This document shows, piece after piece, positions 1-64,000 of a DNA stretch of 64,000 nt. The stretch comes from Melioribacteraceae bacterium (GTDB lineage Bacteria > Bacteroidota > Ignavibacteria > Ignavibacteriales > Melioribacteraceae), in assembly GCA_030584085.1 (NCBI GenBank), contig CP129490.1, positions 1,149,511 through 1,213,510 on the forward strand. Direction: 5' to 3'. Made by a program: the position numbers and the translations under genes. The notes below the pieces were generated by a model, which worked only from the letters and a program-made list of their open reading frames with translations, was not told where the DNA came from and did no database searches. Position 1 is the stretch's first letter. Every line of letters starts with the position of its first letter.

Positions 1-2
1 TA

Positions 3-482
3 GATCTAAAATTGAGTTGGTATATATATCCGTTATTTGTTCCTGCGATTATTCTCGCGTCCGTTTTTATTAATAAGTTTAATGTCAGACTGCAATCGAT
101 TTATTTAATTTTATTTGTAGCTGCCTCAATATTTATGTCATTAGAATATCAAAAGTATTTCGGGATTTCTGAAAAGAAGGAATTCAAAAATTTCATTTCA
201 GACAATCCTACAGAAATAATTTTTACAGATCATCACACAAAGTATGGCATTGACTTAATCGATGGCTATCCAAATATACGGAGAGCTAAGCGTATCAGTA
301 ATCTTGATCGGGATGAAAGGAATATCCCTCCTAAAAGTTATGTGATTTATAATCCAAGTGTTGTTGATGAACTTGAAAAACAAGGACACGAGTTCAAATT
401 GTTTCAAGATTTATTTAGCGAGAAATTCAAATTGATTGAGGTAATCTCCGGATTCGAAATCTATCAAAAAGTAGAATACTGA
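3..482 (+). CDS. C-terminal fragment of a GT39/ArnT-like membrane glycosyltransferase (5' end outside window)
   Basis: The reading frame is open to the left edge of the window, so this is the tail of a longer protein. The apparent TTG start at 12 is probably internal. The first visible residues read DLKLSWYIYPL; a K-L-x-W-Y-x-x-P motif leading into a membrane helix is characteristic of the C-terminal half of ArnT/PMT-like (GT39/GT83) lipid-linked sugar transferases. Two hydrophobic segments (about residues 6-24 and 30-46 of the visible part) are followed by roughly 100 polar residues with no motif I recognise. Such enzymes move a sugar from a polyprenyl-phosphate carrier onto lipid A or protein on the periplasmic side. 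The neighbours (FemAB-like, GT4, GT9) fit a surface-glycan locus. Family assignment is moderately sure; the acceptor cannot be inferred. Confidence 0.6.
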   Translation, partial: DLKLSWYIYPLFVPAIILASVFINKFNVRLQSIYLILFVAASIFMSLEYQKYFGISEKKEFKNFISDNPTEIIFTDHHTKYGIDLIDGYPNIRRAKRISNLDRDERNIPPKSYVIYNPSVVDELEKQGHEFKLFQDLFSEKFKLIEVISGFEIYQKVEY

Positions 483-545
483 TATCAATTCGTTATTGAG
501 ATAAATTTCTTTATTTTTACAAACTAAAACAATAAAACTACTTTT

Positions 546-1508
546 ATGGCTATTGAAATAATTCCTTACAACGAAGAATGGAAAGAAGAGTGGGATAGAT
601 TTGTACTTAATTCAAATAACGGTACGATGTTCCACATGCAAAAGTTTTTTGATTATCACACTCCCGGTAAATTTTCTTTTAATCACTTGATGTTTATTGA
701 AAACGGTAAGTTAGCTGCGGTGCTACCTGGTGCAAGAAGGGGAGATTCATTTGAATCGCCGATTGGTGCAAGCTATGGTTCACTTGTAACTCCCGATCTT
801 AAATTTGATAAAGCACTTGAATTGGTTTCCGCATTGATTGAATACGCAAAGAAGCAAGGAATAAAAGAAATTGAGTTAACTTCGGCTCCAAGGGTTTATG
901 AGAAATATCAAAATGAAAATCTTGACTTTGCTCTTCTATGGCTTGGGTTTTCTTATAAACTACACTATATCTCAAGCGCGATAAAGCTTGATCCCGGCAT
1001 TGATATTATTGAAAGATTTCAAGCAACCATTAGACGAAATATTCGAAAAAGTTTTAAAGAAGGTGTTACTGTTGAAATCAATGATAAATATGATGAATTT
1101 TACCCGATACTAATTGAAAACAAAGCTCGACACGGTGTAAAACCAACACATTCATTAGAAGACCTAATAAAACTCACTGAACTTCTTCCGGATAGATTAA
1201 AATTGTTTATGGTCTATGCCGAAGGAAAACCAATCGGCGGATCCGTAATGTTTTATCCAAATGAAACCGTAGCTTTGTGTTTTTATAATATGCTTCGCTA
1301 TGAGTATGAAAAATACAAACCTATTCAACGGGTAATGTACGAGGTTGTTAAAGACGCAACCGAATCGGGTTATAAATATGTTGATATTGGTGTCTCACAA
1401 GATACTTCGGCAGAAAACCCTATGACACCCTCGTTGGGTCTGATTGAGTTTAAAGAAAAGTTTGATGCAAAAACTGTTATGAGAAATACATTTCACATCA
1501 AATTATAA
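546..1508 (+). CDS. FemAB/GNAT-like acyltransferase (BioF2-like, PF13480 type)
   Basis: A protein of 320 residues with the two-lobed GNAT layout of FemAB-like proteins. The N-terminal half carries 'GTMFHMQKFFDYH', the usual opening of the family. The C-terminal half carries the acyl-donor lobe, with 'GGSVMFYPNET' near residue 230 and 'YKYVDIGVSQ' near 278. No signal peptide or membrane segment is seen, so it should be cytoplasmic. Relatives transfer aminoacyl or acyl groups and are often found in exopolysaccharide or glycan loci. It ends 4 bases before the next glycosyltransferase, so the two are probably co-transcribed. The family call is good; the substrate is unknown. Confidence 0.7.
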   Translation: MAIEIIPYNEEWKEEWDRFVLNSNNGTMFHMQKFFDYHTPGKFSFNHLMFIENGKLAAVLPGARRGDSFESPIGASYGSLVTPDLKFDKALELVSALIEYAKKQGIKEIELTSAPRVYEKYQNENLDFALLWLGFSYKLHYISSAIKLDPGIDIIERFQATIRRNIRKSFKEGVTVEINDKYDEFYPILIENKARHGVKPTHSLEDLIKLTELLPDRLKLFMVYAEGKPIGGSVMFYPNETVALCFYNMLRYEYEKYKPIQRVMYEVVKDATESGYKYVDIGVSQDTSAENPMTPSLGLIEFKEKFDAKTVMRNTFHIKL

Positions 1509-1512
1509 TTTA

Positions 1513-2640
1513 ATGAGTAAAAAGAAACAGATATTCATCGCGTTTCTTGGTAATCCGTTTCATGATTCACGTATTACTAATCTTAAAAAATCTCTTGAAG
1601 ATAATTTCTGCGATGTAAAGGTAATAGGATTCGATTGGACTACACCAAACTTCAAAACTTATCGAGATGAATCAACCGTTGTTTATAAACTTACCAAAAC
1701 AAAGTTCTCAATCTTTTTCTATGCAAGTTTTAAATTGCTTCTGTTAAAAGAGCTCTTTAAAACAAAAGCTGATCTTTATTTTGCCGAAGAAATATATTCA
1801 CTCCCGTTCGTAAAATTGAGAAGTTATTTTAACAATGCTAAAGTTTATTACAACAGTCGCGAACTTTATGCGTTTTTAGGCGGACTTCGAAACAGAAAAT
1901 TCATTCAAAAAATTTTTACAACACTTGAAAGAATTTTCATTCACCAAGTCGATTTAGTCCTTACAACAGGCGAAATGGATTCGGAATTTCTTCATAAATT
2001 TTATGGAATAAAAAACACTTTGGTAATTAGAAATATTCCAAAGTTTACTCGAGTTACCGATAAAGTTGATTTGAGAAAAAAACTTTCACTTCCGGAAAAC
2101 GTAAAAATATTATTGTACCAAGGAGTTCTTATTGACGGTAGGGGAATTGAGTTAGTAATAAGCAACCTTAATAATATTCCTAATTCAGTTTTGGTTTTGG
2201 TAGGTGATGGTGAACGTAAATTGAGATGGCAAAAATATGCGGAGGAAATGAACGTCGCCGATCGTGTTTTTTTCTTAGGTACGATTCCGCAAGAAGAATT
2301 AATAAATTATACTGCCGCCGGTGATATCGGTGTTTGTTTAATCGAAAATATAAGTGTTAGTTATTATCACGCACTTCCAAATAAATTATTTGAGTACATA
2401 ATGGCTGGATTGCCGGTTATTTCTTCAGCCTTACCGCAAATGAAAAATATTGTTAAAAAATATAACGTGGGCAAAGTTGTTGATCTAGAGGTAAGTCAAA
2501 GAATTGATTCTGCGATTAACGAAATGATAAATGATCAAGAAAAATTAAATGTGTATAAGAATAATTGCTCTTTGGCTGCGCAAGAACTTAATTGGGATGT
2601 CGAATTCAGCAATGTTAAAGATCATCTGTTAAATTTTTAA
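1513..2640 (+). CDS. Glycosyltransferase family 4
   Basis: A 375-residue GT-B fold glycosyltransferase. The C-terminal nucleotide-sugar domain shows 'LVLVGDGERK' near residue 235, 'VFFLGTIPQEEL' near 258 and the acceptor/donor loop 'LPNKLFEYIMAGLPVI' near 295, whose glutamate fits the conserved E-x7-E region of GT4 enzymes. The N-terminal domain is less conserved and begins with 'IFIAFLGNPFHDSRI'. It likely adds a sugar to a lipid-linked or LPS-type glycan at the cytoplasmic face of the membrane. Its stop overlaps the next start in a TAATG junction, indicating translational coupling to the GT9 gene. Confidence 0.82.
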   Translation: MSKKKQIFIAFLGNPFHDSRITNLKKSLEDNFCDVKVIGFDWTTPNFKTYRDESTVVYKLTKTKFSIFFYASFKLLLLKELFKTKADLYFAEEIYSLPFVKLRSYFNNAKVYYNSRELYAFLGGLRNRKFIQKIFTTLERIFIHQVDLVLTTGEMDSEFLHKFYGIKNTLVIRNIPKFTRVTDKVDLRKKLSLPENVKILLYQGVLIDGRGIELVISNLNNIPNSVLVLVGDGERKLRWQKYAEEMNVADRVFFLGTIPQEELINYTAAGDIGVCLIENISVSYYHALPNKLFEYIMAGLPVISSALPQMKNIVKKYNVGKVVDLEVSQRIDSAINEMINDQEKLNVYKNNCSLAAQELNWDVEFSNVKDHLLNF

Positions 2641-3656
2641 TGAAATCAAGCAAGCAATATAGAATATTAATATCAAGACCTGATCGAGTTGGTGATGTTG
2701 TTTTATCAACCCCGATTCCAAGAGAAATCAAAAAAACTTATCCCTATGCTTTTGTTGCAGTTTTGGTAAGAAGTTATACAAAAGATATCTATTTTAACAA
2801 TCCCTACGTTGATGAAATTATTATTGCTGATGAATTTCTTTCGGGTTCTAAGAAAAATTTGTTCAAATGGATTGGACAAATCAGAAAGTTTAAATTCACT
2901 CACGCATTAATGTTACTACCGAATGAAAGAATTAATTATTTGTTATTTCTTTCAGGTATAAAAACCCGGGTTGGGGTCGGACATAAGTTTTATCAATTCA
3001 TTACTGGAACTAAAAGTGTAAGTAGAAATAAATATACTCCACTTAGACACGAAGCTGATTATTGTATGGATTTGGCAAGAAAGATTGGGGTTGAAAATGG
3101 TGATTTGTCACCAAAGATATACTTAACAGATACCGAGAAGAAACAAATACTGAAGAAACGATTAGAGTTACTGAATGGTAAAAAATATTTAATTGGAATC
3201 CATACATCGAGTGGTAATTCAGCACCGAATTGGACCCCAAGTTCTTATGCAAAACTAATTGAAAAACTGTCGAGCGATGATTCAATTCAAATAGTTGCAA
3301 CTGATCCCAACATCCCTGAAGAAATTAGAAATATTAATAATGTTGTAATCACATCTGGGATTATTGAATTGAGAGAGTTGGCAATTTTTGATTTGTTAGT
3401 CTCAAGCAGTACCGGACCAATGCATGTTTGTTCGGCGCTTGGTGTTAAAACAGTTTCATTGTTTTGTCCTTTGACTGCATGCTCACCAAAATTGTGGGGA
3501 CCGCTTGGAAATGAATCAAAAGTAATTCTACCATCAGCAGATTATTGTCAATCAAAATGTCCCGGTGACCCCAAAAAGTGTACATTTGAAGGTGATGGGG
3601 GAATAAGTATTGAATCCGTATTTAATGCGATTTATGATATGCTTGAGATTAGCTAA
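2640..3656 (+). CDS. Glycosyltransferase family 9 (heptosyltransferase-like)
   Basis: A 338-residue ADP-heptose:LPS heptosyltransferase-type GT-B protein. The N-terminal 'SRPDRVGDVVLSTPIPRE' is the diagnostic GT9 opening, and the sugar-nucleotide site appears at 'LLVSSSTGPMHVCSALG' near residue 255. The C-terminal region has a cysteine cluster (CQSKCPGDPKKC) seen in several GT9 subgroups. It would act at the cytoplasmic side in LPS core or related glycan assembly. The ATG overlaps the stop of the GT4 gene by one base. The donor could be a heptose or another sugar; sequence alone cannot decide. Confidence 0.85.
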   Translation: MKSSKQYRILISRPDRVGDVVLSTPIPREIKKTYPYAFVAVLVRSYTKDIYFNNPYVDEIIIADEFLSGSKKNLFKWIGQIRKFKFTHALMLLPNERINYLLFLSGIKTRVGVGHKFYQFITGTKSVSRNKYTPLRHEADYCMDLARKIGVENGDLSPKIYLTDTEKKQILKKRLELLNGKKYLIGIHTSSGNSAPNWTPSSYAKLIEKLSSDDSIQIVATDPNIPEEIRNINNVVITSGIIELRELAIFDLLVSSSTGPMHVCSALGVKTVSLFCPLTACSPKLWGPLGNESKVILPSADYCQSKCPGDPKKCTFEGDGGISIESVFNAIYDMLEIS

Positions 3657-3700
3657 GAGTAAGCAAATTTTATATATTTACATCCCATAAATTTTACACG

Positions 3701-3792
3701 TCGGGCACCGGTTAACGTTTTAGTACCCAACCCCGTCAGGTCCGGAAGGAAGCAGCGGTAAGTATTTAACTCGTGTAATCGGAAAGCCCGGC
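3701..3792 (+). ncRNA. ffs: Signal recognition particle RNA (bacterial small type, 4.5S-like)
   Basis: The conserved SRP RNA tip is present at about 3736-3761 (GTCAGGTCCGGAAGGAAGCA followed by GCGGTAA). The two ends pair as GTCGGGC (3701-3707) with GCCCGGC (3786-3792), closing the long hairpin. The length, about 92 nt, fits the small SRP RNA lacking the Alu domain. It binds Ffh (not in this window) to target nascent membrane and secreted proteins. The 3' end lies only 4 bases from the stop codon of the convergent sixA-like gene. A short hairpin (3799-3804 with 3809-3814) inside that gene's 3' end may serve as its terminator. Confidence 0.95.
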
Positions 3793-3795
3793 ATC

Positions 3796-4260
3796 TTATT
3801 TACCCTCAGGTAAAAATAACTTTAGTTTACCGGCTCCAATTCTTACTCTACCCTCAAATTCAATTGCGGCTAATGTACCAGGTGCAAACGGAAAACCGAA
3901 TGACATCGGAGATGTTAATTCTGCAACCAAATCCGATACATCGGGCATGTGTCCGACTATCATTATATCTTTATATTCTAAGGATGATAAAGTCGCAATA
4001 AAATTTGAAGATATAAATCCTGGTTGCAATTCATTATCTTCAAGCAACTTTTCTTTTACATTAAACCCTTTATGAATGACTTGAGCGGTTTGATATGCTC
4101 TTTTGTATGGCGATGTAAAAATGATATCAATTTTTGGAATATATGATTTCCATTGCGGGATCATCTTAATTAATTTTTGTCTCCCTTCATCTGTTAAAGC
4201 TCGTTGTGAATCCGGAGAAGTATTATCTGCATAACCGTGACGGACTACATATAAATTCAT
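3796..4260 (-). CDS. SixA-like histidine phosphatase
   Basis: A 154-residue single-domain histidine phosphatase. The catalytic 'VRHGYA' lies at residues 6-11 and a second core element 'IIFTSPYKRAYQTAQ' near residue 47. The distal histidine is in 'MIVGHMPDVSDL' near 102. The small size and the 'LTDEGRQ' segment match the SixA subgroup, which removes phosphate from phosphohistidine in phosphorelay or phosphotransfer proteins. It shares a TAATG overlap with the upstream small gene. The exact substrate is not determinable. Its 3' end faces the SRP RNA. Confidence 0.83.
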   Translation of the reverse strand: MNLYVVRHGYADNTSPDSQRALTDEGRQKLIKMIPQWKSYIPKIDIIFTSPYKRAYQTAQVIHKGFNVKEKLLEDNELQPGFISSNFIATLSSLEYKDIMIVGHMPDVSDLVAELTSPMSFGFPFAPGTLAAIEFEGRVRIGAGKLKLFLPEGK

Positions 4261-4553
4261 TATTCACCGTAATCAATAAAGAAAATTGATATGTGTTGGA
4301 AATAACTTGTTAAGTTTCTATTAAACGATTTACCTTCCGGCGATGCAAGCAATTTATCCATTTCATATTTTGAACTGAATTCAATTTCGCACACTCTATT
4401 GTACGGATCATCATTTAGCTTTGCGCCGTCAATAGTTCCGAGGAGTATTTTTCTGTCTAATGCTTTTTCGAGATGGATTAAAACATTATCTCGTAAAGAA
4501 TTTAAAATTTCCTCGTTAGCTGTTTCCTTTATCATTAATAAAATCTTATACAT
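4260..4553 (-). CDS. Small EthD-like (dimeric alpha-beta barrel) protein, function unknown
   Basis: A 97-residue protein that I do not recognise as a named enzyme. It opens 'MYKILLMIKE', has a charged middle, and ends with 'LLASPEGKSFNRNL' followed by a hydrophobic strand 'ISIFFIDYG'. An 'A-S-P-E-G' turn plus a terminal strand is typical of EthD/Dabb ferredoxin-like dimers, so that fold is my inference. There is no signal peptide. It is translationally coupled (one-base overlap) to the sixA-like gene and is the first gene of this two-gene minus-strand unit. Confidence 0.5.
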   Translation of the reverse strand: MYKILLMIKETANEEILNSLRDNVLIHLEKALDRKILLGTIDGAKLNDDPYNRVCEIEFSSKYEMDKLLASPEGKSFNRNLTSYFQHISIFFIDYGE

Positions 4554-4581
4554 AATTTAACCTTTCCGATCATTTTAACAT

Positions 4582-4612
4582 TTTGCTATTTCTAAAAACA
4601 ATTTTATTTTAG
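4582..4612 (+). promoter_or_regulatory. Candidate Bacteroidota-type promoter for the NhaC-like antiporter gene
   Basis: TTTG (4582-4585), a 19-base spacer, then TATTTTAG (4605-4612). The Bacteroidota housekeeping consensus is TTTG, about 19-21 bases, TAnnTTTG; the distal box and spacing match and the proximal box matches in 6 of 8 positions. Transcription would begin near 4619, about 25 bases before the TTG start at 4645. In an AT-rich genome such a match can arise by chance. Confidence 0.3.
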
Positions 4613-4644
4613 CCGTAATTCAATTTCAAGCGCAAGAATATATA

Positions 4645-6525
4645 TTGAAAAAAACTTCTTTCATACTTTTTTTAATCGTCTCGCTTTCCTTTCTAAATGC
4701 GCAAGAGATAGAAGTTCCAAAGTTTTCCCTCACAAAAATATCATTCCCGATACAAATAAAAAATTTACCGGATTCTGCACATTCGAAACTCATCGTTCTT
4801 GATTCGGATAAAAAAGTAATTGAAGAGTTTTCAGTTACCGCTTCGGAACATGTTTATAAGCTCACTTTGCAAAATGCTGGCACTTATGAAGTTATTGTTT
4901 CCAATGATGAAGTGATTTCGAAAAAAGTAAGAGTGATTCCGGGTTGGTTAAGTATTATCCCACCTTTGTTAGCAATTCTATTGGCATTAATTCTCAGACA
5001 GGTTTTAGTTTCATTGGCAGCGGGAATATTCGTTGGAGCAATTGTTATATATGATTATAATCCTTTAACTGCATTACTGAGATTTACGGATACAATAATT
5101 ATCAATTCGCTTATTGATCCTGATCATATGTTCATAATCGTCTTTACTTTGTTGATTGGAGGTGTGGTCGGGGTTATTTCTAAAAATGGCGGAACTGCTG
5201 GTCTTGCTAATTTAATTACAAGATATGCTAAAAGTTCTAAATCCGGATTAATCTCAAGTTGGTTGATGGGAATGGTTGTTTTCTTTGACGATTATGCAAA
5301 TTCATTGATCATCGGTAACATGATGCGCCCGATTACGGATAAACTTAAAATATCCAGAGAAAAATTAGCTTATATCGTTGACTCAACTGCAGCTCCGATT
5401 GCAAGCATTGTCTTAATCAGTACTTGGATTGGTTATGAATTAGGATTAATAAACGATGGATTAAAAAGTATCGGTTCCGATGCAAATGCGTACGATGTAT
5501 TTCTTCAAACAATTCCCTATAGATTTTATCCAATTGCAGCAATCTTTTTTGTATTTCTAACTTCAGTTATGCGTCGAGATTTTGGTCCAATGTACAAAGC
5601 AGAAAAACGTTCTGCATTAACTGGGGCTTTGACGGAGAAAGATGCAAAAATTGACGGACTTAAGGAATCGGATGAAGTATTTTATTCCGGTGATAAAGCA
5701 AGATGGTTCAATGGTGTGATTCCAATTTTTATTATACTTTTAGGAACAATCGGCGGGATGGTTTATACCGGAATGCTTGCACTGCAAGAAATTGGAACCA
5801 ATGATTATTCGGTTCAAAATATTATAAGTAATGCGGATTCTTATTCTTCACTTTTATGGGCAAGTTTTGCTGCTAGCATTGTTGCAATAATTATGAGTTC
5901 ATGGCAGAAGATTCTAAAACTGAATGATGCAATGACAGCATGGCATGGCGGAGTTCAGACTATGCTTCTTGCTGCAATAATCCTAGTCTTTGCATGGGGA
6001 ATAAGTGATATAACAAATCAATTAAAAACTGCTGATTATCTAATCTCAATTTTAAGCGATACAATTGATCCTAGATTCCTACCGGTATTAGTATTCTTAG
6101 TATGTGCGCTGATTAGTTTTTCAACCGGTACTAGCTGGGGAACGATGGCGATTGTTATGCCAATTGTAATTCCACTTGCTGCAAAAATGGTTGAAGTAAG
6201 TCATCTTCCAAATTCTGAGACCGTGTTAATTATTAATGGTGTTGTAAGTTCTGTTTTAGCGGGTTCGGTTTTTGGAGATCATTGTTCACCAATTGCAGAT
6301 ACAACAATCTTAAGCTCTATGGCTTCACATTGTAATCATATCGATCATGTTAAAACACAATTACCTTACGCAATTCTTGTCGGTATTGTTTGTATGGTAC
6401 TTGGTGATATTCCGACTGCGTTTGGATTAAGTCCATATATATCACTTGTTTTAATTTTTGGTGTGCTTATTGGTGTATTGTTTTTATTTGGTAAGCGAGT
6501 ACCGGAAGCAAAACTTACTGAGTAG
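4645..6525 (+). CDS. NhaC-family Na+/H+ antiporter with N-terminal exported domain
   Basis: A 626-residue protein. Residues 1-20 form a signal peptide or first membrane anchor (MKKTSFILFLIVSLSFLNAQ). Residues about 22-100 look like a small beta-rich extracytoplasmic domain, and the rest is a polytopic transporter starting near 'WLSIIPPLLAILLALILRQ'. The transporter contains NhaC/ion-transporter-like (PF03553) motifs such as 'FFDDYANSLIIG' near residue 214, 'DSTAAPIASIVL' near 247, 'STGTSWGTMAIVMP' near 493 and 'GSVFGDHCSPIADTT' near 540. It should exchange protons for Na+ or a small organic ion across the inner membrane. The start is TTG, chosen because it directly precedes the signal peptide. 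The C-terminus overlaps uvrC tail-to-tail by 11 bases. Confidence 0.83.
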   Translation: MKKTSFILFLIVSLSFLNAQEIEVPKFSLTKISFPIQIKNLPDSAHSKLIVLDSDKKVIEEFSVTASEHVYKLTLQNAGTYEVIVSNDEVISKKVRVIPGWLSIIPPLLAILLALILRQVLVSLAAGIFVGAIVIYDYNPLTALLRFTDTIIINSLIDPDHMFIIVFTLLIGGVVGVISKNGGTAGLANLITRYAKSSKSGLISSWLMGMVVFFDDYANSLIIGNMMRPITDKLKISREKLAYIVDSTAAPIASIVLISTWIGYELGLINDGLKSIGSDANAYDVFLQTIPYRFYPIAAIFFVFLTSVMRRDFGPMYKAEKRSALTGALTEKDAKIDGLKESDEVFYSGDKARWFNGVIPIFIILLGTIGGMVYTGMLALQEIGTNDYSVQNIISNADSYSSLLWASFAASIVAIIMSSWQKILKLNDAMTAWHGGVQTMLLAAIILVFAWGISDITNQLKTADYLISILSDTIDPRFLPVLVFLVCALISFSTGTSWGTMAIVMPIVIPLAAKMVEVSHLPNSETVLIINGVVSSVLAGSVFGDHCSPIADTTILSSMASHCNHIDHVKTQLPYAILVGIVCMVLGDIPTAFGLSPYISLVLIFGVLIGVLFLFGKRVPEAKLTE

Positions 6526-8344
6526 TTTTTTTATCATAAAATTCCTTCACCGCTTCCGCTTTTGATTTTCCAATTGTATTGGCAAGTTCCGCAGTGGTTG
6601 CATTCTTGATACTATCAATGCTATCGAAATGAATAAGAAGTTTTTCTGCAACTTTAATTCCGATTCCGGGAATTTCGGTAAGTTCTGTTTGCAGTGTTCT
6701 TTGGTCTCTTCTTTTTCTATGAAAAGTAATTGCAAACCGATGGGCCTCATCTCTTACGTGTTGAATCAATTTCAAACTTGAGGAAGTTTTAGGAATACTT
6801 TGTGATTCGGAAATGCCCGGGAAGAAAACCTCTTCCAATCTTTTTGCGAGTCCGACTATTTGTTGATCTTTAATTCCTAATTGATTTAGAATTTCTACTG
6901 CCGAACTTAATTGTCCTTTACCGCCGTCAACAATTATTAAATCTGGTAATGGTTCTTTTTCTTCGAGCACTCTTTTGTATCTTCTTGAAATAACTTCTTG
7001 CATACTTGCAAAATCATCCGGACCTTGGACTTCTCTAATTATAAATTTTCTGTATAAACTTTTCTTGGGTTTCCCATCGACGAATACTACCATGCTGGCG
7101 ACGGTGTCTGTTCCTTGGAGATTCGAGATGTCAAAACATTCAATCTTACGAGGAAGAGTTTTTAATCTTAGATCGCGCTGCAAAGCGGATAGAACATAAG
7201 GAACATTTCCTTCTTTTTTCATTCTCTGCAATTGAATTTCTTTCAATTGCAAAACTGCGTTTTGCGTACACATGTGTAAAAGTGATTTAGCTTCGCTCTT
7301 CCTTTGCGGTACTACAAAACTTACTTTATGCTGAGCTTTTTCGGTCAACCAATTAATTAAAGCTTCTTTATCATTTGGCTCACTTTCCAAAATAATTTCT
7401 TTCGGGATATCTACGTACTCATTGTAGTAAAATTTAATTACCGCATTATAAATCTCAGGTAAATCATCGCTTTTTTCGGATGAAAAATTAAGCTGACGTT
7501 TTCCGACTAATCTTCCGTTTCTGATATTTAATATTGTCGAAGCAACATCCTTTCCTTCAATTGCGGCACTTATTATATCTTTGTCTTCGGCATTTGGAAG
7601 AACAATTTTCTGTTTAGATGAATAAACTTCTAGTTGATCAATTTTATCTCTTACTAAAGCTGCTTTTTCAAATTCAAGGTCAGCTGAAGCCGTTTCCATT
7701 TCTGTTTTTAATTCGTTGATTAGTTCGGTTGTTTTACCTCTAAGTAGTTTTACTACTTGGTCAACCATTACATTATAATCTTTTTCAGAGATTAATCCTT
7801 CACAAGGTCCGTCACATTTTTTTATGTGGTAGTCTAAGCATACTTTTATTTTTTTCTGACGTATAACCTCATCATCAATCCAATATTTGCAGCTTCTTAT
7901 TTTGAAAAGCTTGTTGATCATTCTTAATGAAGCTTTCATACTTTTCACATCGGTGTATGGACCAAAGTATTGTGAACCGTCTCTTATAATTGTTCTTGTT
8001 GAATAAATTTGTGGATAAGGTTCATTTGTGATTCTTATATAAGGGAAAGTTTTATCGTCTTTTAGATTAACATTATAGCGAGGTTTGTATTGCTTAATTA
8101 GATTGTTTTCTAGAATTAAAGCTTCCATTTCACTAGAAGTTATTATTAACTCAAGATCGGTAACTTTGTTAACCATTATCTGAGTTTTTGGCGAATCTAC
8201 CGAACTGTGAAAATATGAACGTACTCTATTTCGTAAATTTTTTGCTTTGCCGATGTATATAATTTTCCCTTTATCATTCTTGAATTGATAAACACCCGGT
8301 TCGGTAGGGAGATTACTGAGTTTATTTTCTAATTGAGAATTCAT
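6515..8344 (-). CDS. uvrC: Excinuclease ABC subunit C
   Basis: 609 residues, normal length for UvrC, the nuclease that makes both incisions in nucleotide excision repair after UvrAB finds the lesion. The N-terminal GIY-YIG domain is visible (GVYQFK at residues 17-22, IIYIGKAKNLRNRV near 28). It is followed by a cysteine region (CKYW, KVCLDYHIKKCDGPC near 160-180), a UVR motif near 220 (FEKAALVRDKIDQL) and the RNase H-like C-terminal nuclease domain (ECFDISNLQGTDTVASMVVF; LIIVDGGKGQL). Tandem helix-hairpin-helix motifs end the protein (EIPGIGIKVAEKLL). No uvrA or uvrB lies nearby. Confidence 0.97.
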   Translation of the reverse strand: MNSQLENKLSNLPTEPGVYQFKNDKGKIIYIGKAKNLRNRVRSYFHSSVDSPKTQIMVNKVTDLELIITSSEMEALILENNLIKQYKPRYNVNLKDDKTFPYIRITNEPYPQIYSTRTIIRDGSQYFGPYTDVKSMKASLRMINKLFKIRSCKYWIDDEVIRQKKIKVCLDYHIKKCDGPCEGLISEKDYNVMVDQVVKLLRGKTTELINELKTEMETASADLEFEKAALVRDKIDQLEVYSSKQKIVLPNAEDKDIISAAIEGKDVASTILNIRNGRLVGKRQLNFSSEKSDDLPEIYNAVIKFYYNEYVDIPKEIILESEPNDKEALINWLTEKAQHKVSFVVPQRKSEAKSLLHMCTQNAVLQLKEIQLQRMKKEGNVPYVLSALQRDLRLKTLPRKIECFDISNLQGTDTVASMVVFVDGKPKKSLYRKFIIREVQGPDDFASMQEVISRRYKRVLEEKEPLPDLIIVDGGKGQLSSAVEILNQLGIKDQQIVGLAKRLEEVFFPGISESQSIPKTSSSLKLIQHVRDEAHRFAITFHRKRRDQRTLQTELTEIPGIGIKVAEKLLIHFDSIDSIKNATTAELANTIGKSKAEAVKEFYDKKTTQ

Positions 8345-8380
8345 AATTACTATAAACGATAAACTAAAAATTGTTCCTTT

Positions 8381-8410
8381 AAAATAAAAAAGGCTGACAA
8401 AAGTCAGCCT
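8381..8410 (-). terminator. Rho-independent terminator of glgC
   Basis: A perfect 8-bp stem AGGCTGAC / GTCAGCCT (8391-8410) with a 4-base loop. On the minus strand it is followed by a T-rich run (complement of 8381-8390). It lies just downstream of the glgC stop and upstream of the uvrC start, so the two are probably separate transcripts. Confidence 0.85.
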
Positions 8411-8432
8411 AAAAATAATTAATCCCTTTCAC

Positions 8433-9671
8433 TTAGGTAAATGAATAATTTTTGGGAATAACCACAATACCGGTTTCCGTGACAGTAAATCGTTTTTTAT
8501 CTTGATCAGGATCAAATCCTATTTCAAATCCTTCCGGAACATGAACATTTTTATCGATTATTGCTCTTCTGATTCTGGCATGTCTTCCAATATTTACATT
8601 ATCCATTATTATTGAATCAGTGACATAGGAATAACTATTCACTCTAACATTCGGACCTAGAATTGATCTTTCTACAAGTCCGCCGGAGATAATTGTTCCA
8701 TCAGTAACCAAAGAATTAAATGCACGTCCAACTCTTTCACCTTCGTGAGAAAGTGTTTTTGCCGGTGGCAGTTGAACTTGTCTTGTTCTCAATGGCCAAT
8801 GGGCATCATACAAATTGAAATGCGGACTAACATTTATCAAATCCATTGCTGCCGCATAATAACTATCTAATGTACCTACATCCACCCAATACGGATCATC
8901 TTTTCTGTTTTCATCAATGAAGCGATATGAATACACATCAAAATTATTTTTTATCATATAAGGAATAACATGTTTGCCGAAATCATTACTCTCAATTTTT
9001 TCATCGTGCATTTTGCGAAGAACATCCTTTAACACTTTTGCGTTAAAAATATATATTCCCATATTAACAAAAGAATAACCGGCTCTATCTGGACTTTCCG
9101 GTGGATTCTTTGGTTTTTCAACAAATGATTTTACTTTATAATTTTTATCGATTTCTAAAATCCCAAACCGGGAAGCTTGATCTTTAGGCGTATAAATACT
9201 AGCGATTGAAAGTGCTGCTTTTTTTTCATTATGATATTGCAGCATTTTCATGTAGTCCATTTTGTAAATATGATCACCGGAAAGAAGTAAAACCCAATTA
9301 TAATCTTGTTCTCTTATCAAATTGAGATTTTGTAAAATTGCATTTGAGGTACCAGTATACCAATTGTTACTAATCTTCTGCTGAGGTGGAATAGAAAATA
9401 TAAATTCACCAAGTTCATAATTGAAAATATTCCAGGCCTCATAGATGTGCTGATTTAGTGAATCCGACTTGTACTGAGTGAGGAGATAAATTTTACGTAA
9501 ACCTGAATTCAAACAATTAGAAAGTGCAAAATCAATTATTCGATACTTGCCGCCAAATGGAACCGATGGTTTTGTCCGATGAAGTGTGAGGGGAACTAAT
9601 CTTTCGCCTTGACCACCGGCGAGGATCATTGTCAATGTTGATCTTAATAAACTTGAACCGGTAAATGACAT
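8433..9671 (-). CDS. glgC: Glucose-1-phosphate adenylyltransferase
   Basis: 412 residues, the usual size of bacterial ADP-glucose pyrophosphorylase, which makes ADP-glucose from ATP and glucose-1-phosphate for glycogen synthesis. The nucleotidyltransferase signature 'MILAGGQGERL' starts at residue 16, followed by 'RTKPSVPFGGKYRIIDF'. 'GDHIYKMDY' near 132 binds substrate, and a hexapeptide-repeat beta-helix forms the C-terminus (SILGPNVRVNSYSYV; NVNIGRHARIRRAII). Its own terminator lies at 8381-8410. No other glycogen gene is adjacent. It is transcribed divergently from lpxH. Confidence 0.95.
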   Translation of the reverse strand: MSFTGSSLLRSTLTMILAGGQGERLVPLTLHRTKPSVPFGGKYRIIDFALSNCLNSGLRKIYLLTQYKSDSLNQHIYEAWNIFNYELGEFIFSIPPQQKISNNWYTGTSNAILQNLNLIREQDYNWVLLLSGDHIYKMDYMKMLQYHNEKKAALSIASIYTPKDQASRFGILEIDKNYKVKSFVEKPKNPPESPDRAGYSFVNMGIYIFNAKVLKDVLRKMHDEKIESNDFGKHVIPYMIKNNFDVYSYRFIDENRKDDPYWVDVGTLDSYYAAAMDLINVSPHFNLYDAHWPLRTRQVQLPPAKTLSHEGERVGRAFNSLVTDGTIISGGLVERSILGPNVRVNSYSYVTDSIIMDNVNIGRHARIRRAIIDKNVHVPEGFEIGFDPDQDKKRFTVTETGIVVIPKNYSFT

Positions 9672-9697
9672 ATCGATGTCTCTTCTTTTTTATTGTT

Positions 9698-9728
9698 GAA
9701 TATATAGAATTCGTATTTATTTGGCAAA
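9698..9728 (-). promoter_or_regulatory. Candidate promoter for glgC
   Basis: Read on the minus strand: TTTG (complement of 9725-9728), an 18-base spacer, then TATATATTC (complement of 9698-9706), placed 27-57 bases upstream of the glgC start. The distal element and near-consensus spacing resemble the Bacteroidota TTTG/TAnnTTTG arrangement, but the proximal box is weak. Confidence 0.25.
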
Positions 9729-9820
9729 GAAACAAATTGTTAAATTATTGGCATGGTTTATAAGCACTTTATCACCAAATAAAATTCCATATTATTTTGA
9801 GATAATCATTAAATTAATAA

Positions 9821-10564
9821 TTGAATAAATATCGATTAAGATTGAATAAAACTTACTTTTTTATTTCCGATATACACTTGGGTCTTCAATCTCCGGAGGT
9901 TGAAAAACAAAAGGAGAGTAGATTAGTCGATTTTCTAAAGTTTGCTGAGGAAAATTGCGATGAACTTATAATTCTTGGTGATCTGTTTGATTATTGGTTT
10001 GAATATAGACGGGTGATACAAAAGGGATTTTTCAAAACATTGGCGGCGTTGGAAAATCTTTCTCAAAAGGGAATTGCAATTCATTATATAATTGGGAACC
10101 ATGATTTTCTTCATAGAGATTTTTTTGAAAAAGAAATTGGCGCAACTCTTTACTTTGATCCGGTTGAACTGACTCTAAATAATAAAAGATTTTATCTAGG
10201 ACATGGCGACGGATTAATCAGAAATGATACCGGTTATAAAATTTTAAAGAAACTTTTACGCAATAAGGTTTTACAATTCCTATTCTCTTTAATTCATCCT
10301 GATCTTGGAATTAAATTGGCAAGTTCAACAAGTAAGAAATCTCGTGATTACACAGCAACAAAGGATTATGGAGAAAGCGATAGCTTGTTTGAAGTTGCAA
10401 AAGAAAAATTAGATGATAACTACGATTATGTAATGTTCGGTCATTCGCACCGTAAAAGATTTGAAAAATATAACAACGGATTTTATGTAAACTTGGGTAC
10501 TTGGTTAAGAGAACCTTGTTACGGTAAATTTCATAACGATAATTTTGAGATAATTGATTGGTAA
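9821..10564 (+). CDS. lpxH: UDP-2,3-diacylglucosamine diphosphatase (lipid A synthesis)
   Basis: A 247-residue calcineurin-like metallophosphoesterase with all LpxH metal-site motifs in order: 'SDIHLG' near residue 17, 'GDLFDYWFE' near 47, 'GNHDFLHRDFF' near 88, 'HGDGLIRND' near 125 and 'GHSHRKRFE' near 208. LpxH hydrolyses UDP-2,3-diacylglucosamine to lipid X at the inner membrane, showing that this organism makes lipid A. The start is TTG at 9821; I see no better in-frame ATG before the first motif. The PBP gene follows 4 bases after the stop. Confidence 0.88.
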   Translation: MNKYRLRLNKTYFFISDIHLGLQSPEVEKQKESRLVDFLKFAEENCDELIILGDLFDYWFEYRRVIQKGFFKTLAALENLSQKGIAIHYIIGNHDFLHRDFFEKEIGATLYFDPVELTLNNKRFYLGHGDGLIRNDTGYKILKKLLRNKVLQFLFSLIHPDLGIKLASSTSKKSRDYTATKDYGESDSLFEVAKEKLDDNYDYVMFGHSHRKRFEKYNNGFYVNLGTWLREPCYGKFHNDNFEIIDW

Positions 10565-10568
10565 TTTT

Positions 10569-12863
10569 ATGTTGAAATCAAAAAAGAAAAACAGTTCTAA
10601 ACCTAATCGGAAAAAAATTATCCTCTCAATTGCCAGTGGATTTTTTGTAATATTCCTAATAGCAGCTTTCATATTCTTTGATTATGTAGTCTCCGGACTT
10701 CCTTCGCTCGAACAATTAGAAAATCCTAAACCACAATTAGCCAGTAATGTTTACAGCGCTGATGGTGAATTGATCGGTCAATACTTCAGACAAAATAGGA
10801 TTGAAGTCAGCATAAAAGATATACCACAAGATTTTATAAATGCACTTGTTGCTACAGAAGATAGAAAGTTTTTCGATCACTGGGGTGTTGATCTTGAAAG
10901 ATTGTTTAAGGCAATGGTTAAGACAATATTTCTTGGCAGAAGAGAAGGTGCTTCAACAATAACACAACAGTTAACAAAAAATTTATACAGTTTTTGGAGC
11001 GGTACAGAATCAGATTTTGATGTAATAGTTCGGAAGGTCAGAGAGTGGATAACTTCTGTTCAGATTGAAAGCAATTATACAAAGGATGAAATACTGGAAA
11101 TGTATTTCAACATTTCGTATTTCGGTAGGGGAGCATACGGAGTTGAAATGGCTTCGCGTACATACTTTGGTAAAGGCATGAATGAACTTACATTAAGTGA
11201 AATGTCAGTCTTGGTTGCAATGTTGAAATCTCCGGTTTTGTATGATCCGGTAAAACGATATAATAATTCAATACAACGCCGAAATCTGGTTCTTTACAAT
11301 ATGGTTCAAATGGACTTGCTTGATGAAACAAAGTATCAACAACTAAAAGAAGAACCGATTGTAATAACAAATTATGAAACCGCAGAAGGATTTAAAAGTA
11401 ACTTAGCACCACACTTCGTAGAACATGTAAGAAGACAATTATCCAGAATGGCTGATACTTATGGATTTGATTTGTATGAAGATGGATTAACTATTTATAC
11501 AACCCTTGATTCCGAAATGCAAAAGATTGCGGTAAAAGCCGCACAAACTCATTTAGTTGAATACCAAAAATTATTTGATCAAAGATGGAATTGGGGAAGA
11601 GGAAAAAATAGAGCAACTATTAATGATCTGCTTGGTAAAGCAATTAGAAACCGGACTGATTATATAAATGCTCAAACCCAAGAAGAGAAAAATGAAATTT
11701 TTCAAAACCTGATTAAAAATGTCGCATTTGTTGATTCAGTTCAAAAAGTCTGGCAAACAATTGAAGTTGGCTTTGTTGCAATGGATGTAGCAAGCGGTGA
11801 AATAAAAGCAATGGTTGGGGGACGTGATCAAGATTTCAAATATGGATTAAATCATATTACTCAAATCAAACGACAACCCGGTTCTGCTTTCAAACCGATT
11901 ATTTACACGGTTGCATTGGATAATGGTCTATACCCGGCTTACCCGATCCTAAATCAACCTTTTGATTATGAAGGGTGGGAACCGCAAAATTTTGATAAAA
12001 GTACATCGGGATTTGTTACTCTTCGTGAAGCCCTCAGAAAATCCTTAAATATTGTTTCCGGAAGATTAATAATTGAAGACCACGTAAAACTGTGGCAAGT
12101 AGGCAGATATGCCGACAGAATGGGGATCAAAAGTAAATTGGATTTATATCCTGCTATTTCACTCGGTGCTTCTGAAGTCACTCCACTAGAGCTTACTGCA
12201 GCATTTGCAACAATAGCCAATCATGGAATTTATAATGAACCGATATCTATTTTGAGAATAGAAGATAAAGATGGTATTCTTATTGATAACTTTTCATCAG
12301 AAGCAAGAGAAGCAATTCCTGAGGAAACTGCATATATAATGACAGATATGATGAAAACTGTAATGGATGCCGGAACCGGTGCTGCTGTTAGAACACGATA
12401 CGGATTTAATAGACCCGCCGGTGGAAAAACCGGTACAACTCAAGAATTTGCCGATGCATGGTTTGTCGGTTTTACTGCTCAATTAGCAGCCGGAGTTTGG
12501 GTAGGATTTGATGACAGACGAGTTACGTTTACCGGAAATTACGGGCAAGGTTCGCAAGCCGCTCTTCCTATCTGGGGTTTATTTATGAAGGAAGTATATG
12601 ACAAATTTGATTTTCCTGTAGTTGATTTTGAACCGCCTGCCGGTGGAAACGTAACAACTATTAATTTTTGTGCTGAATCAATTTACGAACTCGGTGATCC
12701 GAGAATTTATTCATCTGATTGTAATTCCGGAATTTATACTGATATCATTAAGTTGAAAGATATTCCCCCAATGTTTAATGCTCAGCGTGATACTGCGATT
12801 AAAATATTCGATAAATATTTAGCACCGGATAGTAATGCACACGAAGCAGTTGAAATAGAGTAG
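10569..12863 (+). CDS. Class A penicillin-binding protein (PBP1A-type)
   Basis: A bifunctional peptidoglycan glycosyltransferase/transpeptidase. An N-terminal membrane anchor (IASGFFVIFLIAAFIFF) precedes the GT51 domain with 'ATEDRKFFDHWG', 'EGASTITQQLTKNLY' and 'EILEMYFNISYFGRG'. The transpeptidase domain carries the SxxK serine in 'QPGSAFKPI', the SxN motif in 'RKSLNIVSG' and the KTG motif in 'GGKTGTTQEF'. I chose the ATG at 10569, giving 764 residues, over an upstream TTG at 10554 that would overlap lpxH, because ATG sits 4 bases after the lpxH stop and gives a normal basic N-terminus. It polymerises and crosslinks murein in the periplasm. Confidence 0.94.
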   Translation: MLKSKKKNSSKPNRKKIILSIASGFFVIFLIAAFIFFDYVVSGLPSLEQLENPKPQLASNVYSADGELIGQYFRQNRIEVSIKDIPQDFINALVATEDRKFFDHWGVDLERLFKAMVKTIFLGRREGASTITQQLTKNLYSFWSGTESDFDVIVRKVREWITSVQIESNYTKDEILEMYFNISYFGRGAYGVEMASRTYFGKGMNELTLSEMSVLVAMLKSPVLYDPVKRYNNSIQRRNLVLYNMVQMDLLDETKYQQLKEEPIVITNYETAEGFKSNLAPHFVEHVRRQLSRMADTYGFDLYEDGLTIYTTLDSEMQKIAVKAAQTHLVEYQKLFDQRWNWGRGKNRATINDLLGKAIRNRTDYINAQTQEEKNEIFQNLIKNVAFVDSVQKVWQTIEVGFVAMDVASGEIKAMVGGRDQDFKYGLNHITQIKRQPGSAFKPIIYTVALDNGLYPAYPILNQPFDYEGWEPQNFDKSTSGFVTLREALRKSLNIVSGRLIIEDHVKLWQVGRYADRMGIKSKLDLYPAISLGASEVTPLELTAAFATIANHGIYNEPISILRIEDKDGILIDNFSSEAREAIPEETAYIMTDMMKTVMDAGTGAAVRTRYGFNRPAGGKTGTTQEFADAWFVGFTAQLAAGVWVGFDDRRVTFTGNYGQGSQAALPIWGLFMKEVYDKFDFPVVDFEPPAGGNVTTINFCAESIYELGDPRIYSSDCNSGIYTDIIKLKDIPPMFNAQRDTAIKIFDKYLAPDSNAHEAVEIE

Positions 12864-12904
12864 TAGAATAAATCGTAAGATTGTATTTTGATTTGTACAA
12901 TTTT

Positions 12905-12988
12905 GCCCGGATGGCGGAATTGGTAGACGCGCTAGGTTCAGGGTCTAGTTGGTATTAACCAGTGCAGGTTCGAGTCCTGTTCCGGGCA
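12905..12988 (+). tRNA. tRNA-Leu (anticodon CAG)
   Basis: The acceptor stem GCCCGGA (12905-12911) pairs with TCCGGGC (12981-12987), with discriminator A at 12988. The anticodon stem CTAGG/TCTAG encloses loop TTCAGGG, placing CAG at 12939-12941. A long variable arm (GTTGGTATTAACCAG region) and T-loop GGTTCGAGTCC fit a class II leucine tRNA. CCA is not encoded. Confidence 0.96.
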
Positions 12989-13010
12989 CTCTTTCAAAGT
13001 GATTCTTAAT

Positions 13011-13874
13011 ATGACATCTCACGAAAGTGATTCAAAAGTTTATAACATCTCTCAAAGACTTTCATCCGAGCATTATGAAAATTTCCCCGTAGCATCATTC
13101 CTATTTCCAAAGGATTTAAGAAAAGCTGTATCACTTATTTATACATTTGCTAGAACTGCCGACGATATTGCTGACGAAGGAGATTATGCTAGTGAGGAGA
13201 GATTAATTTCGCTTAATAAATATCGCGAAGCTTTTCTTGATGCTCATAAAGGAAATTATCAAAACACATTTTGGAAATTGCTTCACAAAACAATAATTAG
13301 TAGAAATCTAAATCCAATTCATTTTACAAAATTGTTAGATGCATTTGAACAAGATCTTTTTAAAAAAGAATACAATTCTTTTGATGAAGTATTAGCTTAT
13401 TGCGAAAACTCGGCAAATCCGGTTGGAAGAATTATTCTTGAACTTTATGAAATTCGCGATGAACATGTAAATATATTATCCGACAAAATTTGTACTGCGC
13501 TCCAGTTGACTAACTTTTGGCAGGATGTAAAAATAGATCTTAAAAAAAATAGAGTTTATATTCCGCTCGAAGATTTTGAAAAATTCAATATCGATAAATC
13601 TTTGTTATTCTCAGAACAATCCACTAAAGAATTACGTCAAATAGTTAAATTTGAGGCAGATAGAACAATTAAACTTTTTGTAGAAGGGTCGGAAATACTA
13701 AGATATCTTCCGTTCAGATTGAAATTCCAAATTAAGTGGACTATAAATGGCGGAATGAAAATCCTTCATAAAATCAAAAAAAATAATTACGATGTTCTGA
13801 ATTTTAGACCAACTCTCAAAAAAATCGATTATATTATTGCACTATTTCAACCGGTTAAGAAAAATGTTAAATGA
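13011..13874 (+). CDS. hpnC: Squalene/phytoene synthase family, HpnC type
   Basis: A trans-isoprenyl diphosphate synthase-like protein of 287 residues. The first aspartate motif appears as 'ARTADDIADEG' and the second region as 'LTNFWQDVKIDLKKNRVYIP'. The HpnC hallmark 'HYENFPVASFLFPK' lies near the N-terminus. In the HpnCDE route HpnC converts presqualene diphosphate to hydroxysqualene. I chose ATG at 13011 rather than an in-frame GTG at 12999. It overlaps hpnD by 11 bases, and the order hpnC-hpnD-hpnE matches known squalene loci. The HpnC versus HpnD split rests on motif resemblance and order. Confidence 0.85.
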   Translation: MTSHESDSKVYNISQRLSSEHYENFPVASFLFPKDLRKAVSLIYTFARTADDIADEGDYASEERLISLNKYREAFLDAHKGNYQNTFWKLLHKTIISRNLNPIHFTKLLDAFEQDLFKKEYNSFDEVLAYCENSANPVGRIILELYEIRDEHVNILSDKICTALQLTNFWQDVKIDLKKNRVYIPLEDFEKFNIDKSLLFSEQSTKELRQIVKFEADRTIKLFVEGSEILRYLPFRLKFQIKWTINGGMKILHKIKKNNYDVLNFRPTLKKIDYIIALFQPVKKNVK

Positions 13875-14706
13875 TTCGAAAAAAATATCAAAGGAAAGCA
13901 AGAGCAGTTTCTACTATGCATTTAGCTTATTGCCTGCTGAGAAGCGTGATGCAATGAACGATATTTATGCATTTTGCAGATATACCGATGACATCGTTGA
14001 TAATCAAAATTTACCGGATGAAGTTAAATTTGAAAACCTGCGTAAATGGAGACTTGAACTTGAGAAAGCATTAAAGTTTAATTCACAATTTCCGTTGTTA
14101 AATAAAGTTTCAAAAAGTATACAAACATTCAACATTCCTTTGGAACCGTTCTTTGATCTTATTCGCGGGATGGAAATGGATCTGCAGTATAAACGGTATT
14201 TTAGTTTTAACGATTTACAAACTTACTGTTACCGGGTAGCATCAACCGTCGGGTTAATGTGTATTGAAATTTTTGGTTATAAGAATCCATGCGTAAAAAA
14301 TTATGCTGTCAATCTTGGTATGGCGTTACAGCTAACAAATATTTTACGCGATGTTAAGATTGATGCAGAATGTGGAAGAATATATTTACCGAAAGAAGAT
14401 ATGGATCGTTTCAATTATTCAGAAAAAGAATTAATGGACAACGTATATAATGACAATTTTGTTTTATTGATGAGATACGAAGCAGCTAAAGCAAGAAAGT
14501 ATTTTGAAGAAGCGAACAAGAATTTGCGTTTTGAAGATAAGCCTTCTCTATTTGCAGCAAGAGCAATGCAGCATATTTATTTTAGACTTTTAACTAAGCT
14601 GGAAGCGGAAAATTTTAATGTTTTTGAAAAGAAAATAAAAGTATCCAAATTTGATAAAGTAGCTTTAGCTTTAGGTGTGTGGGTCAAATATAAATTAGTT
14701 TATTGA
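13864..14706 (+). CDS. hpnD: Presqualene diphosphate synthase, HpnD type
   Basis: A 280-residue squalene/phytoene synthase-family protein. Motifs are 'SFYYAFSLLPAEKR' near the N-terminus, the first Asp-rich motif 'CRYTDDIVDN', 'YRVASTVGLMC' in the middle and the second Asp-rich motif 'LTNILRDVKIDAECGRIYLP'. HpnD joins two farnesyl diphosphates to presqualene diphosphate. An upstream in-frame TTG at 13837 would extend deep into hpnC, so ATG at 13864 is preferred. Its TGA overlaps the hpnE ATG by one base. Confidence 0.88.
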   Translation: MLNDSKKISKESKSSFYYAFSLLPAEKRDAMNDIYAFCRYTDDIVDNQNLPDEVKFENLRKWRLELEKALKFNSQFPLLNKVSKSIQTFNIPLEPFFDLIRGMEMDLQYKRYFSFNDLQTYCYRVASTVGLMCIEIFGYKNPCVKNYAVNLGMALQLTNILRDVKIDAECGRIYLPKEDMDRFNYSEKELMDNVYNDNFVLLMRYEAAKARKYFEEANKNLRFEDKPSLFAARAMQHIYFRLLTKLEAENFNVFEKKIKVSKFDKVALALGVWVKYKLVY

Positions 14707-16004
14707 TGGCTAAGATCATTGTTGTTGGCGGTGGTTTCGCCGGACTTTCCGCATCTGTTTTTCTCTCCGATAAAGGACACAATGTAAAATTAATTGAAGC
14801 ATCTCCAAAATTAGGCGGCAGAGCCTATTCGTTTGATTATAACATCTATGATACTACTGTCGATAACGGTCAGCATATAATGATGGGATGTTATCTCTTT
14901 ACTTTAGAGTTCTTGGAATTAATAAAATCAACAGATAAAATAGAGATTCAATCCTACCTTAACATCGATTTTGTAGCTAGGGATAAAAAAAAATATCAAC
15001 TGAGTACCGAAGGAGTTACTTATCCTTTCAATATTCTTTCGGCGTTAAAAAATTATGATGCTTTAACGAACTTGGAAAAATTTCAAGTTGTAAAACTGTT
15101 TTTAAAAATTGCAGTATGTAATCCTCTGCATTACAATAATATTTCTACCAAAGAGTTTTTAGCTATGCATCATCAATCGCAAAACTCAATCGATACATTG
15201 TGGGATATAATTCATGTCGGAACAATGAATTGTAAACTTAACGAATCATCGGCGGAAATCTTTCTGCGTATTTTAAAAGAAATATTTTTTACCGTAGATG
15301 AATCAACAAGAATTGTTTTACCCAAGACCGGATTAAGCGAAATTTACATTGATCAGTCTGCCAAATTTTTAACCGAAAGAAATTCATCGATCTCACTTTC
15401 CGAAAAATTAATCAGTATTAATTTTGATAATGATTCATCTATTGCCAGATCAATACTTACAAATCAAAATGCTTATAATGATTTTGATTATTTATTTATC
15501 GCAATTCCACCACATCAGTTAGAGAAGATTCTGAAAGAGAGTAATATAAAATTTGAATTACCTTTTTATGAATATTCATCCATTCTTAATGTCCATTTGT
15601 GGCTTGATCAAAATCCGTTCAGACAAAGTTTTTACGGATTGATAAACTCAAAAATACATTGGCTCTTTAATCATGGAAAGCATATAACCTTAACTACAAG
15701 TTCCGCAGATGAGTTGATTGAATTAAACGATGAAGAGATTATCGATATTATTAAAAAAGAATTAACTAAATATTTTTCTGAATTTCAGACAGTACGAATA
15801 ATTGATAAGTTGATAATAAAAGAGAAGCGTGCAACATTTAAACCGACTATTGATAATTGTAATCAAAGAAAAAAAATTCCCCATAATATAGGTAATATCC
15901 ATTTCGTTGGTGACTGGACAAACACCGGTTTTCCTGCAACAATTGAAGGAGCAGTCAAAAGTTCAGCAATTTCAGTAGATATTTTATCTGAAAATCTTAA
16001 ATAA
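14706..16004 (+). CDS. hpnE: Hydroxysqualene dehydroxylase, HpnE type (FAD amine-oxidase fold)
   Basis: 432 residues with a Rossmann FAD-binding motif at the extreme N-terminus (IIVVGGGFAGLSAS) and 'LIEASPKLGGRAYS'. 'DNGQHIMMGCY' is typical of HpnE, and the C-terminal FAD motif is 'HFVGDWTNTGFPATIEGAV'. HpnE reduces hydroxysqualene to squalene, completing the HpnCDE pathway. An in-frame TTG lies immediately upstream at 14703, but ATG 14706 gives a one-base overlap with hpnD. No squalene-hopene cyclase gene follows in this window. Confidence 0.88.
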   Translation: MAKIIVVGGGFAGLSASVFLSDKGHNVKLIEASPKLGGRAYSFDYNIYDTTVDNGQHIMMGCYLFTLEFLELIKSTDKIEIQSYLNIDFVARDKKKYQLSTEGVTYPFNILSALKNYDALTNLEKFQVVKLFLKIAVCNPLHYNNISTKEFLAMHHQSQNSIDTLWDIIHVGTMNCKLNESSAEIFLRILKEIFFTVDESTRIVLPKTGLSEIYIDQSAKFLTERNSSISLSEKLISINFDNDSSIARSILTNQNAYNDFDYLFIAIPPHQLEKILKESNIKFELPFYEYSSILNVHLWLDQNPFRQSFYGLINSKIHWLFNHGKHITLTTSSADELIELNDEEIIDIIKKELTKYFSEFQTVRIIDKLIIKEKRATFKPTIDNCNQRKKIPHNIGNIHFVGDWTNTGFPATIEGAVKSSAISVDILSENLK

Positions 16005-16108
16005 ATCTGAAAAAAAGAGATTTTGATCTTGATTGTTTGTAAATTTTCTTAATACTTTAAAACACCAAGAAAAATATTTTATTAGATGAGATCCGGAAGG
16101 AGGATTGA

Positions 16109-17413
16109 ATGTCGCAAATTAAAGAAAAACTAATTCAAAAAATTGAGGAATGGCGCCCGCGTACTACAAAGTTGTTGAAAGAGTATGGTGATGTTAAGAT
16201 TGGTGAAGTCACAATCGCTCAAGCTATTGGAGGTATGCGCGGAGTTAAAAGTTTAGTTACTGACATTTCCTATCTTGATCCTATGGAGGGAATTCGATTT
16301 AGAGGTTACACAATTCCTGAAGTTTTAGCGGCACTTCCTAAACCTCAAGGTTGTGAAATGCCTTATGTTGAAGGACATATCTATTTATTGTTAACCGGCG
16401 AAATTCCTACCGAAGAAGAAATTGCTGATTTCACGGTTGACTTCAACAAAAGAAAAGGTGCACCGCAATATGTGTTTGATATAATTAATGCAATGCCTAA
16501 AGATACTCATCCGATGACGATGTTTTCTGCTGCAGTTCTTGCTATGCAGCGTGAATCAATATTTGCGAAAAAGTATCACGAAGGAATGCATAAGAATGAT
16601 TATTGGGACCCAACATATGAGGACTCAATGAACCTTCTTGCTAAACTTCCGCAAATTGCCGCATATATTTATCGATACAAATATAAAAATGGTGATATTA
16701 TTCCCGTTGATTTAAGTTTAGACTTGGGCGGAAACTTTGCTCATATGATGGGCGTTGATAAACCTTACGATGACATATCAAGATTATATTTTATTCTGCA
16801 TAGTGATCATGAAAGCGGAAATGTAAGCGCTCATACCGGTCATTTAGTGTCTAGTGCATTATCCGATGTGTATTATTCAATCTCTGCAATGACAAACGGT
16901 TTAGCCGGCCCATTGCATGGTTTAGCAAATCAAGAAGTTTTAATTTGGTTGCAAGATGTGATGAAAAAAGTTGGAAGTGATAATCCAACAAAGGAACAAA
17001 TCAAACAGTTTGTTTGGGACACGTTAAAGTCGGGACAAGTTATTCCCGGATACGGACATGCTGTCCTAAGAAAAACTGATCCAAGATATACAGCACAAAG
17101 AGATTTCTGTCTAAAATATTTACCGGACGATCCAATATTTAAATATGTTAGTTTATTATATGAAGTTGTTCCGGATATTCTAGTTGAACAAGGAAAAGCA
17201 AAAAATCCTTGGCCTAATGTTGATGCTCAATCCGGTGTAATTCAATGGCATTACGGTGTAAGGGAATATGATTTCTATACTGTTATGTTCTCTGTTGGTA
17301 GAGCAATTGGTGTTACCGCAAATATTATCTGGGCACGCGCTCTCGGTTATCCAATTGAAAGACCAAAATCATTAACAACTAAAATGTTGGAAGACGCTGC
17401 GGGTATTAAATAG
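16109..17413 (+). CDS. Citrate synthase, eukaryotic (mitochondrial)-like type
   Basis: 434 residues, condensing acetyl-CoA and oxaloacetate to citrate. The N-terminus, with 'GGMRGVKSLVTDISYLDP' and 'GIRFRGYTIPE', and the active-site blocks 'LAGPLHGLANQEVL' and 'VIPGYGHAVLRKTDPRY' resemble mitochondrial citrate synthases and the bacterial relatives known from Geobacter-like organisms, rather than the usual GltA. It has one of the clearest ribosome-binding sites of the window, GGAAGGAGG at 16095-16103, six bases before the ATG. It is probably a single-gene transcript ending at 17435-17470. The call of citrate synthase is firm; the subtype is from pattern memory. Confidence 0.93.
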   Translation: MSQIKEKLIQKIEEWRPRTTKLLKEYGDVKIGEVTIAQAIGGMRGVKSLVTDISYLDPMEGIRFRGYTIPEVLAALPKPQGCEMPYVEGHIYLLLTGEIPTEEEIADFTVDFNKRKGAPQYVFDIINAMPKDTHPMTMFSAAVLAMQRESIFAKKYHEGMHKNDYWDPTYEDSMNLLAKLPQIAAYIYRYKYKNGDIIPVDLSLDLGGNFAHMMGVDKPYDDISRLYFILHSDHESGNVSAHTGHLVSSALSDVYYSISAMTNGLAGPLHGLANQEVLIWLQDVMKKVGSDNPTKEQIKQFVWDTLKSGQVIPGYGHAVLRKTDPRYTAQRDFCLKYLPDDPIFKYVSLLYEVVPDILVEQGKAKNPWPNVDAQSGVIQWHYGVREYDFYTVMFSVGRAIGVTANIIWARALGYPIERPKSLTTKMLEDAAGIK

Positions 17414-17434
17414 TATTATTTAGTATTTACAATT

Positions 17435-17470
17435 AAAGCTGACTAAATATTAGTCAGCTTTATTATTATT
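17435..17470 (+). terminator. Rho-independent terminator of citrate synthase gene
   Basis: An 11-bp perfect stem, AAAGCTGACTA (17435-17445) with TAGTCAGCTTT (17451-17461) and a 5-base loop, followed by a T-rich tract TATTATTATT. It is located 22 bases after the stop codon. Confidence 0.85.
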
Positions 17471-17770
17471 ATTATCTTTCATAACCTTATAATTTTGATT
17501 TTTCCCAAAACTATCCTTAACCGTTTAATCCGATGGCTATTATGAGCTAAACTTCCTACTTAAGGTAAAGTCAATCTAAAAATATATAATATTCTTGGTC
17601 AGTAAGTTACAGAATTGGTTAACTAAACTATGAAGCCAGACAAACATAAAGTAACCTGGATTGAAGTAATTTACACAAGGGGTATGTCTGTTAAGTAATT
17701 TCTGAAAGTGTTACTGGGGGGAGAAATGTTGTTCGGAAGAAAATGATGGTGGTTAAGCAACTTCATAAAA
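17471..17770. other. Long intergenic region with no assignable gene
   Basis: About 300 bases with no convincing protein gene. A 22-codon ORF starts at ATG 17630 and ends at TAA 17698. A G-rich SD-like run (GGGGGGAG, about 17715-17722) precedes a 6-codon ORF. Short complementary segments exist (TATGAAG at about 17629-17635 with CTTCATA at 17761-17767; CCAG/CTGG around 17635-17658), so a structured RNA is possible but I recognise no known family. GGTTAAGCAAC (17750-17760) recurs inverted at 17857-17867 inside the neighbouring small gene. Confidence 0.35.
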
Positions 17771-17807
17771 CAATAAACCAAGTTTCTTTAAGAAACTTGG
17801 TTTATTG
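17771..17807 (-). terminator. Terminator of the small minus-strand gene (possibly bidirectional)
   Basis: A perfect 18-bp inverted repeat: CAATAAACCAAGTTTCTT (17771-17788) and its reverse complement (17790-17807). On the minus strand it is followed by TTTTATG, a U-run directly downstream of the stop of the gene at 17813-18043. On the plus strand the trailing sequence is less T-rich. Confidence 0.75.
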
Positions 17808-17812
17808 TTATC

Positions 17813-18043
17813 TCAATACTTCAAAACACCTTCATTCATCTCTAAGGAAAACCCTTGTTGCTTAACCCAAGTAAAATTATCTAGTTTATTTTTCTGTCTT
17901 TTCCCTAACCATAAACCATTATTATCTAAAAATAATCTGTAAAAATCCTCGCCGTCTTTGTAATACCAAATTGAACTGTCGATTCTCATTTCCCAAATAT
18001 TGCCGTTTTTCCATTTGATATTCATCTTTATATTAGGCTGCAT
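17813..18043 (-). CDS. Small hypothetical protein (76 aa)
   Basis: I do not recognise this protein. It is 76 residues, rich in tryptophan, lysine and asparagine (for example 'NIKWKNGNIWEMRID', 'SSIWYYKDGEDF', 'GLWLGKRQKN'), with alternating hydrophobic and polar residues suggesting a small all-beta domain. No signal peptide or membrane segment is seen. A ribosome-binding site (TGAGG about 5 bases before the ATG on the minus strand) and a strong terminator at 17771-17807 support expression as a single-gene unit. It faces away from lepB. Function cannot be stated. Confidence 0.6.
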   Translation of the reverse strand: MQPNIKMNIKWKNGNIWEMRIDSSIWYYKDGEDFYRLFLDNNGLWLGKRQKNKLDNFTWVKQQGFSLEMNEGVLKY

Positions 18044-18135
18044 TTTTACCTCACATTAATTATTCAATTTCAATTAACTTACAAAGAAAATTATTATTTT
18101 ACCCATCGCAAAAATAAAAGTAAGTAAAGAAGGGT

Positions 18136-19023
18136 ATGAATAAAATTCAAAAAGAAAACAAGACTATAAAAGACAAAGTTGTTGATAATGTTATAAGCAT
18201 ATTAAAAACAGCTGCAATTTTGTTAATAATTATTTCGGCGGTTGTGGAGGCTTCACGCGTTCCAACCGGATCAATGGAAGATACAATACTTGCCGGTGAT
18301 TTTTTGTTGATCAATAAATATTTATACGGTCCGGCAACACCGAGATATATACCGCTAACCGGAATTGAACTACCATATTTTAGATTTCCCTCATTTCGCG
18401 AACCGAAAAGGAATGATATTATTGTATTTAAGTGGCCCGGTAATCGAGATGAAATACAATCCGAAGTTCTTACACATTATGTTAAAAGATGTGTTGCACA
18501 ACCCGGTGATACATTGGAGATTATCGATAAGGTAATTTTTATTAATGGTGAAGAATTCCCGATTCCTAATCATGTAAATTATGATAAAACGTTGCTTCCC
18601 AAAGGAGTTTCCGATCCATACATATTTCCGCGGGGAAGTGGTTGGAATAGCGATAATTATGGTCCGATTGTGATACCCAAAAAGGGAGATGTAATTCCCA
18701 TAACGCGACAGAATATAGAGCAATGGGAGACTTTTATCAATCGTGAGCACGGTAAAGATGTTGTAAAATTCGTTAATAATGATATCTATATAAATGATCA
18801 AAAAACGAACGAGTATATTGTCCAAGATGATTATTATTTCACGATAGGAGATAACCGCGACAATAGTTTGGATAGCAGATATTGGGGATTTGTATCGCGA
18901 GAAAGTATTACCGGTACTCCTATAATTATATATTGGAGTTGGGATTCAGCAATCCCATTTAGTAAATTTTTTGATTTACTCGGCTCGGTGCGTCTCGAAA
19001 GAGTTGCTAAATTGATCAATTAA
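18136..19023 (+). CDS. lepB: Signal peptidase I
   Basis: 295 residues. One N-terminal membrane segment (about residues 21-38) is followed by the catalytic serine in 'PTGSMEDTI' (Ser46) and the general-base lysine in 'YVKRCVAQPGD' (Lys117). The family box 'GDNRDNSLDSRYWGFV' lies near residue 237. It cleaves signal peptides from proteins exported by Sec/Tat on the periplasmic face, which would include the T9SS cargo and DsbD encoded here. About 85 residues are inserted between the lysine box and the GDNRDNS box, which is common in this phylum. SD-like GAAGGG lies just upstream of the ATG. Confidence 0.95.
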   Translation: MNKIQKENKTIKDKVVDNVISILKTAAILLIIISAVVEASRVPTGSMEDTILAGDFLLINKYLYGPATPRYIPLTGIELPYFRFPSFREPKRNDIIVFKWPGNRDEIQSEVLTHYVKRCVAQPGDTLEIIDKVIFINGEEFPIPNHVNYDKTLLPKGVSDPYIFPRGSGWNSDNYGPIVIPKKGDVIPITRQNIEQWETFINREHGKDVVKFVNNDIYINDQKTNEYIVQDDYYFTIGDNRDNSLDSRYWGFVSRESITGTPIIIYWSWDSAIPFSKFFDLLGSVRLERVAKLIN

Positions 19024-19063
19024 GCATCTCCAATATTAATTTTTAAAAAAGTTTATTTATTTG

Positions 19064-19096
19064 ATGGGATTGTCTTAGACAAATCCCATTTTTTTT
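19064..19096 (+). terminator. Rho-independent terminator of lepB
   Basis: The stem ATGGGATT-GTCT pairs with AGAC-AAATCCCAT (about 19064-19089) with one bulge and a tight loop, followed by a run of T residues. It lies between lepB and pyrG, so pyrG needs its own promoter in the short gap after it. Confidence 0.85.
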
Positions 19097-19106
19097 ATAT
19101 CTTTAA

Positions 19107-20765
<1,659 letters not shown>

Positions 20766-20893
20766 AACTAAGCAAACTGATATATAATAATCTGAAAGTA
20801 ACTGTAAATCATTTATTTTTAGATATTTAGCTACATTCCTAATTGATTCTTTTTTTCAATTTAGATAACTTTTCTAATTAATTTTTATTTCTT

Positions 20894-21508
20894 ATGCTAA
20901 AACTCGCCATATTTGTTTCAGGCAGAGGTTCAAACCTAAAATCTATCGTTAGAAGCATAGAGGAAGGCGAACTAAAATCTGAAATTTTAGCAGTTGTTAG
21001 TAATAAGAGTGATTGTCCGGCATTAGTTTATTCAAAAGAGAAATCTTTTCAAACATTTGTTGTTTCATCCGTTCAAAAAGAAGATATAATCTCATATGAT
21101 GAGCTTGCAGTTCAATTTCGTAAACTTGATATAGATTTAATTGTTCTCGCGGGATTCTTAAAAAAAATTCCGGATCATTTTGTTGAACAATATGAAAATA
21201 GAATTATTAATATTCATCCAGCATTACTTCCTTCATTCGGAGGCAAAGGAATGTATGGATTGAATGTTCATCAAGCAGTATATAATTCTTCCGCTCAAGT
21301 TAGCGGCGCAACTGTTCATTTTGTAAATAAAATTTATGACGATGGAAAAATTATAGCACAGAAATGTGTTGATATTTCAAAAGTAACATCAGCAGAAGAA
21401 ATAGCGGAACGTGTTCTTAAAATTGAACATGAACTTTTACCCGAAGTGATAAAACAGTTTTCTGAGGGTAGAGTAAAAATAATAAATCAACGTGTTGTTA
21501 TTGAATAG
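20894..21508 (+). CDS. purN: Phosphoribosylglycinamide formyltransferase
   Basis: 204 residues, typical of the 10-formyl-THF-dependent GAR transformylase of purine synthesis. Conserved elements are 'VSGRGSNLKSI' near residue 8 (phosphate loop), 'LAGFLKKIP' near 89, 'IINIHPALLPSFGGKGMYG' near 105 (catalytic Asn and His) and 'VSGATVHFVNKIYDDGKIIAQ' near 137. It lies 10 bases upstream of purH, forming a purine pair at the head of the mre operon. Confidence 0.95.
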   Translation: MLKLAIFVSGRGSNLKSIVRSIEEGELKSEILAVVSNKSDCPALVYSKEKSFQTFVVSSVQKEDIISYDELAVQFRKLDIDLIVLAGFLKKIPDHFVEQYENRIINIHPALLPSFGGKGMYGLNVHQAVYNSSAQVSGATVHFVNKIYDDGKIIAQKCVDISKVTSAEEIAERVLKIEHELLPEVIKQFSEGRVKIINQRVVIE

Positions 21509-21518
21509 GTGAAAAAAT

Positions 21519-23036
21519 TTGAAGAAGCTTGCCCTTTTAAGTGTATCAGACAAATCAAACATTACAACTCTTGCAGCGCGGTTATCAAAATTAGGTTACG
21601 ACATTATTGCTACTGGTAATACAGCAAAAGTAATCCAAGACGAAGGTATTAAAGTTACAAAGATAGAATCGTTTGCTTCATTCCCCGAAGTTTTTGGCGG
21701 GCGTGTTAAAACATTACAACCAAAAGTTTTCGGCGGAATTTTAATGAGAAGAAATAATGATTCCGATATAAAAGAAGCTGAAGAGAATGGCGTTCTACCA
21801 ATCGATATTGTGTGTGTAAATCTTTATCCTTTCCCCAAAGTTGTTAATAGAACTGATATAGACACTCAAACAAAAATAGAAAATATTGATATTGGCGGAC
21901 CAAGTTTAATACGTGCCGCAACAAAAAATCATAAATTTGTTTCGGTGCTGACTAGTCCGGATCAGTACGAAGATTTTTTAAATGAAATCGAATCAGGTGA
22001 AATTTCATTAGGAACTCGACAGAAACTAGCTTACGAAGCATTTGCTCATACATCATATTATGATACATTGATTGCAAATTTTTTTGAATCGGAATTCAAT
22101 CAACCTCGCAAAGATTTGCGAATTAATGTCCCGTTGAAAAGTGAATTAAGATACGGTGAAAACCCACATCAAAAAGCATTTGTTTACGGTAATTTCGAAG
22201 ACTATTTCGAAATACTTCACGGTAAAGAGCTTTCATTTAATAATATTGTCGATCTCACTGCAGCTTCGGAGTTAGTAAATGATTTTGATGAAACCGCATG
22301 TTCAATCATTAAACATACAAATCCCTGCGGAGCTGCTTTAGCCGATTCAGTTTATCAAGCATACGAATATGCATTGTCCTGCGACCCGGTATCCGCATTC
22401 GGGGGTGTTGTTGCATTTAACAGAAAAATCGATATGCAGACTGCAGTGAAATTGAATGAGATATTTTTAGAAATAATTGTAGCACCGGATTATGAAGATG
22501 ATGCTTTAGAAATTTTAAAGAAAAAGAAAAACCGAAGATTATTAAAATCGATTAAAGAGTTAGACAGAAAATCTTATCAAGTTAGATCATTACCGGGTGG
22601 TTACTTAGCACAAGAACAAGATTTTTCTCATTTAACTAAAGAAAATCTGAAAGTTGTTACAAAAAAATCTTATACTGAATATGAGCTTCGCAACCTTAAG
22701 TTTGCTTGGGTGGTTTGCAAGCATACAAAATCAAATGCGATAGTTTATGCGAAAGATTTAAAGGCTATTGGAGTTGGTGCGGGACAAATGTCCAGAATTG
22801 ATTCGGCAAAAATTGCAGCTTCTAAAGCAAAGGAATTTGGTCACGATTTAAAAGATTCAGTTGCCGCTTCAGATGCATTTTTTCCGTTTCCGGATGGGGT
22901 TGAATTAATAGCTGAACAGGGCGCTACTGCTATTATTCAACCTGGTGGCTCGGTACGTGATGAAGAAGTAATCAACAAAGCTGATGAAAAAAATATTACA
23001 ATGCTATTCACAGGAATTAGAAACTTTAAACACTAA
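21519..23036 (+). CDS. purH: Bifunctional AICAR formyltransferase / IMP cyclohydrolase
   Basis: 505 residues. The N-terminal MGS-like cyclohydrolase domain begins 'LALLSVSDKSNI' and includes 'GGRVKTLQPKVFGGIL'. The C-terminal transformylase domain includes 'LRYGENPHQKAFVYG', 'KHTNPCGAALADS', 'DPVSAFGGVVAFN' and 'KSNAIVYAKDLKAIGVGAGQMSR'-type sequence. It catalyses the last two steps to IMP. The start is TTG at 21519; no ATG is available before the domain starts. It is 8 bases upstream of mreB, a link suggesting one long transcript. Confidence 0.97.
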   Translation: MKKLALLSVSDKSNITTLAARLSKLGYDIIATGNTAKVIQDEGIKVTKIESFASFPEVFGGRVKTLQPKVFGGILMRRNNDSDIKEAEENGVLPIDIVCVNLYPFPKVVNRTDIDTQTKIENIDIGGPSLIRAATKNHKFVSVLTSPDQYEDFLNEIESGEISLGTRQKLAYEAFAHTSYYDTLIANFFESEFNQPRKDLRINVPLKSELRYGENPHQKAFVYGNFEDYFEILHGKELSFNNIVDLTAASELVNDFDETACSIIKHTNPCGAALADSVYQAYEYALSCDPVSAFGGVVAFNRKIDMQTAVKLNEIFLEIIVAPDYEDDALEILKKKKNRRLLKSIKELDRKSYQVRSLPGGYLAQEQDFSHLTKENLKVVTKKSYTEYELRNLKFAWVVCKHTKSNAIVYAKDLKAIGVGAGQMSRIDSAKIAASKAKEFGHDLKDSVAASDAFFPFPDGVELIAEQGATAIIQPGGSVRDEEVINKADEKNITMLFTGIRNFKH

Positions 23037-23044
23037 GAGGAAAC

Positions 23045-24070
23045 ATGGGTTTATTTGACTTCTTCTCGACAGATATTGCTATTGATTTAGGTACAGCCAA
23101 TACTTTGATATACATTAAAGGAAAAGGAATTGTATTAAACGAACCTTCTATTGTTGCCTTTGATAGAAACACAAAAAGAATTATAGCACTTGGTAATGAA
23201 GCCAAGGAGATGCAAGGAAGAGAACATCGAGAAATCCGTGTGTCCAGACCGATGCGTGATGGTGTTATTGCCGATTTCGAAATTGCCGAAGGTATGATTC
23301 GTGCATTTATTAAAAAAGTTAGTTCGAGTGGATTTTCTAGCAGAAGAATTATTGTTGCAGTTCCAAGCGGCGTAACAGAAGTTGAAAAAAGAGCTGTACG
23401 CGATAGTGCTGAACATGCAGGGGCTAAGGAAGTTCATTTAATTGCCGAACCTATGGCTGCTGCGATAGGAATTGGAATTGATGTTGAAGCTCCCGTCGGG
23501 AATATGATCATCGATATTGGCGGTGGTACAACAGAGATTGCTGTTATAGCACTTTCGGGAATCGTAAATGAAGAATCCATCAGAATCGCCGGTGATGAAA
23601 TGAACAACGCAATCATGCAATTCTTCAAAAAGAATTATAATTTATTAATTGGCGAAAGAACAGCAGAAGCTATTAAATGTGAAGTGGGATCCGCAGTTCC
23701 TTTAAAAGAAGAAGTTACAATTCAAGTTAAAGGTAGAGATTTAGTTGGTGGAATTCCCAAAACTGCAGAAGTTAGTTCGGTAGAAATTAGAGAAGCACTT
23801 AATGAAAATGTTGCACAAATAGTCGAAGCAGTAAAACAAAATTTAGAAAGAACACCTCCGGAATTATCCGCAGATATTCTTGATAGGGGAGTGATGCTAA
23901 CCGGCGGCGGTGCATTGCTAAAAGGACTTGATGAAAGAATTCGTATGGAAACAAATTTACCTGTTCACGTATCTGAAGATCCGCTAACCGCGGTTGTTAG
24001 AGGTGCAGGCAAATCTATTGATAATATGAATAAATATTCAAAAGTTTTTATTCGTAAACGAAGCTACTAA
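23045..24070 (+). CDS. mreB: Rod shape-determining actin homologue
   Basis: 341 residues, normal MreB length. The phosphate-1 loop 'DIAIDLGTANTLIY' opens the protein, 'NMIIDIGGGTTEIAVI' near residue 155 is the phosphate-2 loop, and 'GVMLTGGGALLKGLDE' near 285 is the adenosine motif. MreB polymerises along the inner membrane and guides the elongasome. An SD (GAGG) precedes the ATG. The TAA overlaps the mreC ATG by one base. First of the five-gene mreB-mreC-mreD-mrdA-rodA set. Confidence 0.98.
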   Translation: MGLFDFFSTDIAIDLGTANTLIYIKGKGIVLNEPSIVAFDRNTKRIIALGNEAKEMQGREHREIRVSRPMRDGVIADFEIAEGMIRAFIKKVSSSGFSSRRIIVAVPSGVTEVEKRAVRDSAEHAGAKEVHLIAEPMAAAIGIGIDVEAPVGNMIIDIGGGTTEIAVIALSGIVNEESIRIAGDEMNNAIMQFFKKNYNLLIGERTAEAIKCEVGSAVPLKEEVTIQVKGRDLVGGIPKTAEVSSVEIREALNENVAQIVEAVKQNLERTPPELSADILDRGVMLTGGGALLKGLDERIRMETNLPVHVSEDPLTAVVRGAGKSIDNMNKYSKVFIRKRSY

Positions 24071-24906
24071 TGCAAAAATTATTTAGAAATTTAGTTGAAC
24101 ACTTCAGAGAATATATCACGCTTGTTGTACTTATTTTAATCAGTCTATTTTTACTCTCAATAAATAACAAACCCGGTGTTGAGCGTTTTAGAGCAATCTC
24201 ATTCGGTACTTTCGCTTACATTACGTCTGCTGTTCATTCAGCGTTAAACATATTTTCGGATGATGATGAAATTACGAAATTAAAATTAGCTAACGCGGAT
24301 TTGATGTTGGAAGTGAATAGACTTCGTAACTATGCACTGCAAAATTCCCATCTTCGTAAAATGCTTGAGTTGAAAGATACAACTGCTTATTCACTAATTG
24401 CTGCAGATGTTATCTCCAGATTTTCATCAAAAGTTGAAGGTAATTTTATCATAAATGTTGGGTTAAAGAACGGTGTTAAAGTTGGAATGCCAGTTATTAA
24501 TGAATTAGGTTTAGTAGGACTTGTTATTAGTTCCGCTTCAGATTTTTCATCGGTTCGTACTTTGGAAAATATTAATTTGAACGTAGCTGTGACTAACCAA
24601 AGAAGCAAAATTAGTGGAATATTAAGTTGGAACGGACAAAAACATGTAATTAAAAATATTCCGACAACATTTGATATGGATGTTGGTGATCGAATTGAAA
24701 CTTCCGAATTTAGTACAATACTTCCCCCGTCAATTCCTGTAGGCATCATTGCCGAAAAGGAATCTGAAGTCTCAGGTTTGTTGAGCAACATTTTTATTCA
24801 ACCATTTGCCAATTCCAAAACTGTAAAAAATGTTTTTGTAATTAAGTTTATTCAAGAAACTCAAATTGATTCGCTTGAGATAAACCTTTTAAAGAATTTA
24901 AAATGA
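24070..24906 (+). CDS. mreC: Rod shape-determining protein MreC
   Basis: 278 residues with one N-terminal membrane helix (about 17-34) and a predicted coiled coil around residues 70-100 (DDDEITKLKLANADLMLEV). The periplasmic beta-barrel domain has the family phrases 'NFIINVGLKNGVKVGMPVIN' and 'GLVGLVISSASDFSSVRTL'. MreC links MreB with the PBP2-RodA synthase in the periplasm. It ends in an ATGA overlap with mreD. Confidence 0.93.
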   Translation: MQKLFRNLVEHFREYITLVVLILISLFLLSINNKPGVERFRAISFGTFAYITSAVHSALNIFSDDDEITKLKLANADLMLEVNRLRNYALQNSHLRKMLELKDTTAYSLIAADVISRFSSKVEGNFIINVGLKNGVKVGMPVINELGLVGLVISSASDFSSVRTLENINLNVAVTNQRSKISGILSWNGQKHVIKNIPTTFDMDVGDRIETSEFSTILPPSIPVGIIAEKESEVSGLLSNIFIQPFANSKTVKNVFVIKFIQETQIDSLEINLLKNLK

Positions 24907-25388
24907 AGCGTGATTACATATTACTCTTGATAATTTTTATCCCTACAATAATTTTACAATTAGCGGTAGTTCCATTAGTTTCATTTGGAGCTTTTTCGCC
25001 GGATTTGTTAATTCTACTCTTAGTTTATTTTACTTTATTAAAAGGGCAGTTATTCGGAACAATTGCCGGTGCAATAGTCGGATTAATATTTGATTTGGTT
25101 TCCGGAAATGTGCTTGGAATTACGATGTTTTCTAAGACTATTGCGGGATTTGTCGCCGGTTATTTTTATAATGAAAATAAAATTGAATCAAATACGTCGT
25201 CGATTTCATTCGCAATTATAGTTTTTATTAGTGCGTTTGTTGATTCATTTTTTTATGGACTTTTCATTGATAACCAATCACTAGGGTTTTTATACATAAT
25301 ATTTGAACAAAGCCTATTCCCGGCTATTTATAATACAATTTTGGCATTGCTTCTTATTATTGTTTTACCAAAGCGCAGTTCATTATGA
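24903..25388 (+). CDS. mreD: Rod shape-determining protein MreD
   Basis: 161 residues, almost entirely hydrophobic, with five to six membrane segments and the MreD features 'FSPDLLILLLVYFTLLKG' and 'GLIFDLVSGNVLGITMF'. It is an integral inner-membrane partner of MreC. Assignment rests on position between mreC and mrdA as much as sequence, as MreD proteins are poorly conserved. ATGA overlaps at both ends indicate translational coupling. Confidence 0.9.
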   Translation: MKRDYILLLIIFIPTIILQLAVVPLVSFGAFSPDLLILLLVYFTLLKGQLFGTIAGAIVGLIFDLVSGNVLGITMFSKTIAGFVAGYFYNENKIESNTSSISFAIIVFISAFVDSFFYGLFIDNQSLGFLYIIFEQSLFPAIYNTILALLLIIVLPKRSSL

Positions 25389-27187
25389 ACGATAATTTAT
25401 TCGGGTCCATAGTACGAAGAAGGATTTTAAGCATAATTATTATTGCCTTTACTGCATTAACAGTTTTTCAGTTGTTTAAGATGCAGTTACTCGATAATTA
25501 TTCTTATCAAGAGAAATCACTAGAAAATAGTGTGAAGAAAGTAAGTATACCTGCACCACGAGGTGTTTTTTATGATAGAAATTTTAATGTAATTGTAAGT
25601 AATAAACCTGCATTCACAATTTCTATTCTGCCATCGGAGTATAATACTCAACAGAATAAATTAGTAGAGAATATTATGAATGTTCAAGAAGGATATGTCT
25701 CAAATCTTCTTGATATCAATAGAAAATATTCTCCATTTGTTCCGCTTAAAATAAAACGCAATACTGATTTTTCTTTTATCGCTTGGCTTCAAGAAAATCA
25801 AGAACTGTTAGAAGGAATTGATTATGAAGTGGAATTACAACGCGATTATACTTTCGGGATTACAGGCTCACATATTTTTGGATACACAAAAGAAATTTCA
25901 GCATCACAGTACAAGATTAAAAAATCAATTTACGATATGGGCGATTATGTCGGCTTCAGTGGAATTGAAAAAACATATGAAGATTTATTACGAGGTACCA
26001 AAGGTTATTCACTTAATTTAGTTGATTCCCGTCAACGAACAATTGGCAGATACTTAGAAGGACTTGAAGATAAACCAGCTGTTAAGGGAAATGATTTAGT
26101 TCTTGGAATCGATGCTGAAACTCAGCTAATCGCAGAAAAATTATTTGAAAATAAAATGGGTGCACTTGTAGCAATCGAACCGAAGACAGGAGAGATTATT
26201 GCCTTCGTCAGTTCACCCCAATATGATTTGTCAAAATTTGCTTCAGTTACATCAGGTTTTTTCTGGGATTCATTAAGTACACATCCATCCAAACCAATAT
26301 TCAATAGAGCTACTCAATCAATCTACCCTCCCGGTTCTACATTTAAAATGCTAGCGGCGATTGCTGCATTGGATGATGGAATTATTAACGAAAGGACAAG
26401 TATCAATTGCCCTGGTGGGCTTCAGTTTGGTGATAGATTCTTTAAATGTTTGCATGTTCACGGCAATATAAGCGTTGTTGAAGCAATACAGAAATCATGT
26501 AACACATTTTTTTATCAGCTTATTCTTAAAATTGGTTTAGAACGTTGGGCGAAATATGCAAGAGAATTCGGTTTCGGGAAAAAGACGGGTATTGATATCC
26601 CTGAAGAAATATCGGGAATATTGCCAGATTCAGCCTACTACAACAGAGTTTACGGAAGAGGAAAATGGACTAGAGGATTCTTGGTGAGTTTAGGTATTGG
26701 TCAAGGTGAATTAAGTGCAACTCCGTTACAACTTGCAAAGTATACAGCGTTGATTGCAAATGATGGTAAATCTGTTGAACCGCATTTCGCAAGAGGTTAC
26801 ATCGATAATAAAACTTCAGAGTTTGTTAAACTTCCTTTCAAAGAAATTATTTTGGATATAGACCAGCATGTGTTTGATCTAATTCAGGAAGGGATGTATA
26901 AAGTTGTCAATGTACCCGGCGGTACAGCGTCAATTGCTAAAATACCTGGTATTGATGTTTCTGGCAAAACCGGAACAGCACAGAATCCGCATGGTGATAA
27001 TCATGCTTTATTTGTTGGATATGCTCCATCAGAAGACCCAAAAATTGCAGTTGCAGTTGTTGTAGAAAATATTGGATTCGGTAGTACACACGCAGCTCCA
27101 ATAGCTCGAGAAGTCATGAGAACATATCTGCAAAAAGATATTGATCAAAATGAAAAGTTGAATCCAATTGCAAAGAAAGTTAATTAG
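25385..27187 (+). CDS. mrdA: Penicillin-binding protein 2 (elongation transpeptidase)
   Basis: 600 residues. An N-terminal membrane helix (about 14-32) is followed by the PBP dimer domain ('PAPRGVFYDRNFNVIVSN'; 'GYTKEIS') and the transpeptidase domain with SxxK in 'YPPGSTFKMLAA', SxN in 'KSCNTFFYQL' and KTG in 'VSGKTGTAQNP'. It crosslinks lateral-wall peptidoglycan, working with RodA. It overlaps mreD by 4 bases and is immediately adjacent to rodA. Confidence 0.96.
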   Translation: MNDNLFGSIVRRRILSIIIIAFTALTVFQLFKMQLLDNYSYQEKSLENSVKKVSIPAPRGVFYDRNFNVIVSNKPAFTISILPSEYNTQQNKLVENIMNVQEGYVSNLLDINRKYSPFVPLKIKRNTDFSFIAWLQENQELLEGIDYEVELQRDYTFGITGSHIFGYTKEISASQYKIKKSIYDMGDYVGFSGIEKTYEDLLRGTKGYSLNLVDSRQRTIGRYLEGLEDKPAVKGNDLVLGIDAETQLIAEKLFENKMGALVAIEPKTGEIIAFVSSPQYDLSKFASVTSGFFWDSLSTHPSKPIFNRATQSIYPPGSTFKMLAAIAALDDGIINERTSINCPGGLQFGDRFFKCLHVHGNISVVEAIQKSCNTFFYQLILKIGLERWAKYAREFGFGKKTGIDIPEEISGILPDSAYYNRVYGRGKWTRGFLVSLGIGQGELSATPLQLAKYTALIANDGKSVEPHFARGYIDNKTSEFVKLPFKEIILDIDQHVFDLIQEGMYKVVNVPGGTASIAKIPGIDVSGKTGTAQNPHGDNHALFVGYAPSEDPKIAVAVVVENIGFGSTHAAPIAREVMRTYLQKDIDQNEKLNPIAKKVN

Positions 27188-28417
27188 ATGAAAATAGGTG
27201 CAAAATTACACGACAAAGTTGATCTTGGTATTTTACTACCAAGTATTCTGTTGGCAATATTTGGTTTGCTCGCAATTTATTCATCAACATATAATCATCC
27301 TACCGCTTCGGGCAATTTTGACAAGCAATTTTTTTGGCTGTTAATTTCATTTGGAGTTATGGTTGTCATTTATTTTCTTCCCCCGCATTTTATTAAGATG
27401 ATTACAATTCCGCTTTACTCATTTTCTATTTTAACACTTTTATTAGTACTGGTAATGGGTAAGACTGTGTACGGTTCTCAAAGCTGGCTTGGAATTGGTA
27501 ATTTGGGAGGACAACCATCGGAATTTGCTAAAATTGCGCTTATACTTTTTTTAGCTTACTGGATTTCGAGAAAAACTACTGAAATTAATTCAATCAGAGA
27601 TTTAGCAGTTACTCTTACGGCTGGATTTTTGCCTATAATGTTAATCTTAATGCAACCTGATATGGGGACAGCAATAGTATTTGGTTTATTAACATTGTTT
27701 ATGATCTTCTGGGGAGGAATTAGTCTATTCGGTTTATTCGTAGTGCTTTCGCCGGGGATAGTAACGTTTGCATCTTTGTTTGGGACATTATCATTAGTAA
27801 TTACTCTGATAGTAATCTTAGCTATCTTAATTATTTTCAAAAAAGATCTTTTTGTAAGTGCTACGGTTTTTGTTGTTAATATTGCCGCCGGTTTTTTCTT
27901 TGATTATCTTTATAATATTTTACAACCTCATCAGCAGAAAAGAATAGAAACTTTCTTAGATCCAAATTCTGATCCTCTCGGAGCAGGTTATAACGCTTTA
28001 CAAGCTAAGGTAGCGATTGGTTCAGGTGGTTTAGCCGGTAAAGGTTTTATGGAAGGCAATCAAACTCAACTACGTTTTATTCCTGAACAATGGACTGATT
28101 TTATTTATTGTGTTGTGGGTGAAGAATTTGGTTTTATTGGCAGTTTGATTGTCATCTCTCTTTTCTTGATAATCTTTTTCCGGTTATTCAAACTCTCAGC
28201 AACAACAAGCGATCACTTTTCTAATATGGTTGTTATGGGAATTTTAATTTTACTATTTATTCACTTTGCGATAAATATCGGGATGAATGTTGGCATTACT
28301 CCGGTTATCGGATTGCCATTGCCATTCTTGAGTTATGGCGGAAGTTCATTACTGGTAAATATGTCACTGATTGCAATAGCATTAAATATTCATAAAAACA
28401 GAAAAAGATACGACTAA
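27188..28417 (+). CDS. rodA: SEDS peptidoglycan glycosyltransferase RodA
   Basis: 409 residues with about ten membrane segments. SEDS hallmarks are 'GAQSWLGIG'-like 'GSQSWLGIGNLGGQPSEFAK' near residue 96, 'LMQPDMGTAIVFG' near 155 (with the catalytic Asp region) and the C-terminal 'GLPLPFLSYGGSSLLVNM'. It polymerises lipid II during elongation together with MrdA. It starts the base after the mrdA stop and is followed 2 bases later by pyrF. Confidence 0.96.
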   Translation: MKIGAKLHDKVDLGILLPSILLAIFGLLAIYSSTYNHPTASGNFDKQFFWLLISFGVMVVIYFLPPHFIKMITIPLYSFSILTLLLVLVMGKTVYGSQSWLGIGNLGGQPSEFAKIALILFLAYWISRKTTEINSIRDLAVTLTAGFLPIMLILMQPDMGTAIVFGLLTLFMIFWGGISLFGLFVVLSPGIVTFASLFGTLSLVITLIVILAILIIFKKDLFVSATVFVVNIAAGFFFDYLYNILQPHQQKRIETFLDPNSDPLGAGYNALQAKVAIGSGGLAGKGFMEGNQTQLRFIPEQWTDFIYCVVGEEFGFIGSLIVISLFLIIFFRLFKLSATTSDHFSNMVVMGILILLFIHFAINIGMNVGITPVIGLPLPFLSYGGSSLLVNMSLIAIALNIHKNRKRYD

Positions 28418-28419
28418 AG

Positions 28420-29241
28420 ATGAAATCAATTGAAAAGCTCAATAATAAGTTTAATAGAAATCTACACATTTGTGTCGGTTTAGATACCGATATAAATAAA
28501 ATTCCAAAACATTTACTTAACTATGATGACCCGGTTTATGAATTCAATAAACAAGTAATTGAATCGACCAAAAAAGATTGCGCTGCTTACAAATTAAATC
28601 TGGCATTCTATGAAAAAGATGGGATAAATGGTTTAAGGACATTAGAAAAAACACTGTCAGAAATTCCGTCGGATGTTATAACAATTGGCGATGCAAAGCG
28701 TGGTGATATCGGAAATACAAGTAAGATGTATGCAGAATCATTATTTCATCATTTTGGGTTTGATGCATCTACATTACATCCGTATATGGGAAAAGATTCT
28801 GTCGATCCATTTCTTGATTATGAATCTAAATTGAATTTTATTTTAGTACTTACCTCCAATCAGAGTAATAAGGATTTTGAAAAACTAAAATTACAAAACG
28901 GTAAATTTGTTTATCAAGAAGTACTGAGCAAAGTAAATGATTGGAATAATAAAAATAATTGCGGAATTGTCTTTGGCGCTACAAATCCCCAAGAATTAAA
29001 AGATAATATCTCTTCATTTAATAACCTTCCGATTCTCTTACCCGGTGTCGGTTCTCAGGGTGGAAGTCTCGAAGAAGTTGTAGAAATATTTGAGTCAGCC
29101 GATAATAAAAACTATTTGATTAATGTCAGTCGTGCTCTAATTTACTGTGATTCAACAGAAAGCTTCCCGGAAAAAATTCATTACACACTTGAAGAATACA
29201 ATTCGATCATCCAAAGAATAAAAAATAAATTAGTGTCATAG
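28420..29241 (+). CDS. pyrF: Orotidine 5'-phosphate decarboxylase, type 2
   Basis: 273 residues. The type 2 active-site block is 'VITIGDAKRGDIGNTSKMYA' near residue 87 (Asp and Lys catalytic residues), preceded by 'CVGLDTDINKIP' near 18 and 'AAYKLNLAFYEKDG' near 52. Phosphate binding is at 'LPGVGSQGG' near 208. It makes UMP in pyrimidine synthesis. Its tight spacing after rodA suggests it is the last gene of the pur-mre unit; an 81-base gap follows. Confidence 0.95.
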   Translation: MKSIEKLNNKFNRNLHICVGLDTDINKIPKHLLNYDDPVYEFNKQVIESTKKDCAAYKLNLAFYEKDGINGLRTLEKTLSEIPSDVITIGDAKRGDIGNTSKMYAESLFHHFGFDASTLHPYMGKDSVDPFLDYESKLNFILVLTSNQSNKDFEKLKLQNGKFVYQEVLSKVNDWNNKNNCGIVFGATNPQELKDNISSFNNLPILLPGVGSQGGSLEEVVEIFESADNKNYLINVSRALIYCDSTESFPEKIHYTLEEYNSIIQRIKNKLVS

Positions 29242-29322
29242 GTTTAGAATCTATAATTAATTTATTAAATTATAAAACGAAGTAATCTTCTGATTTGTAT
29301 CAAAGAATAGCAGAGGGCAGAA

Positions 29323-30807
29323 ATGATCAGCTCCGAAAGAATCTTTGAAAAAGACTTATACGAAATCTGGATTAATCAGAATTTCGAAAGTAACTTACAA
29401 ACAATTGATGGAGATGAGATAGCAGTACTTGATGCCGGTCAACACAACTCCGATACTACCGGCCCCGATTTTCATAACGCAAGAATTAGAATTGGAAACT
29501 TAACTTTTGTCGGTGATATAGAAATTGACAGTGACTATCACGATTGGAAATCACACGGGCATCACCTAAATAACAAGTATAATAAAGTTGTACTCCACCT
29601 TTCGCTCACAAATAAATTTAATCAACCTTATGTTTATTCAAAAGATGGCAGAAAAATTCCATCGATAAAACTAGCCGATCATGTTGAAGTTCAGCAAGTC
29701 AAATCAATCAGCAAAAAAATTGAATCATACAATTCAAATCACGAACACACCTTGCGATGCATCGAAAGTAACAGCATTATTGATTTGAGGAGCAAAGAAA
29801 AATTTGTGCTGGATCTTGGAACAGAACGATACAAAAAAAAATGTATGAAGTTCTATGATAGATTAAAAGAACTAAAATACATTAGTGAACTTCAGCTGAA
29901 AGAACCGGTAATAAAATATGAATTGGGCGAAGAATTCAGAAATAAAAAATACACTCATAATGATTTCAAAGAAAAAGATCTTTGGCTTCAGCTACTTTAT
30001 GAAAATGTATTTGAAGCACTTGGTTATTCAAAAAATAAATCAATAATGATGAAACTCGCGCAAGCGGCTAATATTAATTTTATTAATAGTTTTTTAAATG
30101 CTGGTAAAACTGATAAACAAAAATTAGAAGCAGCATTATTTGGAGTAAGTGGATTACTTCCTGATGCTGAAAAACTTCCCGATAATCACAAATCCGAGTA
30201 CACAAAAAAAATATTTGAAGAATGGAAGTCCTTACAAAGCAAATATGATGGGGAAACGTTTAACGAGACCGATTGGAATTTTTTCAGACTACGCCCGCAG
30301 AACTTTCCTACAATAAGAATTGCCGGAGGAATTGAAATTCTTCAAAGTTTAGTTAATGATAATTTGGTGAGTTCGTTAATAAAAAAAATTAAAGAAATAC
30401 GTAACCTTAACGTTTTAATAAATTCATTGCGATCAGTATTTGTGGTTAGATCACATGGTTTCTGGGAAGATCATTATGTGTTTGATAAAAAAGCTTCAAC
30501 TAAAATAAAATATTTTGTCGGAGCAGGCAGAGCAGATGAAATCGTTATTAATGTATTGCTTCCATTTTTTACGGTGTACTTCGAAGTTTTTGGCAATCAG
30601 GATTTAGCAAAAAAGGTTTTCAAACTTTACAGTATTTACAAACAGAAAAATGATAATAAAATTGTTCGAGAAGTTTCGGAAACACTCGGTCTTAATCGTG
30701 TTTCGAACAGAACAGTTTATTCTCAAGGAATGATAGAATTATTCAGACACTTTTGCTCAAAAGGTAAGTGTTTAGAATGCGAGATTGGCAAACAAGTTTT
30801 TAATTAA
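29323..30807 (+). CDS. DUF2851 family protein
   Basis: 494 residues. It matches my memory of DUF2851 from the opening 'ISSERIFEKDLYEIW' and the strongly conserved block 'TTGPDFHNARIRIG' plus 'GDIEIDSDYHDWKSHGHH' (about 45-85), which resembles a nuclease-like core with acidic residues and histidines. The C-terminus carries a small cysteine cluster, 'HFCSKGKCLECEIG'. The family is widespread in Bacteroidota and Chlorobiota and, as far as I know, uncharacterised. No membrane segments. It overlaps the convergent bfn gene by 4 bases. Confidence 0.75.
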   Translation: MISSERIFEKDLYEIWINQNFESNLQTIDGDEIAVLDAGQHNSDTTGPDFHNARIRIGNLTFVGDIEIDSDYHDWKSHGHHLNNKYNKVVLHLSLTNKFNQPYVYSKDGRKIPSIKLADHVEVQQVKSISKKIESYNSNHEHTLRCIESNSIIDLRSKEKFVLDLGTERYKKKCMKFYDRLKELKYISELQLKEPVIKYELGEEFRNKKYTHNDFKEKDLWLQLLYENVFEALGYSKNKSIMMKLAQAANINFINSFLNAGKTDKQKLEAALFGVSGLLPDAEKLPDNHKSEYTKKIFEEWKSLQSKYDGETFNETDWNFFRLRPQNFPTIRIAGGIEILQSLVNDNLVSSLIKKIKEIRNLNVLINSLRSVFVVRSHGFWEDHYVFDKKASTKIKYFVGAGRADEIVINVLLPFFTVYFEVFGNQDLAKKVFKLYSIYKQKNDNKIVREVSETLGLNRVSNRTVYSQGMIELFRHFCSKGKCLECEIGKQVFN

Positions 30808-31391
30808 TTGTTACTGCTCTTCCTTCGATTTATTTCATCTCTCAGTTTTGCGGCTCGTTCATAATCTTCTTTTTCTATAGCTTCGCGTAATTGATCTTGT
30901 AAACTTGCACTTTTTGATTCAACTTTTTTCTTGACTTCACTTTCTTTTTCATTCATTTCTTCGGTTATTTCATCTTCGTCGGTAGTTGGTATAAATGCGG
31001 CATTTTTCATTACTTCTTCGGAAACAAAAATTGGTGCTTCGGATCTTACGGCTAACGCAATAGCATCACTCGGACGCGAATCAATTTCATTTGTAAGTGA
31101 AGAAACTTCCAACACAACTTTTGCATAAAAAGTATTCTCTTTCAGTTCATCGATGATAACTTCTATTACTGTTCCGCCTAAATTGTCTATTGTGTTTTTT
31201 AAGAGGTCATGAGTTAACGGTCTGGGAGGTTTTATTCCTTCCATTTCGAGTGCTATTGATTGAGCCTCGAACGAACCAATTATAATCGGTAATCTTCTAT
31301 TGCCGTAAGTCTCTTTTAACAAGAGTGCATAAGCCCCTCCGGCAGAGGGGCTTGCAGATAATCCTAATATTTCAACTTGTATCTTATTCAT
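30804..31391 (-). CDS. Bifunctional nuclease-like protein (BFN/DUF151) with C-terminal UVR motif
   Basis: 195 residues. The BFN domain covers about residues 1-130, with 'LPIIIGSFEAQSIALEMEG' near 34, 'RPLTHDLL' near 57 and 'SRPSDAIALAVRSEAPIFV' near 105. A charged linker leads to a UVR-type helical hairpin (LREAIEKEDYERAAKLRDEI) at the C-terminus. BFN proteins have been linked to nuclease activity, and in Bacteroidota this two-part form is common. It starts 8 bases after etfA and is probably in the etfB-etfA transcript. Confidence 0.85.
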   Translation of the reverse strand: MNKIQVEILGLSASPSAGGAYALLLKETYGNRRLPIIIGSFEAQSIALEMEGIKPPRPLTHDLLKNTIDNLGGTVIEVIIDELKENTFYAKVVLEVSSLTNEIDSRPSDAIALAVRSEAPIFVSEEVMKNAAFIPTTDEDEITEEMNEKESEVKKKVESKSASLQDQLREAIEKEDYERAAKLRDEINRRKSSNN

Positions 31392-31399
31392 AATATCTT

Positions 31400-32368
31400 C
31401 TATTCTGCTTTCAGTTTTTTGATCTCTTCAATTAGTTTTGGAACCACTTCAAATACATCACCGGTAATTCCGTAATCGGCAATTGTAAATATAGGTGCGT
31501 CTTTATCTTTATTAATTGCAACAATATATTTTGATGATCTCATACCGGCTAAATGTTGAATTGCTCCGGAGATTCCAACTGCTATGTAAAGTGAAGGCGT
31601 TACGGTTTTACCGGTTTGTCCCACTTGTTCACCATGAGGTCTCCATCCAGCGTCCACTACAGCACGAGAGGCACCGACTGCAGCGCCAAGTGTTTCGGCT
31701 AGTTCTTCAATCATGCCAAAATTATCCGGACCTTTTAAACCTCTTCCGCCGGAAACTATTATGTCAGCTTCTGATACATCCAGTTTACCTTCGGATTTTT
31801 TAACTTCGGTTACTCTACAAGAAAGATCAGGTGAACTAATTTCTTTCACTTCAATTTCTGCTGAATCAGTATTCGGTTCGCCGGCATTAAAGATATTTGT
31901 TCTTAATGTGAAGACTTTGATTTTACTATTTACTTTAACATCAATTATTGCTTTGCCGGCATAGACCGGACGGGCTGCAATAATATCGTTTTCAAAATTG
32001 AAAGCAACGCAATCCATTGCAATTCCGGCATTTAACTTTGCTGCAACTCTCGGGGCTAAATCTTTGCCCAAAGCCGTGTTAGGGAAAATTATAACATCGG
32101 CACCAATAGCTTGAGTATGTTCAACCAATGATTTCGTGTAAGCTGAAGATGAATAAAGAGCAAGATCTGAGTTTTTAATATGTGTTACCTTTTTTACACC
32201 AAATCCACCAACTTTTGCCAATTCATTTATATCCGAGCCGATAACAACAGCTTCAAAATCACATCCTAATTTCTCCGAAAAATCTTTACCTACTTTTACC
32301 GCTTCGAACGAAGCTTTTTTTATAATTCCGTTTCTTTGTTCAAGAAATGCCAATACTTTTTTTGCCAT
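31400..32368 (-). CDS. etfA: Electron transfer flavoprotein, alpha subunit
   Basis: 322 residues. The C-terminal FAD-binding domain is clear: 'IVSGGRGLKGPDNF' near residue 205, 'GASRAVVDAGWRPHGEQVGQTGK' split over the flavin pocket near 233-255, and 'LYIAVGISGAIQHLAGM' near 261. ETF shuttles electrons from acyl-CoA and other dehydrogenases to the quinone pool. An SD (GGAGG) precedes the ATG. It forms a pair with etfB 11 bases upstream. Partners such as ETF-quinone oxidoreductase or acyl-CoA dehydrogenases are not in the window. Confidence 0.96.
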   Translation of the reverse strand: MAKKVLAFLEQRNGIIKKASFEAVKVGKDFSEKLGCDFEAVVIGSDINELAKVGGFGVKKVTHIKNSDLALYSSSAYTKSLVEHTQAIGADVIIFPNTALGKDLAPRVAAKLNAGIAMDCVAFNFENDIIAARPVYAGKAIIDVKVNSKIKVFTLRTNIFNAGEPNTDSAEIEVKEISSPDLSCRVTEVKKSEGKLDVSEADIIVSGGRGLKGPDNFGMIEELAETLGAAVGASRAVVDAGWRPHGEQVGQTGKTVTPSLYIAVGISGAIQHLAGMRSSKYIVAINKDKDAPIFTIADYGITGDVFEVVPKLIEEIKKLKAE

Positions 32369-32379
32369 GTTCTCCTCCC

Positions 32380-33126
32380 TTAAATTACTTTTGCTTCTTC
32401 TCTAAGCAATTTTACTAATTCCGGTACCGCGCTTGAATCTTCACCTAAAATTTTACCGGGTTGTTTAGCGGGAGGTTTTTTCATTCCAACAACTTCAACT
32501 AAATTGCTATAAGTTTCTGGAGTCTTTTCTTCGATAGTTTTTTTCTTTGCCTGCATAATTCCTTTTAACGAAGCGTATCTCGGTTCGTTCAAACCCTTTT
32601 GTGCTGTAATTACAACCGGGAATGAAGTTTCTACAATTTCTCTTCCGCCTTCAATTTCCCGCTCAGCTATAACTTTTTCGCCATCTATTTTAAGATCAAC
32701 CACAACAGTGACGCAATTGTAATTTAACAATTCTGCTGTAACTTGCCCTGTTATCGAATTATCATAGTCAACTGATTGCTTACCAAAGAAAACCACTTTT
32801 GCATCTTGAGCTTTTATTTCATCAGCTAAAGCTTTAGCTATACCTATGGAATCTCGTTGATTTTCGTCTTTTAGTAAAACGGCAGAATCGACACCCATTG
32901 CCAATGCTTTTCTTAGTGTTTCTTTATTAGCATCAGGTCCAACACTTATGGCAACTACTTCACCTTGCTGGGCTTCTTTTAGTTTAAGCGCTTCTTCAAT
33001 CGCAAATTCATCATACGGATTTACGACAAACGTAACACCGTTCGGATCAATGTTTTTGCCATCTGAACCAACACTTACTTTGGTCGCAGTATCCGGAACA
33101 TGGCTTACGCATACAGCTATTTTCAT
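32380..33126 (-). CDS. etfB: Electron transfer flavoprotein, beta subunit
   Basis: 248 residues. Family features are the N-terminal 'IAVCVSHVPDTATKV', 'VVNPYDEFAIEEALKLKE' near residue 33, 'SVGPDANKETLRKALAMG' near 60 and 'VFFGKQSVDYDNSITG' near 110 (AMP-site region). Together with EtfA it forms the soluble heterodimer. A very good SD (AAAGGAGG) precedes the ATG, and it heads the minus-strand unit etfB-etfA-bfn. Confidence 0.96.
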   Translation of the reverse strand: MKIAVCVSHVPDTATKVSVGSDGKNIDPNGVTFVVNPYDEFAIEEALKLKEAQQGEVVAISVGPDANKETLRKALAMGVDSAVLLKDENQRDSIGIAKALADEIKAQDAKVVFFGKQSVDYDNSITGQVTAELLNYNCVTVVVDLKIDGEKVIAEREIEGGREIVETSFPVVITAQKGLNEPRYASLKGIMQAKKKTIEEKTPETYSNLVEVVGMKKPPAKQPGKILGEDSSAVPELVKLLREEAKVI

Positions 33127-33258
33127 CCTTCCTCCTTTATTTCATCAAATAGATTAAAAAAGATATAAATACGAGAATAAAATTACAAAATTAAGATGAC
33201 TAATTTATTTTATAACCATATTTTCATAACTTTCTTTTCAATAAGAAAAGTCCTTAAA

Positions 33259-33549
33259 ATGCTTGAAGAAAAACCCACTGGAATTACTGAACCCGAATTT
33301 GAAGAAGAAATTGATGTTGGATTGCCATTCAAGGTAGTTCTTTATAATGATGATTGGCATACGTTTGATGAAGTTATTGATCAGATTATTAAAGCGATTA
33401 ATTGTTCTTTGCAAAAAGCTCGCGATTTAACATTTGAAGTACACGTTAAAGGTAAAGCAATTGTATTTTTTGGACCTTTACCTGAATGCTTAAAAGTCTC
33501 CTCAGTTCTCGAAGAAATCGAATTACACACACAAATCATATCCCAATAA
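33259..33549 (+). CDS. clpS: ATP-dependent Clp protease adaptor ClpS
   Basis: 96 residues from ATG 33259. The core motif 'FKVVLYNDDWHTFDEVI' (N-degron pocket, with the Asn-Asp-Asp loop) is followed by 'KAINCSLQKARDLTFEVH' and 'GKAIVFFGPLPEC', as in ClpS. It delivers N-end-rule substrates to ClpAP-type proteases. An in-frame ATG at 33196 would add 21 hydrophobic and basic residues (MTNLFYNHIFITFF...), unlike usual ClpS N-termini, so I prefer the internal ATG. No clpA or clpP is nearby. Confidence 0.88.
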   Translation: MLEEKPTGITEPEFEEEIDVGLPFKVVLYNDDWHTFDEVIDQIIKAINCSLQKARDLTFEVHVKGKAIVFFGPLPECLKVSSVLEEIELHTQIISQ

Positions 33550-33554
33550 TTCTG

Positions 33555-33562
33555 TATATTTG
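33555..33562 (+). promoter_or_regulatory. Candidate -7 promoter element upstream of the YchF-like gene
   Basis: TATATTTG exactly fits the Bacteroidota TAnnTTTG proximal element, 36 bases upstream of the ATG at 33599. No clear TTTG distal element lies at the expected distance. Confidence 0.3.
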
Positions 33563-33598
33563 TATCCTATATAAAATTATTCAAACTAAAGGAAATAT

Positions 33599-34675
33599 AT
33601 GCAAATTGGATTGGTAGGATTACAATTTTCAGGTAAATCAACTCTTTTCAATACATTAGCTCAAACCGAAATGGTTCCTTCCGGAAAGGACGAAACCGTT
33701 ATTGAAGTCGTAAAAGTACCCGATGAAAGATTAGATAAATTGACTGAGATGTTTAATCCTAAGAAAAAAGTTACTGCAACAATCGAGGTGTTTGACATTC
33801 CCGGATTGCAAATGCAAGATGACGGGAAAGTAAAAATTACAAGTGCGTTTTTGAATAATGTAAAAAATAACGATGCACTCTTTTATGTAATTCGTCAATT
33901 CGACGAACCATCAGTTCCGCATCCAATGAATTCTATTGATGTTAAACGCGACATTGAATTTCTTGAGACAGAATTTCTTCTATCTGATTTAACATTTTTG
34001 GAAAATCGTCTTGAGAAACTTCAAAAAGAAGTAATGAAAACGAAAGATGATAAAATAAAAAGAGAAATTCCCTTAATTGAAAAATGTCATAAGCATATTG
34101 AAAGTGAATTACCATTAAGGACTCTGGAACTTGATGATAATGAGCGGAAGATATTATCAGGTTATCAACTTCTTACATTAAAACCTTTAGCAATTGCGAT
34201 TAATTGTGATGAAAACTCCATAAGTGATGTTGATAAAATTGTTAGTGATGTAAAAGCAAGTCTCAATGATAAAACAGTTGCGGTAATTCCTTTCTTTGCA
34301 AAAATTGAGTATGAACTTTCGCAAATGGAAGAAGAAGATCGTAAGTCCTTTATGAGTGATTACGGAATACATGAGTCAGCATTATCAAAAATATTACGAA
34401 CGAGTTATGAGATATTAGGTCTGCAATCATTTTTTACTGTTGGTGAAGATGAATGCAGGGCATGGACAATCAAAAAGAATTATACCGCTCAAGATTCTGC
34501 CGGTGTAATTCACACTGATTTTTATAATAAATTTATTCGAGCTGAAGTAGTTAGTTATGCAGATTATATTGAACACGGTTCATTTGCAAAATGTAAAGAA
34601 GCAGGTGTTTGGCGGCTCGAAGGCAAAGAGTACATCGTAAAAGATGGTGACATTTTAAACATTCGACACAATTAA
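33599..34675 (+). CDS. YchF/Obg-like GTPase (OLA1 family, DUF933 C-terminal domain)
   Basis: 358 residues. A G domain is visible: the P-loop reads 'GLQFSGKSTLFNTLAQ' at residue 6, the G3 motif 'FDIPGL' near 66, and the 'AINCDEN' segment near 200 corresponds to the unusual NxxE motif that gives YchF proteins ATP preference. The coiled-coil insert lies around 125-165. The C-terminal TGS/DUF933 part ends 'YIVKDGDILNIRHN'. YchF binds ribosomes and helps in stress responses. The P-loop departs from the usual GLPNVGKS. The pepD gene follows 15 bases later. Confidence 0.85.
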   Translation: MQIGLVGLQFSGKSTLFNTLAQTEMVPSGKDETVIEVVKVPDERLDKLTEMFNPKKKVTATIEVFDIPGLQMQDDGKVKITSAFLNNVKNNDALFYVIRQFDEPSVPHPMNSIDVKRDIEFLETEFLLSDLTFLENRLEKLQKEVMKTKDDKIKREIPLIEKCHKHIESELPLRTLELDDNERKILSGYQLLTLKPLAIAINCDENSISDVDKIVSDVKASLNDKTVAVIPFFAKIEYELSQMEEEDRKSFMSDYGIHESALSKILRTSYEILGLQSFFTVGEDECRAWTIKKNYTAQDSAGVIHTDFYNKFIRAEVVSYADYIEHGSFAKCKEAGVWRLEGKEYIVKDGDILNIRHN

Positions 34676-34690
34676 AGTAAAGGAGATTTC

Positions 34691-36160
34691 ATGTCTAAAC
34701 AAGCTATCGAAGGTTTGAAACCGGAATTAATTTGGCAGCGATTCTATGAAATTAGTCAAATCCCAAGACCTTCAAAAAAAGAAGAAAAAATTTTAGAATA
34801 CTTAAGAAACTTTGCTAAAGAACATAATCTTGAAGTGTTGGAAGATGATATCCATAATATAGTTATGAAAGTTCCGGCAACAAAAGGTTATGAAAAAGCT
34901 CCGACTGTAATTATTCAGGGTCATGTTGATATGGTTTGCGAAAAGAACAAGGGCACTAAACATGACTTTGATAATGATCCAATAAAACTGGTTAGAGATG
35001 GTGAATGGCTTGCTGCTGAGGGAACAACTTTAGGAGCCGATAATGGTATTGGTGTAGCAGCCGGACTTGCTTTAGTTACCGATGAATCAGTGGTTCATGG
35101 ACCCCTCGAAATTCTGTGCACAGTTGATGAAGAAACAGGCTTGACAGGAGCGAATAATCTGGGCAAAGGATTACTTGAAGGTAAAACTCTTCTGAATTTG
35201 GATTCGGAAGAGGACGGAGCGTTTTATGTAGGTTGTTCTGGCGGACAAGATACTGTGGGGATTTATAATATTGAGTGGGGAGATATACCTACTGGATATA
35301 AGTCATTTGAGCTTATGCTTGACGGATTAAAAGGCGGTCACTCGGGATTGGATATTGCTAACGGTAGGGGAAATGCTATTAAACTTTTTACAAGGTTACT
35401 GCTTAAACTTTCCGGTATTGATTACAGAATTGCCGAAATAAACGGTGGTTCAAAACGAAACGCAATTCCTCGCGAAGCTGAAGCAATAATCTTTATGAAT
35501 GAATCGGATGAAAATAAGGTAAAAGAAATTGCAAAAAACTTTGTTAAGGAAGCATTGCTAGAATTTAAAGTTAATGACGGTGGAATAAAGGTTACCTTAA
35601 CTCAAAAAGAATTCAATCACAAAAAAGTTTTTGCAAAGAACTTTTCTGATAAAGTTGTTAATTTATTGCATGCCTTACCGCATGGTATCATGGCGATGAG
35701 TCCGGATATCCCCGGTTTAGTTGAGACCTCAACAAACTTAGCAACAATTTTTACTAAAGAAGATAAATTGAGAATTGGGACAAGCCAACGCAGTTCGATC
35801 GATGTAGCAAAAGCCAATATTTCCGAAATGGTAAAATCTGCTTTCAAGTTAGCGGGAATTGATGCAATTGAGGATGCGGATAGTTATCCCGGTTGGCAGC
35901 CTAATATGGATTCTCAAATCCTAAAGCTTGGAAAATCTGTTTTCAAAAATATTTTTGGAAAAGAACCGGAGATAAAAGCTATACATGCCGGTTTGGAATG
36001 TGGAATTTTAGCCGATAAATATCCGGGTCTTGATATGGTTTCCTTCGGCCCAACTATTCAGGGTGCTCATTCTCCTGATGAAAGACTTAATATCCCTGAT
36101 GTGGAAAAGTTTTATAAACTTTTAAGCGGTATTTTAGAAAAGATCGCAAAAAATAATTAA
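34691..36160 (+). CDS. pepD: Aminoacyl-histidine dipeptidase (Xaa-His dipeptidase)
   Basis: 489 residues, M20 family. The N-terminus 'LKPELIWQRFYEISQIPRPSKKEE' is typical. Metal ligands appear in 'IIQGHVDMVCEKN' near residue 78, 'TLGADNGIGVAAG' near 116, 'DEETGLTGA' near 147 (catalytic and bridging Glu), 'NLDSEEDG' near 170 and 'GAHSPDERLNI' near 459. The lid domain includes 'GLKGGHSGLDI'. It is a cytosolic metallopeptidase for dipeptides such as carnosine-like Xaa-His. It has its own SD (AAAGGAG) and a terminator at 36169-36200. Confidence 0.95.
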   Translation: MSKQAIEGLKPELIWQRFYEISQIPRPSKKEEKILEYLRNFAKEHNLEVLEDDIHNIVMKVPATKGYEKAPTVIIQGHVDMVCEKNKGTKHDFDNDPIKLVRDGEWLAAEGTTLGADNGIGVAAGLALVTDESVVHGPLEILCTVDEETGLTGANNLGKGLLEGKTLLNLDSEEDGAFYVGCSGGQDTVGIYNIEWGDIPTGYKSFELMLDGLKGGHSGLDIANGRGNAIKLFTRLLLKLSGIDYRIAEINGGSKRNAIPREAEAIIFMNESDENKVKEIAKNFVKEALLEFKVNDGGIKVTLTQKEFNHKKVFAKNFSDKVVNLLHALPHGIMAMSPDIPGLVETSTNLATIFTKEDKLRIGTSQRSSIDVAKANISEMVKSAFKLAGIDAIEDADSYPGWQPNMDSQILKLGKSVFKNIFGKEPEIKAIHAGLECGILADKYPGLDMVSFGPTIQGAHSPDERLNIPDVEKFYKLLSGILEKIAKNN

Positions 36161-36168
36161 GCTCAATT

Positions 36169-36200
36169 AAGGGGATAGAATTTACATCTATCCCTTTTTT
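36169..36200 (+). terminator. Rho-independent terminator of pepD
   Basis: The stem AAGGGGATAG (36169-36178) pairs with CTATCCCTTT (36188-36197), followed by a T-run. It is located 8 bases after the pepD stop. Confidence 0.87.
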
Positions 36201-36254
36201 GTTTTAAATTGATGCGGTAAAAAATTGGATAACAACATCTAATAATAAAATAGA

Positions 36255-37970
36255 ATGGCCATGAAAACAAATCTAAAACTTTATGATGTACCGCAAATTA
36301 ATTCAATTCAGCAAATGGTAATCGAAAGCGCTGAAAAATTCTCCAATAAAATTGCATTGGAGGATTTGAATCAAACACCTATCCAATCCGTTACATACAA
36401 AGAATTGCTAAGAAATATTCTAAAATTTGGGATTGAACTTAAAAAAATGGGATTAAACGAACGTGCACATATTGCTGTTATCGGAGAGAATAGAGTTCAA
36501 TGGTCTATTACTTACTTGACATGTATGTGTTTTAATTATGTTATTGTACCGATTGATAAGAATCTTACCTCGAATGAAATTTTAAATATTGTGCATGAAT
36601 CCGATGCTGAGGCAATTATTTTTTCTGAATCATTTTCATCAACATTTTCAGGTGGCCATACATATTTAAAGAAAGTAAAACATTATATCTGTATGGATGA
36701 GACAAAAGAAGATCCAAAATTTCAATATATGCTGGATATAATTAACCGCGGAAATAACGTGGATGAAAGTATTCTCCCAAAAATTAATCCAAATGATTTA
36801 GCGGAAATAATTTTTACATCCGGCTCTTTGGGAAGGGCAAAAGGAGTAATGCTAACACAAGGTAATCTCGCGGCTAACTTGGTTGATATGGTCAGCATGA
36901 TATTAATAACTGAACGAGATAGATTTCTTTCAGTATTACCGATGCATCATACATACGAATGTACATGCGGAATGTTGTGTCCTTTATATTGCGGTGCTTC
37001 CGCTCATTATGCAAGATCATTAAAAACTGTAGTGGATGATATACAAAAAGTCAAAGCGACAATACTTCTTGGTGTGCCGTTATTATTCGATAAAATGTTT
37101 AAGCGCATAATGAAAGGAGTAAGCGAGGATAAAATTAAATCGAAGATAGTTCCGCCGTTAATGAAACTGACAACATTGCTTCAACATGCGGGCGTAAAAG
37201 GTCTAAAACAAAAAATCTTTAAAGAACTTCATGAAAAATTCGGAGGTGCAATTCGAATATTTATTGCCGGAGGTGCTGCTCCCGATCCGCTTGTGGCAAA
37301 AGGATTGCGTGATCTCGGTTTTACTTTTATTCAAGGATACGGGTTGACCGAAACATCTCCAATTCTTGCCTTGAACCGGTTGGATAAATATAAGGATGAT
37401 GCCGCAGGTATTCCTTTACCACGAGTAGAAATTAGAATTAATGAACCGGATGAAGATGGCATTGGCGAAATTTGGGCTAAGGGTCCTAGTGTTATGCCAG
37501 GTTATTATAAAAATGAAAAACTAACTGATGAAGCATTCCAAAACGGATGGTTCAAAACCGGTGATTTGGGATATTTTGATGAAGATGATTTTCTACACAT
37601 TGCCGGAAGAAAGAAAAATGTAATTATTTCAAAAAGCGGAAAAAATGTTTTCCCCGAGGAAGTCGAAGATGTTTTAAATCGAAGTCCCTATATTCTTGAG
37701 TGCATGGTTTACGGTGAAAAAGATCCGAAACAAGATGAAATTATTGCTGCTCAGATTGTTGTGGATGCAGAAGCATTTATTGGTCTAGCCGAATCTGAAG
37801 GAATTACAATCAATGATGAATTGATAAACAAAAAAATATCCGAAGAAATTGATAAAACAAACAAGCAACTTGCATCTTACAAACAAATAAGAAGATATCA
37901 CATAAGAGAACAAGAATTCGAAAAAACTACTACACAAAAAATTAAGAGGTACTTAGTTAATAAATCATAA
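36255..37970 (+). CDS. AMP-forming long-chain acyl-CoA synthetase-like protein
   Basis: 571 residues of the ANL superfamily. The adenylation P-loop is 'IIFTSGSLGRAKGVMLT' near residue 193, where canonical TSGTTGxPKG is altered to TSGSLGRAKG. 'GYGLTETSPILALN' near 362 is the A5 motif. 'FKTGDLGYFDEDDFLHIAGRKKN' near 434 is the A7/A8 hinge, and 'KNVFPEEVEDVL' near 468 leads to the C-terminal subdomain. It would activate fatty acids to acyl-CoA for degradation or lipid synthesis. It is flanked by terminators on both sides (36169 and 37996), so probably monocistronic. The substrate chain length is inferred only from resemblance to FadD-like proteins. Confidence 0.88.
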   Translation: MAMKTNLKLYDVPQINSIQQMVIESAEKFSNKIALEDLNQTPIQSVTYKELLRNILKFGIELKKMGLNERAHIAVIGENRVQWSITYLTCMCFNYVIVPIDKNLTSNEILNIVHESDAEAIIFSESFSSTFSGGHTYLKKVKHYICMDETKEDPKFQYMLDIINRGNNVDESILPKINPNDLAEIIFTSGSLGRAKGVMLTQGNLAANLVDMVSMILITERDRFLSVLPMHHTYECTCGMLCPLYCGASAHYARSLKTVVDDIQKVKATILLGVPLLFDKMFKRIMKGVSEDKIKSKIVPPLMKLTTLLQHAGVKGLKQKIFKELHEKFGGAIRIFIAGGAAPDPLVAKGLRDLGFTFIQGYGLTETSPILALNRLDKYKDDAAGIPLPRVEIRINEPDEDGIGEIWAKGPSVMPGYYKNEKLTDEAFQNGWFKTGDLGYFDEDDFLHIAGRKKNVIISKSGKNVFPEEVEDVLNRSPYILECMVYGEKDPKQDEIIAAQIVVDAEAFIGLAESEGITINDELINKKISEEIDKTNKQLASYKQIRRYHIREQEFEKTTTQKIKRYLVNKS

Positions 37971-37995
37971 ATTTTTCTTTTAGTAACTTTTTATT

Positions 37996-38037
37996 AAATT
38001 CCCTTCATGTCAACAACATTACGAAGGGAATTTTTTT
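37996..38037 (+). terminator. Terminator hairpin abutting the next start codon
   Basis: An 11-bp stem AAATTCCCTTC (37996-38006) with GAAGGGAATTT (38023-38033), a 16-base loop and a T-run (38031-38037) that runs directly into ATG 38038. It is a plausible terminator for the acyl-CoA synthetase gene. The 3' arm also contains GAAGGGA, the only SD-like sequence for the following gene. Confidence 0.75.
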
Positions 38038-39573
38038 ATGGACGAAACTAAGTTTACCCAGATTCAGAAAAGCATTAAAGTAAGACAACTCAAACAAAAA
38101 GATTACGAACAAGTAAGAGAACTTCAAATAAAATGTTTTCCCGGAATGAAGCCATGGTCAGAAGAACAATTTAAAAGTCAGATTAAAATATTTCCAAAGG
38201 GACAAATTTGCGTCGAGTATCAAAATAAAATAATCGCTTCTTCCTCAAGTTTAATTATCGATTTTGATATTTACGGTGAAAATCATTCCTATCAAAAAAT
38301 TACCGGTTCCGGATTTATAACTAATCACAATCCGGAAGGTGATACCCTCTATGGTATTGAAATAATGGTCGATCCTAATTTCAGAGGTATGAAATTAGCA
38401 CGCAGACTCTATGATGCTCGGAAAAAAATTGCTCGCGAATTAAACTTAATGAGAATTGTAATTGCCGGAAGAATTCCAAGTTATGATTCTTATAAAGACA
38501 AACTAACTGTTGAAAAATTTGTTGAACGCGTCAGCAAAAAATCTATATATGATCCTGTCCTAACAACTCAGCTATCAAATGGTTTTGTTCTAAAAAGAAT
38601 TATAACCGATTACTTAACCGCAGATAAAGAATCTTCCGGTTATGCTACTTTATTAGAATGGACAAATATTAATTACGAGCCTCATCCACGGAAGCGATGG
38701 GAAATCGGAAGACCGGTTAGAATTTGTACAGTTCAGTACGGGATGAGAAAAATAAATGGCTTTGATGAATTCGCAAATCAATGTGAATATTTTGTTGACG
38801 TTGCATCCGGTTATAAAAGTGATTTTGTTTTGTTCCCCGAATTACTTACAACTCAGCTTCTATCCTTTATTGAAAATAAACGTCCCGGATTAGCTGCTAG
38901 AGAACTAGCCGAGTATACCGATCAATATCTGGAAATGTTTTCCAACCTAGCGATTAGATATAATATTAATATTATTGGCGGCTCACATTTCATAAATGAA
39001 GACGATAGACTTTTTAACGTTTCTTTCTTATTCCACCGAAGCGGAAAAATTGATAAGCAGTATAAGCTTCATATTACACCGAATGAAAGAAAGTGGTGGG
39101 GAGTTGAACCGGGAAATAAAGTTGAGGTGTTTGATACGGATGTTGGGCGAGTTGCAATAAACATTTGTTATGATGTCGAATTCCCGGAATTAGCGAGAAT
39201 TGCTGCCGAACAAGGTGCACAAATTATTTTTGTACCATTCTGTACGGATGAAAGAAAAGGTTATTTGCGAGTTCGTTATTGTGCGCAGGCAAGATGTATC
39301 GAAAATCAAATTTATGTCGCTTTAGCCGGAACAGTTGGTAATCTTCCCCAAGTCGAAAATATGGATATTCAATATGCTCAATCCGGTATTTTTACACCAT
39401 CGGATTTTACTTTTGCGAGAGACGGAATTGCAGCAGAATGTACACCTAATGTTGAAACGGTAGTTATTCATGATGTAGATATCGAAGAATTAAAACGTGC
39501 CCGTACTAACGGAACAACTCTTAATTGGAATGACAGAAGATTAGACTTGTATGAATTGAAGTACAAAAAATAA
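38038..39573 (+). CDS. GNAT acetyltransferase / carbon-nitrogen hydrolase fusion
   Basis: 511 residues in two domains. About residues 15-200 are a GNAT domain ('VRQLKQKDYEQVRELQ'; acetyl-CoA loop 'VDPNFRGMKLARRLYDA'). About 225-500 are a nitrilase-superfamily amidase with the Glu-Lys-Cys triad in 'LFPELLTTQ', 'YKLHITPNE' and 'NICYDVEFPELAR'. The fusion is known from Bacteroidota and proteobacteria; I do not know an established substrate. No signal peptide, so cytoplasmic. The start codon touches the T-run of the upstream terminator. Confidence 0.88.
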   Translation: MDETKFTQIQKSIKVRQLKQKDYEQVRELQIKCFPGMKPWSEEQFKSQIKIFPKGQICVEYQNKIIASSSSLIIDFDIYGENHSYQKITGSGFITNHNPEGDTLYGIEIMVDPNFRGMKLARRLYDARKKIARELNLMRIVIAGRIPSYDSYKDKLTVEKFVERVSKKSIYDPVLTTQLSNGFVLKRIITDYLTADKESSGYATLLEWTNINYEPHPRKRWEIGRPVRICTVQYGMRKINGFDEFANQCEYFVDVASGYKSDFVLFPELLTTQLLSFIENKRPGLAARELAEYTDQYLEMFSNLAIRYNINIIGGSHFINEDDRLFNVSFLFHRSGKIDKQYKLHITPNERKWWGVEPGNKVEVFDTDVGRVAINICYDVEFPELARIAAEQGAQIIFVPFCTDERKGYLRVRYCAQARCIENQIYVALAGTVGNLPQVENMDIQYAQSGIFTPSDFTFARDGIAAECTPNVETVVIHDVDIEELKRARTNGTTLNWNDRRLDLYELKYKK

Positions 39574-39599
39574 TTTTATTAAAATCATTTACATAAAAT

Positions 39600-39630
39600 A
39601 AAAAACCCGATTGCATAAATCGGGTTTTTT
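39600..39630. terminator. Bidirectional terminator between the fusion gene and the tRNA genes
   Basis: AAAAACCCGAT and ATCGGGTTTTTT form an 11-bp stem with a 7-base loop. T-runs exist on both strands, so it can end the plus-strand GNAT-nitrilase transcript and the minus-strand tRNA-Cys transcript. Confidence 0.85.
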
Positions 39631-39633
39631 GTG

Positions 39634-39707
39634 AGGTGGAGGTGGGAGTCGAACCCACGAATAAAGGTTTTGCAGACCTTCGCCTTAGGCCACTTGGCTA
39701 CTCCACC
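39634..39707 (-). tRNA. tRNA-Cys (anticodon GCA)
   Basis: On the minus strand the acceptor GGTGGAG pairs with CTCCACC, discriminator U. The anticodon stem AAGGT/ACCTT encloses CTGCAAA, giving GCA. The D arm and T arm (GTGGGTTCGACTCCCAC) are intact. Discriminator U73 is the identity base for cysteine. CCA is not encoded. Confidence 0.95.
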
Positions 39708-39734
39708 ATTTTTTATAAATCTAATATAAAAAAG

Positions 39735-39757
39735 AAAATCCACACACGGTGGATTTT
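39735..39757 (-). terminator. Terminator-like hairpin between tRNA-Gly and tRNA-Cys
   Basis: The stem AAAATCCAC (39735-39743) pairs with GTGGATTTT (39749-39757), 5-base loop, followed on the minus strand by a T-rich tract (complement of 39721-39734). It suggests that the two adjacent tRNA genes are separate transcripts, or marks a processing site. Confidence 0.6.
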
Positions 39758-39760
39758 TTG

Positions 39761-39833
<73 letters not shown>

Positions 39834-39909
39834 ATTATTTTAAGAACTACTTTCAAAAAGAGCTATCAAATATAGTATCCTTTAGAATCTTTTGCAATAA
39901 TTCTAAAAA

Positions 39910-40428
39910 TTATTTCCGTGATCCATGTATAAATCCCCGGTAAGGTCTGGAATGTTGGATAGTTATAAAAGTTTTCGGGTCAATTCCATCAATAATTTTC
40001 TGGACGGGTTTTAAATCTTTTCTTCTGATAATGATAACCAAAATTGCAATCCCGCCGCTTCCGCCTTCAGCAGGAAGAATTGTCACCGCAAACCTCGATT
40101 CTCTTAATTTTTTTGCAATTGCATCGGTATGATGTCTTGAAATTATATTCAATTGAACGAATCCTAATGCAACTTTTTCTTCAAGTGCAATTCCTAATAA
40201 ATTCCCTAAACCGAAACCGATTGCATAACCAAATAAGTTTATTGTCTGGTCCATATGTTCAACAATATATCTCATTGCAAATATCCAAATAAGGACTTCA
40301 AAAAATCCTGTGATGGCAGCATGGTATTTTTTTGCATTAACGACCAAAATAGTTCTAAATGTTCCTAGAGTCACATCTGCAATTCGCATAATCATTATAA
40401 TAACGCCGCCTAAAATCACCTCGAGCAT
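39910..40428 (-). CDS. UPF0316 membrane protein (DUF5698/DUF2179)
   Basis: 172 residues. Three membrane segments occupy about residues 1-100 with the family phrases 'RIADVTLGTFRTILVV', 'GFFEVLIWIFAMRYI' and 'GYAIGFGLGNLLGIALEEK'. A cytoplasmic DUF2179-like domain of about 70 residues follows ('FAVTILPAEGGSGGIAILVIIIRRK'). DUF2179 is also found in YitT-type proteins and is proposed to bind a small ligand. The function is not established. It is divergent from pcm, with a 74-base gap. Confidence 0.85.
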   Translation of the reverse strand: MLEVILGGVIIMIMRIADVTLGTFRTILVVNAKKYHAAITGFFEVLIWIFAMRYIVEHMDQTINLFGYAIGFGLGNLLGIALEEKVALGFVQLNIISRHHTDAIAKKLRESRFAVTILPAEGGSGGIAILVIIIRRKDLKPVQKIIDGIDPKTFITIQHSRPYRGFIHGSRK

Positions 40429-40502
40429 AAAATCTCCTTAATAGAAAAAAATTAAGTTATGTAAATAATTTTTATTTTTACCGATCACAAAATAGTGAAT
40501 AA

Positions 40503-41141
40503 ATGAAAGAAGCGGAAAGAAAAGAATTAGTAGATCATCTTCGTAAGCGAGGAATTAAAGACGAACTAGTACTTGGGGCAATAATGAAAGTTGAAAGACA
40601 TCTTTTTGTTCCGGATGTAATGGTTCACCATGCTTATAACGATAACGCGTTGCCAATAGGAAAAGGACAAACAATTTCACAACCTTACACCGTTGCTTAT
40701 ATGACCGAAGCACTTCAAATTTCGGAAGGAGACAAGATCTTAGAAATCGGAACCGGTTCCGGTTACCAAGCTGCGATTTTAGTTGCAATGGGATGTAAAG
40801 TTTATACGATTGAAAGAGACGTCGATTTATACAATAGGACACAAAAACTTTTTGATAAATTAAGTATTCGAGTTGCTTTGAAATGCGGTGACGGAACAAT
40901 TGGCTGGGAAGAATTTGCTCCTTTCAATAAAATAATTGTAACAGCAGGAGGACCGGATATTCCAAAGAAACTTTTAAAACAATTAGCAGTTGGAGGAAGA
41001 ATGGTAATCCCTGTTGGAGATAGAGCAACACAAAGTTTGAAGATTATCGATAAAATTGACGAAGAAAGTTTTTCAATTAATGAAAGACCGAATTTTGCAT
41101 TCGTACCACTCATCGGAAAGGAAGGATGGAACAACAAGTAA
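40503..41141 (+). CDS. pcm: Protein-L-isoaspartate O-methyltransferase
   Basis: 212 residues. Characteristic blocks are 'VPDVMVHHAYNDNALPIGKGQTISQP' (pre-motif region split near residues 36-60), SAM motif I 'ILEIGTGSGYQAAIL' near 79 and 'GGRMVIPVGDR' near 166. It methylates isoaspartyl residues in aged proteins to start their repair, in the cytosol. It overlaps miaA by 16 bases; co-transcription is likely. Confidence 0.95.
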   Translation: MKEAERKELVDHLRKRGIKDELVLGAIMKVERHLFVPDVMVHHAYNDNALPIGKGQTISQPYTVAYMTEALQISEGDKILEIGTGSGYQAAILVAMGCKVYTIERDVDLYNRTQKLFDKLSIRVALKCGDGTIGWEEFAPFNKIIVTAGGPDIPKKLLKQLAVGGRMVIPVGDRATQSLKIIDKIDEESFSINERPNFAFVPLIGKEGWNNK

Positions 41142-42043
41142 TTGTTATAGTTGGTCCAACTTGTTCAGGCAAAACAAGTCTTGCAGTCAATCTTGCTAAA
41201 GAACTTGATACTGAGATCATCTCGGCTGACAGCCGGCAAATTTTTAAATATCTTACAATCGGAACCGCAAAACCAAATCTGCTAGAATTATCTCAAGTCA
41301 AACATCATTTTATAGATTTTTTATATCCGGATGAAGATTATAATGTGGGACTTTATGAAAGAGACGCAACGAAAATCATTGGTAGCCTCGCAGCATCAAA
41401 TAAAATCCCGATTATAGTCGGCGGTTCAGGACTATATATAAAAGCTGTAATTGATGGAATTGTTGATGTTGATTCCGATGATGAATTAAGAGAAGAATTA
41501 AAACAGATAAGAGAAGAATTTGGAAATGAATTTTTATACAACGAATTAAAAAAGATAGACCCAAGTGCAGCGGAAACAATGCTCCCTTCAAACTGGAAAA
41601 GAGTAATTCGAGCAATTGAAGTATTTAAACTTACCGGCAAATCCATTTTGGAAATACACAACAAAGAAACCAAAACAAACAATTATAATTTTTTGCAGTT
41701 TGGATTGAATTGGCCGAGACAAATTCTTTATAAAAATATTGAAGCTCGAGTTGATCAGATGATAGAAAACGGACTTGTTGATGAAGTTAAATCAATCTTA
41801 GAAATGAATTATTCTAAAAAATTAAACTCTCTAAACACGGTTGGATATAAAGAAATTATAAGTTATTTGGATAATGAAATTTCATTAGAGCGAGCTGTTG
41901 AATTAATTAAAAGAAACACACGCCGTTATGCAAAAAGACAGTTAACTTGGTTCAGAAAAGACGAAAGAATAAAATGGTTTGATCTTGAATCCTTCGAGGA
42001 AATTGAAATCATAAAGAATAAAATCCTTAAATCAATCACATAG
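41126..42043 (+). CDS. miaA: tRNA dimethylallyltransferase
   Basis: 305 residues. The P-loop 'IVGPTCSGKTSLAVNLA' is at residue 6, followed by 'ISADSRQIFKYLTIGTAKP' near 32, 'KHHFIDFLYPDE' near 60 and 'IIVGGSGLYIKAVIDG' near 93. The C-terminal 'TRRYAKRQLTWFRKDERIKWF' is the tRNA-binding finish. It adds dimethylallyl to A37 of tRNAs reading U-starting codons. Its ATG lies inside the pcm 3' end with an SD-like GGAAAGGAAGG upstream. Confidence 0.96.
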   Translation: MEQQVIVIVGPTCSGKTSLAVNLAKELDTEIISADSRQIFKYLTIGTAKPNLLELSQVKHHFIDFLYPDEDYNVGLYERDATKIIGSLAASNKIPIIVGGSGLYIKAVIDGIVDVDSDDELREELKQIREEFGNEFLYNELKKIDPSAAETMLPSNWKRVIRAIEVFKLTGKSILEIHNKETKTNNYNFLQFGLNWPRQILYKNIEARVDQMIENGLVDEVKSILEMNYSKKLNSLNTVGYKEIISYLDNEISLERAVELIKRNTRRYAKRQLTWFRKDERIKWFDLESFEEIEIIKNKILKSIT

Positions 42044-42102
42044 TTTGAACTAGACCCGCTTAATAGATATATTTGTTTCACTATTCACAATCGAAGTTAA
42101 AA

Positions 42103-43470
42103 ATGAAAGAAATGATCAGAATTGCATCCGGACAAGGATTTTGGGGTGATTTAATTGATGCACCGGTTAAACAAGTTACTGCCGGTGACATTGACTACCT
42201 CGTAATGGATTACCTTGCCGAAGTAACAATGTCTATTCTTCAGAAACAGAAAAATAAAAATCCCGAGTTTGGCTATGCTAGAGATATCCCTTCATTGATG
42301 GAACGTATATTACCGGATTGCAAAGAAAAGGGAATCAAAGTTATTACCAACGGTGGCGGTGTTAATCCGGAAGGATGTGCAAACGCAATCATTGATGTCG
42401 CAAAAAAACTCGGTATAAAAAATTTAAAAGTTGCAGTTGTTCTTGGCGATAATATAAAAAATAGAATTGATGAAATAATAGCTTCCGGTTGTGAATTAAA
42501 TAATATGGAAACCGGATTCTCAATTATTCCAATCAAAGATGAACTGCTTAGTGCTAATGTTTATTTCGGTGCTCGACCAATTGTTGAAGCTCTACAAAAA
42601 GGAGCAGATATTGTAATTACAGGAAGAACAACCGATACCGGTCTCACACTTGCACCAATGGTTTTTGAATTTGGCTGGGATTGGGAGAATTATGATTTAA
42701 TTTCCGCAGGAACCGTTGCCGGTCATATTTTGGAGTGCGGTGGACAAGCATCCGGTGGAAATCTTCTTGCAGATTGGGAATCAATCGATTTGGTTGATAT
42801 CGGTTTTCCGATTGCAGAAGCATATCCGAATGGTGAAGTAATAATCACTAAACATGAATCACTCGGTGGAAAAGTAAGTTTTGAAACTGTCGCAGAACAA
42901 TTAGTTTATGAAATCGGGAACCCGGAAGAATACATTACTCCCGATTGCGTCGCGGATTTTACTTCAATAAAATTAGAAGATTTAGGAAACAATCGAGTTA
43001 AAGTTTATGATGTAAAAGGTAAACCAGAAACAGAGTTTTTCAAAGTTTCATGTTCCTTTGCTGATGGATTTTCCGCAAGCGGACAATTGACATATACATG
43101 GCCTAAAGCTTTGACAAAAGCAAAAGCTGCCGATAAAATTTTGCGTGAAAGATTACAAAATCTTGAACTAGAGTTTCAAGAAATTCATACTGAGTTTATA
43201 GGTTATGATTCATGCCACGGTCCTTTATCAAGAGAGTTGGATGAAAATGATATCAATGAAATAGTTCTTAAAATAGGTGTCCGTTCATCTGATTATAAAG
43301 CGGTTGAACGATTTGGTAAAGAAATTGCTCCCTTAATTTTAACCGGACCTCCTTCAGTAACCGGGTTTGCCGGAGGCAGACCAAAACCAAGTGAAGTTGT
43401 CGCTTATTGGCCGGCACTTATTCCCAAAAAATTAATGAAGTCGGAAGTAAAAGTTTTGGAGGTAAAATGA
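42103..43470 (+). CDS. AtuA-like protein (DUF1446, acyclic terpene utilisation family)
   Basis: 455 residues from ATG 42103; an upstream in-frame TTG at 42073 is less likely. The family opening 'IRIASGQGFWGD' is followed by 'DYLVMDYLAEVTMSIL', 'VITNGGGVNPEGCANAI', 'DIVITGRTTDTGLTLAPMV' and 'GQASGGN' in order. AtuA of Pseudomonas is encoded with geranyl-CoA carboxylase genes, but its chemistry is unclear to me, and no carboxylase is nearby here. It overlaps the next small gene in ATGA, matching the two-part architecture of longer homologues. Confidence 0.82.
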   Translation: MKEMIRIASGQGFWGDLIDAPVKQVTAGDIDYLVMDYLAEVTMSILQKQKNKNPEFGYARDIPSLMERILPDCKEKGIKVITNGGGVNPEGCANAIIDVAKKLGIKNLKVAVVLGDNIKNRIDEIIASGCELNNMETGFSIIPIKDELLSANVYFGARPIVEALQKGADIVITGRTTDTGLTLAPMVFEFGWDWENYDLISAGTVAGHILECGGQASGGNLLADWESIDLVDIGFPIAEAYPNGEVIITKHESLGGKVSFETVAEQLVYEIGNPEEYITPDCVADFTSIKLEDLGNNRVKVYDVKGKPETEFFKVSCSFADGFSASGQLTYTWPKALTKAKAADKILRERLQNLELEFQEIHTEFIGYDSCHGPLSRELDENDINEIVLKIGVRSSDYKAVERFGKEIAPLILTGPPSVTGFAGGRPKPSEVVAYWPALIPKKLMKSEVKVLEVK

Positions 43471-43796
43471 GAATTAAATTAATAGACATTGCGCACGGAA
43501 GAAGCGGTGATAAAGGCGATGCCGGTAATGTTGGAGTAATCGCTTACGATGAAAAAGGTTATAAATTCATTCAAAAATATTTGACTAAAGAAAGAGTAAA
43601 AACTCACTTCAAAGGAATTTGTTTCGGTGAGGTTGAACGCTACGAAATGCCGAACATTAGAGCTATTAATTTTGTGTTAAACAATACACTCGGTGGCGGC
43701 GGGACTGTTTCGTTAAAGCACGATGCACAAGGCAAAACTTTAGCATCCGCCATGCTTAGAATGGAATTAGAAATTGACGAAAACGAATTAAATTAA
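43467..43796 (+). CDS. AtuA-associated small protein (C-terminal domain encoded separately)
   Basis: 109 residues from ATG 43467; a longer in-frame start at 43407 would lie well inside the AtuA-like gene and lacks support. The conserved opening 'IKLIDIAHGRSGDKGDAGNVGVIAYD' (read in pieces) and 'NFVLNNTLGGGGTVSLKHDAQGKTLA' match the domain that in many genomes is fused to or encoded next to AtuA. It probably forms a complex with its neighbour. An SD (GGAGG) precedes the start. Confidence 0.8.
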   Translation: MRIKLIDIAHGRSGDKGDAGNVGVIAYDEKGYKFIQKYLTKERVKTHFKGICFGEVERYEMPNIRAINFVLNNTLGGGGTVSLKHDAQGKTLASAMLRMELEIDENELN

Positions 43797-43814
43797 TTAT
43801 AGGAGATATCCAGA

Positions 43815-44916
43815 ATGTTTGAAGAATACAGAAAAGAAGTTGAAGAATATTCCGGCAGAGTAAAAGAATTACGAGGTTATCTTTAAGGTAGATGAAAAAG
43901 TTGCAAAAATAGATTCGATGCAATATGAAACCCAGTCTAATAACTTCTGGGATGATCAACAGAAAGCGCAGCAAATACTTCAAAAAATAAAATCACTTCA
44001 AGATTGGGTTGATATTTGGAATGTAGTAAACGATAAAACAAATAATCTATTTGAGTTTATTGAACTCGCCGAATCCGAAAAAGATGAATCTCTTTCAGAA
44101 GAAATAGAAAAAGAAATTGATTCATTAAAAAAATCTTTAGATGATCTCGAATTCCGCAATATGCTTAGCGGAAAAGATGATACGAAAAATTGCATTCTTA
44201 CAATTCATTCCGGTGCCGGTGGTACTGAGGCACAAGACTGGGCGGAAATGTTAATGAGAATGTATCTGCGTTACGGTGAACAAAACGATTTCAAAATGAC
44301 TTTACTTGATATGCTTGAAGGCGACGGAGCCGGAATAAAAAGTGCTACAATCGAAGTTGAAGGTGAATTTGCATACGGTTATCTAAAAGCTGAAAACGGT
44401 GTACATCGTTTGGTTAGAATATCTCCGTTCGATTCTAATAAAAGAAGACACACATCTTTTGCATCGGTGTTTGTAATACCGGAAGTTGATGATACAATTG
44501 AGATTGATATTAATCCGGCTGATCTCAGAATTGATACTTATCGTGCGGGTGGTAAGGGCGGACAAAATGTCAACAAAGTTGAAACAGCCGTTAGAATTAC
44601 TCACATCCCGACTAATACTGTTGCGGCATGCCAAAGTGAACGCTCACAATCACAGAATAAAGTAAACGCGATGAAGCTTCTTAAATCGAAAATGTATCAA
44701 AAGGAATTGGAGAAACAAGAAGCCGCACTTGATGAAATTGAAAAATCGAAAATGAAAATTGAGTGGGGAAGTCAGATTCGTTCTTATGTTTTCCATCCAT
44801 ACAACATGGTAAAAGATCATCGTACAAATGTTGAAACATCTGATACACAAGGTGTGATGGATGGTAATCTTAATAATTTTATAAAAGCGTTCTTATTAAA
44901 GTTTTCTAATAATTGA
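43815..44916 (+). CDS. prfB: Peptide chain release factor 2, requires +1 programmed frameshift
   Basis: Two overlapping frames. The first runs from ATG 43815 for 23 codons to '...LRGYL' and then a TAA at 43884-43886. Skipping one base (43884) continues in the +1 frame at AAG 43885 through 44916, giving a 366-residue protein, the normal RF2 length. The second frame contains the RF2 stop-recognition tripeptide SPF ('[12 protein letters not shown]') and the hydrolysis motif GGQ ('[13 protein letters not shown]'). An SD (AGGAG) precedes the first ATG. RF2 terminates at UGA and UAA. The arrangement matches known RF2 autoregulation except that the internal stop is UAA instead of UGA. Confidence 0.93.
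43873..43887 (+). promoter_or_regulatory. prfB +1 frameshift signal (SD-like GAGG, CTT slippery codon, TAA stop)
   Basis: GAGG (43873-43876) acts as the internal SD-like element, followed by TTAT, the slippery codon CTT (43881-43883) and the in-frame stop TAA (43884-43886). In the classic cassette the order is an SD-like G-rich run, then CUU UGA C. Here UAA replaces UGA and G follows it. The peptide before the shift, LRGYL, is the same as in the well-known RF2 site. Confidence 0.85.
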
Positions 44917-45002
44917 TGAAACTTCCAAGCTAAAATTGTCGTACACTTTTGAGTGCGTGGTAGAATTCATGTTATTGCCGTCCACTTTTTCTGTGTTGTT
45001 TT

Positions 45003-45123
45003 GCGGTCATTCTGAATGTAGCGAAGCGGAATGAAGAATCTCACCCAGAATAAATTGAGATTTTCAAAAATATTCGGATGAGATTCCTCACTCACCCAAA
45101 TACGGTTCGTTCGGAATGACGCT
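45003..45123. repeat. Dispersed imperfect palindromic repeat (MITE/REP-like)
   Basis: The outer ends GCGGTCATTCTGAA and TTCGGAATGACGC are near-perfect reverse complements. Inner segments AAGAATCTCA and TGAGATTCCTC also pair, so the whole about 120-base segment can fold into one long hairpin. The motif 'tcattctgaa...agcgaag...gaatctca' is one I remember as a recurrent intergenic repeat in Bacteroidota-related genomes. It separates prfB from yjbQ and contains no gene. Confidence 0.65.
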
Positions 45124-45186
45124 TTATCGGTTTTGCAAAAGACTATTAAACCAACGACAATATTTTTTAATAAAAGGTAACTCAAA

Positions 45187-45600
45187 ATGAAATTTCACAC
45201 AGAATATCTTTGGTTTAACACAACAAAAAGAAGAGAGTACATTAACATCACTCACGAAGTTGAAAAAGCATTACATAAATCCGGTATTAAAGAAGGAATG
45301 ATACTCGTTTCGGCAATGCACATCACCGCCGGAGTTTATGTAAATGATGCGGAAAATGGATTGATCGCCGATATTGACGAATGGTTGGAAGGATTAGCCC
45401 CATTCAAAGAAGGTTATCGTCATCACAGAACCGGTGAAGATAACGGTGATGCTCATTTAAAAAATTTACTCGTCCATCATCAAGTAATAATTCCAGTAAC
45501 AGATGGTAAACTTGACTTCGGTCCTTGGCAGCAAGTCTATTATGCAGAGTTTGACGGCAAGAGAAGAAAACGTGCAATTATAAAAGTTATGGGTGAATAA
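45187..45600 (+). CDS. YjbQ/UPF0047 family protein (thiamine-phosphate synthase-like)
   Basis: 137 residues, whole length of the family. Conserved blocks are '[18 protein letters not shown]' near residue 38 (His), '[27 protein letters not shown]' (in pieces near 78-105) and '[21 protein letters not shown]' near 108. YjbQ-type proteins have been proposed to have secondary thiamine-phosphate synthase activity, but their main role is unclear. It is followed 4 bases later by the GT2 gene. Confidence 0.87.
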
Positions 45601-45604
45601 ATTA

Positions 45605-46375
45605 ATGAGTGAAAAAATCTCAGCAATAATTATAACCGGAAACGAAGAACATAATATTCGTGAATGTTTAGAAAGTGTAACTTGGTGCGATGAAATTGTT
45701 TTAGTTGATTCGGAAAGCAAAGATAAAACTGTTGAGATTGCAAAAGAATTCACCGATAAAATATTTATCAAAAGTTGGGAAGGTTACGCTAAACAAAAAA
45801 AATACTCTCTCGAACTTGCAAGAAATGAATGGGTTATAAGTATTGATGCCGATGAGCGTGTTTCGGAAGGTTTAAAAAAAGAAATTCAAGAACTAGTAAA
45901 AACGAATCCACAATTTGACGGTTACAGAATACCGCGTGAAAGTTACTTCTTAAACAAAGTTATTAAATCATGTTTCTGGTATCCGGATTACCAACTTAGA
46001 CTCTTTAGAAAAAGTAAGACACATGTAATAGATAGAAAAGTTCACGAAGGATTTAATGTCGATGGTAAAATAGGAACATTAAAAAATGATTTGATTCATT
46101 TCACACATCAAAACTTATCGGATACATTTGCTAAGATAAATAAATATTCTACTCTTGAAGCTGAAGAAAGAGTTAATTCCAAAATTGTTAAACCATATCA
46201 AATAATATTACATCCGGTTGCGGCATTTCTAAATCATTTCATATCGCGCAAAGGTTATAAAGACGGAGTGTATGGAATGATGGTTTCCGCAATTCATGCA
46301 ATGACAAACATGATGACCTACATGAAAATGTGGGAAATGCAGAATGTAAAGAAAATAGATAAACGATGGGGCTAA
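45605..46375 (+). CDS. Glycosyltransferase family 2 (WaaE/LPS core-like)
   Basis: 256 residues from ATG 45605; an in-frame TTG at 45593 overlaps yjbQ. The GT2 fold is clear: 'ISAIIITGNEEHNIRECLESV' (pieces) at the N-terminus, 'EIVLVDSESKDKTVEIA' near residue 31 and the DxD-like 'ISIDADERVSEGL' near 80. The C-terminal part ('IILHPVAAFLNHFI') suggests a membrane-associated helix. It resembles LPS inner-core glucosyltransferases of the WaaE type. The last codons (TGG GGC TAA) lie inside a palindromic repeat at 46368-46491, so the native C-terminus may have been altered. Confidence 0.85.
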   Translation: MSEKISAIIITGNEEHNIRECLESVTWCDEIVLVDSESKDKTVEIAKEFTDKIFIKSWEGYAKQKKYSLELARNEWVISIDADERVSEGLKKEIQELVKTNPQFDGYRIPRESYFLNKVIKSCFWYPDYQLRLFRKSKTHVIDRKVHEGFNVDGKIGTLKNDLIHFTHQNLSDTFAKINKYSTLEAEERVNSKIVKPYQIILHPVAAFLNHFISRKGYKDGVYGMMVSAIHAMTNMMTYMKMWEMQNVKKIDKRWG

Positions 46376-46491
46376 AGCCCATTATTATTGTTAGATTTTC
46401 TTCCGTCGGTTGAAACCGACGGCAATTTTCTCAGTATTGCCCCGACTTTTAAGTCGGGGTTAAACAATTACAATTAATCCTGGCTTTAGCC
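46368..46491. repeat. Hairpin-rich dispersed repeat element
   Basis: Terminal inverted segments are GGGCTAAAGCCC (46369-46380) and TGGCTTTAGCCA (46481-46492). Two perfect internal hairpins are CCGTCGGTT/AACCGACGG (around 46403-46422) and CCCCGACTT/AAGTCGGGG (46440-46459). The GT2 gene's stop codon lies in the left terminal segment. Such hairpin strings look like a non-coding dispersed element; there is no transposase. Confidence 0.65.
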
Positions 46492-46507
46492 ACTTTATAA
46501 ATTTACA

Positions 46508-46828
46508 ATGAGTAAAAAGAACAAAGATTTTTTCGATAGAGTTTTCGAGATAACCGCAAAAATCCCAAAAGGAAAAGTCACAACTTATGGTGCAATTGCC
46601 GAAGTCTGTGGACTAAAATCATCTGCTCGGACGGTTGGTTGGGCACTTAACTCATCAAAGCATTCCAACATTCCCGCTCATAGAGTAGTAAATAGAATGG
46701 GCGCGCTCACCGGCAAAATGCATTTCGGCGATCCACATTTAATGAAAGACCTTTTAATTTCTGAAGGTGTGGAATTTGATGAAAATGATCGCGTAAATAT
46801 GAAAAAACATTTCTGGAAACCGAAATAG
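46508..46828 (+). CDS. Alkyltransferase-like (ATL) protein, MGMT family without catalytic cysteine
   Basis: 106 residues, matching the DNA-binding domain of O6-alkylguanine-DNA alkyltransferase: 'IPKGKVTTYGAIAEVCG' (helix-turn-helix), 'SARTVGWALNSS' (arginine finger region) and 'IPAHRVVNRMGALTGK'. The active-site PCHR of MGMT reads PAHR here, so the acceptor cysteine is absent. ATL proteins bind alkylated guanine and hand the lesion to nucleotide excision repair; uvrC is encoded at 6515-8344. Single gene after the repeat. Confidence 0.9.
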   Translation: MSKKNKDFFDRVFEITAKIPKGKVTTYGAIAEVCGLKSSARTVGWALNSSKHSNIPAHRVVNRMGALTGKMHFGDPHLMKDLLISEGVEFDENDRVNMKKHFWKPK

Positions 46829-46936
46829 TTTTTACATTTTAAATTGACTTGACTTTAGGATTCGCACCTCCTATTTTTCTATTGAACTAATAAGGTTTGA
46901 AGGAAAATTAACGAAACTTAATTTAGGAATTTAAGA

Positions 46937-47830
46937 ATGAATTTTATGCTCGTGATACTATTTCTAGCTGCAAACCAACTTTATTCACAAATCAATACAG
47001 TAGAAGAAGCATTAAAATATTATCCATTACATATTGGTAATTATTGGGAATATGAAACAATTGAAAGTCAGCCAGGATTTGGACCTGATATTTCTTGGTA
47101 TATTTATAAAAAAATCGTTGCTGATACTCTATTGGGTAATCAAACATACTCTGTTGTTGAGAGTGCTAAACTTGGAAGTGAAAGCGCCTCAAGAATATTT
47201 CTTCGAGTAGATTCAACTGATGGAAATATTTATCAATACCATCATGACAAAGAGTTTGTTATCGATAGTTTGCTTGCACAAGTTGATGATTTTTTGCCGT
47301 TCTGTCATTATTTAAAGAGTTTTGAACAAGAAGAATTATTTGATGAGCTGAGGTGGACACGATTCGCCGATCAATATTGTGCAAGTAGTACAAATTATGA
47401 TGGTTGGAAATATACTGAAAATATTGGAGTGTCATATTTTTATGAAACAATAATTATAGTCTGGGCTGTAAATTATTATTCTTACTTAAGGTACGCTGAA
47501 GTAGATGGGGTTAAGTATGGAACTAAGACAAGTGTTAAAGAAAATAATGATATCCTAAATAAGTTTACTTTATCCCAAAACTACCCAAACCCATTCAACC
47601 CAACCACAACAATAAAATTCTCAGTCCCCAATGTAGGGACAAGTCGCGACTTGTCCCTACGTGTGTATGACATGTTAGGTCGGGAAATCCAGACTCTCCT
47701 CAACAAACCAATGCAACCCGGCAGTTATGAAATAGAATTCGACGGCAGCAATCTAACAAGCGGTGTTTACTTCTATGTTTTGGAAACCGGTGGAAAAACA
47801 TTAAGTAAAAAAATGGTGTTGATAAAATGA
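46937..47830 (+). CDS. Secreted protein with T9SS type A sorting domain, paralogue 1
   Basis: 297 residues. A signal peptide (about 1-18, ending LYSQ) is followed by a unique region with 'YYPLHIGNYWEYE', a phrase I associate with Ignavibacteria secreted proteins. The C-terminal about 86 residues form the T9SS type A sorting domain: 'LSQNYPNPFNPTTTIKF', 'YDMLGREIQTLLN', 'GVYFYVLETGG', ending in a lysine-rich 'SKKMVLIK'. It should be exported by Sec and then moved to the surface by the type IX system. The middle has no assigned function. A 28-bp palindrome (47633-47660) encodes 'VGTSRDLSLR' inside the sorting domain. The stop overlaps the next gene in ATGA. Confidence 0.87.
   Translation: MNFMLVILFLAANQLYSQINTVEEALKYYPLHIGNYWEYETIESQPGFGPDISWYIYKKIVADTLLGNQTYSVVESAKLGSESASRIFLRVDSTDGNIYQYHHDKEFVIDSLLAQVDDFLPFCHYLKSFEQEELFDELRWTRFADQYCASSTNYDGWKYTENIGVSYFYETIIIVWAVNYYSYLRYAEVDGVKYGTKTSVKENNDILNKFTLSQNYPNPFNPTTTIKFSVPNVGTSRDLSLRVYDMLGREIQTLLNKPMQPGSYEIEFDGSNLTSGVYFYVLETGGKTLSKKMVLIK
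47633..47660. repeat. 28-bp perfect palindrome inside T9SS coding sequence, copy 1
   Basis: GTAGGGACAAGTCG followed directly by its reverse complement CGACTTGTCCCTAC. It is in frame within the sorting domain of the gene at 46937-47830. The same 28 bases recur at 48589-48616. GTAGGGACA...TGTCCCTAC palindromes resemble dispersed intergenic repeats I know from many bacteria. Confidence 0.9.
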
Positions 47831-48786
47831 AAAATTTCAATCGAATTATACTTTTATTTTTATTGATTTTTATTACAGTATGTAATGCTCAAGAGCACTT
47901 CAAAAAACTTGATTCTGTTCCTAAAGAATTTGAAGAAAAGTATATGGTAGAAGAGCATGATTGGAGACCATTATGGGTGGGGAATATGTGGCAATATTCT
48001 TCTGGTGGTAAAATAAAAACAAGGTTTGTTGAAAAAGACACAGTTGTAAATGATCAAATATATTTTAAAAAGGTCGATTACTTGTATGATAATGGTCATG
48101 TATTTATGTGGGAAAGAAACAAAATTGATTTTAGTTCGACATTAATGCTTGACGTAGCAGATGTAAATCATAACAGTGTTTACAACGAAGAGCTTTTATT
48201 GGATAGTGTTGATATGAGCGATGACGTATACTATATAAACTCATATAGATTTGTATATCCGGGTTGGGAATATAAATTCTTTGAAATTCCTTATGAGACG
48301 AGAGTGAGTAGACCTCTATGGTATGAGGTTTTTGGTGATACTGTTCTCACGCGAGAAGTTTCGTATGACGGATTTTTCCAATCGGAAGTTCTTGCTGACG
48401 GCATTGGATGTATTCTCATCAAAGAAGAAGGACACTGGATGTATCTCAAAGGTGCGATAATTTATGGTGAGCAGTATGGAACAATTGTCTCCGTTGATGA
48501 AGAGGCAATCGACAATCAACTCGCACTTTCCCAAAACTACCCAAACCCATTTAACCCAACCACAACAATAAAATTTACAGTTGCAAATGTAGGGACAAGT
48601 CGCGACTTGTCCCTACGTGTGTATGACATATTAGGTCGGGAAATCCAAACCCTCCTCAACAAACCAATGCAACCGGGCAGTTACGAAGTACAATTCGATG
48701 GAAGCAATCTAACAAGCGGCGTTTACTTTTACGTTTTAGAAACCAGTGGAAAAAGGTTAACTAAAAAAATGTTGTTGGTAAAATGA
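47827..48786 (+). CDS. Secreted protein with T9SS type A sorting domain, paralogue 2
   Basis: 319 residues. Signal peptide about 1-21 (ILLFLLIFITVCNAQ). The unique region has 'PLWVGNMWQYSSGG', parallel to 'HIGNYWEY' of its upstream neighbour, so the two are distant paralogues in their N-terminal parts. The last 86 residues are almost the same as in paralogue 1 (LSQNYPNPFNPTTTIKF...LTKKMLLVK), and the DNA aligns without gaps over 258 bases (47573-47830 with 48529-48786). Expected to be a T9SS-exported surface protein. The start overlaps the upstream stop by 4 bases, so the pair is probably translated together. Function unknown. Confidence 0.87.
   Translation: MKNFNRIILLFLLIFITVCNAQEHFKKLDSVPKEFEEKYMVEEHDWRPLWVGNMWQYSSGGKIKTRFVEKDTVVNDQIYFKKVDYLYDNGHVFMWERNKIDFSSTLMLDVADVNHNSVYNEELLLDSVDMSDDVYYINSYRFVYPGWEYKFFEIPYETRVSRPLWYEVFGDTVLTREVSYDGFFQSEVLADGIGCILIKEEGHWMYLKGAIIYGEQYGTIVSVDEEAIDNQLALSQNYPNPFNPTTTIKFTVANVGTSRDLSLRVYDILGREIQTLLNKPMQPGSYEVQFDGSNLTSGVYFYVLETSGKRLTKKMLLVK
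48589..48616. repeat. 28-bp perfect palindrome inside T9SS coding sequence, copy 2
   Basis: Identical in sequence to 47633-47660 and at the same position and frame within the sorting domain, exactly 956 bases downstream. It encodes the same peptide 'VGTSRDLSLR'. Confidence 0.9.
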
Positions 48787-48914
48787 AATGATTCAATCGA
48801 ATTATTTTTCTTTTTTGAATTCTAAGTCCTGAATTCTCCATTCTACTTAAAAAGAATAATTGCAGATAGTTTTACCTATGGTTATATTATGACATCATTA
48901 TGGAGGCACATTAA

Positions 48915-49154
48915 ATGAATAGTATTACCGTAAGAAATATACCTGAGAGAGTTCATAAAAAACTTAAACAACGTTCCGAACTTTCCCGCAGAAGTATAAA
49001 CAGTGAAATAATTGCTTGCCTTGAAGAAGTTCTGCTCACAAATAAACTTGAGGTTGAGCAGATTCTAGAAAAATCTAAAATGATTAGGGATAATCTCAAT
49101 TTCGAAATCAATTTAGATGAGCTTGAGAAAGCAAAGGATAACGGTAGAATATGA
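48915..49154 (+). CDS. FitA/VapB-like ribbon-helix-helix antitoxin
   Basis: 79 residues. The N-terminal RHH motif is clear: 'NSITVRNIPERVHKKLKQRS' as the DNA-binding strand, then 'SRRSINSEIIACLEEVL'. The C-terminal tail (about 48-79) is charged and should wrap the toxin. SD GGAGGC precedes the ATG. It overlaps the downstream PIN toxin in ATGA, the standard layout of VapBC/FitAB modules, in which the antitoxin or the complex represses its own promoter. Confidence 0.88.
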   Translation: MNSITVRNIPERVHKKLKQRSELSRRSINSEIIACLEEVLLTNKLEVEQILEKSKMIRDNLNFEINLDELEKAKDNGRI

Positions 49155-49546
49155 TTGTTATAGATACAAATGTTGTAGCATATCTATTTATGAATGGAGA
49201 ATATACCCAAAATACCGAAAGACTGTTAAAATCAGATTCTCATTGGTGTGCACCTTTGCTTTGGCGTTCTGAATTTAGAAGTATTCTTACTCTTTATATG
49301 CGTAAAAAACTGCTTACTTTAAATCAATCATTTGAGATAATGCGAGAAGCGCAAAAAATCCTGAAAGGGAACGAATTCTCTGTTGACTCAATTGCGGTAT
49401 TAGAAAGAGTCAATAAGTGTAAGCTTTCAGCATATGATCTAGAATTTGTCACTCTTGCGGAATCACTGAAAGTTAAACTTATTACATTGGATAAAAAGAT
49501 TGTAAATGAATTTCCGAAAACAGCTGTATCCCTAAAAGATTACTAA
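49151..49546 (+). CDS. VapC/FitB-like PIN-domain toxin
   Basis: 131 residues. Predicted metal-binding acidic residues are Asp5 in 'VIDTNVVAY', Glu41 in 'WRSEFRS' and Asp96 in 'SAYDLEFVTLA'; the late motif 'KLITLDKKI' fits too. PIN toxins are Mg2+-dependent RNases, usually cutting tRNA or rRNA. It is translationally coupled with the antitoxin. It ends in a short gap with a palindrome (49575-49607) before the convergent LiaF-like gene. All catalytic positions appear intact, so it is likely functional. Confidence 0.9.
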   Translation: MIVIDTNVVAYLFMNGEYTQNTERLLKSDSHWCAPLLWRSEFRSILTLYMRKKLLTLNQSFEIMREAQKILKGNEFSVDSIAVLERVNKCKLSAYDLEFVTLAESLKVKLITLDKKIVNEFPKTAVSLKDY

Positions 49547-49574
49547 AAATTTTTGATAATGCAATTTATTATTC

Positions 49575-49607
49575 GTGGAGACATCCCGCAAATCGGGATA
49601 TCTCTAC
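49575..49607. repeat. Palindromic hairpin between convergent genes
   Basis: GTGGAGACATCCCG (49575-49588) and CGGGATATCTCTAC (49594-49607) form an imperfect 14-bp stem with a 5-base loop. It sits between the vapC stop and the LiaF-like gene stop. It may be another dispersed palindrome that works as a two-way terminator; there is no strong T-run. Confidence 0.55.
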
Positions 49608-49610
49608 AAA

Positions 49611-50522
49611 TTAATATCTACTCACTTCAACATTAGAAACCGCACCGTGAATTTCGATATAAATCTTATTTGATGATTCATCGAAATTATTTGTTTCATA
49701 TACATTGTTAACTTTTCTGAATCCTTCAAAATCTTTACCGGATAAAAACATTTCACCACGGATTTGACATCCACTGTTTCTGGGAACAAAAATCTCTAAA
49801 TTTGCAGCACCCATTTCAACTTTTACATCTGATCTTTCAAGTTTGTCTCCAAGTCTTAATTCGATATCGGTCGCACCTGTCTTTAAACTAAGTTCATGAA
49901 TTTTGAATTCTTCTAATTCCAAAATTGAACTTGCTGCGCCAAGTTTAAGATCCATATCCCAAATGGGATTTTCATTTAGCCTGATATCTAAACGATTATC
50001 AATCCTGTCTTCGAACACTCTAAACGATGAATCTTTCATTCTAAGATCTATCAACGCCTTATTGCCGGAGATTCGTGTATCAAATTTATATCTTGCAAAA
50101 TCTCCCCGCGTATATCCATTAATTAAATCGTCGGTAGTTTTTCTTACAACAATTTTTCCCGCACCGGCGGAAAGTTCCAAGAAAGCATTTTCGATTGACT
50201 CATCATAATCAGCTATAAAATTCTGAGAATCATTTCTCCATTCAACATTCGAATCCCATTTGTCATTCCAAAAATTAAAATTGGTTACACGAGTTACAGC
50301 ACCGTAAATAATTAATCCGGTCAAAATACCAAGAACAATCGCGATAAATGGTTTGACAACAGATTTCTTAGCAAGTATTAATCCGCCCCAAAGTATCAGA
50401 AGAACCGGCCAAAAATCCGATAAATAACCTAAGTCAATATAAAACCAATCAAACTTTGCGGCTAAGATCAAAACACCGATTGTAACAAAAACTAATCCCC
50501 AAAATAATTGACCCGCTTTCAT
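49611..50522 (-). CDS. LiaF-like membrane protein (LiaI/LiaF TM region plus beta-helical 'toastrack' domain)
   Basis: 303 residues. Up to four membrane segments fall in the first about 85 residues ('LFWGLVFVTIGVLILAAKF', 'FWPVLLILWGGLILAKK', 'FIAIVLGILTGLIIYG'), matching the LiaI-LiaF transmembrane module. The remaining about 200 residues are repetitive beta-strands ('NAFLELSAGAGKIVVRKT', 'LKLGAASSILELEEFKI', 'KVEMGAANLEIFVP') as in DUF4097/LiaF C-terminal domains. Such proteins modulate envelope-stress responses in Gram-positives. It overlaps the upstream pspC-like gene by 4 bases (ATGA). The role in this organism is inferred from family and pairing. Confidence 0.78.
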   Translation of the reverse strand: MKAGQLFWGLVFVTIGVLILAAKFDWFYIDLGYLSDFWPVLLILWGGLILAKKSVVKPFIAIVLGILTGLIIYGAVTRVTNFNFWNDKWDSNVEWRNDSQNFIADYDESIENAFLELSAGAGKIVVRKTTDDLINGYTRGDFARYKFDTRISGNKALIDLRMKDSSFRVFEDRIDNRLDIRLNENPIWDMDLKLGAASSILELEEFKIHELSLKTGATDIELRLGDKLERSDVKVEMGAANLEIFVPRNSGCQIRGEMFLSGKDFEGFRKVNNVYETNNFDESSNKIYIEIHGAVSNVEVSRY

Positions 50523-50992
50523 TGTTTATTCTCTTTTTTGTTTAATGAATTCATAACTAAATAAATACCACCGGCAACTAAAGCCAGAGGAAGTACATCG
50601 GAAAAATCAAAATGTGGGAACCAATTTTCCGCTAAGAATATGAATCCCAACGCGATTAAAATAACGCCTACGACAATTCTTCCTTTTCCGTTTGGATGAT
50701 CGGTTGATTGTTGACGATCGGTCGACTGTTTTGGTGTCTCGGCCGTTTGCTTATTATCTGAATGAGCATTTTCACTTCCTGAACCCATTTCGTACGAATA
50801 AGTTTTGTAGGGTTCTTCTTGAACGACAATCCATAAAATTATGTAGAGTAAAATTCCGAGTCCGTTTATTAAAGTAATAATTACAAAAAGAACTCTAATT
50901 AAAACCGGATCGAGGTTCAGATAATCGGCTAAACCGCCGGCAACTCCACCAATAATTTTTTTTGAACGGGAACGATATAGTCTTTCTGCCAT
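50519..50992 (-). CDS. PspC-domain membrane protein
   Basis: 157 residues from ATG 50992, chosen because a good SD (AGAGAGG) lies 6 bases upstream; a further in-frame ATG at 51034 would add 14 polar residues. The PspC signature 'RLYRSRSKKIIGGVAGGLADYLNLDPVLIRVLF' (pieces, residues 4-36) leads into a membrane segment. A polar linker is followed by two C-terminal membrane segments (LiaF-TM-like, 'IALGFIFLAENWF'). PspC proteins sense envelope damage. It forms a two-gene unit with the LiaF-like gene. Confidence 0.86.
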   Translation of the reverse strand: MAERLYRSRSKKIIGGVAGGLADYLNLDPVLIRVLFVIITLINGLGILLYIILWIVVQEEPYKTYSYEMGSGSENAHSDNKQTAETPKQSTDRQQSTDHPNGKGRIVVGVILIALGFIFLAENWFPHFDFSDVLPLALVAGGIYLVMNSLNKKENKQ

Positions 50993-51225
50993 GGTAAACC
51001 TCTCTTTTGGATTCAAATTTTTAGACGCACTCATTTTTGAAATGTTTTGAGGGTTTTCTATAATTTTCCCACTTTTTTGTCATAAATTGTCACTTAATAC
51101 TTAAACTTATTTCATCAGGTTACCAACTAGCTGTACCGGTGCTCTCAATAAATTGGAATTCCAGCAATTATGTTATTTGATTAAAATTCTTGATGTTTTT
51201 GATCTCGATCCTTCCTCCCTTTATT

Positions 51226-51437
51226 CAACCACTTCATGGTTGTTATTCAACTCATCAATTTTTAATCTTGGGGTGTTGCCCCAAGCTATTCATATCTGAC
51301 TCCTTCGGAGTTGTTTCTCAAATATTGCAAAAGACATAAATTATCAAGTTGACTGCGAAGCAGTCAAATATAAATAGCTCGGTGTGAAACACGGAGAAAA
51401 TGAAACCAGATAAAGTATATGAACCCTGAAGGGGTTC
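51226..51437. repeat. Cluster of five hairpins, inverted-repeat element
   Basis: This lies in the 547-base gene-free stretch 50993-51539. Hairpins are: CAACCA/TGGTTG (51226-51242), CTTGGGG/CCCCAAG (51267-51285), GACTCC/GGAGTT (51298-51312), TTGACTGC/GCAGTCAA (51349-51367) and GAACCC/GGGTTC (51421-51437). AGCTATTCATAT (about 51284-51295) reappears inverted as ATATAAATAGCT (about 51368-51379), so the block has an overall two-fold symmetry. No ORF is supported here. The rest of the gap shows nothing recognisable. Confidence 0.65.
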
Positions 51438-51539
51438 AATTTCATAAAGTTCCTAAATTTTAATGATAGCTTCCTATTTGCATTGATAAATCGGAATAAG
51501 TTGTCTATTTTTTAAGATCATAAATTATTTAGTTTATCA

Positions 51540-53177
51540 ATGAAGATTGCTCTGTGTCAAGCCAACCCAATAATCGGCGACATAGATGGAAATAAAGCAA
51601 AGATTTTAGAAGGTTATAAAAGGGGAGTAGAAGATCAAGTTGATCTAGTAATTTTCCCTGAACTTTTCCTTTGCGGTTACCAACCTCAAGACCTCGTCGA
51701 AAAAAGCGAATTCCGGCAAGCTGTAATTAATGCTGCTAATGAAATTGCTTTGCAAACTAATGAAGTTGGATTAATTTTCGGAACTTTAACCGAAGAATTC
51801 GATAATGTTGGTACTGGGATTTATAACTCTGCAGCGGTTTGTTACGACGGAAAAATTCAATTTACTCAGCACAAAACACTTCTCCCAAATTATGATGTAT
51901 TCGATGAAGTGAGATATTTTGAATCCGCTAAAAATGTTTATGTGCACGAATTCCGTGGTGAAAAATTAGGAATTTCAATCTGTGAAGATATCTGGAACGA
52001 TGCGGATTACTGGAAAAAAAGACGATACGAATATGATCCTGTTCAACGTTTAGTTGATAAAGGTGCAACAATACTTATAAATATTTCTGCAAGTCCTTAT
52101 GCCTTTGGCAGAAGACAAGAACGTTACGATATGTTGTCAACTTTGACTAAAACCGATAAACTCCCACTTGCATATGTTTGTACAGTCGGTGCGCAAACCG
52201 ATTTGATTTTTGACGGTGCAAGTATGTGTTTTGATTCAAAGGGAAAATTACAATATGTTGGTAAATCGTACGAGGAAGATTATTTCATTTTCAATACAAA
52301 AAATGAATACGATGAAATAACGGAATTCGAAAAATCTTTTGAAGAGGAAGTACTTGGCGCATTAATATTTGGTCTTCGTGAATACGGCAACAAAACCGGA
52401 TTCAAAAAAGCATTAATCGGTTTAAGCGGTGGAATGGATTCTGCATTAGTTACCTACATTGCTGTTCAAGCATTTGGTAAAGATAATGTTCATGTTGTAA
52501 TGATGCCTTCACAATATTCATCAGAAGGAAGTGTGAAAGATTCCGAAAAACTTATTTCAAATCTCGGCATCTCATCCGATATGATTTCTATTCAACCTGT
52601 ATTTGAAAAAATTAATGAGCAACTTAAAGAAGCATTTAAAGATAAACCGGCTGATACAACCGAAGAAAATTTACAATCCAGAATACGCGGATTGTATTTA
52701 ATGGCGCTTTCGAATAAACACGGTTATATGCTTTGTGCTACCGGCAATAAGTCCGAAATGGCAGTTGGTTATGCAACTTTGTATGGTGATATGGCAGGAG
52801 CTTTAGCGATAATTGGCGATGTTTACAAAACCGATGTTTACAGAATTGCAAATTACATTAATAGAAACGGTGAAATAATTCCGAAAGAAATTATTGATAA
52901 AGCGCCTTCTGCCGAATTAAGACCTGATCAAACAGATCAAGATTCGCTTCCCCCTTATCCGGTTCTTGATAGAATATTAAAAATGTATTTAGAAGAGTAC
53001 AAAGAGTTTAATGAAATAAATAAAGAAATAAAAGATGCGGAAACCGTTCGCAAAGTCTTACGTTTGGTTGACTTAAATGAATTTAAAAGAAAACAAGCTG
53101 CACCGGTTCTGCGTGTCACTACAAAAGCATTTGGTTACGGGAGAAGATTCCCAATTGTTCAAAGATGGAGAAAGTAA
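51540..53177 (+). CDS. nadE: Glutamine-dependent NAD+ synthetase
   Basis: 545 residues. The N-terminal nitrilase-like glutaminase has its Glu-Lys-Cys triad in 'IFPELFLCGYQPQDL', 'QHKTLLPNYDVFDE' and 'ISICEDIWND'. The C-terminal synthetase has the ATP-PPi loop 'IGLSGGMDSALV' near residue 298 and 'YMLCATGNKSEMAVGYATLYGD' (pieces) near 397. It amidates deamido-NAD to NAD+, using glutamine as nitrogen source. The TAA overlaps the next ATG by one base, coupling it to dsbD. Confidence 0.97.
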   Translation: MKIALCQANPIIGDIDGNKAKILEGYKRGVEDQVDLVIFPELFLCGYQPQDLVEKSEFRQAVINAANEIALQTNEVGLIFGTLTEEFDNVGTGIYNSAAVCYDGKIQFTQHKTLLPNYDVFDEVRYFESAKNVYVHEFRGEKLGISICEDIWNDADYWKKRRYEYDPVQRLVDKGATILINISASPYAFGRRQERYDMLSTLTKTDKLPLAYVCTVGAQTDLIFDGASMCFDSKGKLQYVGKSYEEDYFIFNTKNEYDEITEFEKSFEEEVLGALIFGLREYGNKTGFKKALIGLSGGMDSALVTYIAVQAFGKDNVHVVMMPSQYSSEGSVKDSEKLISNLGISSDMISIQPVFEKINEQLKEAFKDKPADTTEENLQSRIRGLYLMALSNKHGYMLCATGNKSEMAVGYATLYGDMAGALAIIGDVYKTDVYRIANYINRNGEIIPKEIIDKAPSAELRPDQTDQDSLPPYPVLDRILKMYLEEYKEFNEINKEIKDAETVRKVLRLVDLNEFKRKQAAPVLRVTTKAFGYGRRFPIVQRWRK

Positions 53178-54940
53178 TGTATAGAAGATTTATTCAGTTA
53201 ATAATTTTATTTGTTTTTACAGTTTCAGTTAACGCACAGTTTGGGCCCGATGTCGATCTAGTTAAAGCCGATCTGTACCAATCATTTGAGAAGATTCACT
53301 CAGGAAGCCAACTTAAGTTTGCATTGAAACTTAACATTGAAGATACCTGGCATATTAACTCAGATAAGCCAAATGAAGATTTTCTTATTGCTTCGGAAAT
53401 AAATATGAAGACAAATGAGAATTTTAATTTACTGTCTGTTGTTTTCCCAAAAGCAAAAGAATACAACTTTGGGTTTTCAGATGTTCCGGTTAGCGTTTTT
53501 GAAGGTGAAGTTTTTGTCGGCGGAATTTTGCAAGTAAACGAAAATGCACAAGTCGGTATTTATGAAATTCCAATTGAATTTGTCTATCAAGCATGCAACG
53601 ATGTAACATGTATGCCGCCGAATTCTATTAGAGATACGATTACTGTTGAAGTTGTCGATAAGCAGACTTCCATTAGTGAAATTAACGGAAATGTATTCTC
53701 CAAAATCGATTTAAGTTATGTAAGTGAAACTGTCGAAGACGAAGAATCTCTTGCAAATCAACTTGAATCGAGTGGATTGTTAATAAGTTTACTTTTAGTT
53801 TTTCTCGGCGGACTCGCATTAAATCTAACACCTTGCGTTTATCCTTTAATCCCAATAACAGTTGGATATTTTGGCGGACAAAGTGAAGGTAGAACTGGTA
53901 AACTGTTTATTCTCGGTGTTCTCTATGTTCTTGGTATGTCCGTCACATATTCGGTAATTGGTGTTGTGACTTCGTTAAGCGGTGCGGTATTCGGAGCGCT
54001 TTTGCAAAATCCCATTGTGATAGTATTTATTGCTTTGGTTTTTGTAGTATTATCACTTAGCATGTTTGGTTTGTACGAATTTAAGCTTCCGGATTCGCTT
54101 GTAATGAAGGCAGGCGGTGCGAAGTCAGGTGCATTAGGTGCCTTGTTTATGGGCTTAACTATGGGAATCGTTGCGGCTCCTTGTATCGGTCCGTTTGTCA
54201 TCGGACTTGTAACCTATGTCGCTGCAAAAGGTGATCCTTTCTTTGGATTTTTAATGTTCTTTTTCCTTGCGATAGGATTAGGTACTCCATATTTATTTTT
54301 GGCTTTATTTTCCGGTAAAATTAAACAATTGCCCAGAGCAGGTTTTTGGATGGAAGCGGTAAAACATATTTTCGGATTTTTATTACTTGGTATGGCTCTT
54401 TACTTTATTGGTCCGCTGTTGCCTAAAGAAGTCAATTATTATTTGTTACCGATATTCGGAATTCTAGCAGGATTAATTTTATTGTTTGTTGATAAAAAAG
54501 GAAATGAGATCAAAGGATTCAGAATTTTCAAGTATGTTTTTTCGATACTCGTAATAGCATTATCTGTTTATATGATAATCCCATCAGAAAAAATGTCACC
54601 TGATTGGGAAGAATATACTCATGAAAAATATGAAGCAGCTTTAGCGAACAATGATAAAATATTAATAGATTTTTATGCTGATTGGTGTATTCCTTGTAAA
54701 GAATTGGATGCATTAACATTTTCAGATCCTCGGGTAATTGAAAAATCAAAAGAATTTGTTGCATTTAAAGTTGATATGACCAGAACAATGGATGAATTTA
54801 CGGAACAAATACGAGACAAATTCAGTATAGTGGGAATGCCTACTGTACTTATGATTGATTCAAATGGTGATGAAGCAAAACGACTAACAGGCTATGTAAA
54901 TGCCGATGAATTTTTAGATATGTTATTAAAAATAAATTAG
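53177..54940 (+). CDS. dsbD: Thiol:disulfide interchange protein DsbD
   Basis: 587 residues from ATG 53177 (an ATG four codons earlier would overlap nadE further). Signal peptide about 1-22 (ending VNAQ). The N-terminal periplasmic DsbD-alpha-type domain has cysteines in 'YQACNDVTCMPP'. The membrane core of about eight helices has the redox cysteines in 'LNLTPCVYPLIPI' and 'VAAPCIGPFVIG'. The C-terminal thioredoxin-like domain has 'DWCIPCKELDALTF'. It carries electrons from cytosolic thioredoxin to periplasmic thiol proteins. A weak hairpin (54941-54964) follows the stop. Confidence 0.93.
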   Translation: MYRRFIQLIILFVFTVSVNAQFGPDVDLVKADLYQSFEKIHSGSQLKFALKLNIEDTWHINSDKPNEDFLIASEINMKTNENFNLLSVVFPKAKEYNFGFSDVPVSVFEGEVFVGGILQVNENAQVGIYEIPIEFVYQACNDVTCMPPNSIRDTITVEVVDKQTSISEINGNVFSKIDLSYVSETVEDEESLANQLESSGLLISLLLVFLGGLALNLTPCVYPLIPITVGYFGGQSEGRTGKLFILGVLYVLGMSVTYSVIGVVTSLSGAVFGALLQNPIVIVFIALVFVVLSLSMFGLYEFKLPDSLVMKAGGAKSGALGALFMGLTMGIVAAPCIGPFVIGLVTYVAAKGDPFFGFLMFFFLAIGLGTPYLFLALFSGKIKQLPRAGFWMEAVKHIFGFLLLGMALYFIGPLLPKEVNYYLLPIFGILAGLILLFVDKKGNEIKGFRIFKYVFSILVIALSVYMIIPSEKMSPDWEEYTHEKYEAALANNDKILIDFYADWCIPCKELDALTFSDPRVIEKSKEFVAFKVDMTRTMDEFTEQIRDKFSIVGMPTVLMIDSNGDEAKRLTGYVNADEFLDMLLKIN

Positions 54941-54964
54941 CTCCTTATTCAATTGCTTAAGGAG
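54941..54964 (+). terminator. Probable terminator of nadE-dsbD
   Basis: The stem CTCCTTA (54941-54947) pairs with TAAGGAG (54958-54964) directly after the dsbD stop. The following bases are only moderately T-rich (AATAGCTTTTCT). Confidence 0.45.
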
Positions 54965-55036
54965 AATAGCTTTTCTAACTTAGTAAGATACATTTAATTA
55001 AATATGTACAAATAAACACAAGAGTTAAGTAAAACA

Positions 55037-56890
55037 ATGACACAAGAAAACGGAAAAAAAGTTGAACAGATTTCCGAAGTTACTGTGATGTTTGCCGGTG
55101 ATTCCGGTGACGGTATGCAGTTGACCGGAACACAATTCAGTGATACGACTGCAATTGTGGGTAATGATTTAAGTACTTTACCAGATTATCCTGCTGAAAT
55201 CCGCGCCCCTGCCGGAACACTTTACGGCGTATCGGGATTTCAATTACATTTTAGTTCTAAAGATGTTCATACACCGGGTGATAGTCCTGATGTGTTAGTG
55301 GCTATGAATCCGGCTGCATTAAAAGTGAATTTAAGAAATCTAAAACCATCTGCAGTAATTATTGTTAACTCCGATGCGTTTGATTTAAAAAATCTAAAAA
55401 CTGCTCAGTATGATTCAAACCCTCTCGAGGATGGATCTTTGGATGGATTTAGAGTGCATCAAGTTCCGATAACATCATTAACGTCTAATGCACTTAAAGA
55501 AACTTCGTTAAGTACAAAAGAAATACAAAGATGTAAAAACTTTTTTGCGCTTGGTTTAATGTATTGGTTATATAATCGTCCGCTTGAACCTACACAAAAA
55601 TGGATAGATGCTAAATTTGCAAAATCTCCTCAGTTTGTTGAAGCTAACAATATTGCATTAAAAGCCGGATATTATTTCGGTGAACAGACAGAGATTTTTA
55701 CTACAAGATATACAGTTGAACCTGCAGAACTTCCTAAAGGAGTTTACAGAAATGTTTCTGGTAATGAAGCTATTGCACTTGGATTTGTTGCTGCCTCAGA
55801 ATTATCCGGATTGCCGTTATTCTTAGGTTCATACCCAATTACTCCTGCTTCAGATATTCTGCATTTCTTAAGTTCATATAAAAATTTTGGAGTGAAAACT
55901 TTTCAAGCAGAGGATGAAATTGCCGGTATCGCTTCGGCAATTGGTGCAGCCTTTGGTGGATCGCTTGCAATAACAACTACTTCCGGTCCCGGTATGGCAT
56001 TGAAAACTGAAGCGATGGGATTGGCAGTGATGACGGAATTACCAATCGTGATTATAAATATTCAAAGAGGTGGACCAAGTACCGGTTTACCGACGAAAAC
56101 CGAACAAGCAGATTTATTCCAAGCTATTTATGGCAGAAATGGTGAAGCTCCAATCCCAGTCATCGCAGCAAAAACACCTAGTGATTGTTTTTATAAATCA
56201 ATAGAAGCCGCAAAAATAGCTCTGAAATATATGACTCCGGTAATCTTGCTTAGTGACGGATATCTGGCAAATGGATCAGAACCTTGGAAAGTTCCACAAG
56301 TTTCGGAATTAGAAACTTTCAAGAAAGAATACAGAACCGATCCTGAAAACTTCCAACCATATATGAGAGATGAAAATCTTTCAAGACCTTGGGCAGTTCC
56401 GGGCACAGCCGGTTTAGAACATAGAATTGGTGGTCTTGAAAAAGCACACATCACAGGTAACGTAAGTTATGATCCTGATAATCATGATTATATGGTAAGG
56501 TTAAGGGCAGAAAAAGTAAAGAATGTTCAGAATGATCTTCCTCCTTTAGAAGTTACTGGAGATGTTGATTCTGATCTATTAGTCCTAGGTTGGGGAGGTA
56601 CTTTTGGGGCAATTACCGAAGCAGTAAATCTTGCTCGCAAAGGTGGATTAAAAGTAGCTCAAGCTCATCTTGAATACATGAACCCAATGCCAAAAAATAC
56701 TGAAGAAGTTTTGAGAAAGTATAAGAAAATTCTTATACCGGAATTAAACCTTGGTCAACTTGCAAAAGTAATCAGAGGAGAATTCTTAATCGAAGTAGAA
56801 TCTTATACAAAAATCAAAGGGTTACCTTTCAAATCTTCTGAAGTGCAAAATAAGATAAGCGAATTACTTGGAGGCGGCAATGGCAGATAA
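55037..56890 (+). CDS. korA: 2-oxoacid:ferredoxin oxidoreductase, alpha subunit with fused gamma domain (KorA type)
   Basis: 617 residues. The N-terminal about 190 residues are the gamma domain ('VMFAGDSGDGMQLTGTQF'; 'YPAEIRAPAGTLYGVSGFQL' in pieces). The alpha domain follows, with 'GNEAIALGFVAASELSG', 'FLGSYPITPASDIL', 'FQAEDEIAGIASAIGAA' and 'TTTSGPGMALKTEA'. It pairs with KorB to convert 2-oxoglutarate to succinyl-CoA with ferredoxin, or the reverse. The gamma-alpha fusion without a separate delta ferredoxin subunit matches the two-subunit KorAB type. The substrate is inferred from architecture. It overlaps korB by 11 bases. Confidence 0.9.
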   Translation: MTQENGKKVEQISEVTVMFAGDSGDGMQLTGTQFSDTTAIVGNDLSTLPDYPAEIRAPAGTLYGVSGFQLHFSSKDVHTPGDSPDVLVAMNPAALKVNLRNLKPSAVIIVNSDAFDLKNLKTAQYDSNPLEDGSLDGFRVHQVPITSLTSNALKETSLSTKEIQRCKNFFALGLMYWLYNRPLEPTQKWIDAKFAKSPQFVEANNIALKAGYYFGEQTEIFTTRYTVEPAELPKGVYRNVSGNEAIALGFVAASELSGLPLFLGSYPITPASDILHFLSSYKNFGVKTFQAEDEIAGIASAIGAAFGGSLAITTTSGPGMALKTEAMGLAVMTELPIVIINIQRGGPSTGLPTKTEQADLFQAIYGRNGEAPIPVIAAKTPSDCFYKSIEAAKIALKYMTPVILLSDGYLANGSEPWKVPQVSELETFKKEYRTDPENFQPYMRDENLSRPWAVPGTAGLEHRIGGLEKAHITGNVSYDPDNHDYMVRLRAEKVKNVQNDLPPLEVTGDVDSDLLVLGWGGTFGAITEAVNLARKGGLKVAQAHLEYMNPMPKNTEEVLRKYKKILIPELNLGQLAKVIRGEFLIEVESYTKIKGLPFKSSEVQNKISELLGGGNGR

Positions 56891-57911
56891 TAATATAGAA
56901 GTTAAGAAACTAACAGCAAAAGACTTTGCAACCAGTCAGGATGTGAGATGGTGTCCGGGTTGTGGTGATTACTCAATCCTTGCACAGGTTCAAAGAACTT
57001 TTCCTGATATTGGAATTCCTAAAGAAAAAATTACATGGATTTCCGGTATTGGTTGTTCAAGCAGATTCCCATATTACATGGAAACATTTGGTATGCACGG
57101 AATTCACGGTAGAGCACCCGCGATAGCAACAGGTTTAAAAGTTGCCAGACCTGATCTTTCGGTTTGGGTTGCAACAGGTGACGGTGACTTGCTGAGTATC
57201 GGCGGAAATCATTTTATTCATACTTGCAGAAAAAATATTGATCTAAAAATTCTTCTATTCAATAATAGAATTTATGGATTAACAAAAGGGCAATATTCAC
57301 CAACTTCCGAAAAAGGAAAAGTTACCAAGAGTACACCATACGGTAGTGTTGATTATCCTTTCAATCCAATTTCTTTAGCGATGGGAGCAGAAGCTTCTTT
57401 TGTTGCAAGAACAATCGATAGAGAACCAAAGCATATGCAAGAAATGATCAGACGAGCAGCAAAACATAAAGGCACTGCATTTATAGAAATATTCCAAAAC
57501 TGCAATATTTTCAATGACGGTGCGTTCGAACTTCTTACCGATAAAGAAACAAAAGAAGATCATTTGCTTTACTTGGAACACGGAAAACCGATGATTTTCG
57601 GTAAAGAAAAGAATAAAGGTATAAAGTTAGATGGCTTTAAACCTGTTGTGGTTGATTTGAATGATGGTAAACACTCGGTGGATGATTTAGTTGTGCATGA
57701 TGAATTTGATACTAATGCGGGAAGATCATTCTTGTTAGCACATATGACCGATAACCCTGAACTCCCTACTCCTATTGGTATTTTTAGACAGATTAATAAA
57801 CCAACATATGATGAAGGTGTTACCGAACAAATAAATAAAATTACCGAGAAAAAAGGAAAAGGTGATTTGGAAAAAGTTCTATTTAGCGGAAATACCTGGG
57901 AAGTTAATTAA
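56880..57911 (+). CDS. korB: 2-oxoacid:ferredoxin oxidoreductase, beta subunit (KorB type)
   Basis: 343 residues from ATG 56880, placed 5 bases after GGAGG inside the korA 3' end; an upstream in-frame TTG at 56868 lies on the SD itself. Thiamine-diphosphate binding residues appear in 'WVATGDGDLLSIGGNHFIH' and 'LLFNNRIYGLTKGQYSP'. The Fe-S/active-site cysteines are in 'RWCPGCGDYSIL' and 'ISGIGCSSRFP', with another at 'FQNCNIFND'. It forms the catalytic half of the complex with KorA. A strong terminator follows at 57954-57986. Confidence 0.92.
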   Translation: MADNNIEVKKLTAKDFATSQDVRWCPGCGDYSILAQVQRTFPDIGIPKEKITWISGIGCSSRFPYYMETFGMHGIHGRAPAIATGLKVARPDLSVWVATGDGDLLSIGGNHFIHTCRKNIDLKILLFNNRIYGLTKGQYSPTSEKGKVTKSTPYGSVDYPFNPISLAMGAEASFVARTIDREPKHMQEMIRRAAKHKGTAFIEIFQNCNIFNDGAFELLTDKETKEDHLLYLEHGKPMIFGKEKNKGIKLDGFKPVVVDLNDGKHSVDDLVVHDEFDTNAGRSFLLAHMTDNPELPTPIGIFRQINKPTYDEGVTEQINKITEKKGKGDLEKVLFSGNTWEVN

Positions 57912-57953
57912 GTTACTTTTCTTGAGATTATTAAAAGCTAGTCTTCTTTTAAC

Positions 57954-57986
57954 AAAAGCCCAACTTCTTTGAGAAGTTGGGCTTTT
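57954..57986 (+). terminator. Rho-independent terminator of korAB
   Basis: A 15-bp perfect stem AAAAGCCCAACTTCT (57954-57968) with AGAAGTTGGGCTTTT (57972-57986) and a 3-base loop. T residues within the 3' arm provide the U-run. Confidence 0.88.
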
Positions 57987-58055
57987 CCCATGGTATACTA
58001 AACTATGATATTGCAACAAATTTTCGCATCTTAACCCCAAAATTTTTTAGCAAAC

Positions 58056-59060
58056 ATGAATTACGAATTATTGAAAGATATTATTCTTAACAACCAGAGA
58101 TTTATTATATCAGCACATGTTAACCCTGATGCCGATGCAATTGGGTCTGAACTTGCGTTGTATCACGTTCTGAAAAAATTGAATAAAGATGTTAGAGTTA
58201 TTAATCACAGCGTAACTCCTTACAACCTACTATTCCTTGATAAGGATAAAGCGATAGAAAAGTTTGATGCCGACAAACATGATGAGATTTTTAAAAATGC
58301 AGATGTACTTTTTGCATTGGATCTAAATCGGTCTAATAGATTAGTTAGTGTAGAAAAATCTTTTTTGGAAAGTAAAGGGTTAAAAATTTGTATAGATCAT
58401 CATCAAGACAAAGGGGATTTTGCCGATCATTTTTTTATTGATACCGAATTATCGGCAACCGGTGAATTGATATATGATTTTATACATGAATCAAAAATTG
58501 TAGAATTTGATTATGATATTGCTCTTCAAATTTATGCCGCAATAATGACGGATACCGGTTCATTTAAGTACGATAGAACTACTCCAAAAGTTCACAGAAT
58601 TGCTGCGCATTTGTTGGAACTTGGTGTAAACCCGACTTATGTCTTTGACCAGCTATATGATCAATCCAAATTTGGGAAAATAAAACTATTGGGGAAAGCA
58701 TTAGATTCATTAACGCTTAGCTCTTCCGGCAAAGTTGGCTTTATGACAATCACTCAAAAAATGTTAAATGAAACCGGTGCAATTGAAGCAGATGTTGATG
58801 GATTTGTAAATTTTTGTTTGGCTGTTGAAAACGTTGAAATCGGATTACTCTTTTTTGAATTGAGAGATGGAATTAAAATCAGTTTCCGTTCAAAAGGGAA
58901 TATTCCGGTTAATAAACTCGCAGAAGAATTCAACGGTGGCGGACACACAAATGCTGCGGGTACAAGATTATTTCATAAAACAATTGATGATCTCTTAAAC
59001 GAAGTATTATTAAAGGCAGAAAATTATATTAGAGGGGAGAATAAGGATGTTCAATCTTAA
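58056..59060 (+). CDS. nrnA: DHH/DHHA1 phosphoesterase, NrnA-like (nanoRNase/pAp phosphatase)
   Basis: 334 residues. Metal-binding motifs come in the NrnA order: 'HVNPDADAIGSELAL' near residue 21, 'FALDLNRSNRL' near 89, 'CIDHHQDKGDFADHF' near 113 and 'MTDTGSFKYD' near 170. The C-terminal DHHA1 domain ends 'EFNGGGHTNAAGTRL'. NrnA degrades very short RNAs and dephosphorylates pAp. Cyclic-dinucleotide-degrading relatives share the fold, but the stand-alone DHH-DHHA1 architecture favours NrnA. It overlaps pepA by 14 bases. Confidence 0.88.
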   Translation: MNYELLKDIILNNQRFIISAHVNPDADAIGSELALYHVLKKLNKDVRVINHSVTPYNLLFLDKDKAIEKFDADKHDEIFKNADVLFALDLNRSNRLVSVEKSFLESKGLKICIDHHQDKGDFADHFFIDTELSATGELIYDFIHESKIVEFDYDIALQIYAAIMTDTGSFKYDRTTPKVHRIAAHLLELGVNPTYVFDQLYDQSKFGKIKLLGKALDSLTLSSSGKVGFMTITQKMLNETGAIEADVDGFVNFCLAVENVEIGLLFFELRDGIKISFRSKGNIPVNKLAEEFNGGGHTNAAGTRLFHKTIDDLLNEVLLKAENYIRGENKDVQS

Positions 59061-60531
59061 GTTTAATTCTGTAAACAAAGTTTCATCTTCTAAACCTGAA
59101 TCCGCTGTTATTTTATTCGTTCATGAAAAGTTATCGAAATCTGAATTCAAGAATCAATTAGATTTAACAACAATTAAGTTCTCAGAAAAACTTTACCGGA
59201 AATATTCTAACGAGGATGTCACTTCCTTTAAATACTCGTTTCATGAGGGAAACATCGAATATCTTCAGATCATAAAATTGAAAAAGGATAAAGTAACAAA
59301 CGATACTTTTAGAAATGAATTAGCCGGAATTATAAAATTATTAGAATACTTAAAAACACTTTTCATTGTTATCCCAAATTACTCATCGATTAAAAACCTA
59401 TTTCATTCAGAAGAATATTACTATCAATCAATTTTTGAAGGTGTTTATCTAGGCAACTATAATTTTGACTTGTATAAATCGAAGAAGAAATCTGCTAAGA
59501 AATTGGAAGTGGTTTTAGTTACAAAGAATGTTTCTTTATCCAAGAAGGCTATCGCTACTTCTAACAAATTAATGAATGCAGTTGATTTTACTCGTGATCT
59601 CGTTAATGAACCTGCTATAACATTAACTCCAGCCGAACTAGCTAAAAGAACAAAAATAGAGTTGACAAAACAAGGTATAAAAGTTACGGTAATAAATAAG
59701 AAGCAACTTAAAGAAAAGAAAATGGGAGCGATTCTTGCTGTTGGCTCGGCTTCCCCAAATGATCCTTGCATGATTGTGATGCACTATAAACCGAAAGTAA
59801 AAGTAAAAAGAAAAATCGCTCTTGTTGGGAAAGGTGTTACTTATGATACCGGTGGTTTATCAATAAAACCAACACAAGGTATGTTGGAAATGAAAGCAGA
59901 TATGGCCGGCGGTGCAACGGTTATAGGAATTCTAAAAGCAGCGGCAGAATTAAAATTGCCATATGAAATTATCGGTGTGGTTCCGGCAGTTGAAAATACA
60001 ATTGCAGGGAATGCTTACAAACCCGGTGATGTAATTCGCACTGCTTCCGGTAAATCTATCGAGGTAAAAGATACTGATGCCGAAGGAAGAATAATTTTAG
60101 CAGATGCTTTGGAATTTGCTTCAAAACAAAAACCTGATGAAATGTTTGACTTTGCAACATTGACCGGAGCTGTTGCAGTTGCTCTCGGTTTATATTCGGC
60201 AGGAATGTTTACAAAAAATGATAATCTCGCCGACTTACTTTATGAAACCGGAATGAGAACCTACGAAAGAGTCTGGCGCTTACCATTTTGGGATGATTAC
60301 AATAAATTAATCGATAGTGATATTGCAGATGTTAGCAATCTTGGTCCGCGATGGGGCGGAGCAATTACCGCTGGTAAATTTTTAGAAAAATTTGTCGATG
60401 AAAAAATTCCGTGGGTTCATTTAGATATTGCCGGTACTGCGATTGAAAATGATATGAATAACTATACTAAAAAATGGCACACAGGATTTGGTGTAAGGTT
60501 GATGATTGATTATCTGCAAAACCTTAAGTAA
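59047..60531 (+). CDS. pepA: Leucyl aminopeptidase (M17)
   Basis: 494 residues. The M17 catalytic core is complete: 'VGKGVTYDTGGLSIKP' near residue 258 (metal Lys and Asp), 'KADMAGGATVIG' near 279 and 'KDTDAEGRIILADAL' near 339 (usual N-T-D-A-E-G-R with Asn changed to Asp). 'VSNLGPRWGGAITAG' near 430 completes it. It removes N-terminal residues from peptides in the cytosol. The ATG lies within the end of nrnA and is preceded by GAGGGGAG-like sequence. It converges with lolD with a 2-base gap. Confidence 0.94.
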   Translation: MFNLKFNSVNKVSSSKPESAVILFVHEKLSKSEFKNQLDLTTIKFSEKLYRKYSNEDVTSFKYSFHEGNIEYLQIIKLKKDKVTNDTFRNELAGIIKLLEYLKTLFIVIPNYSSIKNLFHSEEYYYQSIFEGVYLGNYNFDLYKSKKKSAKKLEVVLVTKNVSLSKKAIATSNKLMNAVDFTRDLVNEPAITLTPAELAKRTKIELTKQGIKVTVINKKQLKEKKMGAILAVGSASPNDPCMIVMHYKPKVKVKRKIALVGKGVTYDTGGLSIKPTQGMLEMKADMAGGATVIGILKAAAELKLPYEIIGVVPAVENTIAGNAYKPGDVIRTASGKSIEVKDTDAEGRIILADALEFASKQKPDEMFDFATLTGAVAVALGLYSAGMFTKNDNLADLLYETGMRTYERVWRLPFWDDYNKLIDSDIADVSNLGPRWGGAITAGKFLEKFVDEKIPWVHLDIAGTAIENDMNNYTKKWHTGFGVRLMIDYLQNLK

Positions 60532-60533
60532 AA

Positions 60534-61211
60534 CTATTTAAAAATTTTGCCGTCTTTTATTTCGTGAATTACATCGCCAAGTTTTACTAATTCCGGATTG
60601 TGAGTAACTATTAAAAATGTTATTCCAAACTTGTCTCTAATATCTACAATTAGTTGATGTAACATATCTGAATTTTTTGAGTCAAGATTACCAGAAGGTT
60701 CATCCGCAAAAATAATATCAGGATCATTTGCAAGCGCTCTAGCAACTGCAACTCTTTGTTGTTCACCACCTGAAAGTTCAGCGGGTTTATGTTCTTTTCT
60801 GTCGGCCAATCCAATTGTGTCTAATAGTTCCTCAGCTCTTTTAAGCGATTTACTTCTCGAAATCCCTTTTACCATTTGCGGGATTGCAATATTTTCCGCT
60901 GCCGTAAATTCCGGCAACAGGTGATGAAACTGAAATATAAATCCAATATGATCATTTCTAAACTTGGAAATTTTTTCATCACTTAGTTTCAGTATATCGG
61001 TTTGTTTAATTTTTACAATTCCTTCATCAGGTTTATCCAAACCGCTTAATAAATATAGAAGAGTACTTTTGCCTGCACCGGATGCTCCGATTATTACCTC
61101 AATATTTTTCTCTTCGACTGTAACATCAATTCCTTTTAGTACTTCGAGTGTTTTTCCTTTAGTGTTGACAAAGGACTTTTTAATATTCACGGCATCTAAA
61201 ATTATTGACAT
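60534..61211 (-). CDS. lolD: Lipoprotein-releasing ABC transporter ATPase LolD
   Basis: 225 residues, a single ABC ATPase of the MacB/LolD group. Walker A is 'GASGAGKSTLL' near residue 40, the signature 'LSGGEQQRVAVARAL' near 144, Walker B 'IIFADEPSGNLDS' near 167 and the H-loop 'FLIVTHNPEL' near 200. With the two permeases upstream it forms LolCDE, which extracts outer-membrane lipoproteins from the inner membrane. It follows the permease gene with a 1-base gap. Confidence 0.9.
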   Translation of the reverse strand: MSIILDAVNIKKSFVNTKGKTLEVLKGIDVTVEEKNIEVIIGASGAGKSTLLYLLSGLDKPDEGIVKIKQTDILKLSDEKISKFRNDHIGFIFQFHHLLPEFTAAENIAIPQMVKGISRSKSLKRAEELLDTIGLADRKEHKPAELSGGEQQRVAVARALANDPDIIFADEPSGNLDSKNSDMLHQLIVDIRDKFGITFLIVTHNPELVKLGDVIHEIKDGKIFK

Positions 61212-61212
61212 T

Positions 61213-62436
61213 TTATTCCCACTTTATTGCTTCTGTGATTGATACTTTAACAGCTTTTTTTGCCGGATAAATCGATGCGAGAAATGTTAAAAATAATGAG
61301 GCAAATCCGACTGCAAAAAAATCACCCCACCTTACTTGTATTGGTAAAGAATTGATAATATATTTTGCCGAATCAAGTGGATAGATGTTATAAGTGATTT
61401 GTAACCAACAAACGAAATAACCGATCATCATTCCCACCACAGTTCCGATCAATCCAATTAAAATTCCTTCGAACATAAAGATTCTCAGAATCGATTTATT
61501 TGTTGCACCCATAGATCGTAGTAACGCAATATCTTTTCTTTTTTCTATTACCGACATACTCAATGAACCAAGAATATTGAAAGTAGCTACAGCAATTATT
61601 AATGCCAAAATTATGTAAGCTGCCCAACGCTCAATCAACATCACATTGTAAAGATCTTTATGAAGATCATACCATGTATTTACGGAAGAATTCTCACCGG
61701 TAATAGTTTCGATTTGAGGTTTTACTTTCTCAGCATTCTCTAATTTGTCTAACCTGATTTCAATTCCGGTAACATTATTATTTAGTGCAAGCATTACTTG
61801 TGAAGAAGCAAGAGAAGTAAACGCATAGTTGTAATCATACTCCTTACTTTTTGCTTCGAATAATCCGGATACTAAAAATGGTTTAGTTTGAGGAATTGAC
61901 ATCGATAGAATTGATCTTTCAATTGATGCAGCCGATGAAACAAAAATTGTATCACCGACTCTTGCAGAAAGACGAAGCGCGATCGGAAGACCGAGAATAA
62001 TTTTATCAATTCCGGTATTATTTCCCACATCAAACTCACCCGATATTATTTTTGATTTTACTCCCCAATCCGCTGATTGAAGATTGTCATCAATTCCTTT
62101 TAAGTTTATTATCTCGTATGATTTTTTATTAAGTGCGATTATCTTCCCTTCGGCATAATATCCGATGTTTCGTATTGAATTGATTTTTGATATTTCATCA
62201 ACAAGAATATTTTTATCACCATCGAAGCTATCAATATTTGTAATTCGGATATGGGGATCAAACTCAACTAAAAGAGATGTAACTAATGATCCGAAGCCGT
62301 TAAATACAGAGAGCATTATCACCAATGCCGCAACACCGATCATTACTCCCAAAGACGAAAGCAAAGTGATAATCGTAATGAAATTAATCTTGTGCTTCGA
62401 TTTCAAATATCTTTTTGCTATAAAAAATTCGAACAT
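61213..62436 (-). CDS. LolC/LolE-type permease
   Basis: 407 residues. An N-terminal membrane helix (about 19-43: 'FITIITLLSSLGVMIGVAALVIML') is followed by a periplasmic MacB-type core (about 45-260) and three C-terminal FtsX-type helices. 'EKRKDIALLRSMGATNKSILRIF' (pieces near 303-325) is the FtsX coupling region. It pairs with the upstream paralogue as the heterodimeric membrane part of LolCDE. Which one is LolC and which LolE cannot be decided without alignment. Start and stop overlap neighbours closely. Confidence 0.88.
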   Translation of the reverse strand: MFEFFIAKRYLKSKHKINFITIITLLSSLGVMIGVAALVIMLSVFNGFGSLVTSLLVEFDPHIRITNIDSFDGDKNILVDEISKINSIRNIGYYAEGKIIALNKKSYEIINLKGIDDNLQSADWGVKSKIISGEFDVGNNTGIDKIILGLPIALRLSARVGDTIFVSSAASIERSILSMSIPQTKPFLVSGLFEAKSKEYDYNYAFTSLASSQVMLALNNNVTGIEIRLDKLENAEKVKPQIETITGENSSVNTWYDLHKDLYNVMLIERWAAYIILALIIAVATFNILGSLSMSVIEKRKDIALLRSMGATNKSILRIFMFEGILIGLIGTVVGMMIGYFVCWLQITYNIYPLDSAKYIINSLPIQVRWGDFFAVGFASLFLTFLASIYPAKKAVKVSITEAIKWE

Positions 62437-63659
62437 TAATTAAACCTAATTGACGAAACAATATTCATTTTTGACGCAATATAACTTGGTATTAATGACG
62501 CAAGTACACTTAGAAAAATTCCTACTCCGGCTACCAATAAATAATTTCCTAGATCAATTGAAATTGGAACAGACGAAATAAAATAAATTGAACCGGGAAG
62601 TGAGATGATATTAAACTGCATCTGAATATAACTTAACACAAATGCAATTATACAACCGATTGTAATTCCCAAAATTCCTAAAAATAGTCCTTGAATAAAA
62701 AATATTTTTAAGATATGTTTTTTTGAAAATCCCATTGATTTCAATATACCGATTGAACTTGTTCTTTCTAGTACTATCATCAACATAGTTCCGACTATAT
62801 TAAAAATTGCTACGACTATGATTAATCCTAATACAATTGGAATCGGCTCTTTTTGAAGATCAAGCCAAGTAAAAATGTTCTGATGTACTTGAAAGATTGT
62901 TCTCACATAATATGGATAGCCGAGATTATCTTGCAGAGAAACAGCAATCGAATCAATATTAGAAACACTATTTAAGCGAATATTGTAACCAGAAATACTA
63001 TTCTGAGTTTCGAACATTTCTTTAGCAGTCTCGAAAGATATGTAAACATGTAAATCATCGTATTCAGCCATTCCGCTTTCAAAAATACCGGAAATTATAA
63101 ACTGCTCAATAGCGGGTGGATTTGCAATACTTGGCATCTCATCTTTTCGCAATGAAAAGAGTGTAATTTTGTCTCCGACTTTAACATTAATCTTATCGGA
63201 TAACTTTTTACCTATAAGAATTTTTTTGTTATCCGTACTCTTTAAATTAAATTCACCATGGACCAAATATCTGGCTACTTCATTCTCAAGTGATTCTTCA
63301 TTAACACCGAATATTGTAACACCTTCTGATAAAGTTCCTGATTTTATGATCCCAAGTTTTGAAACGAATTCAGAAATAGAATTGAAATCCTCTCCAACAT
63401 CTGCGATGATTTCATTTTTAATTACGTCTGAATCGGGGAGGTTCCTATTACCAAATGATGTGATTTTAATATGCGAATTAAAATTTACAATTTTCTGTGC
63501 AACGACTTCTTCAAAACCATTTAAGATTGTAAGGGCAATAATTAAAACTGCAGTTCCGATTGCAATACCACCAATAGAAATAACAGAAATAAGCGATAGA
63601 AATTTAGAGGATTGCTTATTGGAGATAAATCTCTTTGATATGTATAGTGATATAGACAT
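62436..63659 (-). CDS. LolC/LolE-type permease, first gene of the lol unit
   Basis: 407 residues, the same length and layout as the next gene: N-terminal helix about 24-48 ('SLISVISIGGIAIGTAVLIIALTIL'-type, read in pieces), periplasmic core, then three helices. The coupling segment 'TSSIGILKSMGFSKKHILKIF' (pieces) lies near residue 301. The N-terminal 'ISKRFISNKQSSKFLSLISVISI' (pieces) is typical for lipoprotein-releasing permeases. Its stop overlaps the ATG of the second permease by one base, so the order is permease-permease-lolD. Confidence 0.88.
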   Translation of the reverse strand: MSISLYISKRFISNKQSSKFLSLISVISIGGIAIGTAVLIIALTILNGFEEVVAQKIVNFNSHIKITSFGNRNLPDSDVIKNEIIADVGEDFNSISEFVSKLGIIKSGTLSEGVTIFGVNEESLENEVARYLVHGEFNLKSTDNKKILIGKKLSDKINVKVGDKITLFSLRKDEMPSIANPPAIEQFIISGIFESGMAEYDDLHVYISFETAKEMFETQNSISGYNIRLNSVSNIDSIAVSLQDNLGYPYYVRTIFQVHQNIFTWLDLQKEPIPIVLGLIIVVAIFNIVGTMLMIVLERTSSIGILKSMGFSKKHILKIFFIQGLFLGILGITIGCIIAFVLSYIQMQFNIISLPGSIYFISSVPISIDLGNYLLVAGVGIFLSVLASLIPSYIASKMNIVSSIRFN

Positions 63660-63762
63660 TATTCCTTGGTTAATCGATCGTCATAATTTAATAAAAATAC
63701 GGGACATTAGATTGACATTAGGCGGGTAAAAATATATTTTACTTAGCCATTTTTGAATTAAT

Positions 63763-63811
63763 TCGCAAAAGGTAAAAAGTAGTAAAATTCATTCCTTTTG
63801 CGTTTTGTTTT
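63763..63811 (+). terminator. Orphan terminator-like hairpin
   Basis: CGCAAAAGG (63763-63771) pairs with CCTTTTGCG (63793-63801), 21-base loop, followed by TTTTGTTTTTT. No plus-strand gene lies upstream in the 103 bases after the lol promoter region, so its purpose is unclear. The rest of 63660-63848 shows nothing else recognisable. Confidence 0.4.
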
Positions 63812-63848
63812 TTGATATGTTGAGCAGAAGATTGAGTGATAAATTTAT

Positions 63849-63923
63849 CGGGGCGTAGCGTAGTCCGGTTAGCGCGCCTGCTTTGGGAGCAGGAGGCCGC
63901 AGGTTCGAATCCTGCCGCCCCGA
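63849..63923 (+). tRNA. tRNA-Pro (anticodon TGG)
   Basis: The acceptor CGGGGCG (63849-63855) pairs with CGCCCCG (63916-63922), discriminator A at 63923. The anticodon stem CCTGC/GCAGG encloses TTTGGGA, placing TGG at 63884-63886. The T arm GCAGGTTCGAATCCTGC is perfect. CCA is not encoded. A tRNA-Arg follows 26 bases later. Confidence 0.96.
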
Positions 63924-63949
63924 CAACGAATTTATTTCAAAGCTTATTT

Positions 63950-64000
63950 GCGCCAGTAGCTCAATCGGATAGAGCAACAGCCTTCTAAGCTGTAGGTTAG
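63950..64000 (+). tRNA. tRNA-Arg (anticodon TCT), 3' end cut by the window
   Basis: It starts GCGCCAG then TAGCTCAATCGGATAGAGC (D arm). The anticodon stem ACAGC/GCTGT encloses CTTCTAA, giving TCT. The sequence stops after the start of the variable loop and T arm, at the window edge. Position and sequence match the usual tRNA-Arg(UCU). Confidence 0.88.

Follow-up and report, generated by a model that had tools for sequence, protein, structure and literature searches.

prfB, which encodes release factor 2, is the textbook example of a gene able to sense the protein it makes; the UGA at its frameshift site has been taken as nearly obligatory. What, then, becomes of this switch when the stop is UAA? 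Such a site is found in a Melioribacteraceae bacterium (contig CP129490.1), within the window, i.e., the whole stretch of 64,000 nucleotides that was analysed, and the preliminary description was correct in pointing out that UAA is also a codon of RF1. A clade that swapped a codon read by RF2 only for one read by both factors, while apparently keeping the switch, would constitute a natural experiment on the reasons for using UGA, in which near relatives with UAA and UGA (e.g., G118 and G033, from one genus) provide matched pairs.

The prfB gene spans positions 43815-44916 of the forward strand. Its leader ORF (43815-43886) is preceded by AGGAG at 43801-43805, starts with the ATG at 43815, and runs for 23 codons to an in-frame UAA. 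It contains an internal SD-like element, GAGGU (43873-43877), whose last G is 4 nt from the CTT, and ends with the slippery CTT (43881-43883) and the stop TAA (43884-43886), i.e., a site at 43881-43886 where a +1 slip from CUU to UUU is predicted. The first codon of the shifted frame is AAG (Lys, 43885-43887), the G of which (43887) is the +4 base after UAA. From this codon onwards, the RF2 body (43885-44916) extends in the +1 frame for 343 aa to a TGA at 44914-44916; it has intact SPF and GGQ motifs and matches the NCBIfam prfB profile TIGR00020 with 515.4 bits (cut-off 370). Upstream, the body frame is open only as far as a TAA at 43861-43863, and it has no ATG, GTG, or TTG between this TAA and an ATG at 43918, so full-length RF2 requires a shift. 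The sequence and its translations thus bear out the 23-codon frame ending in CTT TAA G and the RF2 body in +1 from AAG that were described at the outset, and sequence, profile, and relatives together confirm that prfB has here a +1 frameshift site whose stop is UAA. The locus has the elements of such a site: an RF2-coding body in the +1 frame relative to the leader stop, the slippery CUU U, and an internal SD-like element that is weak and fits the anti-SD of the host. It departs from the usual form, UGA then C, in having UAA then G. The stop should nevertheless be readable by its product, judging from the motifs, because UAA is a codon of RF2 and the RF2 of the window has SPF and an Ala at position 246. 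The genome is a single contig of 3.74 Mb with one prfB, one intact prfA, and RF3.

The prfB of E. coli (AGGGGGUAUCUU UGA C; PMC8710568) shares with this gene the short leader, the SD-like element, the CUU, the in-frame stop, and the +1 body. The window site differs from it by having UAA instead of UGA, G instead of C at +4, Lys instead of Asp at the junction, and a weaker SD-like element with a spacer of 4 nt instead of 3 nt. The gene of F. johnsoniae (AGGAGGUAUCUU UGA C), whose frameshift is placed in the Bacteroidia in the same paper (PMC8710568), has the same design but differs by its UGA C and its perfect SD-like element; as printed there, the sites of both species have three bases between AGGGGG or AGGAGG and CTT. 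The UAA site is itself known, a fact missing from the preliminary description. The prfB consensus has been written YTT_TRA_C (PMC3711429), and Prince, Lin and Feaga (2025, PMC12421855), in a survey of 8,164 genomes that have the motif, report CTTTAA variants, which share UAA as the premature stop with the prfB described here, in 1.4% of them. They describe TAA as randomly distributed, not broadly fixed in particular clades, and poorly tolerated. Our literature search found no paper naming both prfB and Ignavibacter-. What the present analysis adds is a clade in which UAA is fixed and a form of the site with UAA-purine and Lys.

We searched 164 genomes of the order, which we take to be Ignavibacteriales because RF2 frames identical to those of database records tie family f1 to Melioribacter and Melioribacteraceae and family f3 to Ignavibacterium and Ignavibacteriota, among others. 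An RF2 match was found in 149 genomes. Five of these, where the match begins inside the body at a contig end, were left out and one genome (G027) was added separately, giving 145 loci, among which 2 were truncated (G023, G403), 5 lacked the frameshift (genus g19), and 138 had a readable site. Two of the sites (G031, G027) were read by eye and stand outside the +4, AAG, and RF3 counts below, G027 also outside the tree. The stop is UAA in 66 sites, UGA in 72, and UAG in none. In f1, the family of the window, UAA outnumbers UGA by 50 to 16, and the corresponding counts are 2 and 3 in f2 and 14 and 53 in f3. To the question, raised with the preliminary description, of whether UAA is found in relatives, the answer is that it is fixed in much of the family of the window (50/66 sites). 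Every called site of the order has CTT and an SD-like element.

Among the matches listed, 64 less similar loci (L051-L114) gave 50 readable sites, all UGA, besides 3 without a slippery site and 11 that the script could not parse. No tested 200-base stretch is common to any of these 64 and the parsed genes of the order; some of them may nevertheless belong to the order, as one (L060) has the coordinates of a contig of the order (G427) and another (L052) is titled Ignavibacteriales, neither of which yielded a site. A class-wide pattern specific to UAA matched 55 of 391 genomes. The sample includes 45 genomes of the order known to have UAA, and the pattern recovered 43 of these, missing G044 and G051; the other matches were 3 genomes of the order, with chance hits alone, and 9 from the 300 genomes that lie outside it. 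Among 13 doubtful matches that were inspected, only one of the 9 outside the order lay at prfB and none of the 4 inside did. The reversed pattern, used as a control, also matched many genomes, as chance predicts. The pattern requires an SD-like context, and its recall of 43/45 applies to the order and may differ elsewhere. By this census, UAA sites are concentrated in the order. The single prfB match outside it (L299 in G175, from another family of the class) is a separate gene with CTT TAA C and a GGGGG SD-like element, and is likely to be an independent switch.

How old is the UAA form? Our trees were built from RF2 only, without a mixture model, and many of their deep forks are weak. The wide RF2 tree (149 rows, with the odd codon left out) implies at least 14 changes between UAA and UGA, compared with 47 when labels are shuffled, and its well-supported branches force only 3. 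A clade in which all 30 genomes, from 8 genus groups, have UAA is supported by bootstrap 100 and SH-aLRT 98 in the family tree, where one outgroup row falls inside, and by SH-aLRT 99 in the wide tree. Read from these trees, the UAA form arose long ago and has been inherited within this lineage. The change counts give no direction, and it is the UGA of the more distant loci that suggests that UGA is ancestral to UAA. Switches still occur, because genus g32 holds both UGA-C (G033) and UAA-C (G118). Sites with UAA-C, UAA-T, and UGA-A were all seen, and are possible intermediates between the two forms. The mechanism is known; it is the distribution of the UAA form that is unexpected, since a swap known as a rare oddity is, on this sample, common and long established in this branch. 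The fixation of UAA in 30 genomes of 8 genus groups contradicts the poor tolerance of UAA that was concluded in print from a lack of clade fixation (PMC12421855).

The bases around the stop differ between the two forms. After UAA, G is the commonest +4 base (35 of 65 sites), followed by A (25), T (3), and C (2); after UGA, C prevails (62 of 71 sites), with T at 6 sites and A at 3. The junction residue is Lys at 60/65 UAA sites and Asp at 68/71 UGA sites. This Lys is encoded by AAG in 35 of the 60 cases, where the codon use of the same RF2 genes predicts 12.9, or 15.8 once the following base is matched, and the Asp by GAC in 62 of 68 (17.9 expected from the same genes). Neither observed count was attained in any of 20,000 simulations. 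When each genus is represented by a single genome per state, AAG still accounts for 19 of 35 (7.5 expected), even if shared ancestry is only partly removed from the tests of both codons. The +4 base alternates between A and G within genera g2, g7, g52, and g17. We take the excess of AAG at UAA sites as a sign of maintenance. The use of GAC at UGA sites agrees with the role of +4 C, a known weak-terminator context (PMC12421855). For AAG at UAA sites of prfB, no equivalent turned up in the literature that we searched. Ordinary UAA terminators have another context, because the UAA codons that end ORFs (n=215, from 21 UAA-site genomes) are preferentially followed by U (44%, with G at 16%). The genome of the window encodes tRNA-Lys with anticodons CTT and TTT and tRNA-Leu with anticodon GAG. 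AAG may be filled faster since both tRNA-Lys are present.

The internal SD-like element had been described as reduced to GAGG and discussed together with UAA. It is indeed weak: the genome has a normal anti-SD (GGATCACCTCCTTT), with which GAGGU forms a duplex of computed energy -7.1 kcal/mol, compared with -10.7 for an E. coli-like site, and an element of equal strength accompanies 4.1% of the 1,160 CTT triplets in the RF2 bodies of 80 genomes. The frameshift efficiency could be low because of this weakness. The tie to UAA does not hold, as a weak element is a trait of the lineage common to UGA relatives (mean duplex energy of -7.09 in UAA genomes and -7.24 in UGA genomes). Nor is a weak element needed for UAA, because the UAA sites of genus g9 (L123, L172) have a full AGGGGG.

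We looked for causes of the UAA form in stop-codon usage, base composition, release factors, and the SD-like element. Stop-codon usage was compared in 20-kb stretches, 20 from UAA-site genomes plus the window (359 ORFs) and 20 from UGA-site genomes (293 ORFs). The shares of UAA, UAG, and UGA are 59.9, 18.1, and 22.0% in the former and 60.1, 18.8, and 21.2% in the latter, and the median share of UGA per genome is 23% and 17%, respectively (P 0.19); these figures come from a simple script applied to ORFs of at least 120 codons, mostly 10 to 19 per genome, a design that small shifts would escape. The GC content is also similar, at 0.390 (UAA) and 0.385 (UGA) in RF2 bodies and at 0.363 and 0.356 in the 20-kb stretches (P 0.25). 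In the samples read, UAA and UGA genomes are alike in RF1 and RF2 motifs and in SD strength. RF3 (prfC) is present in 16/65 UAA genomes and 38/71 UGA genomes (Fisher P 0.0008). By family, the UAA and UGA fractions are 12/49 and 2/15 in f1, 4/14 and 33/53 in f3, and 0/2 and 3/3 in f2. Because RF3 presence tracks family lines, we neither read it as linked to UAA nor exclude a link.

Which regulation would such a site allow? At position 246, counted here by its place relative to GGQ and occupied by Thr in E. coli K-12, all 143 parsed RF2 genes have Ala (20) or Ser (123). UAA plus +4 G or A is perhaps a stronger terminator than UGAC; a stronger terminator would lower RF2 output. Both release factors read UAA when RF2 is of the Ala/Ser-246 type, and in E. 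coli with a B-type RF2 ribosomes are about six times as dense on prfB as on prfA (526 and 87 RPKM; PMC5373646). One RF2 gene (L008, in G031) reads GGK in place of the catalytic GGQ, which is probably a sequencing error and would otherwise mean an inactive RF2.

Taken together, the architecture and its conservation make us confident that the prfB of the window is a working programmed +1 frameshift gene with UAA as its sensor stop. In the mechanism that we infer, from the occurrence of frameshifting and its efficiency to the strength with which each release factor acts, the ribosome would, as in E. coli, translate the leader of 23 codons and pause with tRNA-Leu (GAG) on CUU while UAA occupies the A site, and the internal SD-like element would hold it there. 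A release factor binding UAA would free a short peptide. When none binds, tRNA-Leu would slip to UUU, Lys-tRNA would take AAG, and RF2 would be made. RF2 would still repress its own synthesis, since it reads UAA, and RF1 would also be able to terminate there, with the consequence that the site would sense mostly RF2 and partly RF1. The best reading of these loci is that the autoregulation of RF2 is intact and acts at a stop open to RF1 as well. The UAA site is possibly less sensitive to the level of RF2, as was proposed early on, and this loss may be modest because an RF2 of the Ala/Ser-246 type reads UAA. If prfB were expressed as far above prfA here as in E. coli, RF2 would do most of the termination at UAA and the loop would lose little sensitivity, while RF1 would gain some say. 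A bolder version, which we put forward tentatively and hold to be less probable than its negation, is that the switch is a sensor of the combined pool of RF1 and RF2, with its own context code (UAA-purine, with AAG favoured as two Lys tRNAs serve it) kept by selection throughout the history of a multi-genus clade. If this were true, the level of RF1 would also set the synthesis of RF2.

The alternative that survives best is that regulation is relaxed, UAA being a step towards the loss of RF2 autoregulation in which RF1 terminates and RF2 is poorly sensed. Genus g19 (L135, L190-L193; 5 genomes), in the UAA-rich family, has its prfB in one frame without a CTT-stop and with K or R at the old junction, as if the frameshift had been lost from a UAA ancestor. 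Because this nearby genus lost the frameshift, RF2 autoregulation is not indispensable in f1, and F. johnsoniae without the frameshift shows no obvious fitness loss (PMC8710568). A number of arguments go against this alternative, which we hold to be rather unlikely. First, CTT, the SD-like element, and the AAG bias persist across the 30-genome all-UAA clade. Second, the SD duplex energies given above are nearly equal in UAA and UGA genomes. Third, the site was truly lost in only 5 of 145 loci, all of them in g19. The suggestion of relaxed regulation in the preliminary description has g19 in its favour and is otherwise not supported by the sites.

A second alternative is that RF1 in this lineage reads UAA poorly, in which case a UAA site would behave like a UGA site. 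It had been proposed that RF1 may be weak, and this finds no support in the data: prfA is intact in the genome of the window, and the RF1 motifs PxT and GGQ are present in all 20 of the RF1 genes that were read, 11 of them in UAA genomes and 9 in UGA genomes, even if such motifs do not gauge activity. UAG makes up 18-19% of ORF stops in both groups of genomes, which means that RF1 is needed and looks normal. A weak RF1 seems very improbable to us. Among the 20 RF1 genes, that of L287 (G006) differs from the remaining 19 in the surroundings of its GGQ (ASGAGGQHVNKTDS), possibly by gene transfer or contamination.

It is more improbable still that RF2 is made without frameshifting, by internal initiation at the ATG at 43918 or by re-initiation after UAA. 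This ATG is in frame and only 31 nt past the stop, but its Met is not kept in G002, L009, L010, and other relatives whose printed translation covers it; a start there would lose the first 11 residues of the body and would leave the CTT and SD elements unexplained. Finally, it is hardly conceivable that the site stems from an error in sequencing or assembly, or that the gene is dead: many relatives are MAGs and single-base errors happen, but CTT TAA G is also found in a genome of the same species (G417) and in one of the same genus (G002), UAA accounts for 66 of the 138 sites of the order, and the 343-aa RF2 frame is intact in a genome without a second prfB, where only this gene and prfA were found. 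UAA in relatives and the order census thus dispose of the option, considered early on, of an assembly error among relatives with UGA only. The RF2 frame of G417 is identical to that of the MAG SURF_28 (L035); the fourth genome of the genus (G001) had no RF2 match and is uninformative on the site.

The surroundings of the gene deserve a brief mention. An AtuA gene and a gene with an AtuA ferredoxin-like domain (Pfam) lie directly upstream of prfB, at 42073-43796, and an AtuA-like gene also adjoins prfB in L008. After prfB, at 45029-45093, GAATGAAGAATCTCA recurs in imperfect inverted copies, which may represent a terminator or else a mobile repeat of short length; as many matches occurred in 4 of 100 shuffles of the window.
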